Shown in pieces: positions 1 to 64,000 of a stretch of DNA of 64,000 bases. The first letter of the stretch is position 1. The number at the start of each line of letters is the position of its first letter. The notes beneath the pieces were generated by a model. It saw only the letters and a program-made list of their open reading frames with translations. It did no database searches and was not told where the DNA came from. Source of the DNA: Lachnospiraceae bacterium (GTDB taxonomy: Bacteria; Bacillota; Clostridia; Lachnospirales; Lachnospiraceae); contig AP025576.1 in the NCBI GenBank assembly GCA_022845955.1, positions 1,240,001 to 1,304,000 on the forward strand, in the 5' to 3' direction. Made by a program: the position numbers and the translations under genes.

Positions 1-558
1 GCGGTAATGGGGGAGGACGATACTATCCAGCAGCTTTCCGCCTGTGTATCGGATTATTTCCGTTATATTTTCCGGGCCGACGGGGAACGGATAAGCCTGA
101 GAGAGGAGCTGCGGCATGTGGGGAATTATCTGGAAATCTGCAGGATCCGTTATAAGGAGCGTCTTACTTTCCGGGTGGAAGAGGGGGAGGGAACCGGTGA
201 GGTGGATATCCCGCCTCTCCTTTTGCATACCTTTGTGGAAAACTCCGTGAAATATGCGGCGGGCAGTGGAAAAGCAACAGAAATCCTGGTATGTGCACGA
301 CAGATGGAAGAGGAAGGAATCGTGGAAATCCGGGTAGAGGATAATGGGACCGGTTTTCCGGAAAGTGTGCTGGAGAGTCTGCGGGCAGAAGAGGATATCG
401 TAACGGAGAAAGGTACGCGGATAGGTATCCGCAACGGCATCACCAGGCTGGCACTGATTTATGGCCCTGCGGCCGGCGTACGTTTTGAAAACAGAGAAGA
501 AGGCGGTGCCGGAGTGATTATCAGGCTTCCTGCTGCGGAAAGAAGAGAGATGGCATGA
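1..558 (+). CDS. Sensor histidine kinase, YesM type (5'-truncated by window edge)
   Basis: This is the C-terminal end of a two-component sensor kinase, and the reading frame is already open at base 1. Visible residues start in the His_kinase region (LREELRHVGNYLEICRIRY), the conserved segment just after the phospho-accepting histidine in YesM/LytS-type kinases; the histidine itself lies upstream of the window. An HATPase_c domain follows, with an N-box (HTFVENSVKYA), a G1 box (VEDNGTGFP) and a G2 region (GTRIGIRNGITRL). Proteins of this type are membrane kinases with an extracytoplasmic sensor that phosphorylate a YesN partner. The stop codon overlaps the next start (ATGA), so the kinase and the response regulator are translationally coupled. 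The ligand is unknown; the downstream transporter and sulfatase suggest a sulfated glycan or oligosaccharide. Confidence 0.9.
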   Translation, partial: AVMGEDDTIQQLSACVSDYFRYIFRADGERISLREELRHVGNYLEICRIRYKERLTFRVEEGEGTGEVDIPPLLLHTFVENSVKYAAGSGKATEILVCARQMEEEGIVEIRVEDNGTGFPESVLESLRAEEDIVTEKGTRIGIRNGITRLALIYGPAAGVRFENREEGGAGVIIRLPAAERREMA

Positions 559-2147
559 ATATACTTCTGGTAGATGATGATTATTATATAGTTGATACGG
601 TAAAATCCATGATTGACTGGGAAAAAATCGGCATTGACGGTATTTATACCGCGCTGGATGCGGCGTCCGCCCGGAAGATCATGGAAGGGATTCCTATTCA
701 GATCATATTGTGTGATATTGAAATGGGAAAAGAGTCGGGGCTGGATCTTGTGGAGTGGGCAAGGCAGCAGGGAAATGGGGCAAAGGTGATTTTCCTGACG
801 AGCTATGCGGATTTTTCCTATGCACAAAAGGCGGTAACCCTGCAAAGCTTTGACTATCTGCTCAAACCGGTGCAGTTTCCCCTGCTGGAAAGCCGGCTGC
901 TGAAGGCTGCGGAGGAGATTTCCCGGGAGGAGGCATATCAGGCCAATCTGGAAAAATGGATGAATTCCCAGACCGTGCGAAAAGAAAGCTTCTGGAGGAA
1001 ATTATTGTTTGAGGATTCCGATGATAAGGCCGTATCCCGCTGGATGGAAATTTTTGGCGTGAAATACGGGCAGGAGGACAGCTTTCTTTATATCTGTATT
1101 TCCATTTATGATTATGAAACGATTTATGAATCCCTGGAACGGGGAATGTTTGATTTCCTTATAGGAAATATCACCCACGAGATTTTTTCCCGGGAGGGAT
1201 ATGAGGTACAGGCATTGTTCCGTACGGATTCAGAAGATGCTTCCCAATGGAACATGGTGCTTGCGCATCCCGGGGGGACCGGCAGCCGGGAAGCGCTGGA
1301 GCAGCTTGGGGCAGAATACATTGATCAGATAGATCAGGTAATGCACAGCAAGGTAAGCTGCTATGTGGGCAGCAAAGCGCCCCTTCGGGAACTGGCAGCG
1401 GAAGCCAGGGCAGTCATGCGGATGCAGGAGGAGGATGTCCTGGGCATACGGAAGGTTAAGTTCCTTTCCGATTATGAAGAAAAGGAGATTCCCTATGTGG
1501 AGCCGGCCTTTACACTGTGGGAAGAGATGCTTTTACAGGGAGAGACGGAAAAACTGGTGCGGGAAATCAGCCTGTATGAAAACGGTCTGGAAATAAACGG
1601 AACCTGCAATGCCGGGACCCTGAAGCTTTTTCTTGGAGATTTCCAGCAGATGATATCTTCTGTTCTGCATAAAAAATGTATTTCCATGAACCGCCTCATG
1701 AAGGAGCCTGCGTTTTCCGATTACCGGGAAGCCGCCCGTTCCCTCTATCACTGCCGCCGTTATACCGAACGTGCGGTCAGAAAGGCCGCAGGCTATATCC
1801 GGTTTGTGGGCGAGGAAAAATCGGTGGTAGATGTGGTAAAAGATTATATTGAGGGACACCTGGACGAAGAACTGACCCGTGAAGATTTTGCCGCCCTGGT
1901 GTTCCTGAACGCGGATTATCTTGCCAGGCTATTCAAACAGGAAACCGGTCTGTCCATCGGAAATTATCTGGTGGAACAAAGAATGGGAAAAGCAAAACAG
2001 CTCCTCGCCTGCACCGCAAGGCCCGTAAACCGGATCGCTGTGGAAGTGGGGTATACCAACTTTTCCTATTTTGCCAAGCTCTTCCGTAAAACAACCGGAA
2101 TGACCCCAAACGAATACCGTAAATCCAGGAAGAACTCTGCCGGATAA
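555..2147 (+). CDS. Response regulator with AraC-type DNA-binding domain (YesN family)
   Basis: A 530-residue response regulator. An N-terminal receiver domain (about 1-120) has the acidic pocket DDD at 7-9, the predicted phospho-acceptor Asp54 (CDIEMG), and a Thr and Lys at about 82 and 104 (FDYLLKPVQ). A long middle region of about 300 residues with no recognised motif is typical of YesN proteins. The C-terminal roughly 100 residues form an AraC double helix-turn-helix ending in GYTNFSYFAKLFRKTTGMTP. It overlaps the kinase gene by 4 bp. It probably activates the permease, binding-protein and sulfatase genes that follow. That target is inferred from gene order, which is the common arrangement for these systems in Clostridia. 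Confidence 0.92.
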   Translation: MNILLVDDDYYIVDTVKSMIDWEKIGIDGIYTALDAASARKIMEGIPIQIILCDIEMGKESGLDLVEWARQQGNGAKVIFLTSYADFSYAQKAVTLQSFDYLLKPVQFPLLESRLLKAAEEISREEAYQANLEKWMNSQTVRKESFWRKLLFEDSDDKAVSRWMEIFGVKYGQEDSFLYICISIYDYETIYESLERGMFDFLIGNITHEIFSREGYEVQALFRTDSEDASQWNMVLAHPGGTGSREALEQLGAEYIDQIDQVMHSKVSCYVGSKAPLRELAAEARAVMRMQEEDVLGIRKVKFLSDYEEKEIPYVEPAFTLWEEMLLQGETEKLVREISLYENGLEINGTCNAGTLKLFLGDFQQMISSVLHKKCISMNRLMKEPAFSDYREAARSLYHCRRYTERAVRKAAGYIRFVGEEKSVVDVVKDYIEGHLDEELTREDFAALVFLNADYLARLFKQETGLSIGNYLVEQRMGKAKQLLACTARPVNRIAVEVGYTNFSYFAKLFRKTTGMTPNEYRKSRKNSAG

Positions 2148-2264
2148 TACGCGTACCCTCTCCTGTCTGACCCAAACGGTTTTCCTTCTCATGTCTGAAT
2201 TTTATCATTTTCCCTCTGAATTTTGTTAGAACTGCCCACCCCACAGTTGTATAGTAAGCTTACA

Positions 2265-2300
2265 CCTGCAGACACGTCCGTTTGTACGGCTGTCTGCAGG
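2265..2300 (+). promoter_or_regulatory. Leader hairpin ahead of the first permease gene
   Basis: A perfect 10-bp inverted repeat (CCTGCAGACA at 2265-2274, TGTCTGCAGG at 2291-2300) with a further CCGT/ACGG pairing inside its loop. It lies 10 bp upstream of the permease Shine-Dalgarno. A TATAGT box at 2250-2255 could be a -10 element. The hairpin has no T-run, so it is more likely an mRNA 5' structure or a regulator site than a terminator. Confidence 0.5.
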
Positions 2301-2322
2301 AATGAAACTGGGGAGGTTTTTG

Positions 2323-3252
2323 ATGCAGACAAAGGTTATAAAAAGAAAAGGAAAAGGGAAGCAGTTCCTGCCGGTCTACCTGATGATGCTTCCGGGGCTC
2401 CTGTATCTGTTCATCAACAATTACATGCCCATGGCAGGTCTGGTGGTAGCCTTTAAACAGGTTAATTTTTCAGCCGGAATCTGGAAAAGTCCATGGGCAG
2501 GGCTGAAAAACTTTGAATTCCTGTTTACCACGGATGAAGCTATGGTGATCACGCGGAATACCATACTGTACAATCTGGCATTTATTGTTATCGGAATTGT
2601 CCTGGGTATTTTCCTGGCAGTCCTGATTACGGAAGTGGCGAATAAGACACTGAAGAAGCTGTATCAGAGCGCTGTCCTTGTTCCTTTCCTCATGTCGATT
2701 GTGATTGTCAGTTATATTGTTTATGCGTTTCTGGGAGCGGAACACGGACTGCTTAATAATTCGGTTCTGCCCCTTCTGGGAAAGGAACCGGTCAGCTGGT
2801 ATACCCAGCCGCAGTACTGGCCGTTTATCCTGGTTTTTGTACACACCTGGAAGGGGATTGGTTATGGATGCCTGATCTATATTTCCACAATAAACGGAAT
2901 CGACAAGTCCCTGTACGAAGCGGCCGGCCTGGATGGCGCAGGGATTATGAAGCAGATACGTTACGTTACCCTCCCTTGTCTGAAGGGGACCGTAATAACC
3001 CTGACGCTGCTTAATATCGGTAAGATTTTCTATGCGGATTTCGGGTTGTTTTATCAGGTGCCAATGAATTCCGGGCAGTTATATGATACCACCAATGTGA
3101 TAGACACCTATGTATACCGCGCACTGCTCCAGCTTGGGAATTCCGGAATGGCGGCGGCAGCAGGCTTTTACCAGTCTGTGGTGGGGTTCGTCCTTGTAAT
3201 GATTTCCAATGGAATCGTGAGGAAGACGAGTTCGGAAAATGCATTGTTTTAG
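2323..3252 (+). CDS. Sugar ABC transporter permease (LplB/YtcP-partner type)
   Basis: Inner-membrane permease of a CUT1-type carbohydrate importer, 309 residues with about six hydrophobic helices. The N-terminal PVYLMMLPGLLYLFINNYMPM and the cytoplasmic loop LYEAAGLDGAGIMKQIRYVT (the EAA loop that contacts the ATPase) are typical of the LplB subgroup. The start chosen is ATG 2323, preceded six bases upstream by GGGAGG (2311-2316). An in-frame ATG at 2302 has no such site. It pairs with the next permease, 12 bp downstream. No ATPase gene is present at this locus, as is usual for Firmicute CUT1 systems that share one MsmX-type ATPase. Confidence 0.92.
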   Translation: MQTKVIKRKGKGKQFLPVYLMMLPGLLYLFINNYMPMAGLVVAFKQVNFSAGIWKSPWAGLKNFEFLFTTDEAMVITRNTILYNLAFIVIGIVLGIFLAVLITEVANKTLKKLYQSAVLVPFLMSIVIVSYIVYAFLGAEHGLLNNSVLPLLGKEPVSWYTQPQYWPFILVFVHTWKGIGYGCLIYISTINGIDKSLYEAAGLDGAGIMKQIRYVTLPCLKGTVITLTLLNIGKIFYADFGLFYQVPMNSGQLYDTTNVIDTYVYRALLQLGNSGMAAAAGFYQSVVGFVLVMISNGIVRKTSSENALF

Positions 3253-3264
3253 GAGGGCGGAAAA

Positions 3265-4161
3265 ATGACGCGACACAACCGCAGATTTCAAATATTTGCA
3301 AATAGCATTCTGTTACTGATGGCAGCGGGGATTGTGCTTCCTTTTCTTCTGTTGTTTATGTCGTCTATAACAGAAGAAAATACGCTGATTCAGAATGGGT
3401 ATTCCTTTTGGCCGGAAACATTCAGTATGGCGGCTTATTCCTATATATGGAACCAAAGAGGACAGATTTTCAGGGCATATGGGATTACCATAATGGTAAC
3501 TGTCATTGGCACATCGGTCAATATACTGCTGTCTTCCCTGCTGGCATACGGGCTGTCCCTGAAAGAGCTTCCCGGCAAATCGGCATTGACATTTTACGTA
3601 TTTTTTACCATGCTGTTTAACGGAGGACTGGTACCTACCTATTTGATGTACACCGGTATCTTCCATATCAAAAATACAATTTTTGCATTAATTATCCCCG
3701 GTTTCTTAATGAGCGCCATGAATGTCCTGCTGATAAGGACCTTCTATCAGACAAGCATTCCGGACGCACTTTACGAAGCGGCTGAAATTGACGGTGCGGG
3801 ACATCTGAAAATGTATGCCTGCATTGTCATACCCCTTGGAAAACCAATCATGGTAACTATGGGACTGTTTTCCGCATTAAACTACTGGAATGACTGGACA
3901 AATGGGTTATATTATCTGTCGGGAGATAAGGGCTATGCGCTCTACAGCATTCAGAATCTACTGAATGAGATGATTTCCAAGATAGAGTTCCTGTCCTCCA
4001 ATTCAGCGGCCGGCTCGATCAGCTCGGATTTATCTCAATTACCGTCCACATCAGTCCGTATGGCAATTGCTTTTGTGGCAATGCTGCCAATGCTTATGAT
4101 TTATCCATTCCTGCAAAAATATTTTCAGAAGGGTATTGCCTTAGGGGCGGTAAAAGGATGA
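3265..4161 (+). CDS. Sugar ABC transporter permease (LplC type)
   Basis: The second permease of the importer, 298 residues with about six transmembrane segments. The EAA loop reads LYEAAEIDGAGHLKMY, and the C-terminus (FLQKYFQKGIALGAVKG) is the hallmark ending of the LplC/YtcP group. An AGGAGG at 3251-3256 precedes ATG 3265. It is co-transcribed between the LplB-type permease and the binding protein and forms a heterodimer channel with the former. Confidence 0.93.
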   Translation: MTRHNRRFQIFANSILLLMAAGIVLPFLLLFMSSITEENTLIQNGYSFWPETFSMAAYSYIWNQRGQIFRAYGITIMVTVIGTSVNILLSSLLAYGLSLKELPGKSALTFYVFFTMLFNGGLVPTYLMYTGIFHIKNTIFALIIPGFLMSAMNVLLIRTFYQTSIPDALYEAAEIDGAGHLKMYACIVIPLGKPIMVTMGLFSALNYWNDWTNGLYYLSGDKGYALYSIQNLLNEMISKIEFLSSNSAAGSISSDLSQLPSTSVRMAIAFVAMLPMLMIYPFLQKYFQKGIALGAVKG

Positions 4162-4209
4162 CGAACCAATTCATATAAAAAAATATGGGGAATAAAGGAG
4201 ATTACTAAT

Positions 4210-5766
4210 ATGAGAAAAAATAAGCTGTTACATAAAGCGGCTGCGGTTCTGCTGGCAGCTTCGATGGTATTATCAGCCACAGGCTGTACAAGCAAGGCGC
4301 CGGAAGCCGGGGCGGTACAGTCAACCGGAACCGGGAGCGCGGCAGGCGGAAACGGAGACACTGCGGCAGCGGATGAAGCGGTTGACAGCTCAGAACCTTA
4401 TACCATTACCTGGGCTTATATCGGCGCGACCTATCAGGATACAGATTTGGTAGAAGAGGAAATGAATAAAATCCTGCAGCCCAAATTTAATTGTACGATT
4501 GATATCATCGGGTTTTCCTGGGGTGAGTATACGCAAAAGCTTAACTTAATGCTATCCGGAGAGGAACCGCTGGATATGGTTCCGGTAATTTATGGGAATG
4601 GGGCAAGCTATCTCAATAATGGACAGATTATTGACATGAAAGAACTGATAGACAAATATGGGAAAAATATGAAAGAAGTGGTGGGAGAGGATACCCTTTA
4701 TGTATGTAATGTGGGCGGAAAAATATATGGAGTGCCTGTTTTCAAGGAGTACTCCGTGGATGCAGCAGTGATGCTCAGAAAGGATTTACTGGAGGAAGCC
4801 GGTTTTTCGGTAGACGACATCCATTCCATTGACGATTTGGGGCCTGTTTATGAAAAGGTAAAAGAAAAGCATCCGGAGATGGTGATGCTGGCAGGAAGGA
4901 AGGGGGAAACCCCCGCGGTGGCAGCTCTCTGGTGTGATAATCTTTCCGACGGTTTCGGTGTGATAATGCCGGAAGATAAAGAAGGCAAAGTGGTAAATTA
5001 TTATGAATCGGAGCAGTTTAAACATAATGCGGAAGTGATTTATGAATATGCCCGGAAAGGATACCTTTCCAAAGACTGTGCAACTATGAACGACGGGAAA
5101 AAGCCGCAGGTAAAAGCGGGAACCGCATTTTCCTATTTCACGCCCACCAAGCCCGGTGTGGAACTGCAGGACTCTCTGGATACCGGCTATGAAATGGTTT
5201 ATGCACCTCTGACAAGCACCTTCCGGGCAACCTCGCAGATGGCCTGGATCGGATGGGGAATCGGCAAGAACTGCAAATATCCGGAACGGGTAATGCAGGT
5301 TCTGGATTATATGTATGCAAGCCCCGAGCTGATGAATCTGTTTAACTGGGGGATTGAGGGCAGACACTATGTGTTTGCTGATGAAGAAAAGGGTATTATA
5401 ACTTATCCGGAAGGCGTTAATGTACAGAATAAAACCTATGGGCTGAATATGGGATATGAAATGCCGAACCAGACGATTGCTTATGTATGGGAGGGAAATG
5501 AACCCTCTGTCTGGGAGGAATACCGGAAATTCAATTCCGCTGAACCGCTCATTTCCACAGGCTTCATCTTTGACAATTCCAATGTCCTCACAGAGATTTC
5601 GGCACTTACCAATGTGCGGGACAAATATATTGATGCCATTGGATCCGGCGCCGTGGATCCGGCGGCTGCCATCCCTGAAATGAATGAGGCATTGAAAAAA
5701 GCCGGTCTGGACAAGGTTATCCAGGAAAAGCAGGCACAGCTGGACGCCTTTATCGCATCCAAATAA
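4210..5766 (+). CDS. Extracellular solute-binding lipoprotein (CUT1 family)
   Basis: A 518-residue surface lipoprotein that captures the substrate for the two permeases upstream. A lipobox (LSATGC) puts the lipidated cysteine at residue 26. It is followed by a Gly/Ala/Ser-rich linker to about residue 60, then the binding-protein fold (YTITWAYIG onward; LNNGQIIDMKELIDKYG). A Shine-Dalgarno AAAGGAG lies 8 bases before ATG 4210. Length and sequence type match the LplA-like proteins that accompany LplB/LplC permeases and usually bind oligosaccharides. The sulfatase gene that follows suggests a sulfated ligand; this is inference. Confidence 0.92.
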   Translation: MRKNKLLHKAAAVLLAASMVLSATGCTSKAPEAGAVQSTGTGSAAGGNGDTAAADEAVDSSEPYTITWAYIGATYQDTDLVEEEMNKILQPKFNCTIDIIGFSWGEYTQKLNLMLSGEEPLDMVPVIYGNGASYLNNGQIIDMKELIDKYGKNMKEVVGEDTLYVCNVGGKIYGVPVFKEYSVDAAVMLRKDLLEEAGFSVDDIHSIDDLGPVYEKVKEKHPEMVMLAGRKGETPAVAALWCDNLSDGFGVIMPEDKEGKVVNYYESEQFKHNAEVIYEYARKGYLSKDCATMNDGKKPQVKAGTAFSYFTPTKPGVELQDSLDTGYEMVYAPLTSTFRATSQMAWIGWGIGKNCKYPERVMQVLDYMYASPELMNLFNWGIEGRHYVFADEEKGIITYPEGVNVQNKTYGLNMGYEMPNQTIAYVWEGNEPSVWEEYRKFNSAEPLISTGFIFDNSNVLTEISALTNVRDKYIDAIGSGAVDPAAAIPEMNEALKKAGLDKVIQEKQAQLDAFIASK

Positions 5767-5821
5767 CAAACGGGTAATTCAAGCAACTGTACCAACCGGC
5801 AAAAAGAAAAAGGAAACGTGT

Positions 5822-7327
5822 ATGAAAGTAATTCTGATTTTGATGGATACCTGCAACCGGCATATGCTCTCGGTTTATAATCCCCATGCAAAAGCAAAGA
5901 CGCCGAATATTGAACGGTTTGCACGGCGCAGCCTGCTGTTTGACAACCACTTTATCGCCTCCGCACCCTGTATGCCTGCCAGGAGGGACATCCTCACAGG
6001 GAGAATTCATTTCCTGGAAAGAGGCTGGGGACCTATTGAACCCTATGATGTGACACTGCCCCGCCTTCTGCAAAGCGGCGGGGTTTTCACCCACATTGTG
6101 ACCGATCACAGCCATTACATGGAAATCGGGGGAGAAGGCTATCTGCAGCAATACAATACCTGGGACTTTCAGCGGGGACAGGAGACGGATGTGTGGGTAT
6201 CCAGAATAAAGGATCCGGAGGAGCCACGGCCTCATCTGGGAACCGTATACCGGCAATACCAATGCAACCGTACCAGATTTGCCGGAGAGGAAGACCGGCC
6301 CACCCCCAGGACCTTTGCTTCAGCGATACAGTGGCTGAAAGATAATGAAGGGGAAGATCATTTTTTCCTGACGGTAGAAGCCTTTGATCCGCATGAGCCG
6401 TTTGACGCTTCCGAAGAATTCAAGGCTATGTATCCCGATGATTTCCCCTGTTTTTATGAATGGCCCCGATATTCCGCCCTGAACAGCGAAGAAACCCCGG
6501 AAGCTATTGCCCATCTCAGAAACCAGTATTATGCCACGCTGTCCATGGCGGATAAATGGCTGGGTAAGCTTCTGGATGAGGCGGACAGGCAGAATCTGTG
6601 GGAAGATACCTGCATCATATTCACTTCGGATCATGGACATATGCTGGGCGAACACGGCGTGACCGGCAAAAACAGATACCATGCCTGGGATGAAATGAGC
6701 CGAATCCCCCTTCTGGTACATATGCCTGAAGATTTCCGTGCCGGAGAACGGATAGCCGGCCTGACCCAGAACACGGACCTGTTTCCCACCCTCCTGGAAT
6801 ATTTCGGAATGGATCCGAAAAAATGCGGCTGCCCCCCTGTCCACGGGCACTCCTGGATGCCGCTGATTACCGGAGAAAAAGAAAAAATAAGAGATTACGC
6901 TATCTATGGCTGGTTCGGACAGCCGGTGAATATTACGGACGGAAGATATACCTATTTCCGGGCGGCTGCCCGGGAACAGAATACTCCCTTATATGCCTAT
7001 ATGGCTTCCCTGACAACCTATGAAAGATACCTGGGCTGGGATATGCCGCAGATGGTTACCTGCGGGAGATATCTGAAGCAGTGCCCCATTCCGGTATACC
7101 GGCTGCGCATGGATCCGGGAACAAAAGAACCTCCTTATCTGGATATAGGCATCAGCCGTCTTTATGACACATGGAAAGATCCCGCACAACAGGATCCGAT
7201 AACCGATAAAGAACGGGAAGAAAAAATGTGCCGGGAACTGGCTGTTCAGATGAAGGTTCATGATGCCCCTGAAGAACAATTCCAAAGATTGGGACTGGAG
7301 CAATACAAAGATATAAATACTATATAA
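5822..7327 (+). CDS. Sulfatase (Cys-type, alkaline-phosphatase superfamily)
   Basis: A 501-residue type I sulfatase that would hydrolyse sulfate esters on a carbohydrate. The formylglycine motif is CMPAR with Cys50, embedded in APCMPARRDILTGR. Asp9 (ILMDT) and Asp270-His271 (FTSDHGHMLGEHG) are the expected metal ligands. No signal peptide is seen, so it is predicted cytoplasmic and would act after import by the adjacent transporter. Cys-type enzymes need a formylglycine-generating or anaerobic sulfatase-maturating enzyme, and none is encoded in this window. It lies 55 bp after the binding protein and ends the operon. The exact substrate cannot be read from sequence. Confidence 0.9.
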   Translation: MKVILILMDTCNRHMLSVYNPHAKAKTPNIERFARRSLLFDNHFIASAPCMPARRDILTGRIHFLERGWGPIEPYDVTLPRLLQSGGVFTHIVTDHSHYMEIGGEGYLQQYNTWDFQRGQETDVWVSRIKDPEEPRPHLGTVYRQYQCNRTRFAGEEDRPTPRTFASAIQWLKDNEGEDHFFLTVEAFDPHEPFDASEEFKAMYPDDFPCFYEWPRYSALNSEETPEAIAHLRNQYYATLSMADKWLGKLLDEADRQNLWEDTCIIFTSDHGHMLGEHGVTGKNRYHAWDEMSRIPLLVHMPEDFRAGERIAGLTQNTDLFPTLLEYFGMDPKKCGCPPVHGHSWMPLITGEKEKIRDYAIYGWFGQPVNITDGRYTYFRAAAREQNTPLYAYMASLTTYERYLGWDMPQMVTCGRYLKQCPIPVYRLRMDPGTKEPPYLDIGISRLYDTWKDPAQQDPITDKEREEKMCRELAVQMKVHDAPEEQFQRLGLEQYKDINTI

Positions 7328-7428
7328 CAACCGTTTGCGATAAAATCTTTCCGTCGCTGGCAAGTGAAAATACTGACAAAAATAACGGTATAAACCTTAT
7401 AATGACGGAATTAAAGCATAAAACAAAG

Positions 7429-7477
7429 AAAAAGGATTGCGTGAAAATAACCATAATATTCCACAATCCTTTTTTTG
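7429..7477 (+). terminator. Intrinsic terminator after the sulfatase operon
   Basis: An 11-bp inverted repeat (AAAAAGGATTG at 7429-7439, CAATCCTTTTT at 7464-7474) ends in a run of seven T. It lies about 100 bp downstream of the sulfatase stop and is probably the end of the operon. Confidence 0.7.
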
Positions 7478-7511
7478 TTTTGTTAAAAACCACGATTTAT
7501 ATAACAACCGG

Positions 7512-7540
7512 TTGACATATAAAAATCCCTATGCTATTAT
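7512..7540 (+). promoter_or_regulatory. Sigma-A-type promoter ahead of a structured intergenic region
   Basis: TTGACA at 7512-7517 and TATTAT at 7535-7540, separated by exactly 17 bp. Transcription would start near 7547, over 400 bp before the LacI gene, giving either a long structured leader or a separate small RNA. Confidence 0.7.
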
Positions 7541-7546
7541 CAAAAC

Positions 7547-7800
7547 ACAGTAAGACAACCCCCAATAAAAACACCGCTGTCTGTTATAACAGACTTGCAG
7601 AACACTTTTCCCTCCCTTTTCTTTGTGTCTGAGAAGCCGTTGGACGGCGGTGTCCCCCCCCTTTTTTTATAATTGAACATTCCGGTCTTGCTGTAACAAG
7701 CCCCCTCCTGATATCTTCTCCCCCGAAGATATCGTTATCATAAAAATAGGGGCGCTCCGAGGGAAGTATCCGGAGGAACGCCCCAACCCCCCCTTCCTTT
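7547..7800 (+). ncRNA. Candidate structured RNA or long leader (unassigned)
   Basis: This gene-free stretch holds several strong hairpins. ACACCGC (7571-7577) can pair with GCGGTGT (7647-7653), and the latter is followed by eight C and seven T. A 16-base palindrome GTCTGTTATAACAGAC lies at 7579-7594. A small GCCGT/ACGGC stem lies at 7636-7648. GATATCTTC/GAAGATATC forms a 9-bp stem at 7710-7733. A two-part stem (GGGGCG+CTCCG with CGGAG+CGCCCC) spans 7749-7784. A consensus promoter lies just upstream. I do not recognise a known family. The outer 7571/7647 stem and the 7579 palindrome share bases, so alternative folds are possible. Confidence 0.45.
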
Positions 7801-7959
7801 TATTTTGTCCGGATGGGTCAGCAAATGGCTCATGCGGCCTTTTTTATTTCTGCGGGCAACTGCGATGTTTGCGTAAAATAGATAAAAAAAGATGCGACTA
7901 TATAACAGGCAGCGCATTTGCCGGGCTGGCTGTAAGGAAATGACAAAACGGAGGAAAGC

Positions 7960-8943
7960 ATGGCAACACTGAAGGACGTGGCAAAAGAAACCGGGCTTAC
8001 CGTCAGTACGGTGTCAAGGGTATTAAACAATCGGGGATACATCAGCGCCCAGACACGGGAGAGGGTATATGAAGCTATGAAAAAGCTGAATTACCAGCCC
8101 AATGAGCTGGCACGCTCCCTTTCCAAACAGACCACAAATACCGTTGGCGTTATTGTTCCCCACATCGATCATCCTTATTTTGCCAGACTGCTGAGCAGCC
8201 TGGAAACAGCGGCTTACCGGAATGGATATAAACTTCTGCTTTTTAATTCCAAGGACAGGGACGAAAAAGAGGATGAATATCTGGAAATGTGCAAGGGCAG
8301 CCGTGTGGCGGGGATCATCCTTTGCAGCGGCAGCGTGGATACCCAGCGTTTCCGGGATCTGAATGTACCGCTGGTGACGATTGAACGGTTCCTGGAGCAG
8401 GGGACCGCGGCAGTTGAATGTGACAACAGGCAGGGAGGCCGTCTTGCCGCCAGACACCTTCTGGAATGCGGCTGCGGAAACGTGATCTATCTCAGCGGGG
8501 AGAATGATGTGTCCATGCCTGCCGACGACAGGGCGCTGGGTTTTACGGAAATCTGCCGGCAGGAAGGCATACATTGCCTGGATCCGGGAAAAGAAATCGA
8601 TGCCCGGCTTTATGCATCCCTGGATTATCATACGTATATAGAAAAAATCCTGACGGAATATCCGGAGATAGACGGTATTTTCGCCAGCAGCGATGTCATT
8701 GCCGCCCAGGTTATCCAGATCTGCAGCAAAAAAGGGATTCGGATACCGGAGAAGATGAAGCTGATCGGCTTTGACGACAGCAGCATAGCTTCCCTGACGA
8801 CACCCGGCATCACTACCATAAGGCAGCCTGTGCGGGAGATGGCCGAGCTGGCTGTCCAGATGATCGCCCGTGCGGAAAGAAAGGAAATTGTCCCGAACCG
8901 GACAACTCTGCCGGTTACGCTGATACGGCGGGGGACGACCTGA
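7960..8943 (+). CDS. LacI-family transcriptional regulator
   Basis: A 327-residue repressor-type regulator. Residues 2-50 form the LacI helix-turn-helix and hinge (TLKDVAKETGLTVSTVSRVL, then NELARSLSKQ). Residues about 60-325 are a periplasmic-binding-protein-like effector domain (NTVGVIVPHIDHPYFARLL; GFDDSSIASLTTPGITTIRQP). CGGAGGAAAG sits directly before ATG 7960. A terminator follows, so it is transcribed separately from the downstream transport operon. It could act on the TGAAACGATTCA-type sites at 9175-9374. The second LacI regulator at 13018 is an equally good candidate. Confidence 0.93.
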   Translation: MATLKDVAKETGLTVSTVSRVLNNRGYISAQTRERVYEAMKKLNYQPNELARSLSKQTTNTVGVIVPHIDHPYFARLLSSLETAAYRNGYKLLLFNSKDRDEKEDEYLEMCKGSRVAGIILCSGSVDTQRFRDLNVPLVTIERFLEQGTAAVECDNRQGGRLAARHLLECGCGNVIYLSGENDVSMPADDRALGFTEICRQEGIHCLDPGKEIDARLYASLDYHTYIEKILTEYPEIDGIFASSDVIAAQVIQICSKKGIRIPEKMKLIGFDDSSIASLTTPGITTIRQPVREMAELAVQMIARAERKEIVPNRTTLPVTLIRRGTT

Positions 8944-8982
8944 CGGACGGCAGCTGTAAGGACAGCCGCCGTATTGACAGCC

Positions 8983-9016
8983 GGAGGCCGGTTATAGTAC
9001 GTCCGGCCTCCTTTTT
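8983..9016 (+). terminator. Intrinsic terminator after the LacI gene
   Basis: GGAGGCCGG (8983-8991) pairs perfectly with CCGGCCTCC (9003-9011), followed by TTTTTC. Confidence 0.85.
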
Positions 9017-9174
9017 CTCTATTATCTGATAACATATCTTATCTTCTTCCGGATAACCGCTTAAGCAAATGGCAGCGGTGGAGCTGTATTTTCCGGATTC
9101 CTTATAACAGAAAGAAAACAGGCAGCGTTCCATCCCTTACCCGGTCAGTCCGGTATAGGAAGGACGTAAAATGA

Positions 9175-9188
9175 GTGAAACGATTCAC
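9175..9188 (+). promoter_or_regulatory. LacI-type operator-like site 1
   Basis: GTGAAACGATTCAC is a 14-base near-perfect palindrome centred on CG, the shape expected of a LacI-family operator. It lies 186 bp (centre to centre) upstream of site 3. Confidence 0.55.
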
Positions 9189-9219
9189 AAAATAATGCAG
9201 AAATAGCATTAATTTATTT

Positions 9220-9233
9220 ATGAATCGTTTTAT
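9220..9233 (+). promoter_or_regulatory. LacI-type operator-like site 2 (weaker)
   Basis: ATGAATCGTTTTAT matches the reverse orientation of site 1 (TGAATCGTTT) with a degenerate right half. It is 45 bp from site 1 and 141 bp from site 3. Confidence 0.4.
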
Positions 9234-9320
9234 ATTTTCAAAGTGCACAAATTTATTGGTGTACTTTAGGCCTGTTTTAATAAATATATAATTTATATAC
9301 AAAAAAAGTGAAAAAAGATG

Positions 9321-9349
9321 TTGACAATTATAGAAAGGGATGTTATTGT
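9321..9349 (+). promoter_or_regulatory. Promoter of the sucrose-phosphorylase transport operon
   Basis: TTGACA (9321-9326), a 17-bp spacer and TATTGT (9344-9349). The predicted start near 9356 falls immediately before operator-like site 3. Confidence 0.75.
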
Positions 9350-9360
9350 TTAATTACGAT

Positions 9361-9374
9361 ATGAAACGATTCAA
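9361..9374 (+). promoter_or_regulatory. LacI-type operator-like site 3, overlapping the transcription start region
   Basis: ATGAAACGATTCAA, of the same type as site 1, lies about 5 bases downstream of the predicted transcription start. This is a classic position for repression by blocking RNA polymerase. Confidence 0.6.
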
Positions 9375-9542
9375 GTTCATACAGGCATCAGCATCGTCAA
9401 GCGAAAAGCAAGAGAAATGAATACGCTGCCAAACGTCAGGATATGCAGCACAACTTTATGGAGGAAAATACCTCTGTTCACCAGAGGGCAGATTTCTAAA
9501 GAAATTGTATTTTTCTCCGCAAAACAAGTAGGAGGAATGAAG

Positions 9543-10910
9543 ATGAAGAAAAAATTACTCAGTGCAGTTCTTTCCGTTGCCATGATAGCCACAGTGCTTG
9601 CAGGCTGCGGCGGAAGCGGGGCTTCCACGGCAGAGAGCACAGGAGCGGGAGAGAATGCGGCAGCTACAGCAGCCGGGACAGCAGAAGAAGGAAGTTCCGC
9701 AGCTTCCGCGAATGTCTCTACAGAAGGCGTGAAGATTACCGTTCTGAATACCAAGAGTGAGATTCAGACACAGTGGGAAGAGGCGGCCGCACAGTATAAG
9801 GAACTTACCGGCGTGGATGTGGAGGTTTCCGTAACGGTAGGTGATTCCCCTTCCCAGGATATCACCAAGAGATATGCTTCCGGTGAAGTGCCCACCATCT
9901 TTATGGGTGACATCCAGGATATCATCATGCTGGATGAATATGCGCTGGACCTTTCCAATGAAGACTGGGCTAAGGACGGCGGTTCCGATTATGGCTGCAA
10001 CTACAACGGAAGACTGATTGGTTTCCCTTTCTGTATCGAAGCACGCGGCCTTATGTACAATAAGACGGCAATCGAAGCAGCTACCGGAGAGACCTTCGAC
10101 CCGACAAGCATTAAATCACTGGATGACCTGACCGCACTGCTTGATAAGCTGGTCGCAGGCGGAATGGAAACACCGGTTGCCCTGAATATGGAGGACTGGT
10201 CTCTGGGCGGACATTACCTGACCCAGGTATATGAAGAACAGGACGGCACCCTGGAAGGCGCTGCCGCATTCATCGAAAGCCTGAAAGCAGGAAATGAAGA
10301 TTTAAAGAGTAATGCAAGATGGAATTCCCTGATGGATACCTTTGATGTATTAATGAAATACAACATGAATGCCGGGGATCCTCTGGCAGCCGATTACAAT
10401 AACAATGCTGTTTCCCTGGCAGAAGGCGACATCGCATTCTGGTTCAACGGAAACTGGGCATGGGCGGAGATGTCCGACTTCGCGGTAGAAGGAAGCGAAT
10501 ACGGCATTATGCCGGTAGCACAGCCTGACAGCTCCAACGGAGCCGTAGACAAACTGGCAGGCGGCGCAAGCAAATACTGCATGATTGATACCAAATACAA
10601 CAGCGAAGCACAGCAGCAGGCGGCAAAGGATTTCCTGAACTGGCTTGTATATGATGAAAACGGACAGGATTTCCTTGTAAACCAGTGCAGCCTTGTACCC
10701 GCATTCTCCAATATCTCCCTGGAAGTTACCAACCCCATGGGACTTTCCGTACAGAATTATGCGAACGAAGGCAACCTGATTCCCGGATATCCGGAATACC
10801 CCGGAGACCATTGGAAAGAGATGGGCGCTGAAATGCAGAAATACCTGGGCGGCCAGGAAACGAGAGACCAGCTGGCAGACAACATTGCAGCATATTGGAA
10901 GGCACAATAG
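9543..10910 (+). CDS. Sugar ABC transporter substrate-binding lipoprotein
   Basis: A 455-residue lipoprotein with lipobox VLAGC (Cys22), an Ala/Gly/Ser/Glu linker to about residue 60, then a family-1 binding-protein fold (VKITVLNTKSEIQTQWEEAA; GEVPTIFMGDIQDI; FWFNGNWAWAEM). The start is ATG 9543, seven bases after GGAGG at 9531-9535. The open frame runs further upstream to 9417, but that part crosses the promoter leader. It feeds the two permeases downstream. The operon ends in a sucrose phosphorylase, so sucrose or a related glucosyl sugar is the likely ligand. Confidence 0.93.
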   Translation: MKKKLLSAVLSVAMIATVLAGCGGSGASTAESTGAGENAAATAAGTAEEGSSAASANVSTEGVKITVLNTKSEIQTQWEEAAAQYKELTGVDVEVSVTVGDSPSQDITKRYASGEVPTIFMGDIQDIIMLDEYALDLSNEDWAKDGGSDYGCNYNGRLIGFPFCIEARGLMYNKTAIEAATGETFDPTSIKSLDDLTALLDKLVAGGMETPVALNMEDWSLGGHYLTQVYEEQDGTLEGAAAFIESLKAGNEDLKSNARWNSLMDTFDVLMKYNMNAGDPLAADYNNNAVSLAEGDIAFWFNGNWAWAEMSDFAVEGSEYGIMPVAQPDSSNGAVDKLAGGASKYCMIDTKYNSEAQQQAAKDFLNWLVYDENGQDFLVNQCSLVPAFSNISLEVTNPMGLSVQNYANEGNLIPGYPEYPGDHWKEMGAEMQKYLGGQETRDQLADNIAAYWKAQ

Positions 10911-10949
10911 TTCATGCGTAATCCCGAGTGAAATATGGCTGAAAACGAG

Positions 10950-10978
10950 GGGCCGGATCTGAAAGGGTCCGGCCCTTT
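10950..10978 (+). terminator. Stem-loop between binding-protein and permease genes
   Basis: GGGCCGGA (10950-10957) pairs with TCCGGCCC (10968-10975), followed by only TTTAT. Located inside the operon, it probably acts as a partial terminator or 3'-end stabiliser that keeps the binding protein more abundant than the permeases. A second small hairpin (ACTGTG...CACAGT, about 11107-11131) lies just before the next Shine-Dalgarno. Confidence 0.6.
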
Positions 10979-11145
10979 ATGCGGGAACGTATATAAAACA
11001 GCCGTTGTTTAAGCCCGCTGAAGCAGCCCTTACCACAACCCCTTCCATACCCGGTTTACCGGGAAGTACCATGTATATAAGCAACCAGGCCGAAAGGCCA
11101 TCAAAACTGTGGAAGCTACGCTTTCACAGTAAGCGGGAGGTAATT

Positions 11146-12030
11146 ATGCAGAATCAAAATAAGTTCCATTACAAAGCGATGATGTTTCTCAGCTTTGCAG
11201 GTCCTGCTGTTATTCTGTTTTCAGCAGTAGTCATTGTACCATTTATATTCGGTCTGTACCTGACCTTTACGGGATGGGACGGCATTTCCAGCAGCATCCC
11301 TTTTGTAGGGCTGGAAAATTACTTCGCCCTGTTCCAAGACGGAAGCTTCTGGGTGTCTCTGGGAAGAACCATCCTGTATGCATTTATCGCCGTTATTCTT
11401 GCCAATGTGGTGGCCTTCGGACTGGCTTACCTGGTTACGAGCAAGATAAAAGGAAGCAATTTCTTCCGGGCGGCTTTTTTCACCCCCAATTTGATTGGCG
11501 GTATCGTACTCGGTTATATCTGGCAGTTCGTGTTCAAACAGGCTATCCTCGTTATCGGTGAGGCCACAGGCATCAGCCTGTTCTCCACTTCCTGGCTGTC
11601 CGATCCCTTCAAGGCCTTCTGGGCTTTGGTAATCGTAACCGTATGGCAGCTGTCAGGCTACCTGATGCTGATTTATATCGCGGGCCTCATGGGAGTCTCC
11701 GAGGATCTGAAGGAAGCCGCTAAAATCGACGGCTGCGATGAAAAGAAAACCACACGTTACATCACCCTTCCCATGATGGCGGGCACCTTTACCATCTGCT
11801 TCTTCCTGGCTATCACAAGGGCGTTTGTGACCTACGATGTAAACATTTCCCTGACGGAAGGCGGCCCTTACGGCTCCACCACACTGGCTGCCATGTATGT
11901 GTACAATATGGCTTTCTCCTCCAAGAAATACGGTCTGGGCCAGGCGGAAGCTTTGATATTGTTCCTCGTAATCGCCATTATTGCCGTAACCCAGGCGTTC
12001 ATCGGAAAGAGTAAGGAGGTAGAAGCATAA
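11146..12030 (+). CDS. Sugar ABC transporter permease (MalF/UgpA type)
   Basis: A 294-residue permease with six predicted transmembrane helices (FLSFAGPAVILFSAVVIVPF is the first) and the EAA loop LKEAAKIDGCDEKKTTRYIT. The start is ATG 11146 with GCGGGAGG upstream. An open frame reaching 11005 has no ribosome site and crosses the intergenic hairpins. It shares one base with the next gene (TAATG), indicating tight coupling with its partner permease. Confidence 0.93.
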   Translation: MQNQNKFHYKAMMFLSFAGPAVILFSAVVIVPFIFGLYLTFTGWDGISSSIPFVGLENYFALFQDGSFWVSLGRTILYAFIAVILANVVAFGLAYLVTSKIKGSNFFRAAFFTPNLIGGIVLGYIWQFVFKQAILVIGEATGISLFSTSWLSDPFKAFWALVIVTVWQLSGYLMLIYIAGLMGVSEDLKEAAKIDGCDEKKTTRYITLPMMAGTFTICFFLAITRAFVTYDVNISLTEGGPYGSTTLAAMYVYNMAFSSKKYGLGQAEALILFLVIAIIAVTQAFIGKSKEVEA

Positions 12031-12890
12031 TGGATCTGAATACAAAAGGATTTCTTAAGAAAAAAGTCTCTTTCGTATTGAAAATGATAGTGCTGACAGC
12101 CTGCTTTATCATTTACATGTTCCCTTTTGTTATGGTGGTAATCAACTCCTTCAAAACGAAAAGAGATATTATCAAGGAGCCTCTTGCCCTGATAGGGACA
12201 AACGGGGCATCTGTAGCCAACTATGTGGAAGCCTTCACCAAGATGAATTTCCCCAGGACATTTATGAATTCCCTGTGCATTACCGGAATCAGCGTCCTGC
12301 TGATCATCCTTGTTTCCTCCATGTGCGCCTATATTTTCGTGCGTACGGACTATAAACTGAATAAAATATTCTTCTCCCTGATGATTGCATCTATGGTAAT
12401 TCCTTTCCAGGTAATCATGATTCCGCTGGTTTCCATTTACGGCGGGCAGCTTCATCTGCTCAATCACAGGCTGACGCTGATTCTGATGCATGTGGGATTT
12501 TCCACGGCCATGTCGGTATTCATGTATCACGGTTTTATCAAGAGCAGCATTCCGCTTTCGCTGGAGGAAGCGGCGCGGCTGGACGGATGCTCCAGGCATC
12601 AGACCTTTTTCCGGATCGTGCTCCCGCTGCTTAAGCCCACGACGGCGACCCTGGTTATCCTGTATGCCATGGGGCTTTGGAACGACTTTTTGCTCCCGTC
12701 CCTGGTACTCACCAAAAAAGAGCTGTACACACTGCCTATCGCCACACAGATGTTCTACGGAACCTATTCTTCGGATCTGGGGCTGATAATGGCATCCCTG
12801 ATCATGGTGGTTATTCCGGTTATCATCCTGTATCTGTTCCTGCAGAAATACATTATTGCAGGTGTGGTTGCCGGCGCGGTGAAATCCTGA
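12030..12890 (+). CDS. Sugar ABC transporter permease (MalG/UgpE type)
   Basis: A 286-residue partner permease. Hydrophobic helices begin at about residue 15, and the EAA loop is LEEAARLDGCSRHQTFFRIV. The C-terminus ends FLQKYIIAGVVAGAVKS, typical of this subfamily. Its start overlaps the stop of the previous permease by one base. Confidence 0.93.
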   Translation: MDLNTKGFLKKKVSFVLKMIVLTACFIIYMFPFVMVVINSFKTKRDIIKEPLALIGTNGASVANYVEAFTKMNFPRTFMNSLCITGISVLLIILVSSMCAYIFVRTDYKLNKIFFSLMIASMVIPFQVIMIPLVSIYGGQLHLLNHRLTLILMHVGFSTAMSVFMYHGFIKSSIPLSLEEAARLDGCSRHQTFFRIVLPLLKPTTATLVILYAMGLWNDFLLPSLVLTKKELYTLPIATQMFYGTYSSDLGLIMASLIMVVIPVIILYLFLQKYIIAGVVAGAVKS

Positions 12891-13017
12891 CGGGTTTTAT
12901 AAATACAGATTTAAGCAAATTGTTGATTGCCATAACAGTGATTTTCAGGGTATCATGAGGAGAAGTAATATAAAAGGATTGAGTAAAACCTATATGAATC
13001 ACTGGGAGGGAAAGAAA

Positions 13018-14007
13018 ATGGTAACGATTAAAGAGGTTGCGGCAGATGCCGGCGTATCGGTGGGAACGGTGTCCAAGGTGCTGAACAATATGTATGTAAA
13101 AGCGGATAACAGACGCAGGGTGGAGGAATCCATCCGCAGGCTGGGGTATCAGGTGAATACGTATGCCCGGGGACTGAAGGCGCAGCAGACTTTTACGGTA
13201 GCCATTATTGTGCCGGATTTGATCAATCCCTTTTTCGCCCTGTTGGTAAATTATGTGGAGCAGGTGCTGGCAGCTATCGGATATAAGCTTCTGGTATGCA
13301 ATTCCCACTGTAATGCGGACAGGGAGCTGGCCTATATCAACATGGCCAAACAGAATAAAGTGGACGGCCTCATAGCCGTGACCTACAGCAATACGGATGA
13401 ATATCTGGAAGCGGATATGCCCTTTGTATCCATAGACAGGCATTTTAAGCACCAGATATGCTGTGTATCCAGTGATAATGAAATGGGAGGCCGCCTGGCT
13501 GCCGAGAAATTTATCCATACAGGATGTAAACATGTAATCTATATCCGTAACGGATCCAATCTGGAGGGCGAGACCCTGAAGCGGGGGAAGGCCTTTGTGG
13601 ATACCTGTATGCAGGGCGGCGTGGAGGCTGCGCGTATGGATTTCGGCGAAGAAACCACCCTGTCCAAACACCAGATGGAAAAAATCGTAGGTTTCCTGAA
13701 GCAGTGTGTCAAAAATGGGGTCATGCTGTATGACGGTATTTTTACCAGCTCCGATGTCCATGCCATCGTGGTATTGAAGCAGCTGACGGAGATGGGGATC
13801 CGGGTGCCGGAGGATGTGCAGATTATCGGCTATGACGGGATGCGTATCCTGAATGTGGGTGATTATCCGGTGTCCAGCATCGCCCAGCCTGTAAAGGATA
13901 TGGCGGTTACCTGTGTGGATACGCTGATAAAACTCATAGAAAAAAAGCCTGTGGAAAGGCGGATTATCCTGCCTGTTACCTTTGTGGAGGGCGGGACAAC
14001 AAGATAA
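13018..14007 (+). CDS. LacI-family transcriptional regulator inside the sucrose operon
   Basis: A 329-residue regulator with the LacI helix-turn-helix at residues 2-50 (TIKEVAADAGVSVGTVSKVL; NTYARGLKAQ) and a sugar-binding-like effector domain (FTVAIIVPDLINPFFALLV; IIGYDGMRILNVGDYPVSSIAQP). The start is ATG 13018, seven bases after GGGAGGG. The frame is open from 12955 but without a ribosome site. It lies between the permeases and the sucrose phosphorylase, so it is probably the local regulator and would recognise the operator-like sites at 9175-9374. Confidence 0.92.
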   Translation: MVTIKEVAADAGVSVGTVSKVLNNMYVKADNRRRVEESIRRLGYQVNTYARGLKAQQTFTVAIIVPDLINPFFALLVNYVEQVLAAIGYKLLVCNSHCNADRELAYINMAKQNKVDGLIAVTYSNTDEYLEADMPFVSIDRHFKHQICCVSSDNEMGGRLAAEKFIHTGCKHVIYIRNGSNLEGETLKRGKAFVDTCMQGGVEAARMDFGEETTLSKHQMEKIVGFLKQCVKNGVMLYDGIFTSSDVHAIVVLKQLTEMGIRVPEDVQIIGYDGMRILNVGDYPVSSIAQPVKDMAVTCVDTLIKLIEKKPVERRIILPVTFVEGGTTR

Positions 14008-14055
14008 AGCTTTTCTTTATCATATCAGTTTGTAATTGCAGAAAGGCGGTAAAAA

Positions 14056-15504
14056 ATGAAAAAGTTAGAAAACAAGGTCATGTTGATTACCTATTCCGAT
14101 TCCATGGGGCATAACCTTAAGGATTTGGAAAAGGTACTTTCCACATATTTCAAAGATGCAATCGGCGGTGTTCATATTCTCCCTTTTTTCCCCTCTTCCG
14201 GGGACAGGGGGTTTGCACCCATGGACTATACCAAAGTGGATCCCGCGTTCGGCGGCTGGGAGGAAGTGGAAGCGCTGGCGGATAACTATTATCTGATGTT
14301 TGACTATATGATTAACCACATTTCCGCACAGAGTGCATATTATAAGGATTTCCTGGCTAAAAAGGATGCCTCCCGTTATCATGATCTGTTCATCCGCTAT
14401 AAGGATTTCTGGGAAGGCGGAGAACCCACACAGGAGCAGGTGGATGTGATCTATAAGAGAAAACCCCGCGCGCCCTACGTGGACGCCCATTTCGCAGACG
14501 GGACCACGGAAAAGGTGTGGTGTACCTTCGATGAGGAGCAGATCGATATCAACTGCAAGTCGGAAACGGCCAAAGAATTTATCCGGAATAACCTCACCGG
14601 CATGTGCAGGCACGGCGCGGCAATGATCCGTCTGGACGCCTTTGCTTATGCCACCAAAAAAGCCGGCACCAGCTGCTTCTTTATTGAGCCGGATATCTGG
14701 GAGCTGCTGGATGAGTGTACGGAAATCCTGAAGCCTTACCAGGTGGAAATCCTTCCTGAAATCCATGAACATTACAGTATGCAGAAGAAGATTGAGGAAA
14801 AAGGCTATTATGTGTATGATTTCGCCCTTCCCATGCTGCTGATTAACGCCCTGTACTACGGACAGACCAGATACCTGAAGAACTGGCTGGAAATCTGCCC
14901 CAGAAAGCAGTTTACCACCCTGGACACCCATGACGGAATCGGCGTTGTGGATGTGAAGGATCTGCTGCCGGATGAAGAAATCAACAGGACAAAAGAGGAT
15001 ATATTCAAATACGGCGCCAATGTAAAGAAAATCTACAATACCGCCGCATACAATAACCTGGATATTTATCAGGTAAACTGCACCTATTATTCCGCTCTCG
15101 GTGACGATGACAGGGCTTACCTCCTGGCGCGGGCCGTGCAGTTCTTCGCACCGGGTATTCCCCAGGTTTACTATGTGGGGCTGATGGCGGGAAAGAACGA
15201 CCTGAAGCTTCTGGAAGAAACCAAGGTGGGCAGGAATATCAACCGCCATTATTACACCGGGGAAGAGATTGCGGAGGAAGTGAAGAGGCCGGTTGTGGAG
15301 AAGCTGATAAAACTCATGGAGTTCAGGAATTCCTTCCCCGCCTTTGACGGCAGCTTCGAAATGCAGGACTGTGAGGACGGAAAACTCATTATCGTAAGAG
15401 AGAGCAATGGGTATACGGCCCGTCTGGAAGCGGATTTCACCACTAAGGAATTCGTTGTTACTGCCACTTCTCCCGATGGAGAAACGAAAAAACCGGAATT
15501 CTGA
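14056..15504 (+). CDS. gtfA: Sucrose phosphorylase (GH13 subfamily 18)
   Basis: A 482-residue cytoplasmic enzyme predicted to convert sucrose and phosphate to alpha-D-glucose 1-phosphate and fructose. The GH13 barrel shows the expected catalytic residues: nucleophile Asp194 ([10 protein letters not shown]), acid/base Glu235 ([10 protein letters not shown]) and transition-state Asp293 ([12 protein letters not shown]). The THDGIGVVD form and the length fit sucrose phosphorylases. Close relatives acting on sucrose 6-phosphate or glucosylglycerate cannot be excluded from sequence alone. It follows its transporter and regulator, and the coupling with an ABC importer rather than a PTS favours unphosphorylated sucrose. 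Confidence 0.85.
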
Positions 15505-15526
15505 TATACGGTAATAGAGAAAAGGG

Positions 15527-15556
15527 GAACCGGCCGGGCAGGCCGGTTCTTTTTGC
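15527..15556 (+). terminator. Intrinsic terminator after gtfA
   Basis: GAACCGGCC and GGCCGGTTC (15527-15549) form a 9-bp stem with a 5-base loop, followed by TTTTTG. Confidence 0.9.
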
Positions 15557-15575
15557 CTGTACCTTTCAAAAATGG

Positions 15576-15603
15576 TTGATCTTGCCCTGAAAAAAGTTAT
15601 ACT
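15576..15603 (+). promoter_or_regulatory. Promoter for the ThuA-like gene
   Basis: TTGATC (15576-15581), a 16-bp spacer and TATACT (15598-15603), directly downstream of the gtfA terminator. Confidence 0.55.
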
Positions 15604-15679
15604 GAAAAGGTAGATAACGATTCAGCAAGCGGCCTGTGAAGGCGCCGGGCAGATACAAAAAAGACGGGGAGGATAGGGT

Positions 15680-16336
15680 ATGGATATACTGGTATTATGT
15701 GATGATCGCTGGCATCCCGGCGAGGTGGTGGAAAAAGGGATGGCTTTTTTGAAGGGGGAAGGGTTTGGACTGGATTTTGTGAAGGATGCCAAGGACATCC
15801 TCACACCGGAGAGGATCCGGCGTTATCCGCTGCTTGTCAATGCGAAAGGAAACGCAATCAGCTGCGGGAACGACGCCCCCTGGTTTGAAGACGGAGTGAC
15901 GGAGGTGGGGCCGAAGGAGCTGCAAAGCTATGTGAGGGAAGGCGGCGGATTTTTGTCCATCCATGCGGGAAACAGCTTTACTGCCAAGACATGCAGGGAT
16001 TATACGGAATTTGTGGGGAACAGTTTTGTGACCCATCCGCCCAGATGTGATGTAAAGGTGACGGTGACGGGAAAACACCCGGTCACGGAGGGGGTGGCGG
16101 ATTTTTGTATCCGTGATGAGCATTATCAGCTGGATCAGCTGGCAGGGGATATTCTGCCGCTTCTGACTACCCGATCGGAGAACGGCGGAGAGCAGATGGG
16201 GGGATATGTGCGGACAATGGGGAAAGGGCGGATCTGTGTCCTTACTCCCGGGCATATTTTATCCGTATGGGAGAATCCCCAGTTCAGAAAGCTTGTGAAA
16301 AACGCCATATGCTGGTGTGCAGGCGGACGGGAGTGA
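15680..16336 (+). CDS. ThuA-like domain protein
   Basis: A 218-residue protein of the ThuA (trehalose utilization) family, a glutamine-amidotransferase-like fold linked to sugar metabolism. Visible elements are the N-terminal strand ILVLCDDRWHPGEVVEKGM, the core GGGFLSIHAGNSF, THPP, and the C-terminal GYVRTMGKGRICVLTPGH. GGGGAGGATAGGGT precedes ATG 15680. It has its own promoter and sits after the sucrose operon. The biochemical role of this family is poorly defined; ThuA relatives are implicated in 3-keto sugar metabolism. Confidence 0.8.
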   Translation: MDILVLCDDRWHPGEVVEKGMAFLKGEGFGLDFVKDAKDILTPERIRRYPLLVNAKGNAISCGNDAPWFEDGVTEVGPKELQSYVREGGGFLSIHAGNSFTAKTCRDYTEFVGNSFVTHPPRCDVKVTVTGKHPVTEGVADFCIRDEHYQLDQLAGDILPLLTTRSENGGEQMGGYVRTMGKGRICVLTPGHILSVWENPQFRKLVKNAICWCAGGRE

Positions 16337-16705
16337 ATATTTTTGTTATGATGCCGGGGAACCGGCCGTTCATTCCGATGAAAACCGGCTTGTCATGCGG
16401 GATCGGTTTTACCGGGAGATAGCCTGGTAGGGTTTGCTGCCGGCGCTCTGCTTTTTTCGTCATGGATTGACATGAAATTACAAATGATGCAACTATGATG
16501 CAATTTTGATGGAGATTTGATGCATCGCGCATGTAAACTTTGAAAGGTAGCCGGAACTTGCTTTTGCAAGGGATACATTACAAATTCCATGTAAAGCGGG
16601 AGCCTGTAAAAAAAGGGAACCCGACTGCGGGAATTAAGCTGCCAAGCAACACTGATAAAACAAACGGATTACAGAAGCAGGTGTGCCTGATAAAGGGATG
16701 AGGAA
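16337..16705. other. 369-bp intergenic region, little recognisable
   Basis: No gene is seen. A TTGACA at 16467 is followed by TATGAT at 16494 with a 21-bp spacer, too long for a convincing promoter. A direct repeat-like ATGATGCAA occurs twice (16484-16507 area). No clear terminator for the ThuA gene was found. Confidence 0.4.
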
Positions 16706-17662
16706 ATGGAAACTGGAACGAAAGGGAAAGCAAAGTGGAAATACCGGGTAACTGCCTTGACGGCGGTTCTTTTTATTGTGGGGGGCAGTCTGACCCGGGT
16801 GTATGCCGCCGAGAAGCGCCCGCTGGAATACGCGGCGGAAAAGAAACCCCGGATTATGGAGACCACGCAGAGCGGGAAGCTTGCGCTGGTGAAAAGCATG
16901 TGGCAGGAAATGGCGTTGGAAGAAGCGGCGCGGGCAGCGGCTGCGGGAGAAGGGGAGACAGACGGAACGCAGGCGGGAACGGACGGCGGAACCGAAAGCG
17001 AGGCCGGAGAACCGGAGCTGTCCGAGGAAGAGAAAAAAGCGGAGGCACAGATCGATTCGTATTTTGATGATTCCGTTTTCGTGGGGGACTCCATTATGCT
17101 GGGTTTCCGGAATTATGCCATGAAAAGGCAGGATACTTTTTTAAGCAGGCCGCAGTTTCTGGCAGCGGGAAGCTTCTCCGTGAATAACGCCCTCTGGCCG
17201 GTTGATGAGAAAAGCGTACACCCGGTCTACCAGGGAGAACAGCGGCAGATATGGGACTCTATTTCCCTGATGGGGAGCCGGCGTATTTTCCTGATGTTTG
17301 GCATGAATGACCTGAATATTAACGGTGTGGAAGGAACCTGTGATAAATATGAGGAATTGATCGATAAGATTAAGGAAAAGGATCCGAATGCCGAAATACA
17401 TATTATGAGTATGACCTATATTCTCAACGGCAGGGAAACGGGTATGCTGCAAAACGATACCATCCGCCGGTATAATGAAGAACTGAAAAAGCTGGCAGGG
17501 GAAAAAGGCTGGGGCTTTGTGGACATTACGGAACCGCTGGCGGATGAAAACGGGGATCTGGCGGCGGAATACTGCAGCGACGATTTTGCCCATCAAAGGC
17601 CGGAGGCCTATGATATCTGGGTATCCGTACTGCGGGATTATGCCAGGGAACAGCTATATTAA
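16706..17662 (+). CDS. SGNH/GDSL-type hydrolase, membrane-anchored
   Basis: A 318-residue protein with an N-terminal hydrophobic anchor (about residues 14-32), a low-complexity Ala/Gly/Glu linker (about 70-115) and an extracytoplasmic SGNH hydrolase domain. The catalytic blocks are visible: VGDSIMLGF (Ser, block I), MFGMNDLN (Asn, block III) and SDDFAHQRPEAY (Asp and His, block V). It heads a four-gene run with a DUF4358 lipoprotein, an MBOAT acyltransferase and a DHHW protein. In that context it most likely adds or removes acyl groups on an exported polysaccharide. Confidence 0.85.
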   Translation: METGTKGKAKWKYRVTALTAVLFIVGGSLTRVYAAEKRPLEYAAEKKPRIMETTQSGKLALVKSMWQEMALEEAARAAAAGEGETDGTQAGTDGGTESEAGEPELSEEEKKAEAQIDSYFDDSVFVGDSIMLGFRNYAMKRQDTFLSRPQFLAAGSFSVNNALWPVDEKSVHPVYQGEQRQIWDSISLMGSRRIFLMFGMNDLNINGVEGTCDKYEELIDKIKEKDPNAEIHIMSMTYILNGRETGMLQNDTIRRYNEELKKLAGEKGWGFVDITEPLADENGDLAAEYCSDDFAHQRPEAYDIWVSVLRDYAREQLY

Positions 17663-17689
17663 AAAAGGAAAAGGAGCCGTGTTTACAGT

Positions 17690-18247
17690 ATGAAAAAAGC
17701 AGGTTGGAAAAGCATCTTGATTGGTCTGGCAGCTTCAGCGCTGATGCTGGCAGGCTGCGCGCAGGCGCCGGAAGAAACGGAAACGCAGGAGGTGTCCCTG
17801 AAGGAGGTACGCACAGAGACAGAGGCGGCACAGGAAGCGGGAAATGAGGGAGAAGCGGAGAAAACCAAATCCGTACAGGATATATACGAGGAAATTATGC
17901 AGAAAGTCAAGCTTATTTCCCCGGTAACTATGACGGACAGCTTTATCAGCAATTATTACGGAATCGATCCGGAGAAGCTGGAGGAATATGTATTCTCTAT
18001 GTCCGAGGATGCCACAAGTGCGGAAACCGTTATTCTCATGAAGGTGAAGGAGGAGACGGATGCCGCCGGTATCCATGCGGCCCTGGAGGTGGTGCGGGAA
18101 GAAAAAAGCGGGGAAATGAAAGATTATCTTCCTGCCCAGTATGATATTGTGGATAAAAGCTCCGTGAAAACAGAGGGCAGTTATGTATATCTGGTGATCT
18201 CCGAAAAAGCGGATGATATTATCCGGGTCATCCGGACGGGAATATAG
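17690..18247 (+). CDS. DUF4358 lipoprotein
   Basis: A 185-residue lipoprotein: signal peptide with lipobox MLAGC (Cys20), a charged Glu/Thr linker to about residue 60, then a DUF4358 domain (YEEIMQKVKLISPVTMTDSF; SNYYGIDPEKLEEYVF; ADDIIRVIRTG). DUF4358 proteins are often encoded beside MBOAT acyltransferases in Clostridia, as here. Their function is not established. The gene lies 27 bp after the SGNH hydrolase and 17 bp before the MBOAT gene. Confidence 0.85.
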   Translation: MKKAGWKSILIGLAASALMLAGCAQAPEETETQEVSLKEVRTETEAAQEAGNEGEAEKTKSVQDIYEEIMQKVKLISPVTMTDSFISNYYGIDPEKLEEYVFSMSEDATSAETVILMKVKEETDAAGIHAALEVVREEKSGEMKDYLPAQYDIVDKSSVKTEGSYVYLVISEKADDIIRVIRTGI

Positions 18248-18264
18248 GAAGGGCGGAGTAAACA

Positions 18265-19680
18265 ATGGTTTTCAGCAGTATCCCGTTTTTGTTTTTCTTC
18301 CTGCCGTTTTGCCTGCTTCTGTATTATGCGGTTCCTTTTTCCTGGAAAAACAAAGTTTTGCTCGTTTTCAGCCTTATTTTTTATGCGTGGGGAGAGCCGG
18401 TGTATATTCTGCTGATGCTGTTTGCAGCCGGTGTGGATTACGGCAACGCAAGGCTTATGACCCGGTATGGTACGACGACGGGACGGCGTCGTTTTTTCCT
18501 CTGCTGTTCCGTGGTGATAAATCTTTCGGTACTGGCTTTTTTCAAATATGCGGATTTTCTGATTCAGACGGTCAACACGCTGTCCGGCACTTCTTTCTCC
18601 CCTCTTGGGCTGGGGCTTCCCGTGGGGATCAGCTTTTACACCTTCCAGACAATGAGCTACAGCATTGATTTGTACCGGAAAAAGGTGAAGGCGGAGAAAA
18701 ATTATCTCACCTACCTCACCTATGTGTCCATGTTTCCCCAGCTGGTGGCAGGGCCGATTGTCCGTTTTGCCACGGTGAATGAGGAACTGCACAGCAGGAA
18801 GATAAAGAAAGAAGAGGTGGAAAATGGGCTGTTCCGGTTTATGCAGGGGCTTTTCAAAAAGGTGCTTCTTGCCAACCGGACGGGAGCCTTGTGGGAAGAA
18901 ATCCGCCTTCTGCCGGCAGGGTCGGCAAGTGCGGCGACGGCATGGCTTGGAGCAGCCGCCTTCACCCTGCAGCTGTATTTCGATTTCAGCGCATACAGCG
19001 ATATGGCTATCGGCATGGGCTGGATGCTGGGTTTTCATTTCCCGGAGAATTTCCGTTACCCTCTTTCCTCCGTTTCGGTTACGGATTTCTGGCGCCGCTG
19101 GCACATATCCCTGTCCACCTGGTTCCGGGATTATGTATATATCCCTTTGGGCGGGAACCGGAAAGGGACGGCAAGGCATCTGCGCAATATGCTGATCGTA
19201 TGGTTCCTCACAGGGCTATGGCACGGGGCCGCATGGAATTTTGTCCTATGGGGGCTTTACTATGGCCTGCTGCTGGCGCTGGAGAAATATGTATGGGGCA
19301 GACGGCTGGAACGGTTCCCCAAAGCGGTGCGGCATATGTATACCCTGCTGATTGTGGTATTCGGTTTTGTTATTTTTGTATTTGACGATTGCGGGGCCAT
19401 GGGGGCGTATCTTAAGTCCATGGCGGCCTGTGCGGGCAACACATGGTGGGGAGAGGAATGCCTGTGGTATCTTTCCAATTACGGAGTGGTTTTGCTGACG
19501 GCCGTTGTACTGGCATTTCCCGTATACCCTTGGGTAAAGCAGAAGATTAGCCGCATGGGGAATGCCGGAAGGACGGCGTTCCGGACGGCCGCCCTGGCAG
19601 GCTATGTCCTGCTGTTTCTGCTCACCACCGCGTATCTGGTAAACGATACCTATAATCCGTTTCTATATTTCAGATTTTAA
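18265..19680 (+). CDS. MBOAT-family O-acyltransferase (AlgI/DltB-like)
   Basis: A 471-residue polytopic membrane protein with about 10-12 hydrophobic segments. MBOAT signatures include FYAWGEPVYILLML, LGLPVGISFYTFQTMSYSID, VTDFWRRWHISLSTWFRDYV and GLWHGAAWNFVLWG, the last containing the conserved active-site histidine. Members move acyl groups (usually acetyl) across the membrane to extracellular polymers with help from SGNH or DHHW partner proteins, which flank it here. Confidence 0.93.
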   Translation: MVFSSIPFLFFFLPFCLLLYYAVPFSWKNKVLLVFSLIFYAWGEPVYILLMLFAAGVDYGNARLMTRYGTTTGRRRFFLCCSVVINLSVLAFFKYADFLIQTVNTLSGTSFSPLGLGLPVGISFYTFQTMSYSIDLYRKKVKAEKNYLTYLTYVSMFPQLVAGPIVRFATVNEELHSRKIKKEEVENGLFRFMQGLFKKVLLANRTGALWEEIRLLPAGSASAATAWLGAAAFTLQLYFDFSAYSDMAIGMGWMLGFHFPENFRYPLSSVSVTDFWRRWHISLSTWFRDYVYIPLGGNRKGTARHLRNMLIVWFLTGLWHGAAWNFVLWGLYYGLLLALEKYVWGRRLERFPKAVRHMYTLLIVVFGFVIFVFDDCGAMGAYLKSMAACAGNTWWGEECLWYLSNYGVVLLTAVVLAFPVYPWVKQKISRMGNAGRTAFRTAALAGYVLLFLLTTAYLVNDTYNPFLYFRF

Positions 19681-19698
19681 GGGACGGCTGGAAAAGAG

Positions 19699-20829
19699 AT
19701 GACAATGGAAAAAAGAATCAGAAGCCTGACGGCCCTGATCCTTGCTGGAATGGTGCTTGCGCTTGCGGCAGGTTTTATGGCCGGGAAAAAACAGACGTTT
19801 TCCGAAAATGAAAACCGTTACCTTGCTGGTTTTCCCCATTTTACATGGGAACGGGCAGTCAGCGGTGCATACATGGAGGACTGGAGCTCTTATCTGGCGG
19901 ACCAGTTCCCGTTCCGGGATTTCTTTGTGGGAGCTAAAACCGGAATGGAATATGCGCTTGGAAAAAGGGAGATTAACCAGGTATTTTTTGCCGGGGATGG
20001 TTATCTGATAGAAGAATATGCGGCACCGGTGAATACGGATCGGATTGCCGACGCCCTGCATAATTTTGCGGAAGAGCTGGAGAGTCTGCAGCTGGATCCA
20101 AGGCTCATGCTGGTACCCACGGCGTATCATGTGTACCGGGAAAAACTGCCTGCACATGTCTCCTGGCGGGACCAGATGGAGACGGCGCAGACTCTGTACG
20201 ATGCATCCGGTATGGTACCTATAGACTGCAGCCGGGCATTGCTGACCTGTGAGGAGGAAGGGCTGTATTACAAGACGGATCACCACTGGACCACGCTGGG
20301 CGCTTACCAGGGTTACCGTGTCTTTTGCGAAGAGATGGGGCTGGAACCGGTTGACCGGAAGGAACTGACGGTGCAGACGGCTGCCGAAGATTTTAAAGGC
20401 ACCTTATATTCCAAATCGGGTGATTACACCCGGCCGGGAGAAGCGATTACCATTTATACCAATCCCGCTGACCGTCTCACGGTGGAATACAGGGACACGG
20501 GAGAAAAAACGGACAGCCTTTATAATCTGGATTATGCGCAGCAGAAGGACAAATATTCCCTGTTCCTGGATAACCTGCATCCCCTGGTGGAAATAACAAA
20601 TGATACGGCGCAAACGGATAGGGAGCTGGTACTGATAAAGGACAGCTATGCCAATTCCATCGTGCCCTTCCTGGTCAGCCATTTTAAAAAAATATATGTT
20701 TTTGATACCAGATACTATAAGGAAGGGCCTTCTGCTTTTATAAAGGAGCATCCGGGTGTGACAGATGTGGTGCTTCTTTACAACATGAATACACTGGATA
20801 CGGATACCGGGATCCGCGGTGTATACTGA
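19699..20829 (+). CDS. DHHW family protein (AlgX/AlgJ-like acyltransfer partner)
   Basis: A 376-residue protein with an N-terminal transmembrane anchor (about 9-26) and an extracytoplasmic SGNH-like domain. The signature DHHW is present in YYKTDHHWTTLGAYQGY, and a second block LVLIKDSYANSIVPFL carries the DSxxN serine. Relatives (AlgJ/AlgX, DHHW/PatB-like) complete acetyl transfer begun by an MBOAT protein. It begins 18 bp after the MBOAT stop and ends the module. Confidence 0.88.
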   Translation: MTMEKRIRSLTALILAGMVLALAAGFMAGKKQTFSENENRYLAGFPHFTWERAVSGAYMEDWSSYLADQFPFRDFFVGAKTGMEYALGKREINQVFFAGDGYLIEEYAAPVNTDRIADALHNFAEELESLQLDPRLMLVPTAYHVYREKLPAHVSWRDQMETAQTLYDASGMVPIDCSRALLTCEEEGLYYKTDHHWTTLGAYQGYRVFCEEMGLEPVDRKELTVQTAAEDFKGTLYSKSGDYTRPGEAITIYTNPADRLTVEYRDTGEKTDSLYNLDYAQQKDKYSLFLDNLHPLVEITNDTAQTDRELVLIKDSYANSIVPFLVSHFKKIYVFDTRYYKEGPSAFIKEHPGVTDVVLLYNMNTLDTDTGIRGVY

Positions 20830-20869
20830 AGAAAGAGGAAGGAAAAAGGGGAAAACAGAATAGGATGGC

Positions 20870-20923
20870 ACAAAAAGGGCCGCTGTACTGATGGAAAACC
20901 ACTGGTACAACGGCCCTTTTTGT
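20870..20923 (+). terminator. Bidirectional terminator between convergent genes
   Basis: ACAAAAAGGGCCG (from 20870) and CGGCCCTTTTTGT (to 20923) form a long stem with a further TGTAC/GTACA pairing. A-runs and T-runs on both sides allow termination of the acylation operon on + and of the Ala-rich protein gene on -. Confidence 0.88.
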
Positions 20924-20930
20924 CCGGAAG

Positions 20931-21761
20931 CTATTCCTTTTCTTCTTTTTCGGAAGCGTCCTGTGCCATATCCCGGGCGGCAGATTCCGCCGCTTCTTTT
21001 ACATCCTCCGCTGCATCTTCCGCTTTTTGCGCTGCGGCATCAGCGGCAGACTTCACTTCCTGCGCCGCCTCATGAACGGTATTGGCAGCCGTGTCGGCAG
21101 CCTTTCCGGTCATGTCTTCCGCAGCGCCCATGGTAGCGTTTATTTTTTCACCCACCTTGTTTACGGCTTTTTCCGTTGCTTCCTTAACCTTGTTAAGGGC
21201 GGATTCCATCTGTTCGTCAACGTTGGCATATTCGTTACTGTTTTTAATCCGCTCCACGGCATCATTGATTTTTGTGGTGACGGTTTCAAACTCCCCGGAA
21301 TTTTTGATTTTGGTAACCGCCTCATCCACCTTGGAGGTAACGGTTTCATATTCTTCGGAGGACTTGATCTTCTGTACGGTGTCTTCGACCTTCTCAGAAA
21401 CATTATTGATAAGGGCGTCAGCCTTTTCTTTTGCTTTTTTCAGATCGAGGGAGACATAGGAACGGCAGTTTCCCTGTCTGTCGGATGTATGCTTATCGGA
21501 AGAATGCGCTTCCTGCTCTTTGGTATGGGTATGAGCTTCGTCATGTTCATCGGCAGCAGAGGACATACTGTCTGAATAGTCGTCATTGAGATCTTCATCA
21601 TCGAACACGTCGAATTCGTCAAAATCCTCTCCGCCGTCAGCATTTTCTTTGTCCGTGAAGCTCTCTTTGTTTTTCAGGTAATAGTAGGTACCGGCAGCAG
21701 CGGCGCCAATAACTGCGGCAGCGGCGAGTAATCTTCCCAATCCATTTGACTTTCTGGCCAT
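20931..21761 (-). CDS. Membrane-anchored Ala/Lys/Glu-rich helical repeat protein
   Basis: A 276-residue protein. An N-terminal transmembrane helix (LLAAAAVIGAAAAGTYYYLK, about residues 10-29) is followed by an acidic, His/Ser-rich linker (about 35-85) and a long amphipathic helical region to the end. Three consecutive 20-residue repeats are visible, beginning KSSEEYETV, KNSGEFETV and KNSNEYANV. The tail is Ala-rich with AADAAAQKAEDAAEDVKEAA. This resembles YtxH-like and LEA-like stress proteins; the function is unknown. The start is ATG 21761, preceded by GAAAGGGG. An upstream in-frame ATG at 21812 lacks a ribosome site. The C-terminal extension is extremely charged. Confidence 0.8.
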   Translation of the reverse strand: MARKSNGLGRLLAAAAVIGAAAAGTYYYLKNKESFTDKENADGGEDFDEFDVFDDEDLNDDYSDSMSSAADEHDEAHTHTKEQEAHSSDKHTSDRQGNCRSYVSLDLKKAKEKADALINNVSEKVEDTVQKIKSSEEYETVTSKVDEAVTKIKNSGEFETVTTKINDAVERIKNSNEYANVDEQMESALNKVKEATEKAVNKVGEKINATMGAAEDMTGKAADTAANTVHEAAQEVKSAADAAAQKAEDAAEDVKEAAESAARDMAQDASEKEEKE

Positions 21762-22080
21762 TGTTCTAAACCCCTTTCTTAAGGCTGTTGTTATAAAACG
21801 GACCGGATGCACCGGGCCTGCATTTCAGCGGCTGAACCCGCTTATTGTTATTTTAATACTATTTTGCGGAATTGAAAAGAAAATATGTATTAAAAATGTA
21901 TTAATTTGGAAGGAATGGATAACAGTTCAGACGGCCCTTTGTGCCGGGCGGCTTTCATGAGAGATACCGTTGCCATGTACTCCGCAGAATAACGATGTCT
22001 TTCATAAAAAAGGAAATGGTGTCGTAACGTGTCTGTTTTTTAGACATATTATATAAAAAAGACTATATATAGGTGGTACA
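21762..22080. other. Divergent intergenic region, 319 bp
   Basis: No gene is seen. TGTCT/AGACA around a T-run (about 22030-22046) forms a small hairpin. TAGACA (22041) and TATATA (22064) with 17-bp spacing resemble a promoter, but the implied start would fall inside the next Shine-Dalgarno, so I do not call it. Confidence 0.35.
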
Positions 22081-22434
22081 ATGATAACAGAGCGATATAT
22101 TATAAATCTTTTCGGTATGGATACAAAATATTATACGGATGATTATCTCGCCCATTTGTGGAAAATATGTGCGGAAAAGGAGTACCAGTGCGCAGGAATA
22201 TTCATTACGGCCTTCATTTATATCAGCAAGTATGTATGCAGCTCCAAGGCCGGATGCAATGTAGGAGAAACCGTGCATGTTATCTCCACGGTCAGGAATC
22301 CGGTGGAGGCCGCGGACAAAGCAAAATTCTGGGAATCCTTTCTGAATATAACAAAAGAAGTCAGGGAAAGGCTGGAAAATCCCTGTATGTCGTTATCAAT
22401 TGAAGAAGTAGAATATCGCTACTTTGCGAAATAG
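22081..22434 (+). CDS. Hypothetical protein
   Basis: A 117-residue protein I do not recognise. It is a compact mixed alpha/beta-looking sequence with three cysteines in the middle (residues about 30-60), no signal peptide and no obvious membrane helix, although residues 38-52 (CAGIFITAFIYISKYV) are hydrophobic. AGGTGG lies 5 bases before ATG 22081. It precedes a TetR regulator on the same strand with a 183-bp gap containing a strong hairpin, so co-transcription is uncertain. The coding call rests on the ribosome site and lack of a better alternative on either strand. Confidence 0.55.
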   Translation: MITERYIINLFGMDTKYYTDDYLAHLWKICAEKEYQCAGIFITAFIYISKYVCSSKAGCNVGETVHVISTVRNPVEAADKAKFWESFLNITKEVRERLENPCMSLSIEEVEYRYFAK

Positions 22435-22482
22435 GTATGACGGGCTTCTGGTATATGGGGAGGGCTTACGCCTGAGGAATAC

Positions 22483-22506
22483 GGAGTCTGCCCGCCGGCA
22501 GACTCC
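22483..22506 (+). repeat. Perfect 10-bp hairpin between the hypothetical gene and TetR
   Basis: GGAGTCTGCC (22483-22492) and GGCAGACTCC (22497-22506) with a 4-base loop. No T-run follows, so it is either a Rho-type or processing signal or a protein site. Confidence 0.5.
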
Positions 22507-22617
22507 ATACTTCCCGGGAAAGGGAAAGCGCCGGGAGAGAGGCAAGCTTGAAGGGCGGATGCCGATGTGCTATGATAAACAGGAAGCATACAGGTGTTCC
22601 ATAAAGGAGGCGGCTCC

Positions 22618-23217
22618 ATGAATGATAAATTTTTTGATTTAAAAAAAGAGAAACAGGACAGGATAATAAATGCCGCTCTGAAGGTGTTTGCGCTAAACGG
22701 CTACCGTCATGCCAGTACGGATGATATCGTGAAAACCGCCTGTATCAGTAAAGGGCTGCTCTTCCATTATTTTGAGAGCAAGCTGGGGTTATATGTTTTT
22801 TTATTTGATTACAGCAGCCGGTTTATGCTTTTGGAATTTTCCCGGGAAATTAAGGAGACAGATACCGATCTGTTTCTGCTGATGAAGAAAATGGAAACGG
22901 GCCGTATGAGGGTGCTGAAAATGTATCCTTATATGAGACGGTTCCTGGATATGGCGGAAAAAGAGGATTGGGAACCTGCAGTCAGGGCCATTGAAGAGGC
23001 GCACGGGAATTATACGGGAAAAATTGACGGCTACATGGAACAGGCGGATTACAGTGAGCTTTCCCCCAGGACAAGCAGGGAAAAAGTGATAAAGAGTGTG
23101 GAGTATACGCTGAAGGGCCTGACGGAGGATTACAGCAGCAGGGCGGACTTTAAGCCGGAAAATCTGGAAAGGGAAATTGACAGCTATCTGCAGATGTTTG
23201 CGGCGGTATTTCAGTAA
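22618..23217 (+). CDS. TetR/AcrR-family regulator
   Basis: A 199-residue regulator with an N-terminal TetR helix-turn-helix (RIINAALKVFALNGYRHAST then ACISKGLLFHYFESKLGLY, residues about 12-55) and an all-helical ligand domain. The start is ATG 22618, seven bases after AAAGGAGG. No divergent or downstream partner gene on the same strand suggests a target, so its ligand and regulon are unknown. Confidence 0.88.
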   Translation: MNDKFFDLKKEKQDRIINAALKVFALNGYRHASTDDIVKTACISKGLLFHYFESKLGLYVFLFDYSSRFMLLEFSREIKETDTDLFLLMKKMETGRMRVLKMYPYMRRFLDMAEKEDWEPAVRAIEEAHGNYTGKIDGYMEQADYSELSPRTSREKVIKSVEYTLKGLTEDYSSRADFKPENLEREIDSYLQMFAAVFQ

Positions 23218-23288
23218 AAGCGTTTATAGGAGAGGCAGCGGCGCCTCTGTTAAAAAAAGTGAGTTTTTGTTTGTAATACTTCACCATT

Positions 23289-23555
23289 TTAATACGCATC
23301 ACTCAACAGGAAATCTGCGATATGCATAGTCTTGATTCCTTCGTAATTACCACCTGCAAAAATATCTGTCCGCAGTACATATTTGGGGTAGTTATCCCGA
23401 ATATCGAGAAGGCTGCCATATTCCCGTTTCTCTGTTTCATGCAGGCCAATCTCCTGGGCGACTTGAATATACAGCTTATTTTCTTGTCTTGTAGCAATAA
23501 AATCGATCTCACAGCTAGGATCGGTCGTAACTATTACCTCATTCTGCCGGCCCAA
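23289..23555 (-). pseudogene. C-terminal fragment of a DUF4143 ATP-binding protein
   Basis: About 88 residues matching the C-terminal end of AAA-type proteins with a DUF4143 domain: CEIDFIATRQENKLYIQVAQ followed by TEKREYGSLLDIRDNYPKYV and IKTMHIADFLLSD. The whole AAA domain is missing, and the only start available is a TTG. Its upstream end abuts the C-terminus of the HEAT-repeat gene at 23576. It is best read as the remnant of a deleted gene. Confidence 0.75.
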
Positions 23556-23575
23556 TTCCTGTATCCGGCAGCATC

Positions 23576-24673
23576 TTACACATAATCATATAGTTCAAAA
23601 TCCGCTTTGCCGCATTCCCTCCCGTTGATAATAAGCGTAAGCGTATGGATACCCGGATAATGCTTTCTGGTGCTTAAATTTTTGAAGGAATGCTTTTTCC
23701 GGTAGAACCTTTTTTCCTTTTCTTTCAAAGTGATTTCTGAAAGCTTAAAAAGCTTACGGGTTCGTTTCCCGCTTGCTTTCACATAATCGATCCCATATTC
23801 TATTCTGGCTTTTACGGCGCTTTCAGCCAAAACCGTAAAAGAAAAAAGGATATCCTGGCCGATGCGGACAGCCGCCGATTCTAAAGCAAAGTCCCGGACG
23901 GCCACGGCGGCATCATTGTATCCGAACAGCTTCAGCACATCCTCCTTTCCTTTTTTGAGCAATGTCCTGCAGCCATGCCGCAGAATCCAGTCAGTGTTAT
24001 CATTTTTTCCATACCACTTCTCTGCAAGCTCCCTTACGAGATCCGGATGGGTTTTGGAAATGTCATTCAGATTATTTGCCACACTTCTTCTGACATAGAG
24101 GGAAGAATCGGTTTTTAAGTTTTCCAATATGGGCAGAATGGGTGAGGGGTCTTTTTTAAAGCTGGTCAGTGCCTGTCCCCACGGCAGCCGGGGACGGCAT
24201 CCCTCACTGGAGAGCCTTCGGACGTGCTCGTTTTCATCCTCGGACCAGGCATACATCTGGGCCATCATGCGTTCTTCATCCTTTATGAGAAAGGATCGGA
24301 CTGCAAATTCAGAAGAGGCATAGGGGGTATACCTCGCCAAAGCCGCCATAGAAATATCCCAATTTTCCTCATCCTGACCGAACAGCTCTACAAAAGCCGG
24401 GAAAAAAAGAGCAAAACCGTCGAAACAGATAGCGTAATTCGGTATCACCTGATCAATGATACGAATGGCCGCTTCATAGTCTGCCGGCAAATACTTTCCC
24501 AGGTTACTACTTATCTGCAAAACCCGTTGCTTGAAGCCCAGGTCCTCCCACGTTTTGTCCATGGTTGCCTGTATAAATTCGTCTGCAGGAAATCCCCTGT
24601 AAACCGATTGGATCTCTGAAGCGAGTTTGCAAAGCGATTCATAACGATATCTGTCCTTAAATAAATCTGCCAT
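23576..24673 (-). CDS. HEAT-repeat protein, DNA alkylation repair (AlkD-like) family
   Basis: A 365-residue all-helical HEAT-repeat protein of the AlkD-like/COG4335 group, which includes alkylpurine DNA glycosylase relatives. Helical repeats run from about 80 to 290, with VRRSVANNLNDISKTHPDLV and WILRHGCRTLLKKGKEDVLK as typical units. The C-terminal about 100 residues form a beta-rich extension (FSFTVLAESAVKARIEYGID). The start is ATG 24673 after AAAGGAGA. The frame stays open upstream through the palindrome at 24749-24986, but that is chance. A 114-bp block of this gene recurs at 35039-35152. Confidence 0.8.
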   Translation of the reverse strand: MADLFKDRYRYESLCKLASEIQSVYRGFPADEFIQATMDKTWEDLGFKQRVLQISSNLGKYLPADYEAAIRIIDQVIPNYAICFDGFALFFPAFVELFGQDEENWDISMAALARYTPYASSEFAVRSFLIKDEERMMAQMYAWSEDENEHVRRLSSEGCRPRLPWGQALTSFKKDPSPILPILENLKTDSSLYVRRSVANNLNDISKTHPDLVRELAEKWYGKNDNTDWILRHGCRTLLKKGKEDVLKLFGYNDAAVAVRDFALESAAVRIGQDILFSFTVLAESAVKARIEYGIDYVKASGKRTRKLFKLSEITLKEKEKRFYRKKHSFKNLSTRKHYPGIHTLTLIINGRECGKADFELYDYV

Positions 24674-24748
24674 AGGTTTCTCCTTTCTAGTCCGGTTTCC
24701 ATCATGATAGCAGACAGAAACGCAAAAAGGAAGCACTGTTTCTTCCCC

Positions 24749-24986
24749 GGGTGCAGATAAAAAAGTATGGCGTCCCCCGGGCCTGCTTCCCTGTGCGGCC
24801 AGCTGCCCTGCAAGGTTCCTTCCAGGGGACGCTTTCGTTCGGATAATCACGCAGCGGTACTAAGGCTGCAAGGGACGCAGCCTAAGGACCGGCGTGCTTA
24901 TAACGCCCCTTACAGGAATCCTTGCAGGGCAGCTGGCCGCACAGGGAAGCAGGCCCGGGGGACGCCATACTTTTTTATCTGCACCC
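24749..24986. repeat. Giant palindrome 1 (67-bp perfect arms)
   Basis: The left arm 24749-24815 (GGGTGCAGATAAAAAAGTAT...) is the exact reverse complement of the right arm 24920-24986, 67 of 67 positions. The arms then continue with a one-base bulge (TTCC/GGAA). The 104-bp centre folds again: AGGCTGC/GCAGCCT is flanked by CGGT/ACCG pairings (about 24853-24896). The element contains no gene and fills most of the 411-bp gap between the HEAT gene and the cupin-AraC gene. No target-site duplication is visible at its ends. It could be a MITE-like element or a very large RNA hairpin or terminator. Confidence 0.85.
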
Positions 24987-25084
24987 CGCCAGGTTCCCCC
25001 TGTTTTTTTTCGCACACTGTGGTATGATGGGTACAAAAAAGGGCTTAACGCCAAAGACAAAGAATACGAAAGCGGGATATCCAT

Positions 25085-26173
25085 ATGAACCGGGAAGAAT
25101 TTCTGCAGCAGTTTGAACCTATAAATGAAAATGATTTATACCGGGAACTGTATTTTTACCGGCCGGCCGCGTTTGAAAAACCCGTGGAAAGCTGGGAGGA
25201 ATTCTGTTCCCGCTTTGCCGGGGCGGACGGAGGGGATGGGCGGCGGCTTCCTTCCGAGCCGCCCACGCCTATTGCCGCCTTTTTTACGGAAGAGGAATAT
25301 TTTTCCCGGGAAATGTGGGGAGAGGTCAATGTCATTATCAATGCCAGGTACTGCCCTGCCTTTCTGCATAAGCTGGAATTTATTAAAATTATTTATGTAT
25401 TCCGGGGAAGCTGCCGATTTTTTATCGACGGGCACTGGATTAAAATGACGGAGGGCAATGCCTGTATTGTGGCGCCGGGTGTGGAGCAGACCGTATTTTC
25501 CTGCGCCGATGAGGATATCGTGCTGAATCTGCTGATCCGCAGAAGCACCTTTGCCGAATCCTTCTGGGAACTGCTGGAAACGAATGACGGGGGAAGTATT
25601 GCCGATTTTTTCTGGAAAATGCTGTATCACAAGCCGGGAGGGGAGGTGCTGTTGTTTTCCAGCAGCCCGGACGTTCTGCTGGAAGAAAGTGTGATGGAAC
25701 TTTATGAGGAGGCGGTGCTTCAGCCGGTCAAGAGCCGTCTGGTGATAAAAAGCATGATGATGTCTATTTTCGCTTATATTATGCGGTGGGATGAAAAGGA
25801 TGTGGTCCGGTTAAAGAAAAAAGGGGACAGGGGACAATATCCCCTCGCCCGGTACCTGCTGTATATGAAAACCCATCTGGACAGCGTTTCCCTGGCATCA
25901 CTGGCCCGTGAGTTCTATGTGAGTGAAGGGTATTTAAGCCGCTATTTCCGCAGGGAAACCGGCGCTTCTTTCAGCCATTTACTGATGGAAATGAAGATGA
26001 AAAGTGCGGCGGAGCTGCTGCTTAAGACGGAATGTAACATAGAGAAGATCATAGCGTTGGTGGGATATACGGATCAAAGTAATTTTTACAGGAATTTTAA
26101 AGCTATATATGGGTTAACACCGCTTGTATACCGAAAGAAAAAGGGGCAGGCGGAATTTATGCGGACTTATTAA
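25085..26173 (+). CDS. AraC-family regulator with N-terminal cupin domain (1)
   Basis: A 362-residue one-component regulator. Residues about 70-180 form an AraC-type cupin sensor (FLHKLEFIKIIYVFRGSCRF; EGNACIVAPGVEQTVFS), and the last about 100 residues are a double helix-turn-helix (LDSVSLASLAREFYVSEGYL; GYTDQSNFYRNFKAIYGLTP). It is a paralogue of the next gene, with the same order of motifs including SIADFFWKMLYHK. It probably senses a sugar and activates the transporter and rhamnosidase genes downstream. A TATGAT at 25023 could be its -10 element. Confidence 0.9.
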   Translation: MNREEFLQQFEPINENDLYRELYFYRPAAFEKPVESWEEFCSRFAGADGGDGRRLPSEPPTPIAAFFTEEEYFSREMWGEVNVIINARYCPAFLHKLEFIKIIYVFRGSCRFFIDGHWIKMTEGNACIVAPGVEQTVFSCADEDIVLNLLIRRSTFAESFWELLETNDGGSIADFFWKMLYHKPGGEVLLFSSSPDVLLEESVMELYEEAVLQPVKSRLVIKSMMMSIFAYIMRWDEKDVVRLKKKGDRGQYPLARYLLYMKTHLDSVSLASLAREFYVSEGYLSRYFRRETGASFSHLLMEMKMKSAAELLLKTECNIEKIIALVGYTDQSNFYRNFKAIYGLTPLVYRKKKGQAEFMRTY

Positions 26174-26200
26174 GGAGTAGAGGACGGCAGGAGGAATCAA

Positions 26201-27238
26201 ATGAATCTCAGTGACGGATTGGGAAAGGAAGAGATCGTTTATAAAAGCTTATACAGGCGGTGCAGGGAGCTTTGGGAACAGCCGGTAACGGACTGGGACG
26301 AGCTGGTGCGCCGTTATCATAAGGCCGGTATCCGTGAGATACCCACAGAGGCGCCTTCACGGATGGGCACGGTTCTTACCGAGTCGGATTTTTTTACGGA
26401 AAATGTGAAAGAAGTGGTATGCTTTAATCACCTCCGGTACTGCCCGCCGTTCCTTCACCGGCTGGAGTTTATTAAGATTATCTATGTATACCGGGGGAGG
26501 GTTACTTTGTATTTGAATGATGAAAAATATGAGCTGCAGTCGGGTAATTTCTGCATCATCACGCCGGGTATCCGGCATACGGTTTTTTCCGGACATGACG
26601 AGGATGTGATCATCAATATCCTGATGCGTGTAAGCTCTTTTTCCAACGCTTTTTCCGGGATTCTGATGGAACAGAATATCCTGGCGGATTTTTTCTGGAA
26701 AATACTCTATACCAAGCACAGCAACAGGGTTCTGGTATTTGTATGCAGCAACGATGCGAAGCTGGACCGCTGGGTGGAAAAAATGATGGATGAGTCGGCC
26801 AGAGGGCAGCATGCCAGCAACCTGCTGATGAAAAGCGGCGCCTGTATATTTCTGGGGATTGTCATGCGGGAGCATCTGCAGGAACTGCATTTGAAGGAGG
26901 AACTGACGGACGAGGTATATGTGCTGCCTGCCATTATCCAGTCAATGCGCAGCAGCCTTAAGACAATAACCCTCGATGAGTTGAGTCTGCAGTTCCATAT
27001 GAGTGAAACGGATCTGAAACGGTATATCGTGAAAGAAAGCGGGTATACCTACCGGTACCTCCTCCGTGATCTGCGCCTGCGCAGAGCCGTGGAACTGCTG
27101 CGGGGTACCAAACTCAGCATGGAAAGGATCATGGAGGAGACAGGCTACAGCAACATGAATAATTTTTACAGGAGTTTCCGGGAGCACTTTGGGAAAACAC
27201 CATTGGAGTTCCGAAAAAACGAGGAAATCCTTATCTGA
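26201..27238 (+). CDS. AraC-family regulator with N-terminal cupin domain (2)
   Basis: A 345-residue paralogue of the preceding regulator, starting 27 bp after it with AGGAGG before ATG 26201. The cupin part shows FLHRLEFIKIIYVYRGRVTL and SGNFCIITPGIRHTVFSGHD. The C-terminal helix-turn-helix pair ends GYSNMNNFYRSFREHFGKTP. The tandem arrangement suggests duplication followed by divergence of sensor and DNA-recognition parts; the two may respond to different sugars or act as a heterodimer. Confidence 0.9.
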   Translation: MNLSDGLGKEEIVYKSLYRRCRELWEQPVTDWDELVRRYHKAGIREIPTEAPSRMGTVLTESDFFTENVKEVVCFNHLRYCPPFLHRLEFIKIIYVYRGRVTLYLNDEKYELQSGNFCIITPGIRHTVFSGHDEDVIINILMRVSSFSNAFSGILMEQNILADFFWKILYTKHSNRVLVFVCSNDAKLDRWVEKMMDESARGQHASNLLMKSGACIFLGIVMREHLQELHLKEELTDEVYVLPAIIQSMRSSLKTITLDELSLQFHMSETDLKRYIVKESGYTYRYLLRDLRLRRAVELLRGTKLSMERIMEETGYSNMNNFYRSFREHFGKTPLEFRKNEEILI

Positions 27239-27298
27239 AGGAAAAGAACAGGTAACGGTAAGGGGGGAACAGTGACGGGAACAGAATATGGACGGAAG

Positions 27299-27331
27299 GC
27301 ACGGTAAGAATTAGTTACCGTGCTTTTTTTT
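27299..27331 (+). terminator. Intrinsic terminator after the tandem AraC genes
   Basis: GCACGGTAA (27299-27307) pairs with TTACCGTGC (27315-27323), followed by eight T. Confidence 0.92.
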
Positions 27332-27518
27332 GATCCGGATCCCACATGATACTTTTCAGGAACGGCAGTGTGAAACGGGCAGAAAAGGTCATATAAAGCA
27401 AGTTTTGTATAGAGTGATATAGAGATGTTAGAAATATATAATAGAAACACACAAAACATACAAATTGTACTTTATTAAAAGGGGACTATGTTGTGAAAAT
27501 TACAAGGAGGGAATGAAA

Positions 27519-29210
27519 ATGGCTAAAAAAATGATGGCAATTGTTATGGCTGCCGCGATGTCGGTGACATTGCTGGCAGGCTGTGCGGGGAAAGGAGCGG
27601 ACACGCCGGCGGCGGCGGATAACGCGGGCCGGACCACGGAAAACCAGGGAAGCACGGCAGCAGGCGGGGAGGAAGCATCCGGGGAGGACGGCAGCGGACT
27701 GGTTCCGATCACCTTCAGCAGGGCGCAGGATTCGCTGATGGAAACGGATATTTTTGCAAGAATGGAAGGGGCCAGCTATGAGGATAATCTCTGGACGGAT
27801 TTGATCGCGGAAAGGCTTGGCTATGATGTAAAATATCTGTGGATTGCCTCCAGCGCAGAGCTTCAGACGCAGAAATTCAATGCGGCTATGGCGGCAGGTA
27901 CGATTCCGGATATCGTATGTGTGAATAAGACAGACTTAAAGCAGCTTGTGGAAGCCGGTCTGGTAGTGGATATGAAACCTTATTTTGACGAGTACGCCAG
28001 TGATTTTGTCAAGGAATTGATTGCGGCGGGCGGGGATGCTGCGATTCAGGCATGTACCTATGACGGCGTGCAGTACGGGATTCCCTATGTGGACTGTGAT
28101 ATTGAGACGGCACAGATGCTTTGGCTGCGCCAGGACTGGCTGGACGAGCTGGGGCTGGAGGCACCGGAAACACTGGAGGAACTCAAAAACATCCTGGCAG
28201 CGTTCAAGGAGCATGCCGGCAGCGGCGGATCGGGTCTGGCACTCAGCTCCGATATTTACGGCAACAATTTTGATATGAAGGGCTGGTGCAACGCCTATGG
28301 GGCCTATCCCAAATATTGGATTGATGACGGAAGCGGAAAGCTGGTATACGGCAGTACCACTCCGGAAATGAAGGAGGCGCTGGGAAGCCTTGCGGAGCTT
28401 TTCCAGGAGGGGTTGCTTGATCCGGAATTCTATGTAAACGACAATGACAAGGCAAAGGAAGCGCTTGTCAGCGGAAAATGCGGGGCTATGTACGGCTATC
28501 ATGCAGGTTCCCTGTGGCCGCTGCAGGATGTGGTGGATGCCGATCCGGAAGCGGACTGGCGCCCCTATGCGCTGCCTGTAAAGAATGCGGGCGATACCAT
28601 CAAACCCGGTATCCATATGTGTACGGCAAACTGGTATGCGGTAAGCAAGGACTGTGCCCATCCGGAAGCTTTGGTTGAGATGCTGAACTTATATTGTGAA
28701 AAAGTGCTGGATCCCGAAAAGAATGAGTATGCGGTATATGCCAATCCCGGGGACGGGCTGGAGGGTGTATGGAGGCTTACCCCGGTAACCATCAACAGCC
28801 CTAATAAAAACCAGGTTACGGCAAAGGCGATTGAAGAACCCTTAAAAACCGGCGATCCCGGCGAGCTTACCGGGGAACAGTACAGCATGTGGGAATACAG
28901 CTATAAGGCGCAGAACGGAGATACCCAGCTTTGGGGATGGAACCGTGTATTCGGGGCGGACGGCTCCCAGCAGCTGCTGATGTCCTATCAGAACGACAGC
29001 AATGTGGAATTGGTATATGATCAGTTCTTCGGCGCTCCCGGTGAGATTATGACCACGAAGAAAACCACGCTGGATGATATGCTGGATCAGGTGTTCATAA
29101 AAATCATCGCCGGCCAGGAGCCTCTGGATTCTTTTGATTCCGTGGTGGAACAGTGGAAAACGGCAGGCGGTCAGGAGATGACGGACGAAGTGAACGAATG
29201 GTACTCTTAA
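27519..29210 (+). CDS. Extracellular solute-binding lipoprotein (LplA-like)
   Basis: A 563-residue lipoprotein with lipobox LLAGC (Cys22), a low-complexity linker to about residue 65, then a large binding-protein fold (QTQKFNAAMAAGTIPDIVCV; YGIPYVDCDIETAQMLWLRQ). The start is ATG 27519, 8 bases after AAGGAGG at 27504-27510; ATG 27513 is too close to that site. Its length is typical of the binding proteins of LplB/LplC importers. The two matching permeases follow, but only after the 259-bp palindrome at 29265-29523. The GH78 gene beyond suggests a rhamnose-containing oligosaccharide as ligand. Confidence 0.92.
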   Translation: MAKKMMAIVMAAAMSVTLLAGCAGKGADTPAAADNAGRTTENQGSTAAGGEEASGEDGSGLVPITFSRAQDSLMETDIFARMEGASYEDNLWTDLIAERLGYDVKYLWIASSAELQTQKFNAAMAAGTIPDIVCVNKTDLKQLVEAGLVVDMKPYFDEYASDFVKELIAAGGDAAIQACTYDGVQYGIPYVDCDIETAQMLWLRQDWLDELGLEAPETLEELKNILAAFKEHAGSGGSGLALSSDIYGNNFDMKGWCNAYGAYPKYWIDDGSGKLVYGSTTPEMKEALGSLAELFQEGLLDPEFYVNDNDKAKEALVSGKCGAMYGYHAGSLWPLQDVVDADPEADWRPYALPVKNAGDTIKPGIHMCTANWYAVSKDCAHPEALVEMLNLYCEKVLDPEKNEYAVYANPGDGLEGVWRLTPVTINSPNKNQVTAKAIEEPLKTGDPGELTGEQYSMWEYSYKAQNGDTQLWGWNRVFGADGSQQLLMSYQNDSNVELVYDQFFGAPGEIMTTKKTTLDDMLDQVFIKIIAGQEPLDSFDSVVEQWKTAGGQEMTDEVNEWYS

Positions 29211-29223
29211 ATCTCTTTCTTAC

Positions 29224-29248
29224 GGCCAGCGCGGCAAGTGCGCTGGCC
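29224..29248 (+). terminator. Hairpin after the binding-protein gene
   Basis: GGCCAGCGC and GCGCTGGCC (29224-29232, 29240-29248) form a perfect 9-bp stem 13 bp after the stop codon. No T-run follows, so it may stabilise the 3' end of the mRNA rather than terminate. Confidence 0.5.
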
Positions 29249-29264
29249 TGACTGAATAGTTACA

Positions 29265-29523
29265 AACGCAAACATCGCAGGAGCCAAATGGCCTCCCTCC
29301 CGCTGCCGGCGCGTCGTGTCCGGGATTGAAAAGGATTTTTTTCAGTCAGTCAGACCGTACATTCCGATGAGCCCGAGGGCATCAAGTGTGTCAGGTGAGG
29401 CTGACACACTTGATCGGTCTCCTCTCCATGGTCTGAAATGACTGAAAAAAATTCCTTTTCAATCCCGGACACGACGCGCCGGCAGCGGGAGGGAGGCCAT
29501 TTGGCTCCTGCGATGTTTGCGTT
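29265..29523. repeat. Giant palindrome 2 (about 84-bp arms)
   Basis: The left arm starts AACGCAAACATCGCAGGAGC at 29265, and the right arm ends GCTCCTGCGATGTTTGCGTT at 29523. The reverse complements agree over about 84 positions apart from a single extra A (GGATTTTTTT against GGAATTTTTTT). Pairing then continues with gaps to CAGACC/GGTCTG (29351-29356, 29430-29435). An independent perfect 14-bp hairpin, ATCAAGTGTGTCAG/CTGACACACTTGAT (29381-29414), sits in the centre. No gene is inside. It separates the binding-protein gene from its permeases. A 14-base match to its end, TGCGATGTTTGCGT, occurs at 7861-7874. Confidence 0.88.
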
Positions 29524-29564
29524 ATAAAAAAGAACCATTTTATGTGTGGTGTGGGAGGAACCGT

Positions 29565-30500
29565 ATGGCTTCAGCAAAGAAAAAAGGAAAAAGCAAATAT
29601 ACCGTCGCTGTTTTTAAGAGGGAGCTGCCGCTGCATCTGATGCTGCTTCCGGGACTCATCCTGGTGGCCGTTTTCAGCTATACCCCTATGGCAGGGCTGA
29701 TTATCGCTTTCCAAAAGTTTATTCCGAGCAAGGGGATGTTCGGAGACCAGCAGTGGGTGGGGCTGGGGAACTTCACTTATGTGTTCAGCCTGCCTGGTTT
29801 TGATCAGGCGCTGAAAAATACCATAGTCATCGCTTTCTGGAAAATCCTTCTGGGGCTGGCGGTACCTATCATTTTTGCACTGCTGCTGAATGAAGTGAAT
29901 CGCAGCGGCTTTAAGAGAACCGTGCAGACCATCGTGTATCTGCCTTATTTTTTGTCCTGGGTGGTTTTGGGCGGTATTTTTCTGGATATGCTTTCGCCCA
30001 GCTCCGGTATTGTCAACCAAATACTTACGGCGCTGGGGGGGAAAAGCGTTTTTTTCCTGGGAGACAACCGTTATTTCAAGCCGACCCTGATCGTGACGGA
30101 TATCTGGAAAAATTTCGGATACGGGGCCATTGTTTATCTGGCCGCCATTCTGGGAATAGACACGGACCTGTATGAAGCGGCGCAGATAGACGGAGCCAAC
30201 CGCTGGAAGCAGGTATGGCATGTAACCCTTCCGGGCATGCGGATGATCATCGTGCTGATGATGGTACTCAGTCTGGGAAATGTGCTGAATGCGGGTTTTG
30301 ACCAGATCTTCAATCTTTACAGCAAAGCGGTTTATGAATCCGGGGATATCCTGGATACCTTTGTATACCGCCTGGGCCTTATCGATGCCCAGTACGGGCC
30401 GGCTACGGCGGTGGGGCTGTTTAAGTCGATCATATCAACCATGTTCATTTCGGTTTCCTACTGGCTTGCCTATCGGTTTGCAGATTACCGGATCTTTTAA
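29565..30500 (+). CDS. Sugar ABC transporter permease (LplB type)
   Basis: A 311-residue permease with the LplB-type N-terminus (LMLLPGLILVAVFSYTPMAG) and EAA loop LYEAAQIDGANRWKQVWHVT. The start is ATG 29565 after GTGGGAGG. The frame continues to 29517, which lies inside palindrome 2, and that part is not likely translated. It pairs with the next permease. Confidence 0.93.
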   Translation: MASAKKKGKSKYTVAVFKRELPLHLMLLPGLILVAVFSYTPMAGLIIAFQKFIPSKGMFGDQQWVGLGNFTYVFSLPGFDQALKNTIVIAFWKILLGLAVPIIFALLLNEVNRSGFKRTVQTIVYLPYFLSWVVLGGIFLDMLSPSSGIVNQILTALGGKSVFFLGDNRYFKPTLIVTDIWKNFGYGAIVYLAAILGIDTDLYEAAQIDGANRWKQVWHVTLPGMRMIIVLMMVLSLGNVLNAGFDQIFNLYSKAVYESGDILDTFVYRLGLIDAQYGPATAVGLFKSIISTMFISVSYWLAYRFADYRIF

Positions 30501-30514
30501 GGGAGGGCACAACA

Positions 30515-31396
30515 TTGAAAAAAATGACTAAGGGACGTCTTGTCTTTCAGATAATTAATTATACCGTACTGATCCTTTTGTCGGCTTTGTGTCTGTTTCC
30601 GCTGCTGAATATCCTGGCTATGTCCTTTTCCAGCGCCACGGCAGTGGCGGCGGGTAAGGTTTCCGTCCTGCCGGTGGAATTCAATACCTATGCCTACAGC
30701 TATGTCATAGGAAAAAAGGATTTCTGGAATTCTCTGCTGAAATCGGTGGAGAGGGTAGGGATCGGGGTCCCCTTTTCCATGCTGCTGACGATTCTGGTGG
30801 CTTATCCGTTATCCAAGGAACGGACACAGCTGAGGCTGCGCAGCTTTTATTCCTGGATTTTCTTCTTCACGATGCTTTTTTCCGGCGGCCTCATCCCCGG
30901 TTATCTGTTAATACAGAATCTGCATCTGATGGATACGATCTGGGCGCTGATTCTGCCGATGGCGGTTCCGGTGTACAACATTGTGCTCATGCTGAATTTC
31001 TTCCGCGGCATTCCCCGTGAACTGGAGGAAGCGGCGCTGATAGACGGCGCCAACCAGTTCCAGACCTGCTTCCGGATATATGTGCCCTGTGCCAAGCCGT
31101 CGATTGCCACGCTTACCCTTTTCTGTTTCATTACCCATTGGAACAGCTATTTCGACGGACTGATTTTTTCCAATTTCCCGGAAAGCTATCCGCTTGCCTC
31201 TTTTCTGTATACGGTGGTGGTACAGAGGGATATGAGCCTTTTGAGCATGGAGCAGATACGGGAGCTTTCCCTGGTGGATGACAGGACGATCCGCTGTGCG
31301 CAGATTTTTATTGCGTTGATCCCGATCATGCTGATATACCCTTTTGCCCAGAAATACTTTGTAAAGGGAATGACAGTGGGTTCCGTAAAGGGATGA
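30515..31396 (+). CDS. Sugar ABC transporter permease (LplC type)
   Basis: A 293-residue partner permease with EAA loop LEEAALIDGANQFQTCFRIY and the LplC-like ending FAQKYFVKGMTVGSVKG. The start is TTG 30515, seven bases after AGGGAGGG. The alternative ATG 30524 is 16 bases away. It is followed 28 bp later by the GH78 gene, so uptake and hydrolysis are probably co-expressed. Confidence 0.93.
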   Translation: MKKMTKGRLVFQIINYTVLILLSALCLFPLLNILAMSFSSATAVAAGKVSVLPVEFNTYAYSYVIGKKDFWNSLLKSVERVGIGVPFSMLLTILVAYPLSKERTQLRLRSFYSWIFFFTMLFSGGLIPGYLLIQNLHLMDTIWALILPMAVPVYNIVLMLNFFRGIPRELEEAALIDGANQFQTCFRIYVPCAKPSIATLTLFCFITHWNSYFDGLIFSNFPESYPLASFLYTVVVQRDMSLLSMEQIRELSLVDDRTIRCAQIFIALIPIMLIYPFAQKYFVKGMTVGSVKG

Positions 31397-31424
31397 ATAT
31401 ACATACCGGGAAAAGAGGTTACCT

Positions 31425-34291
31425 ATGAAACTTACAACACTTTTGACGCAAAATTTAAGGAATCCCATCGGCCTTGGATGTACGGCCCCTTGCTTCAGCT
31501 ATTCCCTGCATTCGGAAAAAAGAGGGGACAGGCAGACCGCCTGCCGGATACTTGCCGCTTCCCGGGCGGAGCTGCTGGAAGAAGGGAAGGCGGATCTGTG
31601 GGACAGCGGAAAGATGGAAACCGGACGGAATTATGCCATTCGTTATGAAGGAAAGCCGCTGCGCTCCAGGCAGGAGGTATTCTGGAAGGCTAAGGTATGG
31701 GATGCGTGGGGACTTGAATCGGACTGGAGCAGGCCTGCCTTTTTTGAAATGGGCCTGCTGGAGGAAACGGATTGGAAAGCCGGATGGATAGGGCAGGGGG
31801 ATGCTTTTGCGGGAGATAAATCCGCGGCCCTGGCGGTTGCCGGGCCGTTTACGGCGCCATTGTGCGGCCGGGTGAAAAAAGCCAGGCTTTATATCAGTGG
31901 CCTGGGGCTGTTCCGGGCGGAGATGAACGGGGAACCGCTTTCGGAAAACCTGTATGAGCCGGGAGAAAGTTCCTTTAACCGCAGGGTATATTATGTGACC
32001 TATGACATTACGCCTTTTCTGAGGGAGGGGAGGAATGTTCTGGGCGTGACGCTGGGAAACGGGCAGTATGTGAATTTTGCCGTGGATCCGGTTATGAAAA
32101 AAGCGGACGGTACCTTATCGGAAAAACACAGATACCAGAAGGAGGATACCATTTTCCTGAAGAAAGGGATCTGCGGCGACAAAAAGCTGCTTTCCAGGTG
32201 GAGCTTACGCTGACGGACGGGACCGTGGAAACCGCAGCCGTCAGCGGCGAGACCTGGAAAATCGGGGAAAGCCCGGTGACGTTCCAGAACTGGTATGGAG
32301 GAGAGGACTATGATGCTTTGAAAGCCCTGCGGGAGAAAGGCTGGAATACGCCAGCGGGGGATACCGGAAGCTGGCAGAATGCGGTACGGATGGAGCCTCC
32401 CCGGGGAAAACTTGCGGCGAGGGAATTCCCGCCGGTCCGCATCTGGGAAAGCTGGCCTGCAAAAAGCGTGACCAGGCTTCCCAACGGAAACTGGCTTGTG
32501 GATATGGGAAAAAACAGCGCCGGTTTTATCCGCCTGAAGCTGCATGACACGGAAGCGTATGCGGGACGGAAGATAGAACTGTATCCGGGGGAGGTGCAAA
32601 AGGCGGATGGCAGCGGTGTGGATCAGGCCTCCTGTACCCAAAGCTGTGACACCCTGTATCGATGCAGGGTGAAGGACAGCTATATCATCGCGGGGACAGG
32701 CAGTGAACAATGGCATCCCCATTTTTGTTATCATGGCTTCCAATACGCAGAAGTGAGCGGATTCCCCGGGATACCCGGGACGCAGAATTTCGAAGGCTGC
32801 GCCGTAAGACTGATGAATGAGAAGCATTCGGATTTTGAAACGGACAATGCCATACTGAATGCGATCAGCCGCATGACGGACCGTTCCATTGAAAGCAACA
32901 TGATGTTCAGCTTTACAGACTGTCCGCAGATAGAAAAGCTGGGCTGGCTGGAGACCACGCAGCTGATGTTTTCCTCCATTGCAGCCGGCTATGATATCCG
33001 CAGCTGGATCCCGAAAATTATGTACGATATGCAGGATTCCCAGGTTACGGCAGAATCCGTCGGGGAAGAACTGACGGAGGCGGACCGCCGGAGATATCCG
33101 GGTTTTGCTTTTGACCGGTTTGCAAACAGGGAGACGGAGGAAGAAGGTTTTGTGCCGGGAATCGCACCGGAGTATTTCCGGATCGGCGGATTGTTCAAGG
33201 ATCCTAACTGGGGAGGCGCCTGTGTGATGACTCCCTGGTATTATTACATGGAATACGGTGACGAGGAAATCCTGCGGCAGAATTTCACAATGATGCAGGC
33301 CTATGTGGCTCATCTGGAGCGGCAGTCCGTGAACGGTGTGCTGAAAGGGTATGCCCAGATGGGGGAGTGGGGGCAGCTGCATGAAAATACGCCGGTGTCT
33401 CTTGTGGCGACCTGTGCTTTTTATCTGCAGGCTGTAACCATGGCAGAAATTGCGGATGTTCTGGACGAACAGGAAGCAAAAGGACATTATCTGGAAATGG
33501 CGGAGCGGATAAGGGCCGGTTTTTATGGAGACAGGGAATGCTGGCAGCCGGAAGAGGGAAGCTATGGAAACAAAAGCCAGGCCAGCTATGGCTGTGTTCT
33601 GTTTTCCGGCATAGGGAAGCCGGAGAAAAGAGAAGAAGCCCTGCGCGGCCTGCTGAAGGCGGTGGCCGCACGGGAGGATCATCTCTCCTGCGGGGAAGTG
33701 GGACTGAAACAGGTATTTCATGCGCTGGCCTCCTATGGGGAAAATGAGACGGTTTACCGCATGGTCATGAACCCCACAGCTCCCAGCTACAGGCATCATG
33801 TGGAGCAGGGGCTTACCACATTGCCGGAATACTGGAACTATACCGAGCTGTGGAACGGGCTGGGACGTTCCCGAAACCACGCCATGATGGGCCATGTGAA
33901 GGAGTGGCTGTGCCGGTCCGTGCTGGGGATCCTGCCCCTGGAACCGGGATATCGCCGGCTCCGGATCCGCCCCTGGCTGCATGCAGAGATAAACCGGGTG
34001 GAAGGCTCCCTTTTTACCGTACGGGGGTACGTCAGGCTGGAATGCCGCAGGGAGGGAAATGCGCTTATTATGCGTACGGATATCCCTGTCGGAGCGCAGG
34101 CGGATGTCTGCCTGCCTTATGAGGAAGGGAAATGCTGTTATCTGGACGGGAAGGAATTCCGGGGATATGAAAAAACAGGTGACGGTTATCTGACAGTTTC
34201 CGGTGTGCCGTCCGGGAGCTACAGGTGGGAAGTCAAATACCCCGCCGCACACTGCTTCCTTCAGAATCACCCCCCGGTTACCAGTACATAA
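31425..34291 (+). pseudogene. GH78 alpha-L-rhamnosidase, split by a frameshift
   Basis: Together the two frames encode a complete GH78 enzyme of about 955 residues, predicted to release terminal alpha-L-rhamnose. Frame one (31425 to about 32190) has the N-terminal beta-sandwich domains (NPIGLGCTAPCFSYSL; FWKAKVWDAWGLESDWSRPA; LGVTLGNGQYVNF). Frame two (about 32191-34291) has the rest, including the (alpha/alpha)6 catalytic barrel (FTDCPQIEKLGWLETTQLMF) and the C-terminal sandwich. Homology passes from KKLL in frame one to QVELTLTDG in frame two at CTGCTTTCC (32188-32196). One extra T would restore a single frame, so either a one-base deletion in a T-run or a sequencing error explains it. The last about 15 residues (FLQNHPPVTST) may be a rearranged end, because a decayed regulator follows at once. 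Confidence 0.88.
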
Positions 34292-34822
34292 CTGGGACAA
34301 AGTTGATATCTTGCTCTATCAGCCGTTTTTGGCCGGGCTCCAGGACCGGTTTACACAGCGATTCCGCATTACGGCCACCATAGGGTTCGGAACAATATAT
34401 CCGCAGCTCAGTCTTGTTTCCATTTCCTACATGCAGGCATCCCAGAAAATAAGAGGCCGGAGCCTCAAGGACGATGGAAAAATCCTGTACCATATGGAAG
34501 AGGATGACGGCAGCCGTTTCTATCAGCAGATACGAAACTACTTTCCCCGTTTCCGTTCATCTGCTCTATCATGAAGGATGAACTTCTCATGAAAGAGGAA
34601 AACCGGAAAAAGCGCCAGGAATCCCTCTCTATCATAGAACGGATTCAGGGTTATATTGACGGCAATCTGCAAAACCAGCAGCTTTTGGTTGACACGGATC
34701 TCACCGTTGAAGCAATTGTAAAGGAAATAGGGTTCGACAACGCCTCCAGCTTTATAAGAAAATTCAGCAGCGTTGTCGGCATGACTCCCGGAAAATACCG
34801 GGAAACCCGGCTTAGAAGCTGA
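34292..34822 (+). pseudogene. Decayed AraC-type regulator
   Basis: These are remnants of an AraC/YesN-like regulator in two different frames. The first piece (to about 34560) has the linker segment FRITATIGFGTIYPQLSLVS followed by SYMQASQKI, typical of the central region of these proteins. The second piece (34571-34822) has IERIQGYIDGNLQNQQ, then jumps to VDTDLTVEAIVKEIGFDNAS and FIRKFSSVVGMTPGKYRE, the second helix-turn-helix. The first helix-turn-helix is deleted and a frameshift separates the halves. It was presumably once the regulator of the neighbouring rhamnoside genes. Confidence 0.8.
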
Positions 34823-34842
34823 CTGCGTTCTGTCCCTGTCCA

Positions 34843-34897
34843 AAAGGGCAACAGTCCCGGAACCGGATCCCTCCGAACCGGGCTGCCGCCCTTCTTT
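34843..34897 (+). terminator. Terminator-like hairpin after the decayed regulator
   Basis: AAGGGC (34844-34849) with GCCCTT (34888-34893), and CCCGG with CCGGG inside, followed by CTTT. It is a weak T-run but a strong stem. Confidence 0.5.
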
Positions 34898-34935
34898 ATG
34901 TCCTCCCATAAATACATTTACTCCACTTCGCATAT

Positions 34936-35152
34936 GCTTTCACATAATCGATCCCATATTCTAATCTGGCTTTTACGTCGCTTTCAGCCAAAACCGTAAA
35001 AGAAAAAAGAATATCTTCTCCAATGGAAACAGCTGTTGGCCGCAGAATCCAGTCAGTGCTATCATTTTTTCCATACCACTTCTCTGCAAGCTCCCTTACG
35101 AGATCCGGATGGGTTTTGGAAATGTCATTCAGATTATTTGCCACACTTCTTC
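34936..35152 (-). pseudogene. Partial copy of the HEAT-repeat (AlkD-like) gene
   Basis: This minus-strand fragment reads NNLNDISKTHPDLVRELAEK, then skips about 50 residues to IGEDILFSFTVLAES and YGIDYVKA. Nucleotides 35039-35152 match 23977-24090 of the intact gene with one difference that I can see in 114. The other part (34936-35038) shows about ten differences. Both ends of the homology are abrupt. It is a truncated, internally deleted duplicate or the remnant of a paralogue. Confidence 0.88.
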
Positions 35153-35319
35153 ATATTTTTGCAAAAACAATGGTGCGGCAGCAAAGAATCCCGTTTGAGG
35201 TAGCTCTTGATGTTCCCAACGCCGAAACTTTAACTGCGATTGATGACGTAAATCACGGGCGCAATCTTAGCAAGTCTTTCCATAGTGTTACGGAACTGAT
35301 GGAGGACTTAAATGCTTGA
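35153..35319 (+). pseudogene. RelB/DinJ antitoxin, 5'-truncated
   Basis: The C-terminal half of a DinJ-type antitoxin (IFAKTMVRQQRIPFEVALDV, then PNAETLTAIDD and SFHSVTELMEDLNA). The ribbon-helix-helix N-terminus is gone: upstream sequence switches at 35152/35153 to the HEAT-gene copy. It overlaps the toxin start by 8 bp, the normal arrangement for these operons. Confidence 0.82.
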
Positions 35320-35573
35320 CGTAAGATATTCAACTAAATTTAAGAAGGATTATAAAACGTGGGTATAATCCTCAACTACTGCAAGATGTTTTAGAGATTT
35401 TATGCAGCGAACAGCCGTTGCCGCCCAAGTTTCAAGATCATAATCTAACCGGTAATTACGAAGGGCACAAAGAATGCCATATCACTGCTGACTGGTTGCT
35501 TATCTATAAAATTGAGCAGGAGATTTTGACCTTGTCATTAACCAGAACCGGAACCCACAGCGACTTGTTTTGA
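35312..35573 (+). pseudogene. YafQ/RelE-type mRNA interferase toxin, frameshifted
   Basis: It starts MLDVRYSTKFKKDYK at 35312, then meets a stop after 18 codons. A second frame continues RGYNPQLLQDVLEILCSEQP, HNLTGNYEGHKECHITADWL and LTLSLTRTGTHSDLF to TGA 35571-35573. The last block carries the conserved histidines and C-terminal phenylalanine of YafQ. A short deletion near 35357-35360 explains the shift. The toxin is inactive, consistent with loss of the antitoxin's DNA-binding half. Confidence 0.85.
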
Positions 35574-35578
35574 AACAC

Positions 35579-35604
35579 GCCCCGAACCCATCACGGTCCG
35601 GGGC
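35579..35604 (+). terminator. Hairpin after the toxin remnant
   Basis: GCCCCG (35579-35584) pairs with CGGGGC (35599-35604), 5 bp after the toxin stop, followed by a short GCTTCT. It is likely the former operon terminator. From 35605 to 35817 I see no gene. Confidence 0.5.
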
Positions 35605-35817
35605 GCTTCTATACCGACGTTTAGATTGCCCTATCCAGCAAAGCGATGGAAAGACCTTTAACCGGAAAAGAGGGACGAAATACTATTGTAGATCAGATAT
35701 TTATAGGCAGAAAACCGTAATTGCCACTGAGGTGGCAGTAGTACTGGCCGCTACGTCCCTGTTTGGGCTCTTTCCTTTCGGATCTTCCTGTCCGCATCCC
35801 GGCCGGCTTCCCTGTAT

Positions 35818-36579
35818 TCACTTATTCATTTTATATACCGGATCCCCCGGATATCCGCCCTTGAGCTTCTGCATTCCCCTCTGCACCGCATCTTTGGAAT
35901 TTTTCCAGTCCGCATCCTTATTGCGGTAGTCAAATTTTTCTATCAGCCAATCCACATCCCCCGAGACACGTTCCATATTTTCTTCCATGAGATGGAATAC
36001 CACCGGATAAAAGTCTTTTTTCTCCGCATCATTCAGATGGGAATCCGCATGGCTGCATAAATCACCGAAATGGTGAAGGCAGAAGCCTTTGCTTTTTTTT
36101 AGTTTCTCCCGGAAAGCATCATCGTTTTTATATAGGTAGAAAAAGGTATCCATGTAGCGGGCGTATTCCTTCGTAAAAAAATCACAGATATAACAGGTTT
36201 TTTCTTTTTCCGCCACCCAGGAGGCAATGGGATTGGCTTCGGAGGGCTTTCCCTTCAGCTTGTCCATGAGGGAAGTTTTGCCCGGTGTAAAATGAGAAAA
36301 CTGATCCTTCATTTCCGCGATGAGCTTTTTGTAATGGGTCTTGAGGATCCAGCCGTTTCCCAGGGTGTTGCCGTAATCAAACATTTTTTTGTAATGCATC
36401 CGGCAGAAACCGGCCTTGTCCGTGGCCTCCCTTGTGTCGCTTTCCATATAGGAAGCGCAGGAGCCGAGCACGTAATCCATGATATCCTGCTCCACATTCC
36501 GTTCGATAAAACAGAAGGGGCATTCGTCCTCTGCGTTCATGGCGTCATTTAAAGGGATGGTATATAGTTTTTCTTTCAT
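35818..36579 (-). CDS. DUF6062 family protein
   Basis: A cytoplasmic protein of 253 residues with paired cysteine/histidine motifs: CPFCFIERN near the N-terminus, FCRMHYKKMF (about 65), CYICDFF (about 135) and FCLHHFGDLC (about 170). This pattern fits a structural metal-binding protein. The family is common in Lachnospiraceae and has no known function. ATG 36579 lies 10 bases after GGAGG; a GTG at 36585 in the same frame is an alternative start. It is transcribed away from the pyrimidine salvage genes. Confidence 0.82.
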   Translation of the reverse strand: MKEKLYTIPLNDAMNAEDECPFCFIERNVEQDIMDYVLGSCASYMESDTREATDKAGFCRMHYKKMFDYGNTLGNGWILKTHYKKLIAEMKDQFSHFTPGKTSLMDKLKGKPSEANPIASWVAEKEKTCYICDFFTKEYARYMDTFFYLYKNDDAFREKLKKSKGFCLHHFGDLCSHADSHLNDAEKKDFYPVVFHLMEENMERVSGDVDWLIEKFDYRNKDADWKNSKDAVQRGMQKLKGGYPGDPVYKMNK

Positions 36580-36749
36580 TTTCACTCTTCCTCCGGAATC
36601 CGTGTCTTTTATCTATTGTATCGGATCCGGGGAAAGATTACAATCAGAGTTTCCGGATGGGGGTATAGATAAAAAAGTGAGTGCCGCCCCAGCCATATTT
36701 TTCGCCATTTCCCACAAAAAAATTAATACGCTTTCCACAAAATTTACCG

Positions 36750-36778
36750 TTGTTAACTATCGCCGGATATGGTACTAT
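36750..36778 (+). promoter_or_regulatory. Promoter of the cytosine/uracil salvage operon
   Basis: TTGTTA (36750-36755), a 17-bp spacer and TACTAT (36773-36778). The predicted transcript leader is about 60 bases. I see no riboswitch consensus in it. Confidence 0.65.
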
Positions 36779-36847
36779 TTATGGAAAAGAATTTTTTGGG
36801 GGAAGTTACCCTGAAACGTGGGAAAAGACAGGAGAGGAGAGAAAGAC

Positions 36848-38098
36848 TTGAGCACAAAGGAACAAAAAGGTAAAGTTGATGCGGATTATTCTCTGATGCC
36901 CGTTCCGGGGCATGCCCGCCGGAATATCGTGACGATGTTCATGATTATGCTGGGGTTCACTTTTTTTTCGGCAAGCATGTGGACCGGCCAGGAGCTGGGG
37001 GCCGGACTTGATTTCAATGGTTTTATCGGATCGTTGCTGCTGGGCGGCGCAATTCTTGGTATTTATACGGCATTACTGGCCTATGTTGGCTGTAAAACCG
37101 GATTGTCCATGGATTTGCTGGCCCAGCATTCTTTTGGTAAAAAGGGGTCTTACCTGCCTTCCGCGCTGATCAGCTTCACACAGATAGGATGGTTCGGCGT
37201 GGGCGTGGCAATGTTCGCTATCCCTGTTGCCAGGCTCCTCGCACCGGATAAGCCATGGATGGTGCCGCTGCTTGTGGCTGCCGCCGGGATCTGTATGACG
37301 GGATCCGCTTTTTTCGGAATCCGGGCCATGACTATCGTCAGCTATATTTCCGTCCCTCTGATCGCCATGCTGGGAATTGCGGCTATGGTTATTGCCGTGC
37401 GCACGGGCGACGCCAGCCTGACGGATAAATTTGCGGAAAGCCAGGGGCTGAGTATGATAACCGGCGCAGGCATGGTTATCGGTTCCTTCGTCAGCGGCGG
37501 TACGGCCACCCCGAATTTTGCCCGTTTTGCCAAGACGCCGGGGGCGGCTGTCTGGACGACCATAATCGCCTTTTTCCTGGGCAACAGCCTGATGTTCTCC
37601 TTCGGCGCCTTCAGCGGGGTGTATGTGGGCGGAAACGATATTTTTGAGGTTATGATCGCGCTGAACCTCACCGTATTTGCTATCATTGTACTGGGGCTGA
37701 ATATCTGGACAACCAATGACAACGCGCTGTATTCCGCAGGGCTTGGCCTGTCCAACATTACGAAGATCAAGAAAAGCCCGCTGGTTCTGATTTCCGGTGC
37801 GCTGGGGACCATTACCGCCATCTGGCTGTACAACAATTTTACCGGCTGGCTGAACATCCTTAACTGCACCCTGCCTCCGGTTGGGGCGATTCTCATTCTG
37901 GGATTCTTCTGCCATAAGGCGGATTATGCACAGGATAAGGAAAATACGCTGGAGGTGAACTGGTTTGCCATTGCGGGCGTAGTACTGGGCGCGGTGGTTG
38001 CTAATGTGGTACCTTTTGGAATCGCGTCCATTAACGGCATGGCTGTGGCCTGTATCTGTTATCTGGCGGGAGAAGCGGTTAATAAGAAAGGAAACTGA
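36848..38098 (+). CDS. codB: Cytosine permease (NCS1 family)
   Basis: A 416-residue membrane protein with about 12 hydrophobic segments. NCS1 signatures include the region FSASMWTGQELGAGLDFNGF and FVSGGTATPNFARFAKTPGA. It imports cytosine, which the next gene product deaminates. The start chosen is TTG 36848, 8 bases after the second GGAG; a GTG at 36818 lies upstream of the ribosome site. codA follows 3 bases after the stop, so the two are translationally linked. Confidence 0.9.
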   Translation: MSTKEQKGKVDADYSLMPVPGHARRNIVTMFMIMLGFTFFSASMWTGQELGAGLDFNGFIGSLLLGGAILGIYTALLAYVGCKTGLSMDLLAQHSFGKKGSYLPSALISFTQIGWFGVGVAMFAIPVARLLAPDKPWMVPLLVAAAGICMTGSAFFGIRAMTIVSYISVPLIAMLGIAAMVIAVRTGDASLTDKFAESQGLSMITGAGMVIGSFVSGGTATPNFARFAKTPGAAVWTTIIAFFLGNSLMFSFGAFSGVYVGGNDIFEVMIALNLTVFAIIVLGLNIWTTNDNALYSAGLGLSNITKIKKSPLVLISGALGTITAIWLYNNFTGWLNILNCTLPPVGAILILGFFCHKADYAQDKENTLEVNWFAIAGVVLGAVVANVVPFGIASINGMAVACICYLAGEAVNKKGN

Positions 38099-38101
38099 CA
38101 A

Positions 38102-39337
38102 ATGCTGATTACAAATATTCATCTGGAGAACGGGGAGGACTGTACGGATATCCGGGTATCGGAAGGTGTTTTTGAAACAATCGCGCAGGGGCTTTCGGCG
38201 CTGCCGGGAGAAGAGGTTATCGACGGGACCGGCTGTATGATCCTGCCTCCTTTTATCGAGTCCCATGTGCATCTGGATACCTGCCTGACCGCAGGGGATC
38301 CGGAGTGGAACATGTCCGGTACTTTGTTTGAAGGAATCGAGTGCTGGAGCAAAAGAAAAGAGAAGCTTACCAGGCAGGATGTAAAGGATCGTGCAGGAAA
38401 AGCTATCCGTATGCAGGCGGCAAACGGGGTTCAGTTTGTAAGGACCCATGTGGATGTGACGGATCCCACACTGGTGGCTATGGAGGCCATGCTGGAGCTT
38501 CGGGAGGAACTGAAGGACGAAATTACCATTCAGGTGGTTGCGTTTCCCCAGGAAGGTATTTTGAGTTATCCCCATGGAAAAGAACTGATGGAAAATGCGG
38601 TAAAGATGGGGGCCGACTGTGTGGGCGCCATCCCCCATTTTGAGTTTACGCGGGAATACAGCGTGGAATCCCTGAATTTTGCCATGGATCTGGCATACCG
38701 GTATGACCGGCTGGTGGATGTGCACTGTGATGAAATCGATGACGAGGCCTCCAGAGGGCTGGAAACGCTGGCGGCAAGGGCTTATGAGATGGAACTGTCT
38801 GATAAAGTTACGGCAAGCCATACCACGGCTATGCATTCCTATAATAATGCATATGTGAACCGGCTGATGCGCCTGTTAAAAATGAGCCGGATTAATTTTG
38901 TGGCCAATCCGCTGGTGAATACCCATCTGCAGGGACGGGCGGATACCTATCCCAAACGCCGGGGGGTCACAAGAGTGAAGGAACTGCTGGAGGCCGGGCT
39001 GAATGTATCCTTTGGGCATGATGATGTATTTGACCCCTGGTACCCGCTGGGAACCGGGAATATGCGGGATACGGTGTTCATGGGCCTGCATGTATGCCAG
39101 ATGATGGGTTATGAGGACATCATGAATTCCTATAAGCTCATTACCTATAATGCCGCCAAGACCCTGCATTTGGGAGACAGCTATGGAATCCGGGAAAAAA
39201 ATCCGGCGGATTTCATTATTCTTAACGGGGATAACTTTTACAACGTCCTGAACAAAAAGAGTGAAATCCTCTATTCCTTCCGAAAGGGGAAATTGCTGGC
39301 AAAAACCATTCCCGCACAGACGGAAATCTGTTTTTGA
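38102..39337 (+). CDS. codA: Cytosine deaminase
   Basis: A 411-residue amidohydrolase that converts cytosine to uracil and ammonia. The metal-site motifs are visible in order: SHVHLDTC (the usual HxH), VHCDEIDDEAS, ASHTTAMHSY and FGHDDVFDPWYPLG. The pairing with codB and a uracil permease supports the assignment over other amidohydrolases such as isoguanine or creatinine deaminase. Confidence 0.92.
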   Translation: MLITNIHLENGEDCTDIRVSEGVFETIAQGLSALPGEEVIDGTGCMILPPFIESHVHLDTCLTAGDPEWNMSGTLFEGIECWSKRKEKLTRQDVKDRAGKAIRMQAANGVQFVRTHVDVTDPTLVAMEAMLELREELKDEITIQVVAFPQEGILSYPHGKELMENAVKMGADCVGAIPHFEFTREYSVESLNFAMDLAYRYDRLVDVHCDEIDDEASRGLETLAARAYEMELSDKVTASHTTAMHSYNNAYVNRLMRLLKMSRINFVANPLVNTHLQGRADTYPKRRGVTRVKELLEAGLNVSFGHDDVFDPWYPLGTGNMRDTVFMGLHVCQMMGYEDIMNSYKLITYNAAKTLHLGDSYGIREKNPADFIILNGDNFYNVLNKKSEILYSFRKGKLLAKTIPAQTEICF

Positions 39338-39418
39338 CACCACACCAGTCAAAGAGCCAAAGCGGCTTTTGAATAATTAAACGTAACGTAAATTTACTTA
39401 TGAGGAGGAAATGTAATT

Positions 39419-40687
39419 ATGGGTGAAAAGACCACGAGGCAAAAGCTGATTCTGGGCATTCAGCATACCCTGGCCATGTTCGGCGCCACCGTACTGGTTC
39501 CGGCATTGACAGGGCTGAATACCTCGATCACACTGTTCTGTGCCGGCCTGGGCACATTGCTGTTCCACTGGATCACAAAGAAAAAGGTGCCCGTTTTCCT
39601 GGGCTCCAGCTTCGCCTTTATGGCAGGTATCATGGCAATTATCGGGGACTCCAGAATGGGAGATCCCGATTTCCTGGACAAGCTGGCGGCCGTGAAAGGC
39701 GCGCTGATTATTGCCGGTCTTGTTTATGTACTTTTTGCCGGCCTGATTAAGATTTTCGGATATGAAAAGGTAAATAAACTGCTGCCCCCTATCGTAACGG
39801 GTCCGATCATCATTGTCATCGGGCTGCGTCTGAGCAGCACGGCAATTAACAGTGCATTTTATTATAACGGAGAATTCAGCCTGAAGGCTGTACTGGTTAC
39901 GGTAGTGATTCTCACCGTGGTAATCTGTGTTTCCATTTTTGCAAAGGGTATCTTTAACCTGATGCCTATCCTGTTCGCCATCATTGCGGGCTATCTGGTC
40001 TGCCTGCCCCTTGGCTTCTGTGATTTCACCGCTGTCAGGGAGGCGCATTTCCTTTCCTTTATGGACAAGGATATCGTATCCCAGCTGCTTTGCATCCCGC
40101 AGTTTAAACCGGATGCTATCCTGGCTATTGCGCCTATCGCGCTGGTAACCATGATTGAACACGTGGGGGATATTACTACCAACGGTGCCGTTGTTGGCAA
40201 GAACTTCATGGTGGATCCCGGCGTTCACAGGACAATCCTGGGAGACGGCCTTGCCACCGCCCTGGCCGGTATCCTGGGCGGACCCGCGAACACTACCTAC
40301 GGGGAAAACACAGGAGTCCTCGCCGTGACCAAGGTATATGATCCTTCCGTAATCCGCATTGCGGCGGTATTTGCTATGATTCTCGGTATTTTCGGTAAAT
40401 TCGGAGGCTTTATTACCAGTATTCCTTCCCCGGTTACCGGCGGTATCAGTATCGTGCTCTACGGTATGATTTCCGCGGTAGGCGTGCGTATCCTCATTAA
40501 TTCCCGGCTGAACTTCGGCAACAGCCGTAACCTGCTGGTGGCTGCGATCATCCTTGTCCTGGGTATCGGCTGTGACAGCATCCCGGTATACGGAGCCGTT
40601 ACCATTTCCGGCCTGGCCCTGGCAGCCGTGGTGGGAATTATTCTGGCATTTATTCTTCCGGAAGGCGAGGACAGCGTGCTGAGTTAA
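39419..40687 (+). CDS. uraA: Uracil permease (NCS2 family)
   Basis: A 422-residue nucleobase:cation symporter with about 14 hydrophobic segments. NCS2 blocks are TLAMFGATVLVPALTGL, LGSSFAFMAGIMAI, ALVTMIEHVGDITTNGAVVG (with the substrate-binding Glu) and GGPANTTYGENTGVLAVT. AGGAGG lies before ATG 39419. It completes a salvage set: import cytosine, deaminate it, and import or retain uracil. The 81-bp gap to codA has only a weak hairpin (GAGCC/GGCTT, about 39352-39370). Confidence 0.92.
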   Translation: MGEKTTRQKLILGIQHTLAMFGATVLVPALTGLNTSITLFCAGLGTLLFHWITKKKVPVFLGSSFAFMAGIMAIIGDSRMGDPDFLDKLAAVKGALIIAGLVYVLFAGLIKIFGYEKVNKLLPPIVTGPIIIVIGLRLSSTAINSAFYYNGEFSLKAVLVTVVILTVVICVSIFAKGIFNLMPILFAIIAGYLVCLPLGFCDFTAVREAHFLSFMDKDIVSQLLCIPQFKPDAILAIAPIALVTMIEHVGDITTNGAVVGKNFMVDPGVHRTILGDGLATALAGILGGPANTTYGENTGVLAVTKVYDPSVIRIAAVFAMILGIFGKFGGFITSIPSPVTGGISIVLYGMISAVGVRILINSRLNFGNSRNLLVAAIILVLGIGCDSIPVYGAVTISGLALAAVVGIILAFILPEGEDSVLS

Positions 40688-40747
40688 GTAAACGTCCTGC
40701 ATACGGAACTTTCTCCTGCGTTAAGAGCGGGAAAAGGATATAGAGCA

Positions 40748-40783
40748 GTCAAAAACCCCGCCGATGATGGCGGGGTTTTTGAC
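40748..40783 (+). terminator. Strong intrinsic terminator after the uracil permease
   Basis: A perfect 15-bp inverted repeat (GTCAAAAACCCCGCC, loop GATGAT, complement ending GGTTTTTGAC). The A/T runs on both sides make it bidirectional. From 40784 to 41003 I see no convincing gene. Confidence 0.95.
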
Positions 40784-41003
40784 TTGAACATTTCCCGGCT
40801 TATCCTGGCAGCCTGCCTCAGCGGCAATCTGGAGATACCTTTCGGCGGTTCTCTTCTGCAGCCGGCTGTTTTCTCATACGCTATTTCCTCCTTTATGCGC
40901 GAGTGATGTCCTGTAATTGATACCGTACGGTTTGGCCAGCAGCGGGAGGTCCCTTTTGGGAAATGTGAAGGGGCGGAACCGTTCCATTGTTTGCTATTAT
41001 TTA

Positions 41004-41354
41004 TTATTCCGGGCCGGTCCGCTCCAGGAACATTTGTATGGATTCTGCCTTTGCAGCTTCTTTGAGCCATTTCTTAAGCAGGATTACATCAGTTTCTTTT
41101 AAGATACCGTCGCGCAGACTTTCCGGAATTTCACCCAAATCATCCAGTAATTCCAGAACGGATTCTGCTTGTCCTATTGCTTTTCCAAGTGCTATTCCTT
41201 TTGTTTTTCCATCCGCAACACCAGTCTGCCATCCGACACTGTATTCTGCGGCACGGATTTTTTTCATTTCTTCTTCTTCGTTATATTCAAAAATCGACAT
41301 AGCTATAACCTCCGCCCTTTGTGCGGCTAAAAACTCATTCCAGATCCAGTGAGG
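41004..41354 (-). pseudogene. C-terminal fragment of an Rpn-family nuclease
   Basis: In frame it reads HWIWNEFLAAQRAEVIAMSI, then FEYNEEEEMKKIRAAEYSVG, a Gly/Lys-rich stretch, and ELLDDLGEIPESLRDGILKE. This is the usual C-terminal region of Rpn (recombination-promoting nuclease / PD-(D/E)XK transposase-like) proteins. The nuclease core is absent. The start Met at 41300 is probably internal. Its missing N-terminus appears at 41725-41850, on the far side of the RhuM fragment. The segment is more AT-rich than its neighbours. Confidence 0.78.
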
Positions 41355-41699
41355 TCACTTTCTTTTCAGATGCATCCGACGAAAGCGGGTTGCCTTTTTA
41401 GAATTCACACGATATCCTACTGCAATTATCGCATCCAAATTGTAGCATTTTACCTTTCGAGTGACATCACGTGTCCCTTCTCTTTGAACTACCGAGAAAA
41501 TCTCGGTAGTTGCCGTCTCATCTAATTCTTCTTCATGAAATATATTTTTCAAGTGCAGAGAAATGTTATCTGTGCTGCAATCAAACAACTCTGCCATGAC
41601 TTTTTGCGATAGCCAAAATGTCTCATCCTTATAATAGACACTAACACAAATATTTGTGTTATCTACCTGATATAGTACAATTTCATGTTCACTATTCAT
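41355..41699 (-). pseudogene. RhuM-family protein, N-terminal fragment
   Basis: The N-terminal about 110 residues of a RhuM-type protein: EIVLYQVDNTNICVSVYYKD, ETFWLSQKVMAELFDCSTDN and CYNLDAIIAVGYRVNSKKAT. Intact RhuM proteins are about 330 residues and go on with QFR(I/Q)WA; here the reading breaks after TRFR. The start is ATG 41699, with AGAGG about 12 bases upstream. RhuM-like genes are frequent passengers of mobile and defence-rich regions. Confidence 0.8.
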
Positions 41700-41724
41700 A
41701 TAGTTTATTATTCCTCTCGCTATG

Positions 41725-41850
41725 TTAAGACTCAAGCAAGTCATTACCAATCATATTTTCGGGCCTAACAAACAACCCCTCAACTTCCAACCGGAATACA
41801 GTGTCCTTGTGATTTCTTACGACATATCGTTCTTTTTGTGTTTCGCCCAT
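41725..41850 (-). pseudogene. N-terminal fragment of an Rpn-family nuclease
   Basis: A 41-codon frame with a good ribosome site (AAAGGAGC before ATG 41850). Residues 1-21, MGETQKERYVVRNHKDTVFR, are the characteristic beginning of Rpn-type proteins in Clostridia. After residue 21 the resemblance stops. It is the missing front of the fragment at 41004-41354, with the RhuM fragment between them. Confidence 0.7.
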
Positions 41851-42275
41851 TAACTGCTCCTTTCTTCTGCAATGGTTGCAGGAAGCAGCGGAAAGGGAAT
41901 GCCATATTTCCTTTTCTTCCAGATGGCTCCTGCCTGTTTCAATGGATTATAAGCATAGAGTCTCTGAATAGAAATAGAAGAAAGACGGCAAAAAGCCCAG
42001 ATTCACAGAAGTTTATGCTTATGTTCAGCCTATCACAAAACTGTCTGAAATACAATAATATTTTTAACTGTTTATGAGCATCCCAAATTACAAAATGTTC
42101 CGCAATGTACAAAATGTTCCGGAAAGCCTGGAAGAACATTTTGTGCGCCGGAGAATTTTCTGGCAGTTGAAAAGGCAGGCAGAGGCGCTTTATACTGGGG
42201 CCAGTCAAACGGGTATCCCAAACCGAAGGAATACGGAAAAAAGAGGATGTCCGTCAAAAGGATTGGAGGATCATT
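41851..42275. other. Intergenic region with repeated 13-base motif
   Basis: ACAAAATGTTCCG occurs at 42090-42102 and 42109-42121 (19-bp period), and in inverted form (AGAACATTTTGT) at 42133-42144. The second and third copies can form an 11-bp stem. No gene is seen. It is followed by the truncated permease. Confidence 0.5.
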
Positions 42276-42800
42276 ATGAAAGAGAGGACGGCGGTCTTTT
42301 GGGACAGGCCAAAGGGATCCGGAGAAAAAAAGAAATACGGAAGAGGGGTCATAAAGGAAAACCTGCAGATTTACGGCCTGATGCTTCCCACACTGATACT
42401 GATACTTATTTTTTGTTACATACCTATGTACGGGCTGGTCATTGCTTTTCAGGATTATGTTCCGGGAGCGCCGTTTTTAGGAGAAGGAGTGAAATGGGTC
42501 GGCCTGAGATGGTTTGATAAATTCATTTCCGGCCACTATTTTTCCAGGCTGATTAAAAATACCCTGATACTGAGCGGCCTGAATCTTTTATTTGGTTTTA
42601 CAGCTCCTATTTTCTTTGCGCTGCTGCTGGATCAAATCAAGCATACCCGTTTTAAAAAGTTTATCCAGACGGCCAGCTATATGCCTTACTTCATTTCCAC
42701 GGTGGTGGTTGCCGGGATGGTTATTTCCTTTATTGATACGGACGGGATTGTAACCAACCTTCTTACGGTAATGGGTTTTGACCGGAAAAATTATCATGTG
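42276..42800 (+). pseudogene. Truncated LplB-type sugar permease
   Basis: Permease homology runs from ENLQIYGLMLPTLILILIFC through YIPMYGLVIAFQDYV to TDGIVTNLLTVMGFDRKNYH (about residue 175), then stops abruptly. The frame continues for about 18 unrelated residues to 42857. The EAA loop and last three helices are missing, so it cannot form a transporter. A proper ribosome site (TTGGAGGATCATT) still precedes ATG 42276. No partner permease or binding protein is next to it, indicating that a fourth sugar importer was deleted here. Confidence 0.85.
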
Positions 42801-42849
42801 GATCCTGTAGGAGAATGTCCGTTGCGGTCAAGAGAACCGTTTCCTCCAT

Positions 42850-42858
42850 TGCTATAAT
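42850..42858 (+). promoter_or_regulatory. Extended -10 promoter for the M28 peptidase
   Basis: TGCTATAAT (a TGn extension plus perfect TATAAT), with no good -35 at the standard spacing. It lies just past the truncation point of the permease remnant. Confidence 0.5.
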
Positions 42859-42914
42859 AAAAGAACAACATCCGGGGACACAAGTTTCACGTTCCCACCT
42901 ACATGGAGGAAAAT

Positions 42915-44078
42915 ATGGATCAAAAAAATGAAATCCAACGGCATTTACAAGCCCTGTGCGAAGAAATCGGCCCGCGTCCCACCGGCTCACAGGCAAACCG
43001 GGACGCGGTTTCTTATGCCCGCAGGCAATTCGAAGCCTATGGCCTCACCACGCAGCTGCAGGAATTTGACTGCATGGACTGGAGCAGGAACGGGGGTACT
43101 CTAAAGGCAGAGGGAAAGGAGATCCCTGTGATGCCCGCGCCTTATTCCAAAGGCTGCGGGGTACAGGGGGAAATCATCCGGGTAGGTTCTCTGGAAGAAC
43201 TGCGGAAAGCCCCGCTATCCGGAAAAATTGTATTGCTTTGTGACGGACTGGCATCCGAACCGCTCATGCCCAAAAGCTTTGTTTTCTGGAATCCGGATGA
43301 GCATAAGGAAATCATTTCCCTTTTGGAAAACGGCGGTGCGCTGGCGGTTCTTACCGTAAGCCTTTCCGCCGGACAGTATCTGCCTATCATTGAGGATGGG
43401 GATTTTGAACTGCCCTGCGGGATTGTCCTGCCGGAAAATCTTCCCCTGCTTGACAGCGGTATCCGGGCGGTATTGAAGCTGGATGCGGAAAGAAAAGCGG
43501 CGAAGGGGGCAAATGTGATTGCTTCCTATGGAAGCGGCGCGCATAAGGTCTGCTTTTCCGCCCATATTGATACCGGCAGCATGACGCCGGGTGCTTTGGA
43601 TAATTCCTCCGGGACGGCGGTACTGCTTGCCATGGCTTCACAGCTGCAGGGAAAAACGTATCCGTACCGGCTGGAGTTCGTCCTTTTTAACGGAGAAGAT
43701 TATTACTCCACGCCGGGGGAAATGGCATATCTGGCTTCCCATTTATCCAGGCCGGAGGATTATGTCTGTGCATTTAATGTGGATGGGGCGGGGCTGAAAG
43801 GGAAGGATATTACCTATTCGTTTTATGAATGTCCTGAAAAGCTGAGCAGCAGTATAAGAAGCTTTGCATCCCGTTTGGAAGGTTTTTCAGAAACCGAGCC
43901 GTGGCCGCAGGGGGATCACACCCTGTTTTCCTTTTCCGGCGTACCGGCAGTGGCGATAACTTCCTCCGGTATATTTGAACTGACGGAAAAAGTGCTTCAT
44001 ACGGAAAAAGACATACCGGCTCTGGTAGATACAAAGAAGTTGGGAGATCTTGCCGCCTTCTTACTGGGGGCAGTTTGA
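42915..44078 (+). CDS. M28-family zinc metallopeptidase with PA-like insert
   Basis: A 387-residue co-catalytic zinc aminopeptidase-like protein. The metal-site blocks are CFSAHIDTG (His, Asp), GALDNSSGTAVLLAM (bridging Asp), NGEDYYSTPG (Glu), FNVDGAG (Asp) and LHTEKD (His). Residues about 75-195 resemble a PA-type insert (APYSKGCGVQGEIIRVGSLE). No signal peptide is seen, so it is likely cytoplasmic. The start is ATG 42915, five bases after GGAGG; ATG 42903 lies upstream of that site. The substrate is unknown. Confidence 0.87.
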   Translation: MDQKNEIQRHLQALCEEIGPRPTGSQANRDAVSYARRQFEAYGLTTQLQEFDCMDWSRNGGTLKAEGKEIPVMPAPYSKGCGVQGEIIRVGSLEELRKAPLSGKIVLLCDGLASEPLMPKSFVFWNPDEHKEIISLLENGGALAVLTVSLSAGQYLPIIEDGDFELPCGIVLPENLPLLDSGIRAVLKLDAERKAAKGANVIASYGSGAHKVCFSAHIDTGSMTPGALDNSSGTAVLLAMASQLQGKTYPYRLEFVLFNGEDYYSTPGEMAYLASHLSRPEDYVCAFNVDGAGLKGKDITYSFYECPEKLSSSIRSFASRLEGFSETEPWPQGDHTLFSFSGVPAVAITSSGIFELTEKVLHTEKDIPALVDTKKLGDLAAFLLGAV

Positions 44079-44100
44079 CTTTTTCAGAGAGAAACCTGCG

Positions 44101-44142
44101 GAACAGGAGGATGCTTCGCTTCGTGAGCCATCCTCCTGTTTC
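44101..44142 (+). terminator. Terminator after the peptidase gene (first)
   Basis: GAACAGGAGGATG (44101-44113) pairs with CATCCTCCTGTTTC (44129-44142). Confidence 0.75.
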
Positions 44143-44148
44143 ATGAGA

Positions 44149-44198
44149 AACGGCGCAGCAGTGAAGGAATTCACTTTGCTGCGCCGTTATTTTATTAA
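44149..44198. terminator. Second, bidirectional terminator
   Basis: AACGGCGCAGCA (44149-44160) pairs with TGCTGCGCCGTT (44177-44188), followed by ATTTTATT. It also serves the convergent DUF4097 gene on the minus strand. Confidence 0.8.
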
Positions 44199-45262
44199 TT
44201 CCGGATTGTGATGTCTCCGGAGCTGCATTCGATGCGGATCCAGTTTTCATATTCGTTTTCAAAGGTATAATAAACATCGCCGAGCTTGTGGCTGCCTACT
44301 TTGATTTCGCCGTAGTCGGTCTTTAAATCATAACCATAGGTTTGGGTCAGGACGGGAGTGATGTCCACATGGCCGTAATCGGATTTGACGGTAAGATTCC
44401 GGAAGCTGAAGGCTTCTGCATCCATATCCCCGCTGTTTAGATTAAGGCTGGCATCGGCAGCGGTAACTCCGTTCATATCCACAGAGCCGTAATCGCTGGT
44501 GACCGTAAGCTGTCCCAAGGCGGCCTGTTTTAGTTTGAGGGTGCCGCTGTTGAGTATCAGATCCGTGCTTGTTTTGATATCCGCTTTGTCCAGGGTGCAG
44601 TCGCCGTAGTCGTTTGTTACCTTCAGCGTATTCCCGCTCAAATTTTCTCCTTTGAATTTGCCGGAGTTGAGAGTGAGATCCATATCGGTACAGGCAATGT
44701 CCGTAAGGGTTGCATTTCCGTAGTCATTTACCAGGGTAAGATCCCCGGCATGCAGTGCGGAAAGGCTGGTGTCCCCGGAGGAGGTGGAAACGGTCAGGGA
44801 GCCAAGCTGTGTATCTGCGGGAACGTAAATGGTCACATATTCTTTGGCAGAGGGCCAATCCATGGAAAAAGAGGTGGAGAAGCCGGACATGAAAACGACC
44901 TGTCCGCTGCTTTGTTTGCTTTCCCTGACAGTGAGTTTCCCGTCTTTTACCTGGATATCGGGAGCGCTCCAGGCCACAAGCTGGTATTCCAGCCCGTAAT
45001 GGTCGGAGGGCTGTATGGTGATATCGGCATAATCCATCTGAATATCCAGGCTGGTGAAGGCATCCAAATCGTCGATGGTATCGGACAGGACAGACGGTCC
45101 CTCACTGGAGGTATTATTCAGGGAATAGACGGTAAGACCGTTTCCGGGCTGGAAACCGACGCCGTTGAAACGGCCTCCCAGTACCCAGCCTATGACGGAC
45201 AGGAGCAGTCCGGCAGCACACAGGGAGCCGCAGAGTATAAAAAATTTATTGCGTTTACGCAT
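44195..45262 (-). CDS. DUF4097 beta-strand repeat protein, membrane-anchored
   Basis: A 355-residue protein: an N-terminal transmembrane segment (FFILCGSLCAAGLLLSVIGW, residues about 7-27), then a right-handed beta-helix-like domain of short repeats. At least five units carry the recurring (N/S/T)DYG turn (VNDYGNATL, VTNDYGDCTL, VTSDYGSVDM, VKSDYGHVDI, KTDYGEIKV), alternating with LNSG turns. Such DUF4097 proteins sit with PadR and DUF1700 genes in Firmicutes and probably act at the cell envelope. The function is not established. Confidence 0.88.
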   Translation of the reverse strand: MRKRNKFFILCGSLCAAGLLLSVIGWVLGGRFNGVGFQPGNGLTVYSLNNTSSEGPSVLSDTIDDLDAFTSLDIQMDYADITIQPSDHYGLEYQLVAWSAPDIQVKDGKLTVRESKQSSGQVVFMSGFSTSFSMDWPSAKEYVTIYVPADTQLGSLTVSTSSGDTSLSALHAGDLTLVNDYGNATLTDIACTDMDLTLNSGKFKGENLSGNTLKVTNDYGDCTLDKADIKTSTDLILNSGTLKLKQAALGQLTVTSDYGSVDMNGVTAADASLNLNSGDMDAEAFSFRNLTVKSDYGHVDITPVLTQTYGYDLKTDYGEIKVGSHKLGDVYYTFENEYENWIRIECSSGDITIRN

Positions 45263-45845
45263 GACGCTCTCCTTTCATTTTTAAGATATTTCCGAAAAGC
45301 TTTACCAGGCTGATCAGGATAAGGCGGCAGAGTTTTAATACACCATATACGGCCAAAAGTCCAAGTCCGGTGCAGAACAGGCCGGCACCAAAACAGCTGA
45401 GCGCAGTGGCAGGTGCGCTGAACAGGACGGTAAAGCTGGCGGCTACGGCAATGGGGCCGCATACAACAAAGGCGAGGGCCGCCATGATAAAGGCTGCAAG
45501 CACCAGAAGCACACAGAGTATTAACAGGACAATCACTCCCAGGAACAGCACGGCAAAAGGAAGAGCTATGGGAACCGCGCAGACGGCGAGGATACCGATC
45601 CACAGGGCATTCATATTTTTGCGGAGCCCCTTTTGGGGAACGGAAGCTTTTTGGATAGCCATATTGGTGATGATCTGTTCCGCCGCCGTGTCCGGGCTTC
45701 CCAGATCCTCGATGGCCTGCTGTTCTCTTTCCGGCCCGGCGTCTTCAAAATACTCTTCAAAATAAGCCATAGCCTCATTATAATTTTCTTTGGGCAAAAT
45801 CCGAAGCCGCTTTTCCAGCGCGCTCATATATTCGGTCTTGTTCAC
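45255..45845 (-). CDS. DUF1700 (HAAS-domain) membrane protein
   Basis: A 196-residue protein. An N-terminal HAAS helical domain (EYMSALEKRLRILPKENYNE; FEDAGPEREQQAIEDLGSPD) is followed by four or so hydrophobic helices. HAAS proteins are typically regulatory or anti-sigma-like partners of the PadR protein encoded with them. The start is a GTG sharing 4 bp with the PadR stop, and its end overlaps the DUF4097 start by 8 bp, so the three genes form one coupled operon. Confidence 0.88.
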   Translation of the reverse strand: MNKTEYMSALEKRLRILPKENYNEAMAYFEEYFEDAGPEREQQAIEDLGSPDTAAEQIITNMAIQKASVPQKGLRKNMNALWIGILAVCAVPIALPFAVLFLGVIVLLILCVLLVLAAFIMAALAFVVCGPIAVAASFTVLFSAPATALSCFGAGLFCTGLGLLAVYGVLKLCRLILISLVKLFGNILKMKGERHA

Positions 45846-46159
45846 TTTTCCTCACCTCCATGGGCAATTTCGTTGATAGCATCCACGTACTTTTTCCATT
45901 CGTTGTCCAGGTATTCGCAGGTTCCCCGCCCGTCCGGCGTAATCCGGTAATATCTCCGGTTGCGTCCCTGGAATTGCTGGTCATAGGTATCCACCAGGCC
46001 GTTTTCCTGAAGCCTTTTCAATATGGGATACAGCGTGGAATCCTTCGTGTTTGATACGGTTTTCAGCTGCTGGCTTATTTCGTAGCCGTAGCTGTCATCT
46101 CTGGAAACGACAGATAAAATCAGGAATTCCAGCAGCGGTGTACTGAGCGGATATATCAT
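45842..46159 (-). CDS. PadR-family transcriptional regulator
   Basis: A 105-residue winged-helix repressor (LEFLILSVVSRDDSYGYEIS; KDSTLYPILKRLQENGLV; QGRNRRYYRITPDGRG), the short PadR subfamily 1 type. GGAGG precedes ATG 46159. It is the first gene of the PadR-DUF1700-DUF4097 operon and probably represses its own promoter at 46217-46245. Confidence 0.93.
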   Translation of the reverse strand: MIYPLSTPLLEFLILSVVSRDDSYGYEISQQLKTVSNTKDSTLYPILKRLQENGLVDTYDQQFQGRNRRYYRITPDGRGTCEYLDNEWKKYVDAINEIAHGGEEK

Positions 46160-46211
46160 GTAATCCCTCCTTCTTTCTATATATATTTCATACAGGCATA
46201 TCTATGAATTA

Positions 46212-46245
46212 AGTATATTATATTTTGTATAATATATACTGTCAA
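46212..46245 (-). promoter_or_regulatory. Consensus promoter of the PadR operon, covered by an inverted repeat
   Basis: On the minus strand, TTGACA (46245-46240), a 17-bp spacer and TATAAT (46222-46217), a full consensus match. AGTATATTATA and TATAATATATACT (46212-46240) form an imperfect inverted repeat over spacer and -10, which is the expected place for PadR autorepression. Confidence 0.8.
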
Positions 46246-46465
46246 CACATATAAGAAATTCTTAAGCTTTTTAAGAAAAACTTTGTAAAGTATACAGCTG
46301 CACAGAGGGCCTGTCATAAAAATTTCCGGCCCGGACATATTCCTGTCCTTCTTTTCATAAGGTATATAAGACATGACAGTTGAGGCTTATCTGAACTGTT
46401 GCTGGAGGAAAGGGGCTGTTGGAAACGAACAGTCACTTTCCAGGACAAGATAAAGGAGTGGGATT

Positions 46466-49264
46466 GTGTTTGAGACAAAGAGCATCAGAGAAACATGTGT
46501 ACAGCTGGACAGTGATATAGACAAAGGACTGTCGGAAAAGGAAGCCGCAAGGCGTTATCAGGAGAACGGGAAGAATGAGCTGAAGGAACCGCGGAAAAAG
46601 ACGGTGGTGGAGTCTTTTCTGGAACAGCTGAATGATCCGCTGATATATGTGCTTCTTGCAGCGGCTGTTATATCCCTCCTGCTCCATGAAGTGAGCGATG
46701 CCGTGATCATTGCGGTGGTGGTGCTGATGAACGCTTTTGTAGGCATGATACAGGAGGGAAAAGCCCAGAAGGCCCTGGATTCCCTGAAAAAGCTGACAAG
46801 CCCGCATGCCTATGTGATCCGTGAGGGAAGGGAAAAAGAGATTCCGGCGTCCCAGCTTGTGGTGGGGGACATTGTATGCCTGGATGCCGGCTGCCAGATC
46901 CCGGCGGATCTGCGCCTTACCAGAACAAGCAGCCTGAAGGTGGAGGAGTCGGCCCTGACAGGGGAATCGGTACCTATTGAAAAGGACGCTTCTTTTGTTG
47001 CCAAAGGGGCGGCTCCCGCACGCAGGGAGGAGTTTGCGGGGAAGGGAAAAGGGCTGGAAGCGGCCGGGAAGAGGGAGACAAGGGCAGGGAAGGAAACCCA
47101 TATCCCTCTGGGGGATCGCTATAATATGGCTTATATGTCCACCATAGTGACCTATGGCCGGGGAGAAGGTATCGTGACCGCCACCGGTATGGATACGGAA
47201 ATCGGAAAAATCGCCTCCCTCATCAATGAAAGCCATGAAGAACTCACTCCGCTGCAGAAAAGGCTGGGAGAGCTGGGAAAACTGCTGAGCATTCTGTCCC
47301 TGCTTCTCTGTGCGGCTCTTTTCGTCATCGCACTGGTACAGAAAAGAAATCTGATAGAAATGCTGATCACGGCCATATCCCTGGCAGTAGCCGCAGTTCC
47401 GGAAGGGCTTCCGGCAGTGGTCACTATCTGCCTGGCGTTGAGCGTGACCAAGATGGTAAAGGTACATACCATAGTCAGAAAGCTTCCTTCCGTGGAAACG
47501 CTGGGAGCGGTGAGCGTGGTCTGCTCCGACAAGACCGGCACCCTCACCCAGAATAAAATGACCGTGGAAAGCTGCTTCACCAACCAGAAGCTGCTGGGGA
47601 AAAAAGATCTGGGAAAGGAAGAACACAGGGAATTTTTAAAAGGAATGACTCTGTGCAACGATGGGGTGCTGGACGGGGGAGAACGCATCGGGGATCCCAC
47701 CGAACTGGCCCTGCTGGACCTGTCGGCCCGGTTCGGTATGCGCAGGGAGGAACTGGAAAAGGAATTTCCCCGCACAAAGGAGCTGGCTTTTGATTCCAAC
47801 CGCAAGATGATGTCCACCTTCCATCAGAGAGGAAACCAGACGGTTACCTATACAAAAGGGGCGCCCGACGAGATCCTGAAAAAATGCAGCAGTATTCTGC
47901 TATACGGCAGGACCGCAGCCATGACGGAGCAGCAGAGAAGGCAAATCAGGCAGGCGGTGGAGAACATGTCCTCCCAGGCCCTGCGGACGCTGGCGATTGC
48001 CATGCGTGCCGGCGGCAGCGGGCCGGTGGAAGAAGGGCTTACCTTTGTAGGGATGGTGGGGATGAAGGATCCGGCGCGTCCCGAAGCTGCCGATGCGGTG
48101 GCACGTTTCCGGGATGCAGGGGTATCCACCGTGATGATCACCGGCGATCATGTGGATACCGCCTTCGCCATCGGGAAGCAGCTGGGGATAGTGAACCGTC
48201 CGGAGCAGTGCCTCACCGGAGATGCGGTTGCCCGTCTGGATGAGGAAAGTTTCCTGCACAAACTGGATACGGTACGGGTATTTGCCAGGGTTTCCCCGGA
48301 ACACAAGGTACGTATTGTAAAAGGTTTTAAGGAAAAGGGGAATATTGTGGCTATGACAGGCGACGGCGTCAACGACGCGCCTTCCCTCAAAGCGGCGGAT
48401 ATCGGCATTGCCATGGGGATGACAGGAACGGATGTGGCCAAGCAGGCTTCGGATATTATACTCACAGACGATAATTTCGCCACCATAGAAAAAGCCATTG
48501 TGGAAGGGCGGGGGGTTTACGAAAATATTAAGAAATCCGTCATTTTCCTTCTTTCCTCCAACCTGGGAGAAATAATGACCATGTTCCTGGCGGTTCTGTG
48601 CGGCCTGGCATCTCCCCTGAAATCCAGCCATATCCTCTGGATTAACCTGATTACCGATTCCCTTCCGGCACTGGCGCTCGGAGTGGATAATAATGATGCC
48701 GACAGCCTGATGAAACGGCCGCCCCGGGATCCCAAAGAGAGCCTGTTTGCGGGAGGAGGTTTGGCCTGCACCGGCTTTTACGGCCTGCTGATTGCAGGGA
48801 TCAGCCTTGCGGCCTTTTTTACCATTCCCTATGCGGTGATTCTGGAGAAACAGATCCCTCTTACCATAGCCAATTTTGCTACGGTGCTCCAGCATGAAGC
48901 CATATTGAACCGGGCGCAGACCTATGCGTTTACGGTCCTGGGGATGTCCCAGCTGTTTCATGCGGTGGGCATGAGGGATGTGCGCAAATCCGTTTTTAAA
49001 ATGAAACATTTTGACAATAAGCTGATGATTGCAGCCTGTGTCCTTGGTTTCCTCCTGCAGTTTGCCGTAACGGAAATCCCTTTTCTCACGGCGGCCTTCG
49101 GGACGGCCCATCTGTCCTTAAGGGAATGGCTGCGTCTGACCTTCCTGGCGGCCTTCCCCCTGCTGGCCCACGAGCTGATGATCCTGTTTTCCTTTGATTT
49201 TGTCCGGAAAGGAAACAGAAAACAGAAGCTGTCAGCAAAAACAGCTTCCGATTATATGTTATAA
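46466..49264 (+). CDS. Cation-transporting P-type ATPase, calcium type (with A-domain insert)
   Basis: A 932-residue P2-type ATPase, predicted to export Ca2+. The key motifs are TGES phosphatase loop (EESALTGESVPIEKD), the M4 motif AVPEGLPAVV, the phosphorylated Asp355 (CSDKTGTLTQ), KGAPDEI in the nucleotide domain and TGDGVNDAP. About ten transmembrane segments are present. The start is GTG 46466, 7 bases after AAAGGAG. Unusually, about 25 charged residues (KGKGLEAAGKRETRAGKET) are inserted in the actuator domain shortly after TGES, where the second ATPase at 51022 has none. It is transcribed alone. Confidence 0.9.
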   Translation: MFETKSIRETCVQLDSDIDKGLSEKEAARRYQENGKNELKEPRKKTVVESFLEQLNDPLIYVLLAAAVISLLLHEVSDAVIIAVVVLMNAFVGMIQEGKAQKALDSLKKLTSPHAYVIREGREKEIPASQLVVGDIVCLDAGCQIPADLRLTRTSSLKVEESALTGESVPIEKDASFVAKGAAPARREEFAGKGKGLEAAGKRETRAGKETHIPLGDRYNMAYMSTIVTYGRGEGIVTATGMDTEIGKIASLINESHEELTPLQKRLGELGKLLSILSLLLCAALFVIALVQKRNLIEMLITAISLAVAAVPEGLPAVVTICLALSVTKMVKVHTIVRKLPSVETLGAVSVVCSDKTGTLTQNKMTVESCFTNQKLLGKKDLGKEEHREFLKGMTLCNDGVLDGGERIGDPTELALLDLSARFGMRREELEKEFPRTKELAFDSNRKMMSTFHQRGNQTVTYTKGAPDEILKKCSSILLYGRTAAMTEQQRRQIRQAVENMSSQALRTLAIAMRAGGSGPVEEGLTFVGMVGMKDPARPEAADAVARFRDAGVSTVMITGDHVDTAFAIGKQLGIVNRPEQCLTGDAVARLDEESFLHKLDTVRVFARVSPEHKVRIVKGFKEKGNIVAMTGDGVNDAPSLKAADIGIAMGMTGTDVAKQASDIILTDDNFATIEKAIVEGRGVYENIKKSVIFLLSSNLGEIMTMFLAVLCGLASPLKSSHILWINLITDSLPALALGVDNNDADSLMKRPPRDPKESLFAGGGLACTGFYGLLIAGISLAAFFTIPYAVILEKQIPLTIANFATVLQHEAILNRAQTYAFTVLGMSQLFHAVGMRDVRKSVFKMKHFDNKLMIAACVLGFLLQFAVTEIPFLTAAFGTAHLSLREWLRLTFLAAFPLLAHELMILFSFDFVRKGNRKQKLSAKTASDYML

Positions 49265-49309
49265 AACGGCTTAACTTTTGAGGGAATCTGTCGATATTAT
49301 AAAAAAAGA

Positions 49310-49371
49310 CCGGTATTCCGGTAACTGCATCCAACTTAATAAACCGGGTGCAGCTGCCGGAATACGGAATA
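49310..49371. terminator. Terminator between the ATPase and the convergent XRE gene
   Basis: CCGGTATTCCGG...CTGCATCC pairs with GGGTGCAG...CCGGAATACGG, followed by TTTATTTTTTTT on the plus strand and preceded by an A-run that serves the minus strand. Confidence 0.85.
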
Positions 49372-49692
49372 TTACTTTATTTTTTTTATCCTTTCCAGAA
49401 GATCTACAATCAGCCGGGCCTCATCCTCGTCCAGCTGACGTATGTATTGCATTGCTCTTTGCTGCAATTGCGTGGTACGCTCCGACTCGTTGAAGAATTC
49501 CATAGGAGTAACACCCAGATAATCACATATGTAGAGGAATTCCGGCATAGAAGGTAAGGCACGGCCGGAGGCAATACTGTGAATATAACTTGTGCTGTGC
49601 CCTAAATCTACACTCATTTTTCTTTCCGGAACATCCTTCTGGAGTCGAAGTTCGGTAATCCGGTCACGAATAAATTTTTCGTCCATTATCAT
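49372..49692 (-). CDS. XRE-family helix-turn-helix regulator
   Basis: A 106-residue protein with an N-terminal HTH_3 domain (FIRDRITELRLQKDVPERKM; SVDLGHSTSYIHSIASGRAL; FLYICDYLGVTPMEFF) and a short helical tail. GGGAGGAGG precedes ATG 49692. A second ATG at 49686 is possible. It is divergent from the small gene at 49842. Confidence 0.87.
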   Translation of the reverse strand: MIMDEKFIRDRITELRLQKDVPERKMSVDLGHSTSYIHSIASGRALPSMPEFLYICDYLGVTPMEFFNESERTTQLQQRAMQYIRQLDEDEARLIVDLLERIKKIK

Positions 49693-49841
49693 CCGCCTCC
49701 TCCCATGTGATAATAATAATATACAATAGTCAGATTTTCGAATATTTATAGCGTCTGATATTGTTGAAACATACGCTTAAATCGTCTATAATTGTAAAAG
49801 AAAGATGCATATAATATACACATGCCATAGGAGAATATACA

Positions 49842-50075
49842 ATGAATAAAAAAAAGATTTACCGAAAAGTGGCAAAAGAATATGGAGTGAGTGTACAGGA
49901 AGTAAAGCAGGAGATGCAGGCAGCGCTGGATTATTCCTACCGGAATACCCCTGATGACGGCGTTACAGGCGCCTGGCAGAATAAGGTCCCCAGAAAAGGA
50001 GAGGCCCCCACGCCGGACGAACTGCTGCGTTATGCCTGCGGTGAACTGGCTGTTTCTGATAAAAAAACAAGATAA
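49842..50075 (+). CDS. Small protein resembling the first helices of Spo0A C-terminal domain
   Basis: A 77-residue protein. The N-terminal KIYRKVAKEYGVSVQEVKQEMQ looks like the helix-turn-helix opening of Spo0A-type effector domains, followed by ALDYSYRNTPDD and a C-terminal VPRKGEAPTPDELLRYA. Similar small proteins are common in Lachnospiraceae and are sometimes annotated as sporulation factors; I would treat the function as unknown. No strong Shine-Dalgarno is seen (only GGAG at 49831), and the gene lies in an AT-rich stretch. Confidence 0.65.
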   Translation: MNKKKIYRKVAKEYGVSVQEVKQEMQAALDYSYRNTPDDGVTGAWQNKVPRKGEAPTPDELLRYACGELAVSDKKTR

Positions 50076-50119
50076 AAAATTGCATCTGTTCATTCATCAT
50101 CAATGTCAAAACATGAAAA

Positions 50120-50157
50120 ATAAGAAGCCTCCACAAAATGTGGAGGCTTCTTATCTT
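50120..50157 (+). terminator. Intrinsic terminator after the small Spo0A-like gene
   Basis: ATAAGAAGCCTCCACA (from 50120) and TGTGGAGGCTTCTTAT (to 50154) form a 16-bp perfect stem with a 3-base loop. Confidence 0.9.
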
Positions 50158-50357
50158 ATGAGGGGGGAGATAGTTTCAACAAAACTTGTGAGCTGTTGTT
50201 CATCTATCTGTCATTTATGATACCGGATAATTGTGTCAGAAGTGTGTCGCAATTCAAAAAAACTTATTAAATGTATAAAAGAATTCTTTAAAGAATCTTA
50301 ATTGATAAAAATAATTCTTTGGGAGAAAATGATCCATAAAAAGTTATGAAAATAAAA

Positions 50358-50397
50358 TTGACTTACTATTTACAAAAAGTCAGTCAATTGTTATAAT
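50358..50397 (+). promoter_or_regulatory. Promoter and TetR operator of the tetR-ATPase operon
   Basis: TTTACA (50369-50374), a 17-bp spacer and TATAAT (50392-50397) with a TGn extension. TTGACTTACT (from 50359) and AGTCAGTCAA (to 50388) form an inverted repeat with 9 of 10 positions matching. It brackets the -35 and spacer, fitting autorepression by the TetR protein. Confidence 0.75.
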
Positions 50398-50426
50398 ACA
50401 CAAAAAGGCGGAAGGCAGGTGACAGG

Positions 50427-51020
50427 ATGCGGATAAGCAAGGAACCGGAAATACGCCGGGCGGAACTGGTGGAGGCAGCCCGGGAGCTGTTTGACAAAAA
50501 CGGCATTAAAAATACGCAGGTCAGCCAGATCGTGAATAAGGTGGGAGTCGCCAAAGGCCTGTTCTACTATTATTTCAAATCCAAGGAAGAGATCGTGAAT
50601 GAGGTGGTGAGCGTGGTAATGACCGAGCTGCGGGAGGCTTCCGAAAGGATCCTCGCGGATGACGCTCTCACTTTTTATCAGAAGGCCTCGGAATTCCTGG
50701 CATTGTATATGGATATGATCGACCAGTTTTCCGGAGATGAAGAAGAGAATCTGGCGAACATGCTGGAGGTCTTTTCCCGAAATTCCATTGCCCAGGATGC
50801 CAATGATTTACTGCAGGAGCAGATCAGCCGTCTGCTTGAACAGGGGGTAAAGGAAAAAATACTCACGACGGCCTATCCGGAGGAAACCATACGGATTCTG
50901 ATTTTTGGACTGCTGGCCCAGTCCAGGAAACAGCTTCTTTCCATGGAGCAGATAATGACCATTATTGAGCAGGCCATGCATATGCCTGCCGGTTCCCTGA
51001 AAAAGGGAGGAGGAGAATGA
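50427..51020 (+). CDS. TetR/AcrR-family regulator of the downstream P-type ATPase
   Basis: A 197-residue regulator with an N-terminal TetR helix-turn-helix (ELVEAARELFDKNGIKNTQV; KVGVAKGLFYYYFKSKEEIV, residues about 10-55) and a helical ligand domain. The stop is 1 bp before the ATPase start, so both are one operon. It probably represses the operon through the inverted repeat at 50359-50388 and is released by a metal- or stress-linked signal; the signal is unknown. Confidence 0.9.
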   Translation: MRISKEPEIRRAELVEAARELFDKNGIKNTQVSQIVNKVGVAKGLFYYYFKSKEEIVNEVVSVVMTELREASERILADDALTFYQKASEFLALYMDMIDQFSGDEEENLANMLEVFSRNSIAQDANDLLQEQISRLLEQGVKEKILTTAYPEETIRILIFGLLAQSRKQLLSMEQIMTIIEQAMHMPAGSLKKGGGE

Positions 51021-51021
51021 T

Positions 51022-53640
51022 ATGACACAGTATAGTGAACCGTTGGACTCGGTAATAAACGGCCTGCACAGCAGCAGGACAGAGGGGCTTACAAGCGCCC
51101 GGGCACAGGAACTCCTGCAGGAATACGGCCCCAACCAACTTAGGGCCAAAAAGAAAAAAACCAATCTGCAGCGTTTTTTTGAACAGTTCAAGGATGTGAT
51201 GATACTCATCCTGATCGCCGCCGCAGCGGTATCATTTGTGGTTGCGTGCAACGGACATGATTCGTCCGAATTTTTTGAACCTCTTCTGATTCTGCTGATT
51301 GTCGTCCTCAATGCCATCATGGGCATGGTGCAGGAAAGCAAGGCGGAAAAAGCCATGGAAGCGCTGCAGAACATGTCGGCGCCGCGGGCAAGAGTGATCC
51401 GCGACGGCAAAGAGGTCGTGATTGACGCCGTGCAGGTGGTGCCCGGAGATATCATCCTGGTGGAAGCCGGCGATAATATCCCTGCCGATGCCAGGCTGAT
51501 AGAATCGGCGAGCCTGAAATCGGAAGAATCCGCACTGACGGGGGAATCCGTTCCCAGTGAAAAGAATGCCGCCCTTCAAATAGAAGAAAAAGCGCCTTTG
51601 GGAGATCGGGCGAATATGATCTACTCCGGCTGCAGCGTGGCATACGGACGTGCACGTGCGGTGGTTACGGCTACCGGGATGAACACGGAAATGGGACATA
51701 TTGCAGGGCTTCTGGAAGGGGAAACGGACAGCCAGACCCCTTTGCAGCAAAAACTGGCCCAGCTTGGAAAATATCTGGGCTTTCTGGCAATTGCCGTGTG
51801 TGCGGTCATCTTTATTATCGGCCTGATTGACGGCATGGCGGTTATGGAAATTTTTATGACGGCGGTTTCCCTTGCCGTCTCGGCTATCCCGGAAGGACTT
51901 CCCGCAATCGTCACCATTGTCCTTTCCATCGGGGTCCAGCGGATGGTGAAGCAGAATGCCATTATAAGAAGGCTGCCCGCCGTGGAAACGCTGGGAAGTG
52001 CATCCGTTATCTGTTCCGATAAAACAGGAACCCTCACCCAGAACCGTATGACCCTGGTAAAAGCCTATGATGCACAGAGCGGCAGCCTTGCGGACATATC
52101 CGGACAGGATTCCCCTGAGATTAAAAAGCTTCTGGAATACGGCGCCCTCTGCTGTGACGGTTCTGTAATCGAAAAGGATGGAGAGGTACAGCATATCGGA
52201 GATCCAACGGAAACCTCCATTGTATATGCGGCCATGAAAAACGGAAGTCCCAAGGAAAAGCTGGCTCAGGAATATCCTCGGCTTACCGAGCTTCCTTTTG
52301 ACTCCGACAGAAAGCTGATGACCGTGGTCTGCAGAATGCATGGCAGGAATGTTGTCATTACCAAGGGTGCTTTTGATTCCATGCTCCCTATCTGTACCCG
52401 GGGGGATATGGATAAGGCCCAGGAGCTGGTGAATACCATGAGTTCCAATGCCCTCCGTGTTCTGGCGGTAGGGTATAAGGAAATAGAAGAAGTACCTGAA
52501 AATCCTTCTATCGAAGAACTGGAAAACGGGCTTACCTTTATGGGGCTGGTAGGGATGATCGATCCGCCCCGCCCGGAGGTACGCGATGCGGTTGCGGTGT
52601 GCAGGAAGGCGGGTATCAAGCCTGTTATGATCACCGGCGACCATGTGGTTACCGCTTCGGCGATTGCCCGGGATCTGGGCATCCTGGAGGAAGGCGACAA
52701 CGCGATTACCGGCGCACAGCTGGCGGCAATGAGCGAGGAAGAACTGACCGGAAAGGTACGGCATATTTCGGTATATGCCCGTGTGTCTCCGGAAGATAAA
52801 ATCCGCATTGTGAAGGCATGGCAGAATCAGGGGGAAATCGTTGCGATGACCGGTGACGGCGTGAACGATGCGCCGGCCTTAAAGGCCGCGGATATCGGCT
52901 GCGCCATGGGAATTACCGGTACCGATGTGGCAAAGGGCGCCGCGGATATGACACTGACGGATGACAACTTTACGACGATTGTATCCGCCGTAAAAGAAGG
53001 ACGCGGTATTTACGGAAATATCAAGCATGCGGTGGCCTTTTTGCTTGGTACCAACATCGGGGAGGTATTAACCGTATTCCTTTCCATGCTGTTCTGGAAA
53101 CAGAGCCCCCTTCTCTCTATGCAGCTTCTGTGGATCAACCTGGTAACCGACAGTCTTCCCGCTATTGCGCTGGGCATGGAAAAGGTTCCTGACGATGTGA
53201 TGGAAAAGAGTCCGAAGCCGAAGAATGAAGGCATATTTGCCCATGGCCTGGGGATTCGGATCGTACTGCAGGGAGCTATGTTTGCGGCGCTGACCTTATT
53301 CGGTTTCTGGCTTGGATGGAAGGAAACCGGAACCATAGAGGCCGGACGTACCATGGCCTTTATGGTATTGGCGACCACCCAGGTGTTCCATGCGTTTAAC
53401 ATGCGTTCCAGCCACTCTCTTTTCAAGACCGGCTTCTTTACCAATACCTATTTAAACGGTGCGGCGGCGCTCTCCCTGATACTGATTGCACTGATCACCT
53501 TTATTCCGCCCTTTGCCCTTGTTTTCGGCCTGACGGCCCTTCCGGCACATCTGTACCTGACGGCGCTGGGGCTGGCATTTATTCCTATTATTGTATTGGA
53601 AATTGCGAAAGCGGCGGGGATGATAAAGCATCACCAATAA
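51022..53640 (+). CDS. Cation-transporting P-type ATPase, calcium type
   Basis: An 872-residue P2-type ATPase, probably a Ca2+ exporter. It has ESALTGESVPSEKN, AIPEGLPAIVTIVLS in M4, the phosphorylated Asp333 (CSDKTGTLTQNRMT), TKGAFD, TGDGVNDAPALKAADIG and about ten membrane segments. The length is near the family norm of 870-900. It is a distant paralogue of the ATPase at 46466 but has its own TetR regulator, suggesting the two respond to different conditions. Confidence 0.92.
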   Translation: MTQYSEPLDSVINGLHSSRTEGLTSARAQELLQEYGPNQLRAKKKKTNLQRFFEQFKDVMILILIAAAAVSFVVACNGHDSSEFFEPLLILLIVVLNAIMGMVQESKAEKAMEALQNMSAPRARVIRDGKEVVIDAVQVVPGDIILVEAGDNIPADARLIESASLKSEESALTGESVPSEKNAALQIEEKAPLGDRANMIYSGCSVAYGRARAVVTATGMNTEMGHIAGLLEGETDSQTPLQQKLAQLGKYLGFLAIAVCAVIFIIGLIDGMAVMEIFMTAVSLAVSAIPEGLPAIVTIVLSIGVQRMVKQNAIIRRLPAVETLGSASVICSDKTGTLTQNRMTLVKAYDAQSGSLADISGQDSPEIKKLLEYGALCCDGSVIEKDGEVQHIGDPTETSIVYAAMKNGSPKEKLAQEYPRLTELPFDSDRKLMTVVCRMHGRNVVITKGAFDSMLPICTRGDMDKAQELVNTMSSNALRVLAVGYKEIEEVPENPSIEELENGLTFMGLVGMIDPPRPEVRDAVAVCRKAGIKPVMITGDHVVTASAIARDLGILEEGDNAITGAQLAAMSEEELTGKVRHISVYARVSPEDKIRIVKAWQNQGEIVAMTGDGVNDAPALKAADIGCAMGITGTDVAKGAADMTLTDDNFTTIVSAVKEGRGIYGNIKHAVAFLLGTNIGEVLTVFLSMLFWKQSPLLSMQLLWINLVTDSLPAIALGMEKVPDDVMEKSPKPKNEGIFAHGLGIRIVLQGAMFAALTLFGFWLGWKETGTIEAGRTMAFMVLATTQVFHAFNMRSSHSLFKTGFFTNTYLNGAAALSLILIALITFIPPFALVFGLTALPAHLYLTALGLAFIPIIVLEIAKAAGMIKHHQ

Positions 53641-53654
53641 TTATAAAAACAGTT

Positions 53655-53690
53655 ACAGGCAAGGTGCGCTGAGGCACCTTGCCTGTTTTT
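53655..53690 (+). terminator. Intrinsic terminator after the ATPase operon
   Basis: ACAGGCAAGGTGC (53655-53667) pairs with GCACCTTGCCTGT (53674-53686), followed by TTTT. Confidence 0.92.
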
Positions 53691-53731
53691 GGGCTGCAGG
53701 TATGCCGCCGTCCTTTACCGGGGCCGGATGG

Positions 53732-54007
53732 TTACCCTTTTTTCGGTATTTTATTCAATTCCGCATTGATTATCCTGGCGGCACCCTCCGGAATTGTACC
53801 GCCCATGCCCATGGAACCCATCATATCCACGAGTTCCTCCGCTGTTTTTTCCCCCAGCATACCCAGCATCCCTTTTTTCAGCTTCATACCGGTCAGGGAG
53901 GACAGGGCGCCTGTCAGGATCCGGGCGGCTTCTTCCTGCCGCAAGATATCCCTGACCGGATCTTTTACGGAAAACCGGCCCTCCGGGAATTCCATGGGGG
54001 CATTGGC
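53732..54007 (-). pseudogene. Separated C-terminal domain of the GH2 enzyme
   Basis: About 91 residues in the same frame as the GH2 gene, directly after its TAA stop (54010-54008): ANAP then MEFPEGRFSVKDPVRDILRQ, EEAARILTGALSSL and a Met/Gly-rich stretch MLGMLGEKTAEELVDMMG. Similar small helical domains end many Lachnospiraceae glycoside hydrolases. The ATG at 53995 has no ribosome site. The simplest reading is a nonsense mutation that removes this domain from the enzyme. Confidence 0.72.
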
Positions 54008-56038
54008 TTATGTTGCGGCAGCTTCGTCAAACCAGTTGGCTGCGCCGTCGGTGTCCTCCTCTTCTTCCGGGGGCAGGGTATAAACGGCAGGTTTTTCATC
54101 GATCCGCTGCAGGGATATGGTATCCGAACAGTCCCCGGCGCAGGCGGTAAAGCAGGTGAAGCCATCCTTCAGGGGGACCTGTTCAAATACAAAGACATGG
54201 CTGCCCGTGAGGGTGAGGAAAAGATCCCCATTACAGTACAGACTTACCTCCGGCTGGTTGGAATATATCCGGAGGGTAATGGTACCGCTTCCGGCAGGAA
54301 AATCTGTGCGCTGTGCGAAGCGGCGTCCGCAGATGTGGACAAAAGGTTCGCTGCTCCAGTAAGCCTTATATAGATAAAAAGCGTCCTTTTTTATTTTCCG
54401 GTCCAGGGTTACCAGGCCCTTGTTGTTGCGGCCGGCGGTCCCGCCTTCGTTACGGGCGGCACAGCCGAAATCAAACATATTCCAGACATAAGTGCTCCAC
54501 AGATAGGGGCGTTCCATGAGGACAGCCGCCATGTGTTCATGGTATTCGGCCTGGTAGCTCTCCGAATAATCCCTGCATTTCGGAACATCGGGCTGGTAGG
54601 TGATAATTCCTTCCGCGCCGTACTCAGAAAGGCCGAGACAGATTTCCGGGTGTGTCTCGTGGAAGTGATCCAGCCATTTTTCGTTGTCGGTATAGACCCC
54701 GCCGTACCAGCCGAAGTAATGGTTATAACTCTCCAAATCCGTAATCCCATGCAGCCTGCTTTCCGGGGGGACCATGCTCACATGGGCCATGGTGGTCAGA
54801 CGGGTGGGATCGATGCTTTTTACCAGGGATTGCAGGTCTTTGTGGTTTTCCACCAGACCGGGCTTTTCCCCCGCAATGGTGATTTCGTTGGATATACCCC
54901 AGAAGCAGATGGAAGGGTGGTTGTAATTCTGATAGACCAGCTCCTGCATTTGGGTACGGCAGTTTTCATGGGCATTTTGGTCCTCACTCTGGCTGCTGAT
55001 ATAGGGGATTTCCGCCCATACGACAAAGCCGTATTCGTCGCAGGCATCGTAGAAATCGCGGCTGTGCTGGTAATGGGCCAGCCGTACGGTATTGGCGCCG
55101 ATTTCCCGTATCAGACCGGCATCTTCATAATGCTCCTCCCGGGTAAGGGCATTTCCCCGGTACAGACGGTCCTGGTGCCGGGATACGCCCCGGAGCATCA
55201 TAGGCTTTCCGTTCAGGAAGAATCCTTTTTCCGGATCCACGGAAAAGCTGCGGATGCCGAAACGGCAGCTGATTTCGTCCACGGTTTCGTTCCGGTAGAC
55301 CAAAGAGGCCGTGCAGGTATACAGATAGGGATCCTCCACGCCCTGCCACAGATGGGCTTTGGGAAGAAAGAGGCTGGTGCCGGGATCACCGGCGGGCCGC
55401 CAGGCTTCTCCTGTTACCTCACCCGTAGCGTCTGTGATGAGATAGCGGACCGTATAATCGTCATCCGCATGTTTGATCCAGGTCTGCAGTTTCAGGAAAG
55501 CACAATCCCCTTCCGGCAGGGAAGTGACCGAGAGGCCGGGGGCACCCCAGAATTCCAGATCAAAGTGAACCTGCGGAACGACGATCAGGTTCACCCCCCT
55601 GTATAACCCTCCGTAAAAGGTGAAATCAGCCATACGGGGGTAGATATGGGGCCGGTCGCTATTGTCCGCGCATATTACGAGAAGGTTCGGATCCTTCGAA
55701 GCAGCCGGGTGCAGATAACCGGTGATTTCTGCGGTGAAGGAAGAAAACCCTCCCTCATGATAAGCCGCTTCCCGGCCATTTACAAAAACCTTCCCGGACA
55801 GGGAAGCGGCCAGTACCTCCAGAAATACTTTTTTCCCTTCCGCATCGGGCGGCGTGGGAAATTCTTTGGCATACCAGCAGGCGCCGCGGTAATAATCTCC
55901 CCTGCCGTCCTGGCCGTCTATGGCGTTCCAGGTGTGGGGAAGGGTTACTTTTTCCCAGTCGGAGGGAAGGGTGCGGGGGAGTCCGGTGTCCTCCCGGGAA
56001 AAATACCAGTTTTCATTAAATGGGATCAGGTTTCTCAT
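54008..56038 (-). CDS. GH2 beta-galactosidase-like glycoside hydrolase
   Basis: A 676-residue cytoplasmic GH2 enzyme. The N-terminal sugar-binding sandwich (about 1-160) starts with NENWYFSREDTGLP. It is followed by an immunoglobulin-like domain and a TIM barrel. Catalytic acid/base is Glu385 (CFWGISNEITIAG) and nucleophile Glu472 (LGLSEYGAEGIIT). The motif TVRLAHYQHSRDFYDACDEY and the SEYG form favour beta-galactosidase over beta-glucuronidase, but other beta-glycosidase activities are possible. It ends at an in-frame stop with a recognisable further domain behind it. It is divergent from addB. Confidence 0.88.
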   Translation of the reverse strand: MRNLIPFNENWYFSREDTGLPRTLPSDWEKVTLPHTWNAIDGQDGRGDYYRGACWYAKEFPTPPDAEGKKVFLEVLAASLSGKVFVNGREAAYHEGGFSSFTAEITGYLHPAASKDPNLLVICADNSDRPHIYPRMADFTFYGGLYRGVNLIVVPQVHFDLEFWGAPGLSVTSLPEGDCAFLKLQTWIKHADDDYTVRYLITDATGEVTGEAWRPAGDPGTSLFLPKAHLWQGVEDPYLYTCTASLVYRNETVDEISCRFGIRSFSVDPEKGFFLNGKPMMLRGVSRHQDRLYRGNALTREEHYEDAGLIREIGANTVRLAHYQHSRDFYDACDEYGFVVWAEIPYISSQSEDQNAHENCRTQMQELVYQNYNHPSICFWGISNEITIAGEKPGLVENHKDLQSLVKSIDPTRLTTMAHVSMVPPESRLHGITDLESYNHYFGWYGGVYTDNEKWLDHFHETHPEICLGLSEYGAEGIITYQPDVPKCRDYSESYQAEYHEHMAAVLMERPYLWSTYVWNMFDFGCAARNEGGTAGRNNKGLVTLDRKIKKDAFYLYKAYWSSEPFVHICGRRFAQRTDFPAGSGTITLRIYSNQPEVSLYCNGDLFLTLTGSHVFVFEQVPLKDGFTCFTACAGDCSDTISLQRIDEKPAVYTLPPEEEEDTDGAANWFDEAAAT

Positions 56039-56389
56039 GTTATCCTCCTTTTTGTCGTGGAATATGCCGCCGGCTTTGGCTGGGGACAGCCCGTTTTCAT
56101 GTCTGGGTATCCGGCTTCGGGCACGTATGCAGTCAGTGATAGTGTTGCCTTGAAATTATAGGCTTATCCACCGGAAAACGTCGTATTTTTCTATCGGATC
56201 GGAACAGCAGATGCTTTGGAAAGAGCCGGGATTATTTGATATTGTTTCATGCTGATAGGGGAAATAAGCCCCCGTACTGCGTAACCTGGGACTGCGAGAT
56301 AGAAATTGGAAGATGTCAGGGCATGGGAAATATGGTATAGTAAATAAGATGTTTCAGGAGTCTGCTGCACAGATACAGGAGGGATAATC
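56039..56389. other. Divergent region between GH2 and addB genes
   Basis: 351 bp without a gene. An extended -10 (TGGTATAGT, 56333-56341) with a poor -35 (ATGTCA at 56313) probably drives addB. No convincing operator for the GH2 gene was found. Confidence 0.45.
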
Positions 56390-59300
56390 GTGTCATTGCG
56401 TTTTTATACAGGAGCGTCCGGGGCGGGGAAAAGTACAGGGCTTTACCGGGAGATCATACGGCGTTCCATGGAGGAGCCGGACCGGAATTTTTTAATCATC
56501 GTGCCCGATCAGTTTACAATGCAGACCCAGATGGATCTGGTGACGATGCATCCTGACAGGGGGATTATGAATATCGACGTACTCAGCTTCGGAAGGCTTT
56601 CCCACCGGATTATGGAAGAGGTGGGGGCGGATGAGAGGCCGGTGCTGGACGATACGGGCAAGAGCCTTGTGCTCCGTAAAATAGCGGGGAAACTGAAGGG
56701 GGAGACATCCGTTATCGGAGGGAACCTGAATAAGACCGGATATATCCATGAGGTGAAATCGGCGATATCGGAGTTCATGCAGTACGGGATCGGTATGGAG
56801 GAACTGGAGAAGCTGACGGATTATGCCCGTAAAAAAGGGCAGCTCTATCATAAGCTGAAGGATCTTGGCGTTCTTTATCAGGGGTTTCGTGAATATATAC
56901 GGGAAAAATATATCACCACCGAGGAAACGCTGGACGTGCTGGCCAGGCTGCTTCCCCGGTCGAACCTGGTGAGGGGGAGCGTGATCGCTTTCGACGGGTT
57001 TACCGGGTTTACGCCGGTACAGAACCGGGTGCTGCAGCAGCTGATGGGGCTGGCGGACGAGGTGATTGTTTCTGTGGTTATAGACGGATCAGAGGATATG
57101 TATGAGGAAAAGGAGGAGCAGAACCTTTTTCATCTGAGTAAAAAGACGGTGGTGTCTTTAAGCCGCCTGGCGGCGGAGGCAGGTGTGGCACGGGGGGAGG
57201 ATGTCATCCTGAACCAGAATCCGGTACCCCGATTCCGGGAGAATCCTTCTATGGCGCATCTGGAAAAGCAGCTGTTCCGTTATCCCTGCAAGCCATACGA
57301 AGGAGAAGCCCGGATACGGATTATGGAGGCGTCCACCCAGCAGGAGGAGGTCCGGCAGGCGTGTATTGCCATCCGGGAATATGTACGCCGGACAGGGAAC
57401 TGTTACCGGGATGTGGCTGTGATTGCCGGGGATCTGGGGGCGTATGCCAGCTTTCTGGAACGGACGGCGGCCCTGTATGACATTCCCCTTTACCTGGATC
57501 AGACAAGAGGGATTGTCCTGAACCCTTTTATTGAATATCTGAAAAGCGCCCTGCAGATTGTGACCAGGAATTTTACCTATGAATCGGTCTTTCACTATAT
57601 CCGCAGCGGGCTGGCGGATTTTACGCCGGAGGAAGCCGACAGGCTGGAAAATTATGTGCTTGCCACCGGGGTGAGGGGGAAAAAAAGATGGCAGTCCATG
57701 TTTGTGCGCAAAACGCCCGATATGGAAAATGAACTGGAAATGCTGGAAGAGCTGAATGAAAGCAGACGGAGGCTGGTGGAGCAGATGGAGCCTCTGATGC
57801 AGTCCTTTACGGATACCCGTTCGCTCGTGATGGGGCTGTATTCTTTTATAGAAAAAAATGAGGTCCAGCGTAAGCTAAAGGCTTATGAGGAACAGTTTGC
57901 AGGAGAAGGGGATGCGGTTAAGGAAAGGGAATACGCCCAGATTTACAGGCTTGTCATGGATCTTCTGGACAGCTTCGTGGAACTGATCGGGGATGAGCCG
58001 GTAAAAATGGATGAATTTTCCCAGATTCTGGAGGCCGGTTTTCAGGAAATCCAGGTGGGGACCATTCCCCGGAACGTGGATCGGGTTGTGGCGGGGGATA
58101 TGGAGCGGACCCGTCTGAAGCAGGTGAAAGCGCTGTTTTTCCTTGGAGTCAATGACGGTTATATCCCCAAAGCGGCGGGAAGCGGCGGGATCATATCGGA
58201 TATGGATCGGGAATTCCTGGCGGAAAGCGGGATGGAGCTGGCGCCTACTCCCAGGCAGCAGATGTATATCCAGAAGCTTTACCTGTATATGAATATGACA
58301 AAGCCGTCGGACACGCTGTATCTGTCCTATGCCAGGATGAGCAGCGAAGGGCGTTCCATGAGGCCTGCTTATTTGATCGATACGGTGAAAAAGCTGTTTC
58401 CTTCCATCCGGGTGGAAAAGCCGGAGGAGCTGCCAAAGCTTGTCCAGGTGCAGACGCTGGAGGACGGCAGGGACGGATTTGTCCAGGGGCTGCGCAGGTT
58501 TGCGGACGGCAGGATGGAAAGGGGCGGAGAGGACGAACAGAATTTCCGGCACCTTTACCAGATCTATGCCGGATCGGAGAAAACCCGGGAATGGGCCGGG
58601 AATATGAGTGATAAGGCTTTTTACAGCTACCGGGACAGGCCTCTGGCCAGAGAGGCGGCCCTGGCGTTGTTCGGGCGCACACTTTTGGGAAGTGTAAGCC
58701 GCCTGGAGCAGTATGCATCCTGTGCCTATGCCCATTTCCTGCAGTATGGACTGATGCTGAAGGAACGGGACGGGTACAGCTTTGAGGATGTGGATATGGG
58801 AAATATATTTCATGGGGTTCTGGAGATTTTCGGGGACAAGCTGAAGGAACACGGCTGGAACTGGTTTGATTTTCCCAAAGAAGAAGGGGAACGGCTGGTG
58901 GAGGAAGCGGTGGAGGCCTACGCGGTGACCTATGGGGAGGCTGTCCTTTTTGACAATGCACGGAACCAGTATGTGATAACGAGGCTGAAGCGGATCCTGA
59001 AACGGACGGTGGCAACGCTGCAGTATCAGCTGAAAAAAGGGGCATTCCGCCCGGAACAGTTTGAAGTCTCCTTCTCCGTCCTGGAGGATCTGGAATCGGT
59101 GAATATTGCCCTTACGGGGGAAGAAAAGCTGCGCCTGCGGGGGCGGATTGACCGTGTGGACGTATGTGAAGAGGAAGAAAAGGTCTACGTAAAAGTTATT
59201 GATTATAAGTCCGGGAACCGGGATTTCAGCCTTGCGGCCTTGTATTACGGGCTGCAGCTGCAGCTGGTGGTCTATATGAACGCCGCTGTGGAAATGGAAG

Positions 59301-59866
59301 AAAAACGGTATCCGGATCGGTTGGTGGTACCTGCGGCCATGCTGTATTACCGGGTGCATGACCCCATTGTGGAGGGGGACGAAACATTAGATGAGGAACA
59401 GATCCGGGAAAAAATCCTGGCAGGGCTGCGTATGACCGGTGTGGTGAACGCGGACGAGGCTGTTGTAGCCAGCCTGGACGGGGCATTCGGGACCAAATCC
59501 GATGTCATTCCCGTGGAACGCAAAAAAGACGGTTCTTTCAGCGCCCGATCCAGCATTTTGCAGGAAAATGATTTCCGGGTTATTTCCGATTATGTCAATC
59601 TGAAAATCAAAGAAATCGGCAAGGGCATCCTGGACGGAAACATTGCCCTGAACCCGTATGTACAGGGGAGCGGCCAGTCGGCAAAGGATGCATGCACATA
59701 CTGCCCTTATAGCAGGGTGTGCGGATTCGACCGGAAAATACCGGGGTTCCGGAAGCGTGAGCTGGAAAAACTGGAAGAAGAGGAAGCGCTGGAAAAGATT
59801 AAGAAAGCGTTGGAAGGAGCAGGAAATGGCAGTGACATTTACACCGGATCAGCAGGCGACCATTGA
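56390..59866 (+). CDS. addB: ATP-dependent helicase-nuclease AddAB, subunit AddB
   Basis: 1158 residues, the usual length for Firmicute AddB. With AddA it resects double-strand breaks and produces recombinogenic 3' ends. Features are an N-terminal Walker-A-like GASGAGKSTG (about 7-16), a degenerate helicase core, and a C-terminal RecB-type nuclease (LTGEEKLRLRGRIDRVDVCE; VIDYKSGNRDFSL). The four cysteines of an iron-sulfur staple are in SCAYAHFLQYG and CTYCPYSRVCGF. The start is GTG 56390 after GGAGGG. It overlaps addA by 41 bp. Confidence 0.96.
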   Translation: MSLRFYTGASGAGKSTGLYREIIRRSMEEPDRNFLIIVPDQFTMQTQMDLVTMHPDRGIMNIDVLSFGRLSHRIMEEVGADERPVLDDTGKSLVLRKIAGKLKGETSVIGGNLNKTGYIHEVKSAISEFMQYGIGMEELEKLTDYARKKGQLYHKLKDLGVLYQGFREYIREKYITTEETLDVLARLLPRSNLVRGSVIAFDGFTGFTPVQNRVLQQLMGLADEVIVSVVIDGSEDMYEEKEEQNLFHLSKKTVVSLSRLAAEAGVARGEDVILNQNPVPRFRENPSMAHLEKQLFRYPCKPYEGEARIRIMEASTQQEEVRQACIAIREYVRRTGNCYRDVAVIAGDLGAYASFLERTAALYDIPLYLDQTRGIVLNPFIEYLKSALQIVTRNFTYESVFHYIRSGLADFTPEEADRLENYVLATGVRGKKRWQSMFVRKTPDMENELEMLEELNESRRRLVEQMEPLMQSFTDTRSLVMGLYSFIEKNEVQRKLKAYEEQFAGEGDAVKEREYAQIYRLVMDLLDSFVELIGDEPVKMDEFSQILEAGFQEIQVGTIPRNVDRVVAGDMERTRLKQVKALFFLGVNDGYIPKAAGSGGIISDMDREFLAESGMELAPTPRQQMYIQKLYLYMNMTKPSDTLYLSYARMSSEGRSMRPAYLIDTVKKLFPSIRVEKPEELPKLVQVQTLEDGRDGFVQGLRRFADGRMERGGEDEQNFRHLYQIYAGSEKTREWAGNMSDKAFYSYRDRPLAREAALALFGRTLLGSVSRLEQYASCAYAHFLQYGLMLKERDGYSFEDVDMGNIFHGVLEIFGDKLKEHGWNWFDFPKEEGERLVEEAVEAYAVTYGEAVLFDNARNQYVITRLKRILKRTVATLQYQLKKGAFRPEQFEVSFSVLEDLESVNIALTGEEKLRLRGRIDRVDVCEEEEKVYVKVIDYKSGNRDFSLAALYYGLQLQLVVYMNAAVEMEEKRYPDRLVVPAAMLYYRVHDPIVEGDETLDEEQIREKILAGLRMTGVVNADEAVVASLDGAFGTKSDVIPVERKKDGSFSARSSILQENDFRVISDYVNLKIKEIGKGILDGNIALNPYVQGSGQSAKDACTYCPYSRVCGFDRKIPGFRKRELEKLEEEEALEKIKKALEGAGNGSDIYTGSAGDH

Positions 59867-62800
59867 GGCAAGAAACAGCAGCATTCTGGTATCGGCGGCG
59901 GCAGGAAGCGGAAAGACGGCCGTTTTGGTGGAACGGATCATACAGATGGTGAGCGATGGGGATCATCCGGTGGATATTGACAGGCTTCTGGTGGTTACCT
60001 TTACCAATGCGGCGGCGGCCCAGATGAGGGAACGGATTACCCAGGCGCTTTCCGCCAGAGTGGACGAGAATCCGGGCAACGCCCATCTGCTTAAGCAGCT
60101 GACGCTGATTCATAATGCCCAGATAACGACGATAGACAGCTTCTGCCTCTATATTATACGGAATCATTTTGACGAAATCGATCTGGATCCGGATTTCCGG
60201 GTGGCGGATGACGGGGAAATCCGGCTGCTGATGCAGGACGTGCTGTCTCAGATGCTGGAGGAATATTTTACAAAGGGGGAAGAAGAATTTCTTGCCTGTG
60301 TGGAATATTTTGCACCGACAGGGAAGGAAAAACGTCTGGAGGAACAGATTTTAGGACTGTATGAGTTCGCCATGAGCTATCCCTGGCCGGGCGAATGGCT
60401 GGAAGAACACGGCAGGGATTACGCGGTATCCCCGGAGACTATGGAGCAATGCCGTTGGGTGGAACTGCTGGAGGAATATGTGCATACCATGCTGGGGGAA
60501 GCGGCGGACAGCCTGGAACAGGCCCTGACGATCAGCAGGGAGCCGGATGGCCCTTATATGTATCTGGATACCCTGGAAGAGGACAAATGCACCCTGGAAC
60601 AACTGCGGGCGGCAAAAAGCCTTCAGGAGCTGTATGAAGGCTTTGCCGGGCTTTCCTTCGGCAGGATCAGCTCCAAAAAAGATACCGGCGTGTCCCCTGA
60701 AAAAAGGGAACGGGCCAAGGAAATACGGGGGATTGTGAAGGATTTGCTGGGCGGGCTGGCGAAGAAATATTTCTATGCCTCTCCCCGGTCCCAGGCGGAG
60801 CGTATGGCGGCCTGCGCCCCGTATGTATCCTGTCTTTTATCTCTGACCAACGATTTCCGGATCCGCCTGGATGAGAAAAAGCGGGAAAAGAATCTCTTGG
60901 ATTTCCATGATATGGAGCATATGGCCCTGCGGATACTCACGGAAAAAAGGGAGGATGGGGTATATCCCACAGCAGCGGCCCGGGAAATGCGGGACTATTA
61001 CGCGGAAATCATGATTGACGAATACCAGGACAGCAACCTGGTGCAGGAATATCTGCTGAAAAGTATCTCCGGGGAAGAGGACGGCAGATTCAACCGGTTT
61101 ATGGTCGGGGATGTGAAGCAGAGCATTTATAAATTCCGTCTGGCCAGGCCGGAGCTGTTCATGGAGAAGTTTGAACGTTACGGGAAAGACGGGGGGAAAG
61201 AACGCCGCATTGACCTGAAACAGAATTTCAGAAGCCGGCACCAGGTGACGGACAGCGTCAATGCCTGCTTTTCCGTGCTGATGGGACGGGATCTGGGGGG
61301 CGTGGAATACGATAAGGACGCCGCGCTGTATCCCGGAGCCGTTTTCCCGGAGCCGGAAGGGGAAGAAGAGGACGTGTACCGTACCGAGGTACTGCTCACC
61401 CTGGCGGAAGAGGACGGACTGGAGGACCGGGAACGGGAAGCGCTGGCAGTTGCGGGTAAAATCCGCCGGATAGTGGGAAGGCTGCCGGTGGCGGATAAGG
61501 ATACCGGCGGCCTGCGGCCTGCCGGCTATGGGGATATTGTCATCCTGCTTAGGACCACGGCAGGTTGGGATGAGGTATTTAAAAAGGTGCTGGAAAAAAG
61601 CGGCATTCCTGTTTACATCACTTCGAAAACCGGCTATTTTGCGGCGACGGAGGTGCAGACCATACTGAATTTCCTGAAAGTGCTTGGAAACCCCCTTCAG
61701 GATATCCCTCTTTTCGGCGTTTTGAAATCGGATGCGGCAGGTTTTACCGATGAGGATATCGCCTGCATGAAAGCGGAAATGGGCGGCGCGGGGCGGCGGC
61801 TTTATACCTGCCTGACCGCTTATGCCCGGCAAGGCAGCAGGGAGGAGCTTTGTGGCAAAGCCGGCCGTTTTCACGACATGCTGGATCGGTTCCGGCGGTA
61901 CGTGGCTTATATGCCTATCCATCAGCTTATGGAGCAGTTCCTTCAGGAAACCGGATACCTGTACACCATATCCGCCCTGCCCGGCGGGGAGCAGCGCAGG
62001 GCCAATGTGGAAATGCTTCTTGCAAAGGCGGAAAATTTCGAGAAAACAAGCTATTTCGGCCTGTTCCATTTTATCCGCTACATGGAGCAGGTGGAAAAAT
62101 ACAATATCGATTACGGGGAAGCCAACATACAGGATGAAAATGCGGACACCGTGCGGATCATGAGCATCCATAAATCCAAGGGACTGGAATTCCCCGTCTG
62201 CTTCGTTTCCGGTCTGTCCAAGAAGTTCAACATGCAGGATACCAGCAAACCGGTGATAATGGACATGGATTACGGAATTGCCCTTGATTTTATGGACGTA
62301 GAATCCCGGGTGAAGGGAAACACCCTGAAGAAAAGCGTGCTTTCCGGCAAGCTGCGCAGGGACAGCCTGGGAGAAGAGCTGCGTGTTTTATATGTGGCCA
62401 TGACCAGGCCCCAGGAAAAACTGATCCTTACCGGCAGCTGCAAGGATGGGGAAAAGGTGGACCGGATCCTGGAAGAGGGGGCTATGAAGAGGAACACGGC
62501 AGACAACCGTCTGCGCTTCCTGACACGCAGCGAGGCAGCCTCGTACCTGGACTGGCTTCTTCCCGCCTGGGCTGTCTGCGGCCAGGAGGTGGAAATGCTT
62601 ACGGCGGCGGATCTGCTGCAGGATCATATGGAAGAGGAGCAGGGGAAGGAATCTCTGAAGCAGAGACTGCAGCGTTTTGAAAAGGAAGCGCTGGAAGGAA
62701 AGCAGGAAGAAGGGGAAGAGGTCCGTCTGCTCCGGGAACGGATGGAAAGTGTGTATCCCCATGAGAACCTGAAAAATTTGTATACCAAGACGACGGTTTC

Positions 62801-63452
62801 CGAACTGAAAAAAGCGGGTATGGAGGAAGCGGCGGAAGAAGCCTGGCATCTGTTTGAAGAAAAGGAGATAGTTCCTTACCTGCCCCGTTTTATCCGGGAA
62901 GAAGAAAAGGTGAGCGGAACCGCCAGAGGAAGCGCCTACCATAAAGCTCTGGAGGTATTCCCTTTTGAATGCCTGATACAGGAGACGGAATCCGGGCCTG
63001 TAAGCCGGGAAAGAGTGGAGGAACTGCTTAATCAGATGGCCGCGGAAGGCAGGCTCAGCCGGGAATTCCGGGCGGCGGTAAGCCCGGATAAAATGGCCGG
63101 GTTCCTGTCGTCCGGCCTTGCCTTACGGATGGCCCGGGCCGCGGTTGGGAACAAGCTTCATAAAGAGCAGCCCTTTGTGCTGGGGCTGCCGGCAAGCACG
63201 CTGAATCCCGAATTTCCCCAGGAGGAAACCCTGCTTATCCAGGGGATTATTGATGTGTATCTGGAGGAGGAGGACGGCCTGGTGGTTGCCGATTATAAAA
63301 CGGATGCGGTCACCCGGGCGCAGGAGCTGGTGAACCGGTACCGGGTACAGCTGGATTATTATGCCAGGGCATTGGAGCAGCTGACGGGCAGGCGGGTGAA
63401 GGAGAAGATTATTTATTCGTTTGCGTTGGCGGAGGAAGTGGTACTGCAATAG
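59826..63452 (+). CDS. addA: ATP-dependent helicase-nuclease AddAB, subunit AddA
   Basis: 1208 residues: a UvrD-type superfamily 1 helicase with C-terminal nuclease. Motif I is VSAAAGSGKTAVLVERI; others are AQITTIDSFC (Ia region), MIDEYQDSN (Walker B), GDVKQSIYKFR (III), QNFRSR (IV), VRIMSIHKSKGLEFPVCF (V) and LRVLYVAMTRPQEKL (VI). The nuclease shows IQGIIDVYLEEEDGLVVADY with KTD. The start is ATG 59826, inside the 3' end of addB, after GAAGGAG. The frame is open further upstream only because it overlaps addB. Confidence 0.96.
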   Translation: MAVTFTPDQQATIEARNSSILVSAAAGSGKTAVLVERIIQMVSDGDHPVDIDRLLVVTFTNAAAAQMRERITQALSARVDENPGNAHLLKQLTLIHNAQITTIDSFCLYIIRNHFDEIDLDPDFRVADDGEIRLLMQDVLSQMLEEYFTKGEEEFLACVEYFAPTGKEKRLEEQILGLYEFAMSYPWPGEWLEEHGRDYAVSPETMEQCRWVELLEEYVHTMLGEAADSLEQALTISREPDGPYMYLDTLEEDKCTLEQLRAAKSLQELYEGFAGLSFGRISSKKDTGVSPEKRERAKEIRGIVKDLLGGLAKKYFYASPRSQAERMAACAPYVSCLLSLTNDFRIRLDEKKREKNLLDFHDMEHMALRILTEKREDGVYPTAAAREMRDYYAEIMIDEYQDSNLVQEYLLKSISGEEDGRFNRFMVGDVKQSIYKFRLARPELFMEKFERYGKDGGKERRIDLKQNFRSRHQVTDSVNACFSVLMGRDLGGVEYDKDAALYPGAVFPEPEGEEEDVYRTEVLLTLAEEDGLEDREREALAVAGKIRRIVGRLPVADKDTGGLRPAGYGDIVILLRTTAGWDEVFKKVLEKSGIPVYITSKTGYFAATEVQTILNFLKVLGNPLQDIPLFGVLKSDAAGFTDEDIACMKAEMGGAGRRLYTCLTAYARQGSREELCGKAGRFHDMLDRFRRYVAYMPIHQLMEQFLQETGYLYTISALPGGEQRRANVEMLLAKAENFEKTSYFGLFHFIRYMEQVEKYNIDYGEANIQDENADTVRIMSIHKSKGLEFPVCFVSGLSKKFNMQDTSKPVIMDMDYGIALDFMDVESRVKGNTLKKSVLSGKLRRDSLGEELRVLYVAMTRPQEKLILTGSCKDGEKVDRILEEGAMKRNTADNRLRFLTRSEAASYLDWLLPAWAVCGQEVEMLTAADLLQDHMEEEQGKESLKQRLQRFEKEALEGKQEEGEEVRLLRERMESVYPHENLKNLYTKTTVSELKKAGMEEAAEEAWHLFEEKEIVPYLPRFIREEEKVSGTARGSAYHKALEVFPFECLIQETESGPVSRERVEELLNQMAAEGRLSREFRAAVSPDKMAGFLSSGLALRMARAAVGNKLHKEQPFVLGLPASTLNPEFPQEETLLIQGIIDVYLEEEDGLVVADYKTDAVTRAQELVNRYRVQLDYYARALEQLTGRRVKEKIIYSFALAEEVVLQ

Positions 63453-63470
63453 AGATTGCAGACGTTAATA

Positions 63471-63520
63471 GTGACAGAGAAGCGGCGGGGGAAAATCCTC
63501 GGCGCTTTTCTGTTACTTTC
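63471..63520 (+). terminator. Terminator-like stem after addA
   Basis: GTGACAGAGAAGCG (63471-63484) pairs over 14 positions (two G-T wobbles) with CGCTTTTCTGTTAC (63503-63516). Only a short T-run follows. Confidence 0.6.
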
Positions 63521-63551
63521 ATTCTTGCATAAAAACGATTTCATTAAAACA

Positions 63552-63580
63552 TTGCAAAAACTTATTTCATGTAATAAAAT
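63552..63580 (+). promoter_or_regulatory. Promoter for the second GH78 gene
   Basis: TTGCAA (63552-63557), a 17-bp spacer and TAAAAT (63575-63580). Confidence 0.6.
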
Positions 63581-63617
63581 ATTCTGTATAGATACTGAAT
63601 TTATAACATTATACTAA

Positions 63618-63631
63618 TGAAAACGTTTTTA
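63618..63631 (+). promoter_or_regulatory. cre/LacI-type operator-like site
   Basis: TGAAAACGTTTTTA is palindromic around CG and differs from the catabolite-response consensus TGWNANCGNTNWCA at one position. It lies between promoter and start codon, where CcpA or a LacI-family repressor would block the gene. Confidence 0.6.
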
Positions 63632-63644
63632 AGAGGAGGGGCAG

Positions 63645-64000
63645 ATGAAAGCAATACATTTAAAGTGTAACGATTTTTTAAATCCTGTTCAAGTGGAGGA
63701 AAATCCTTTATTCAGCTGGAATATACCCTGTAACAGAAATGGTGCCGGCCAGACGGCATACAGAATCCAGGTATATCAGGGGAAAGAAACAGATAATATC
63801 TGGGATACCGGCAGGACAGAAGGAAACAGATGTCTGTACATACCATATGAAGGGCAGGCTCTTATGGCTGACAGCCAATATTTTTGGCGGGTCAAATATT
63901 GGAATGAAAAAGGAGGGGAAGAGGAATGGAGCGAGCCGGCTTATTTTGAGACCGGGTTAATGGGGAAGGGCTGGAAGGCTGAATGGATCGGTTATGATAG
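63645..64000 (+). CDS. GH78 alpha-L-rhamnosidase, N-terminal part (cut by window end)
   Basis: The first about 118 residues of a GH78 enzyme: NPLFSWNIPCNRNGAGQTAY, IWDTGRTEGNRCLYIPYEG, YFWRVKYWNEKGGEEEWSEP and the block GWKAEWIGYD that ends the first domain. It is the same arrangement as the frameshifted GH78 at 31425 (WKAGWIG there). AAGAGGAGGGGC precedes ATG 63645. The rest lies outside the window, so completeness cannot be judged. Confidence 0.85.
   Translation, partial: MKAIHLKCNDFLNPVQVEENPLFSWNIPCNRNGAGQTAYRIQVYQGKETDNIWDTGRTEGNRCLYIPYEGQALMADSQYFWRVKYWNEKGGEEEWSEPAYFETGLMGKGWKAEWIGYD

Follow-up and report, generated by a model that had tools for sequence, protein, structure and literature searches.

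A giant palindrome in a Lachnospiraceae transporter operon is likely one copy of a dispersed, MITE-like insertion element with concertedly changing arms

A near-perfect palindrome separates the genes of a transport operon in the window, the 64,000-nucleotide stretch analysed here (G000:C1:1240001-1304000, G000 being the window's own genome, a single contig of 7.29 Mb from a gut bacterium). This palindrome belongs to 40 related loci of one dispersed element that has inverted ends and is flanked by 5-bp repeats; we consider it likely that the element is moved in trans by a transposase encoded elsewhere and that its arms are kept matched by polymerase template switching, one arm being recopied from the other. 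The best reading of this group, denoted family A, is a non-autonomous MITE-like insertion element: shared terminal inverted repeats, a target duplication of fixed length and dispersed copies together with empty sites were all found, and there is no internal transposase gene. Ordinary in kind as a non-autonomous insertion element, it is unusual in build, with heads common to several families, arms that change in concert and uptake of host DNA.

The palindrome covers positions 29265-29523, with arms at 29265-29342 and 29446-29523 (78 nt, 99% complementary, 103 nt apart). Repeat search, arm detection and analysis of ends and flanks delimit a 257-bp family-A element on the plus strand at 29266-29522, ending in ACGCAAAC...GTTTGCGT, in which two inverted-repeat arms (29266-29342 and 29446-29522, both plus) enclose a central head, denoted A (29344-29442, plus; model R1 match at G000:C1:1269344-1269442, 100.3 bits). 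Comparison of the flanks identifies the target-site duplication, with no strand assigned, as TACAA at 29261-29265 and TATAA at 29523-29527, matching at four of five positions. The preliminary description had given arms of about 84 bp differing by one base; indeed there is a sole mismatch in the first 78 mirrored positions, at position 72, but the arms are 78 nt, the figure of 84 counting pairs past a point where the mirror register slips by one base. Long as described, they are GC-rich only modestly (56% in the first 84 nt of the arm), while the perfect 14-bp hairpin reported for the centre is present, as read from the sequence, as an apical stem with a 6-nt loop at 29381-29414 (plus). Folded as RNA the palindrome reaches -221.7 kcal/mol (z -28.6), a value equalled by 0 of 200 shuffles. 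No open reading frame of 90 aa or more lies inside 29265-29523, and against Rfam 15 the palindrome gave no match at or above a family's gathering score; MIR8622 stayed below the cut-off on both strands, which we took as a generic effect of long hairpins.

Searching the own genome with the palindrome recovered 72 aligned DNA pieces, the best of which are 70-100% identical, and we tallied these as 40 related family-A loci. Statistics of ends, flanks and arms use 34 of the 40, excluding L067 (arms replaced), L068, L069, L071 and L072 (truncated) and L019 (for which the neighbouring copy L005 was picked instead). ACKCAAAC-like ends with 0-2 mismatches each are present in all 34 complete copies, and the flanking 5-bp direct repeats are identical in 20 and match at four or more positions in 28, against means of 0.8 and 3.1 and maxima of 5 and 10 in 2000 trials with re-paired flanks. 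Fewer than four positions match in fixed register in six copies, two of which (L024 and L063) show a shifted repeat by eye. Across G000, ends with at most one mismatch number 62 forward and 49 reverse, compared with 7 and 6 for the reversed pattern. At site L008, CTGTT flanks the element on both sides in G000, while G001 holds GTGTT once. Furthermore, five versions of 30-82 bp retain nothing but the ends, flanked by duplications that are exact in three and match at 4 of 5 positions in two; those of 30 bp look like internal deletions. Of twelve single ends inspected by eye, nine are apparently one-sided truncations, and in three the second end is altered. A lone family-A end, ACGCAAACATCGC, is also found in the window at 7862-7874 on the minus strand, followed by a few arm bases and then unrelated sequence, representing a truncated copy.

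Four copies (L007, L009, L010 and L016) are 98.8-99.2% identical to L011 and three more 95.8-97.3%, a near-identical subset suggesting that movement is probably recent. Some copies are old, since L263 in G001 and L280 in G000 are the same copy at orthologous places. A variant, GGTAAATTACTAAAGTAATTCGA, is located on the 3' side of the head in the G000 family-A copies L017, L021, L024, L030, L062 and L070, which are 16-18 bp longer. Movement would be accomplished by a DDE-type transposase acting on the ends. No convincing autonomous copy or transposase with family-A ends was detected in 1.264 Mb of the 7.29 Mb, only two chance-like pairs with poor second ends, and none was detected within 4 kb of the 12 single family-A ends. 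Beside the heads L349, L350 and L352, a non-exhaustive reading of open reading frames (with Pfam for L350 and L352) noticed no transposase or reverse transcriptase as a helper gene. Carriage by phages or plasmids was considered and rejected, family A having no match in phage and plasmid records and family B none in phage records; the head-A pattern was found 0 times in viral contigs.

The window holds a second such element, a family-B palindrome at 24749-24986 (plus; 83-nt arms, 92%; no flanking direct repeat in this copy) with head B at 24840-24905 (plus; model R2 match at G000:C1:1264840-1264905, 97.3 bits). Congruent with the preliminary description, the two palindromes have a like architecture and a different sequence, the one at 24749-24986 having another head and other ends. 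Family-B ends read GGGTGCAGATAA, and in fixed register the 9-bp flanking repeats match at eight or more positions in 12 of 22 copies, against a mean of 0.6 and a maximum of 5 in shuffles; two further of the 24 loci, L049 and L054, were excluded as their ends were not found. A census of 1.264 Mb (the window, 4.2-5.0 Mb and 6.1-6.5 Mb) recovered 17 palindromes with at least 90 paired positions, the centres of which show 10 heads A and 7 heads B, and missed four known copies (at 4231873, 4987858, 6241869 and 4580192). In total G000 carries about 70 loci: 40 of family A, 24 of family B and 7 further head-A loci. A different arrangement is seen at G145:C59:125145-125703, where four head-B matches follow one another in tandem every 164 bp, whereas the palindromes of G000 stand singly.

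The arms of family A change together. Compared across the 34 copies, left arms diverge by a mean of 19.5% and right arms by 20.5%, with a mismatch between the two arms of the same copy of 5.0%, and pairwise differences at arm pairs, in which related copies are counted repeatedly, are two-sided in 7933 cases and one-sided in 2942. Mispairs are rare (53 G-T and 40 A-C). Selection on RNA pairing would favour G-U intermediates, which copying of one arm from the other need not, and thus the low within-copy mismatch with few G-T pairs points to arm copying at the DNA level. Fold-back template switching at replication would be the process that mirrors mutations between the arms. Copies of head A on other arms (25 loci, L267 being misaligned) show 44 G-T against 22 A-C, an excess that selection at the RNA level could produce, so that RNA may play a part.

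Host DNA has also been mirrored. The copy L067 shares its head and inner arms with family A but carries another sequence in the outermost ~49 nt on either side. Its left outer arm begins within a gene for an AraC-type regulator (PF12833), the protein of which ends in RHIFQF in G000 and G001 and in RHIFQI in G003, and takes in the last codons and the stop; its right arm is an inverted copy of this left host stretch, with one base different there. Considering that the right arm contains the inverted gene end, it was made from the host DNA on the left. For comparison, at most 8 of the first 16 flank positions are complementary in the 34 A copies. At the L067 locus, the same stop codon is immediately followed by a head-C palindrome in G001, and G003 has a sequence with ACCGGGCATTACG, resembling the start of head A. 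The end of the upstream gene also falls within the left arm in L358 and L352; the comparison of mirrored host DNA with orthologs covers one copy, L067. Template switching could in this manner overrun the element, so that adjoining host DNA would become a new outer arm pair, the outcome seen in L067.

Arm copying would not be needed if compensatory changes, selected for the sake of a structured RNA or DNA hairpin, held the arms paired, and the covariation of the head stems is in line with such selection. We regard this as unlikely for the arms, where three or four Watson-Crick types occur at 20 of 84 arm pairs and intermediates of the G-T or A-C kind are scarce, and where in L067 the whole ~49-nt outer segment has been swapped on both sides at once.

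The head has a history of its own. Head A, about 99 nt with covarying stems, recurs in other genera on unrelated yet self-complementary arms. Its model matches at least 45 times in G000 (one weak, on the opposite strand), at least 10 times in G001 (one weak) and at least 11 times in G003, as well as in at least 12 of 200 genomes (11 of 199 genera) of a family sample and at least 5 of 295 genomes of an order-wide draw, the matching ones all being Lachnospiraceae; the numbers are lower bounds, as not every candidate was scored in the covariance-model searches. A 16-base word of the head is present in at least 110 stretches of public genome contigs. Among the matches listed, titled contigs with a full head belong to Eisenbergiella tayi, Hungatella MAGs and other Lachnospiraceae or 'Clostridiaceae' MAGs, and those in other phyla miss the second half of the head (GGTCTCATCTCCAT-like), which lies outside the search word.

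In an alignment of 31 heads, 95.1% of the structure cells pair, against 72.4% when shuffled and 36-46% when slid, and 211 cells are changed on both sides against 69 when shuffled; the selection of these heads relied on an exact word or regular expression that spans parts of helix 2 and the two loops, and it therefore accounts in part for their constancy in these places. Model-found heads (34 of 37 placed; L267, L353 and L355 misplaced), the model having its own preference for pairs, have GATGAG/CTCATC as helix 2 in 15 cases and AATGAG/CTCATT in 9, with single cases of GATGTG/CACATC, GAAGAG/CTCTTC, GATAAG/CTTATC and AAGAAG/CTTCTT, and the loop before it varies between CATTCC, CATTGC, CATTAC and CGTTCC. 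Helix 2 of head A is conserved, not invariant. The conserved loop bases suggest recognition by a protein, and the head may be kept for a function of its own, either as a central asymmetry through which SbcCD would tolerate the palindrome or as a site where a hairpin-binding protein attaches. That the palindromes survive for want of SbcCD is improbable, an SbcD homologue being present in G000 (157.7 bits).

Heads are also found in new combinations. In the MAG CANSTU, each of the copies L105, L127, L161 and L165 sits on arms of its own, unrelated in sequence yet paired at 98.3-100% over 111-150 aligned positions. Head B occurs in at least 19 of 200 family genomes, where most matches outside G000 score 41-63 bits, and in G001 it is joined to ACTCAAACTTCGC ends with duplications AATAA/AATAA (L221) and CAATC/CAATA (L245), a third such copy (L244) showing TGGTG/TGGCA in a damaged stretch. 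Heads and ends are thus recombined between families. Head C (L364, G001:C20:203505-203864) yields 29 aligned pieces in G001 and 28 in G003, counting both strands, and none in G000 and G012. In the last 14 nt on the left, G content is 45% for head A in other contexts and 50% for head C, against 25% and 22% further out; TGG or TGA directly follows the right arm in 7 of 20 and 6 of 11 cases, respectively, with a right-flank composition close to background. L251, L254, L269, L272 and similar palindromes in G001 and G003 lie a few bases past the stop of a co-oriented gene, as placed by simple ORF calls, with a G-rich spacer between. Copies of head A on other arms have no convincing target duplication in the flanks examined. 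Tentatively, the heads could be the inherited unit of a Lachnospiraceae clan of selfish elements, with at least the head classes A, B and C swapped among arm and end modules, and with arms regrowing by fold-back self-priming on adjacent host DNA, turning gene ends into new palindrome arms.

The operon setting is as the preliminary description had it, between a binding-protein gene and its permeases: an SBP_bac_1 solute-binding protein gene lies upstream (27465-29210, plus; ORF from TTG, true start possibly further in; stop codon 29208-29210), and two BPD_transp_1 permease genes downstream (29565-30500 and 30515-31396, both plus; ORF and Pfam). An ordinary 9-bp hairpin, GGCCAGCGC-GGCAAGT-GCGCTGGCC, read from the sequence at 29224-29248 (plus), precedes the palindrome. 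As a check, the preliminary description had suggested looking for orthologous operons without the element in sister species, and it is absent from those of two congeners, G001 (permease 96% identical) and G004 (permease 87% identical). G001 has a stretch (L085, L099) in common with Eisenbergiella tayi DSM 26961, which makes Eisenbergiella, of the Lachnospiraceae, the probable genus. The same intergenic gap has a small hairpin GTGGGAGG..CCTCCCAC in G001 and CGGGAGGGATAC..GTATCCCTCCCG followed by TTTTT in G004; together with the one at 29224-29248 in G000, these demonstrate that the gap has an ordinary hairpin without the element.

It had been proposed that the palindrome sets the ratio of binding protein to permease. 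Such a regulatory device, in which the transcribed hairpin with its head blocks the polymerase or protects the upstream mRNA, agrees with the location between these genes and with head A being on the operon's strand. One head of another genus (L350) sits in the equivalent gap, a single case that is no rule, and some copies on other arms begin within ~15 nt past the stop codon of a co-oriented gene; the excess of G-T over A-C in the other-arm copies points the same way. Against this, of 38 copies only 22 have the upstream gene on the head's strand, the other 16 having it on the opposite one, counts that rest on simple ORF calls, so that an orientation rule relative to neighbouring genes is weak or absent. 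Moreover, a terminator scan of 29150-29650 allowing loops of 3-8 nt returned 0 sites with a GC-rich stem and T-run, the window element having no terminator-like U-tract, and G-T and A-C mispairs are similarly frequent in family A. No promoter-like or outward promoter site was found in 29150-29650. Absence from the G001 and G004 operons, and the nature of a dispersed repeat with target-site duplications, do not bear out the proposed purpose. The refuting condition named in the preliminary description was, besides equal transcript levels, that every orthologous operon carry the element and that nothing point to movement; the reverse of this second part was observed. We therefore hold the regulatory device to be improbable. 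Returning to the mobile element kept paired by arm copying, the window copy might still influence read-through, and whatever it does to the transport genes would be a by-product of insertion.

Among the public-contig heads listed (L097-L206), 32 of 101 lie no more than 250 nt from the end of their stretch, suggesting that assemblies break at the palindromes. Misassembly of inverted duplications, at places where assemblers struggle, is an explanation we give hardly any credence, as G000 is one contig, particular bases distinguish the two arms of a copy, complete elements are bounded by direct repeats and the same copy (L263, L280) occupies orthologous places in two assemblies. No description of these elements was recognised in the open-licence PMC literature, preprints lying outside this scope, and breaking of draft assemblies at such elements may help explain this. 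According to the available portion of PMC13155455, a 2026 survey of inverted repeats used spacers of at most 8 bp, a limit at which long arms around such a head would not be taken as one repeat.

About 70 giant palindromes or remnants thereof persist in a chromosome with an SbcD homologue, though E. coli cuts long palindromes at replication. The copies are replicates, provided by nature, in which arm-to-arm conversion can be measured, and where heads recur on unrelated arms, what is retained by selection, the head, can be told apart from what is retained by copying, the pairing. They are also a warning that covariation by itself is no proof of a functional RNA.

Several of the bacterial MITE families Correia/NEMIS, RUP, ERIC and YPAL duplicate TA, whereas the target duplications here are 5 and 9 bp. 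As characterised in the consulted part of PMC2229807, these MITEs are likewise short, non-autonomous, dispersed and mostly intergenic, with inverted ends and possible long hairpins; here, in contrast, the arms nearly fill the element and evolve in concert, and a conserved head is common to differing arms and ends. REP/BIME sequences with RAYT are also dispersed palindromes for which movement in trans is proposed (accessible sections of PMC3733652 and PMC2817692), but REPs measure 20-40 bp (PMC3733652, same sections), while the elements here are ~240-350 bp with target duplications, and the window element at 257 bp is no 20-40-bp palindromic unit of the REP/REPIN kind. Template switching that creates or restores hairpins has been described, and quasipalindrome mutation similarly involves one arm recopied from the other with multi-base, two-sided changes (PMC8794818, in the part available); here it is proposed for dispersed mobile elements with arms of 80-150 bp, with capture of host DNA in addition. 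Finally, the portion of PMC4245961 at hand reports on palindromes in E. coli: one of 246 bp, with a central asymmetry of 24 bp, is a substrate for SbcCD cleavage but does no lasting harm to rec+ cells, whereas a perfect one of 460 bp is lethal. The engineered palindromes are thus alike in size and in their asymmetric centre, and G000 too has an SbcD homologue, but those described here are natural and occupy ~70 loci in one chromosome.
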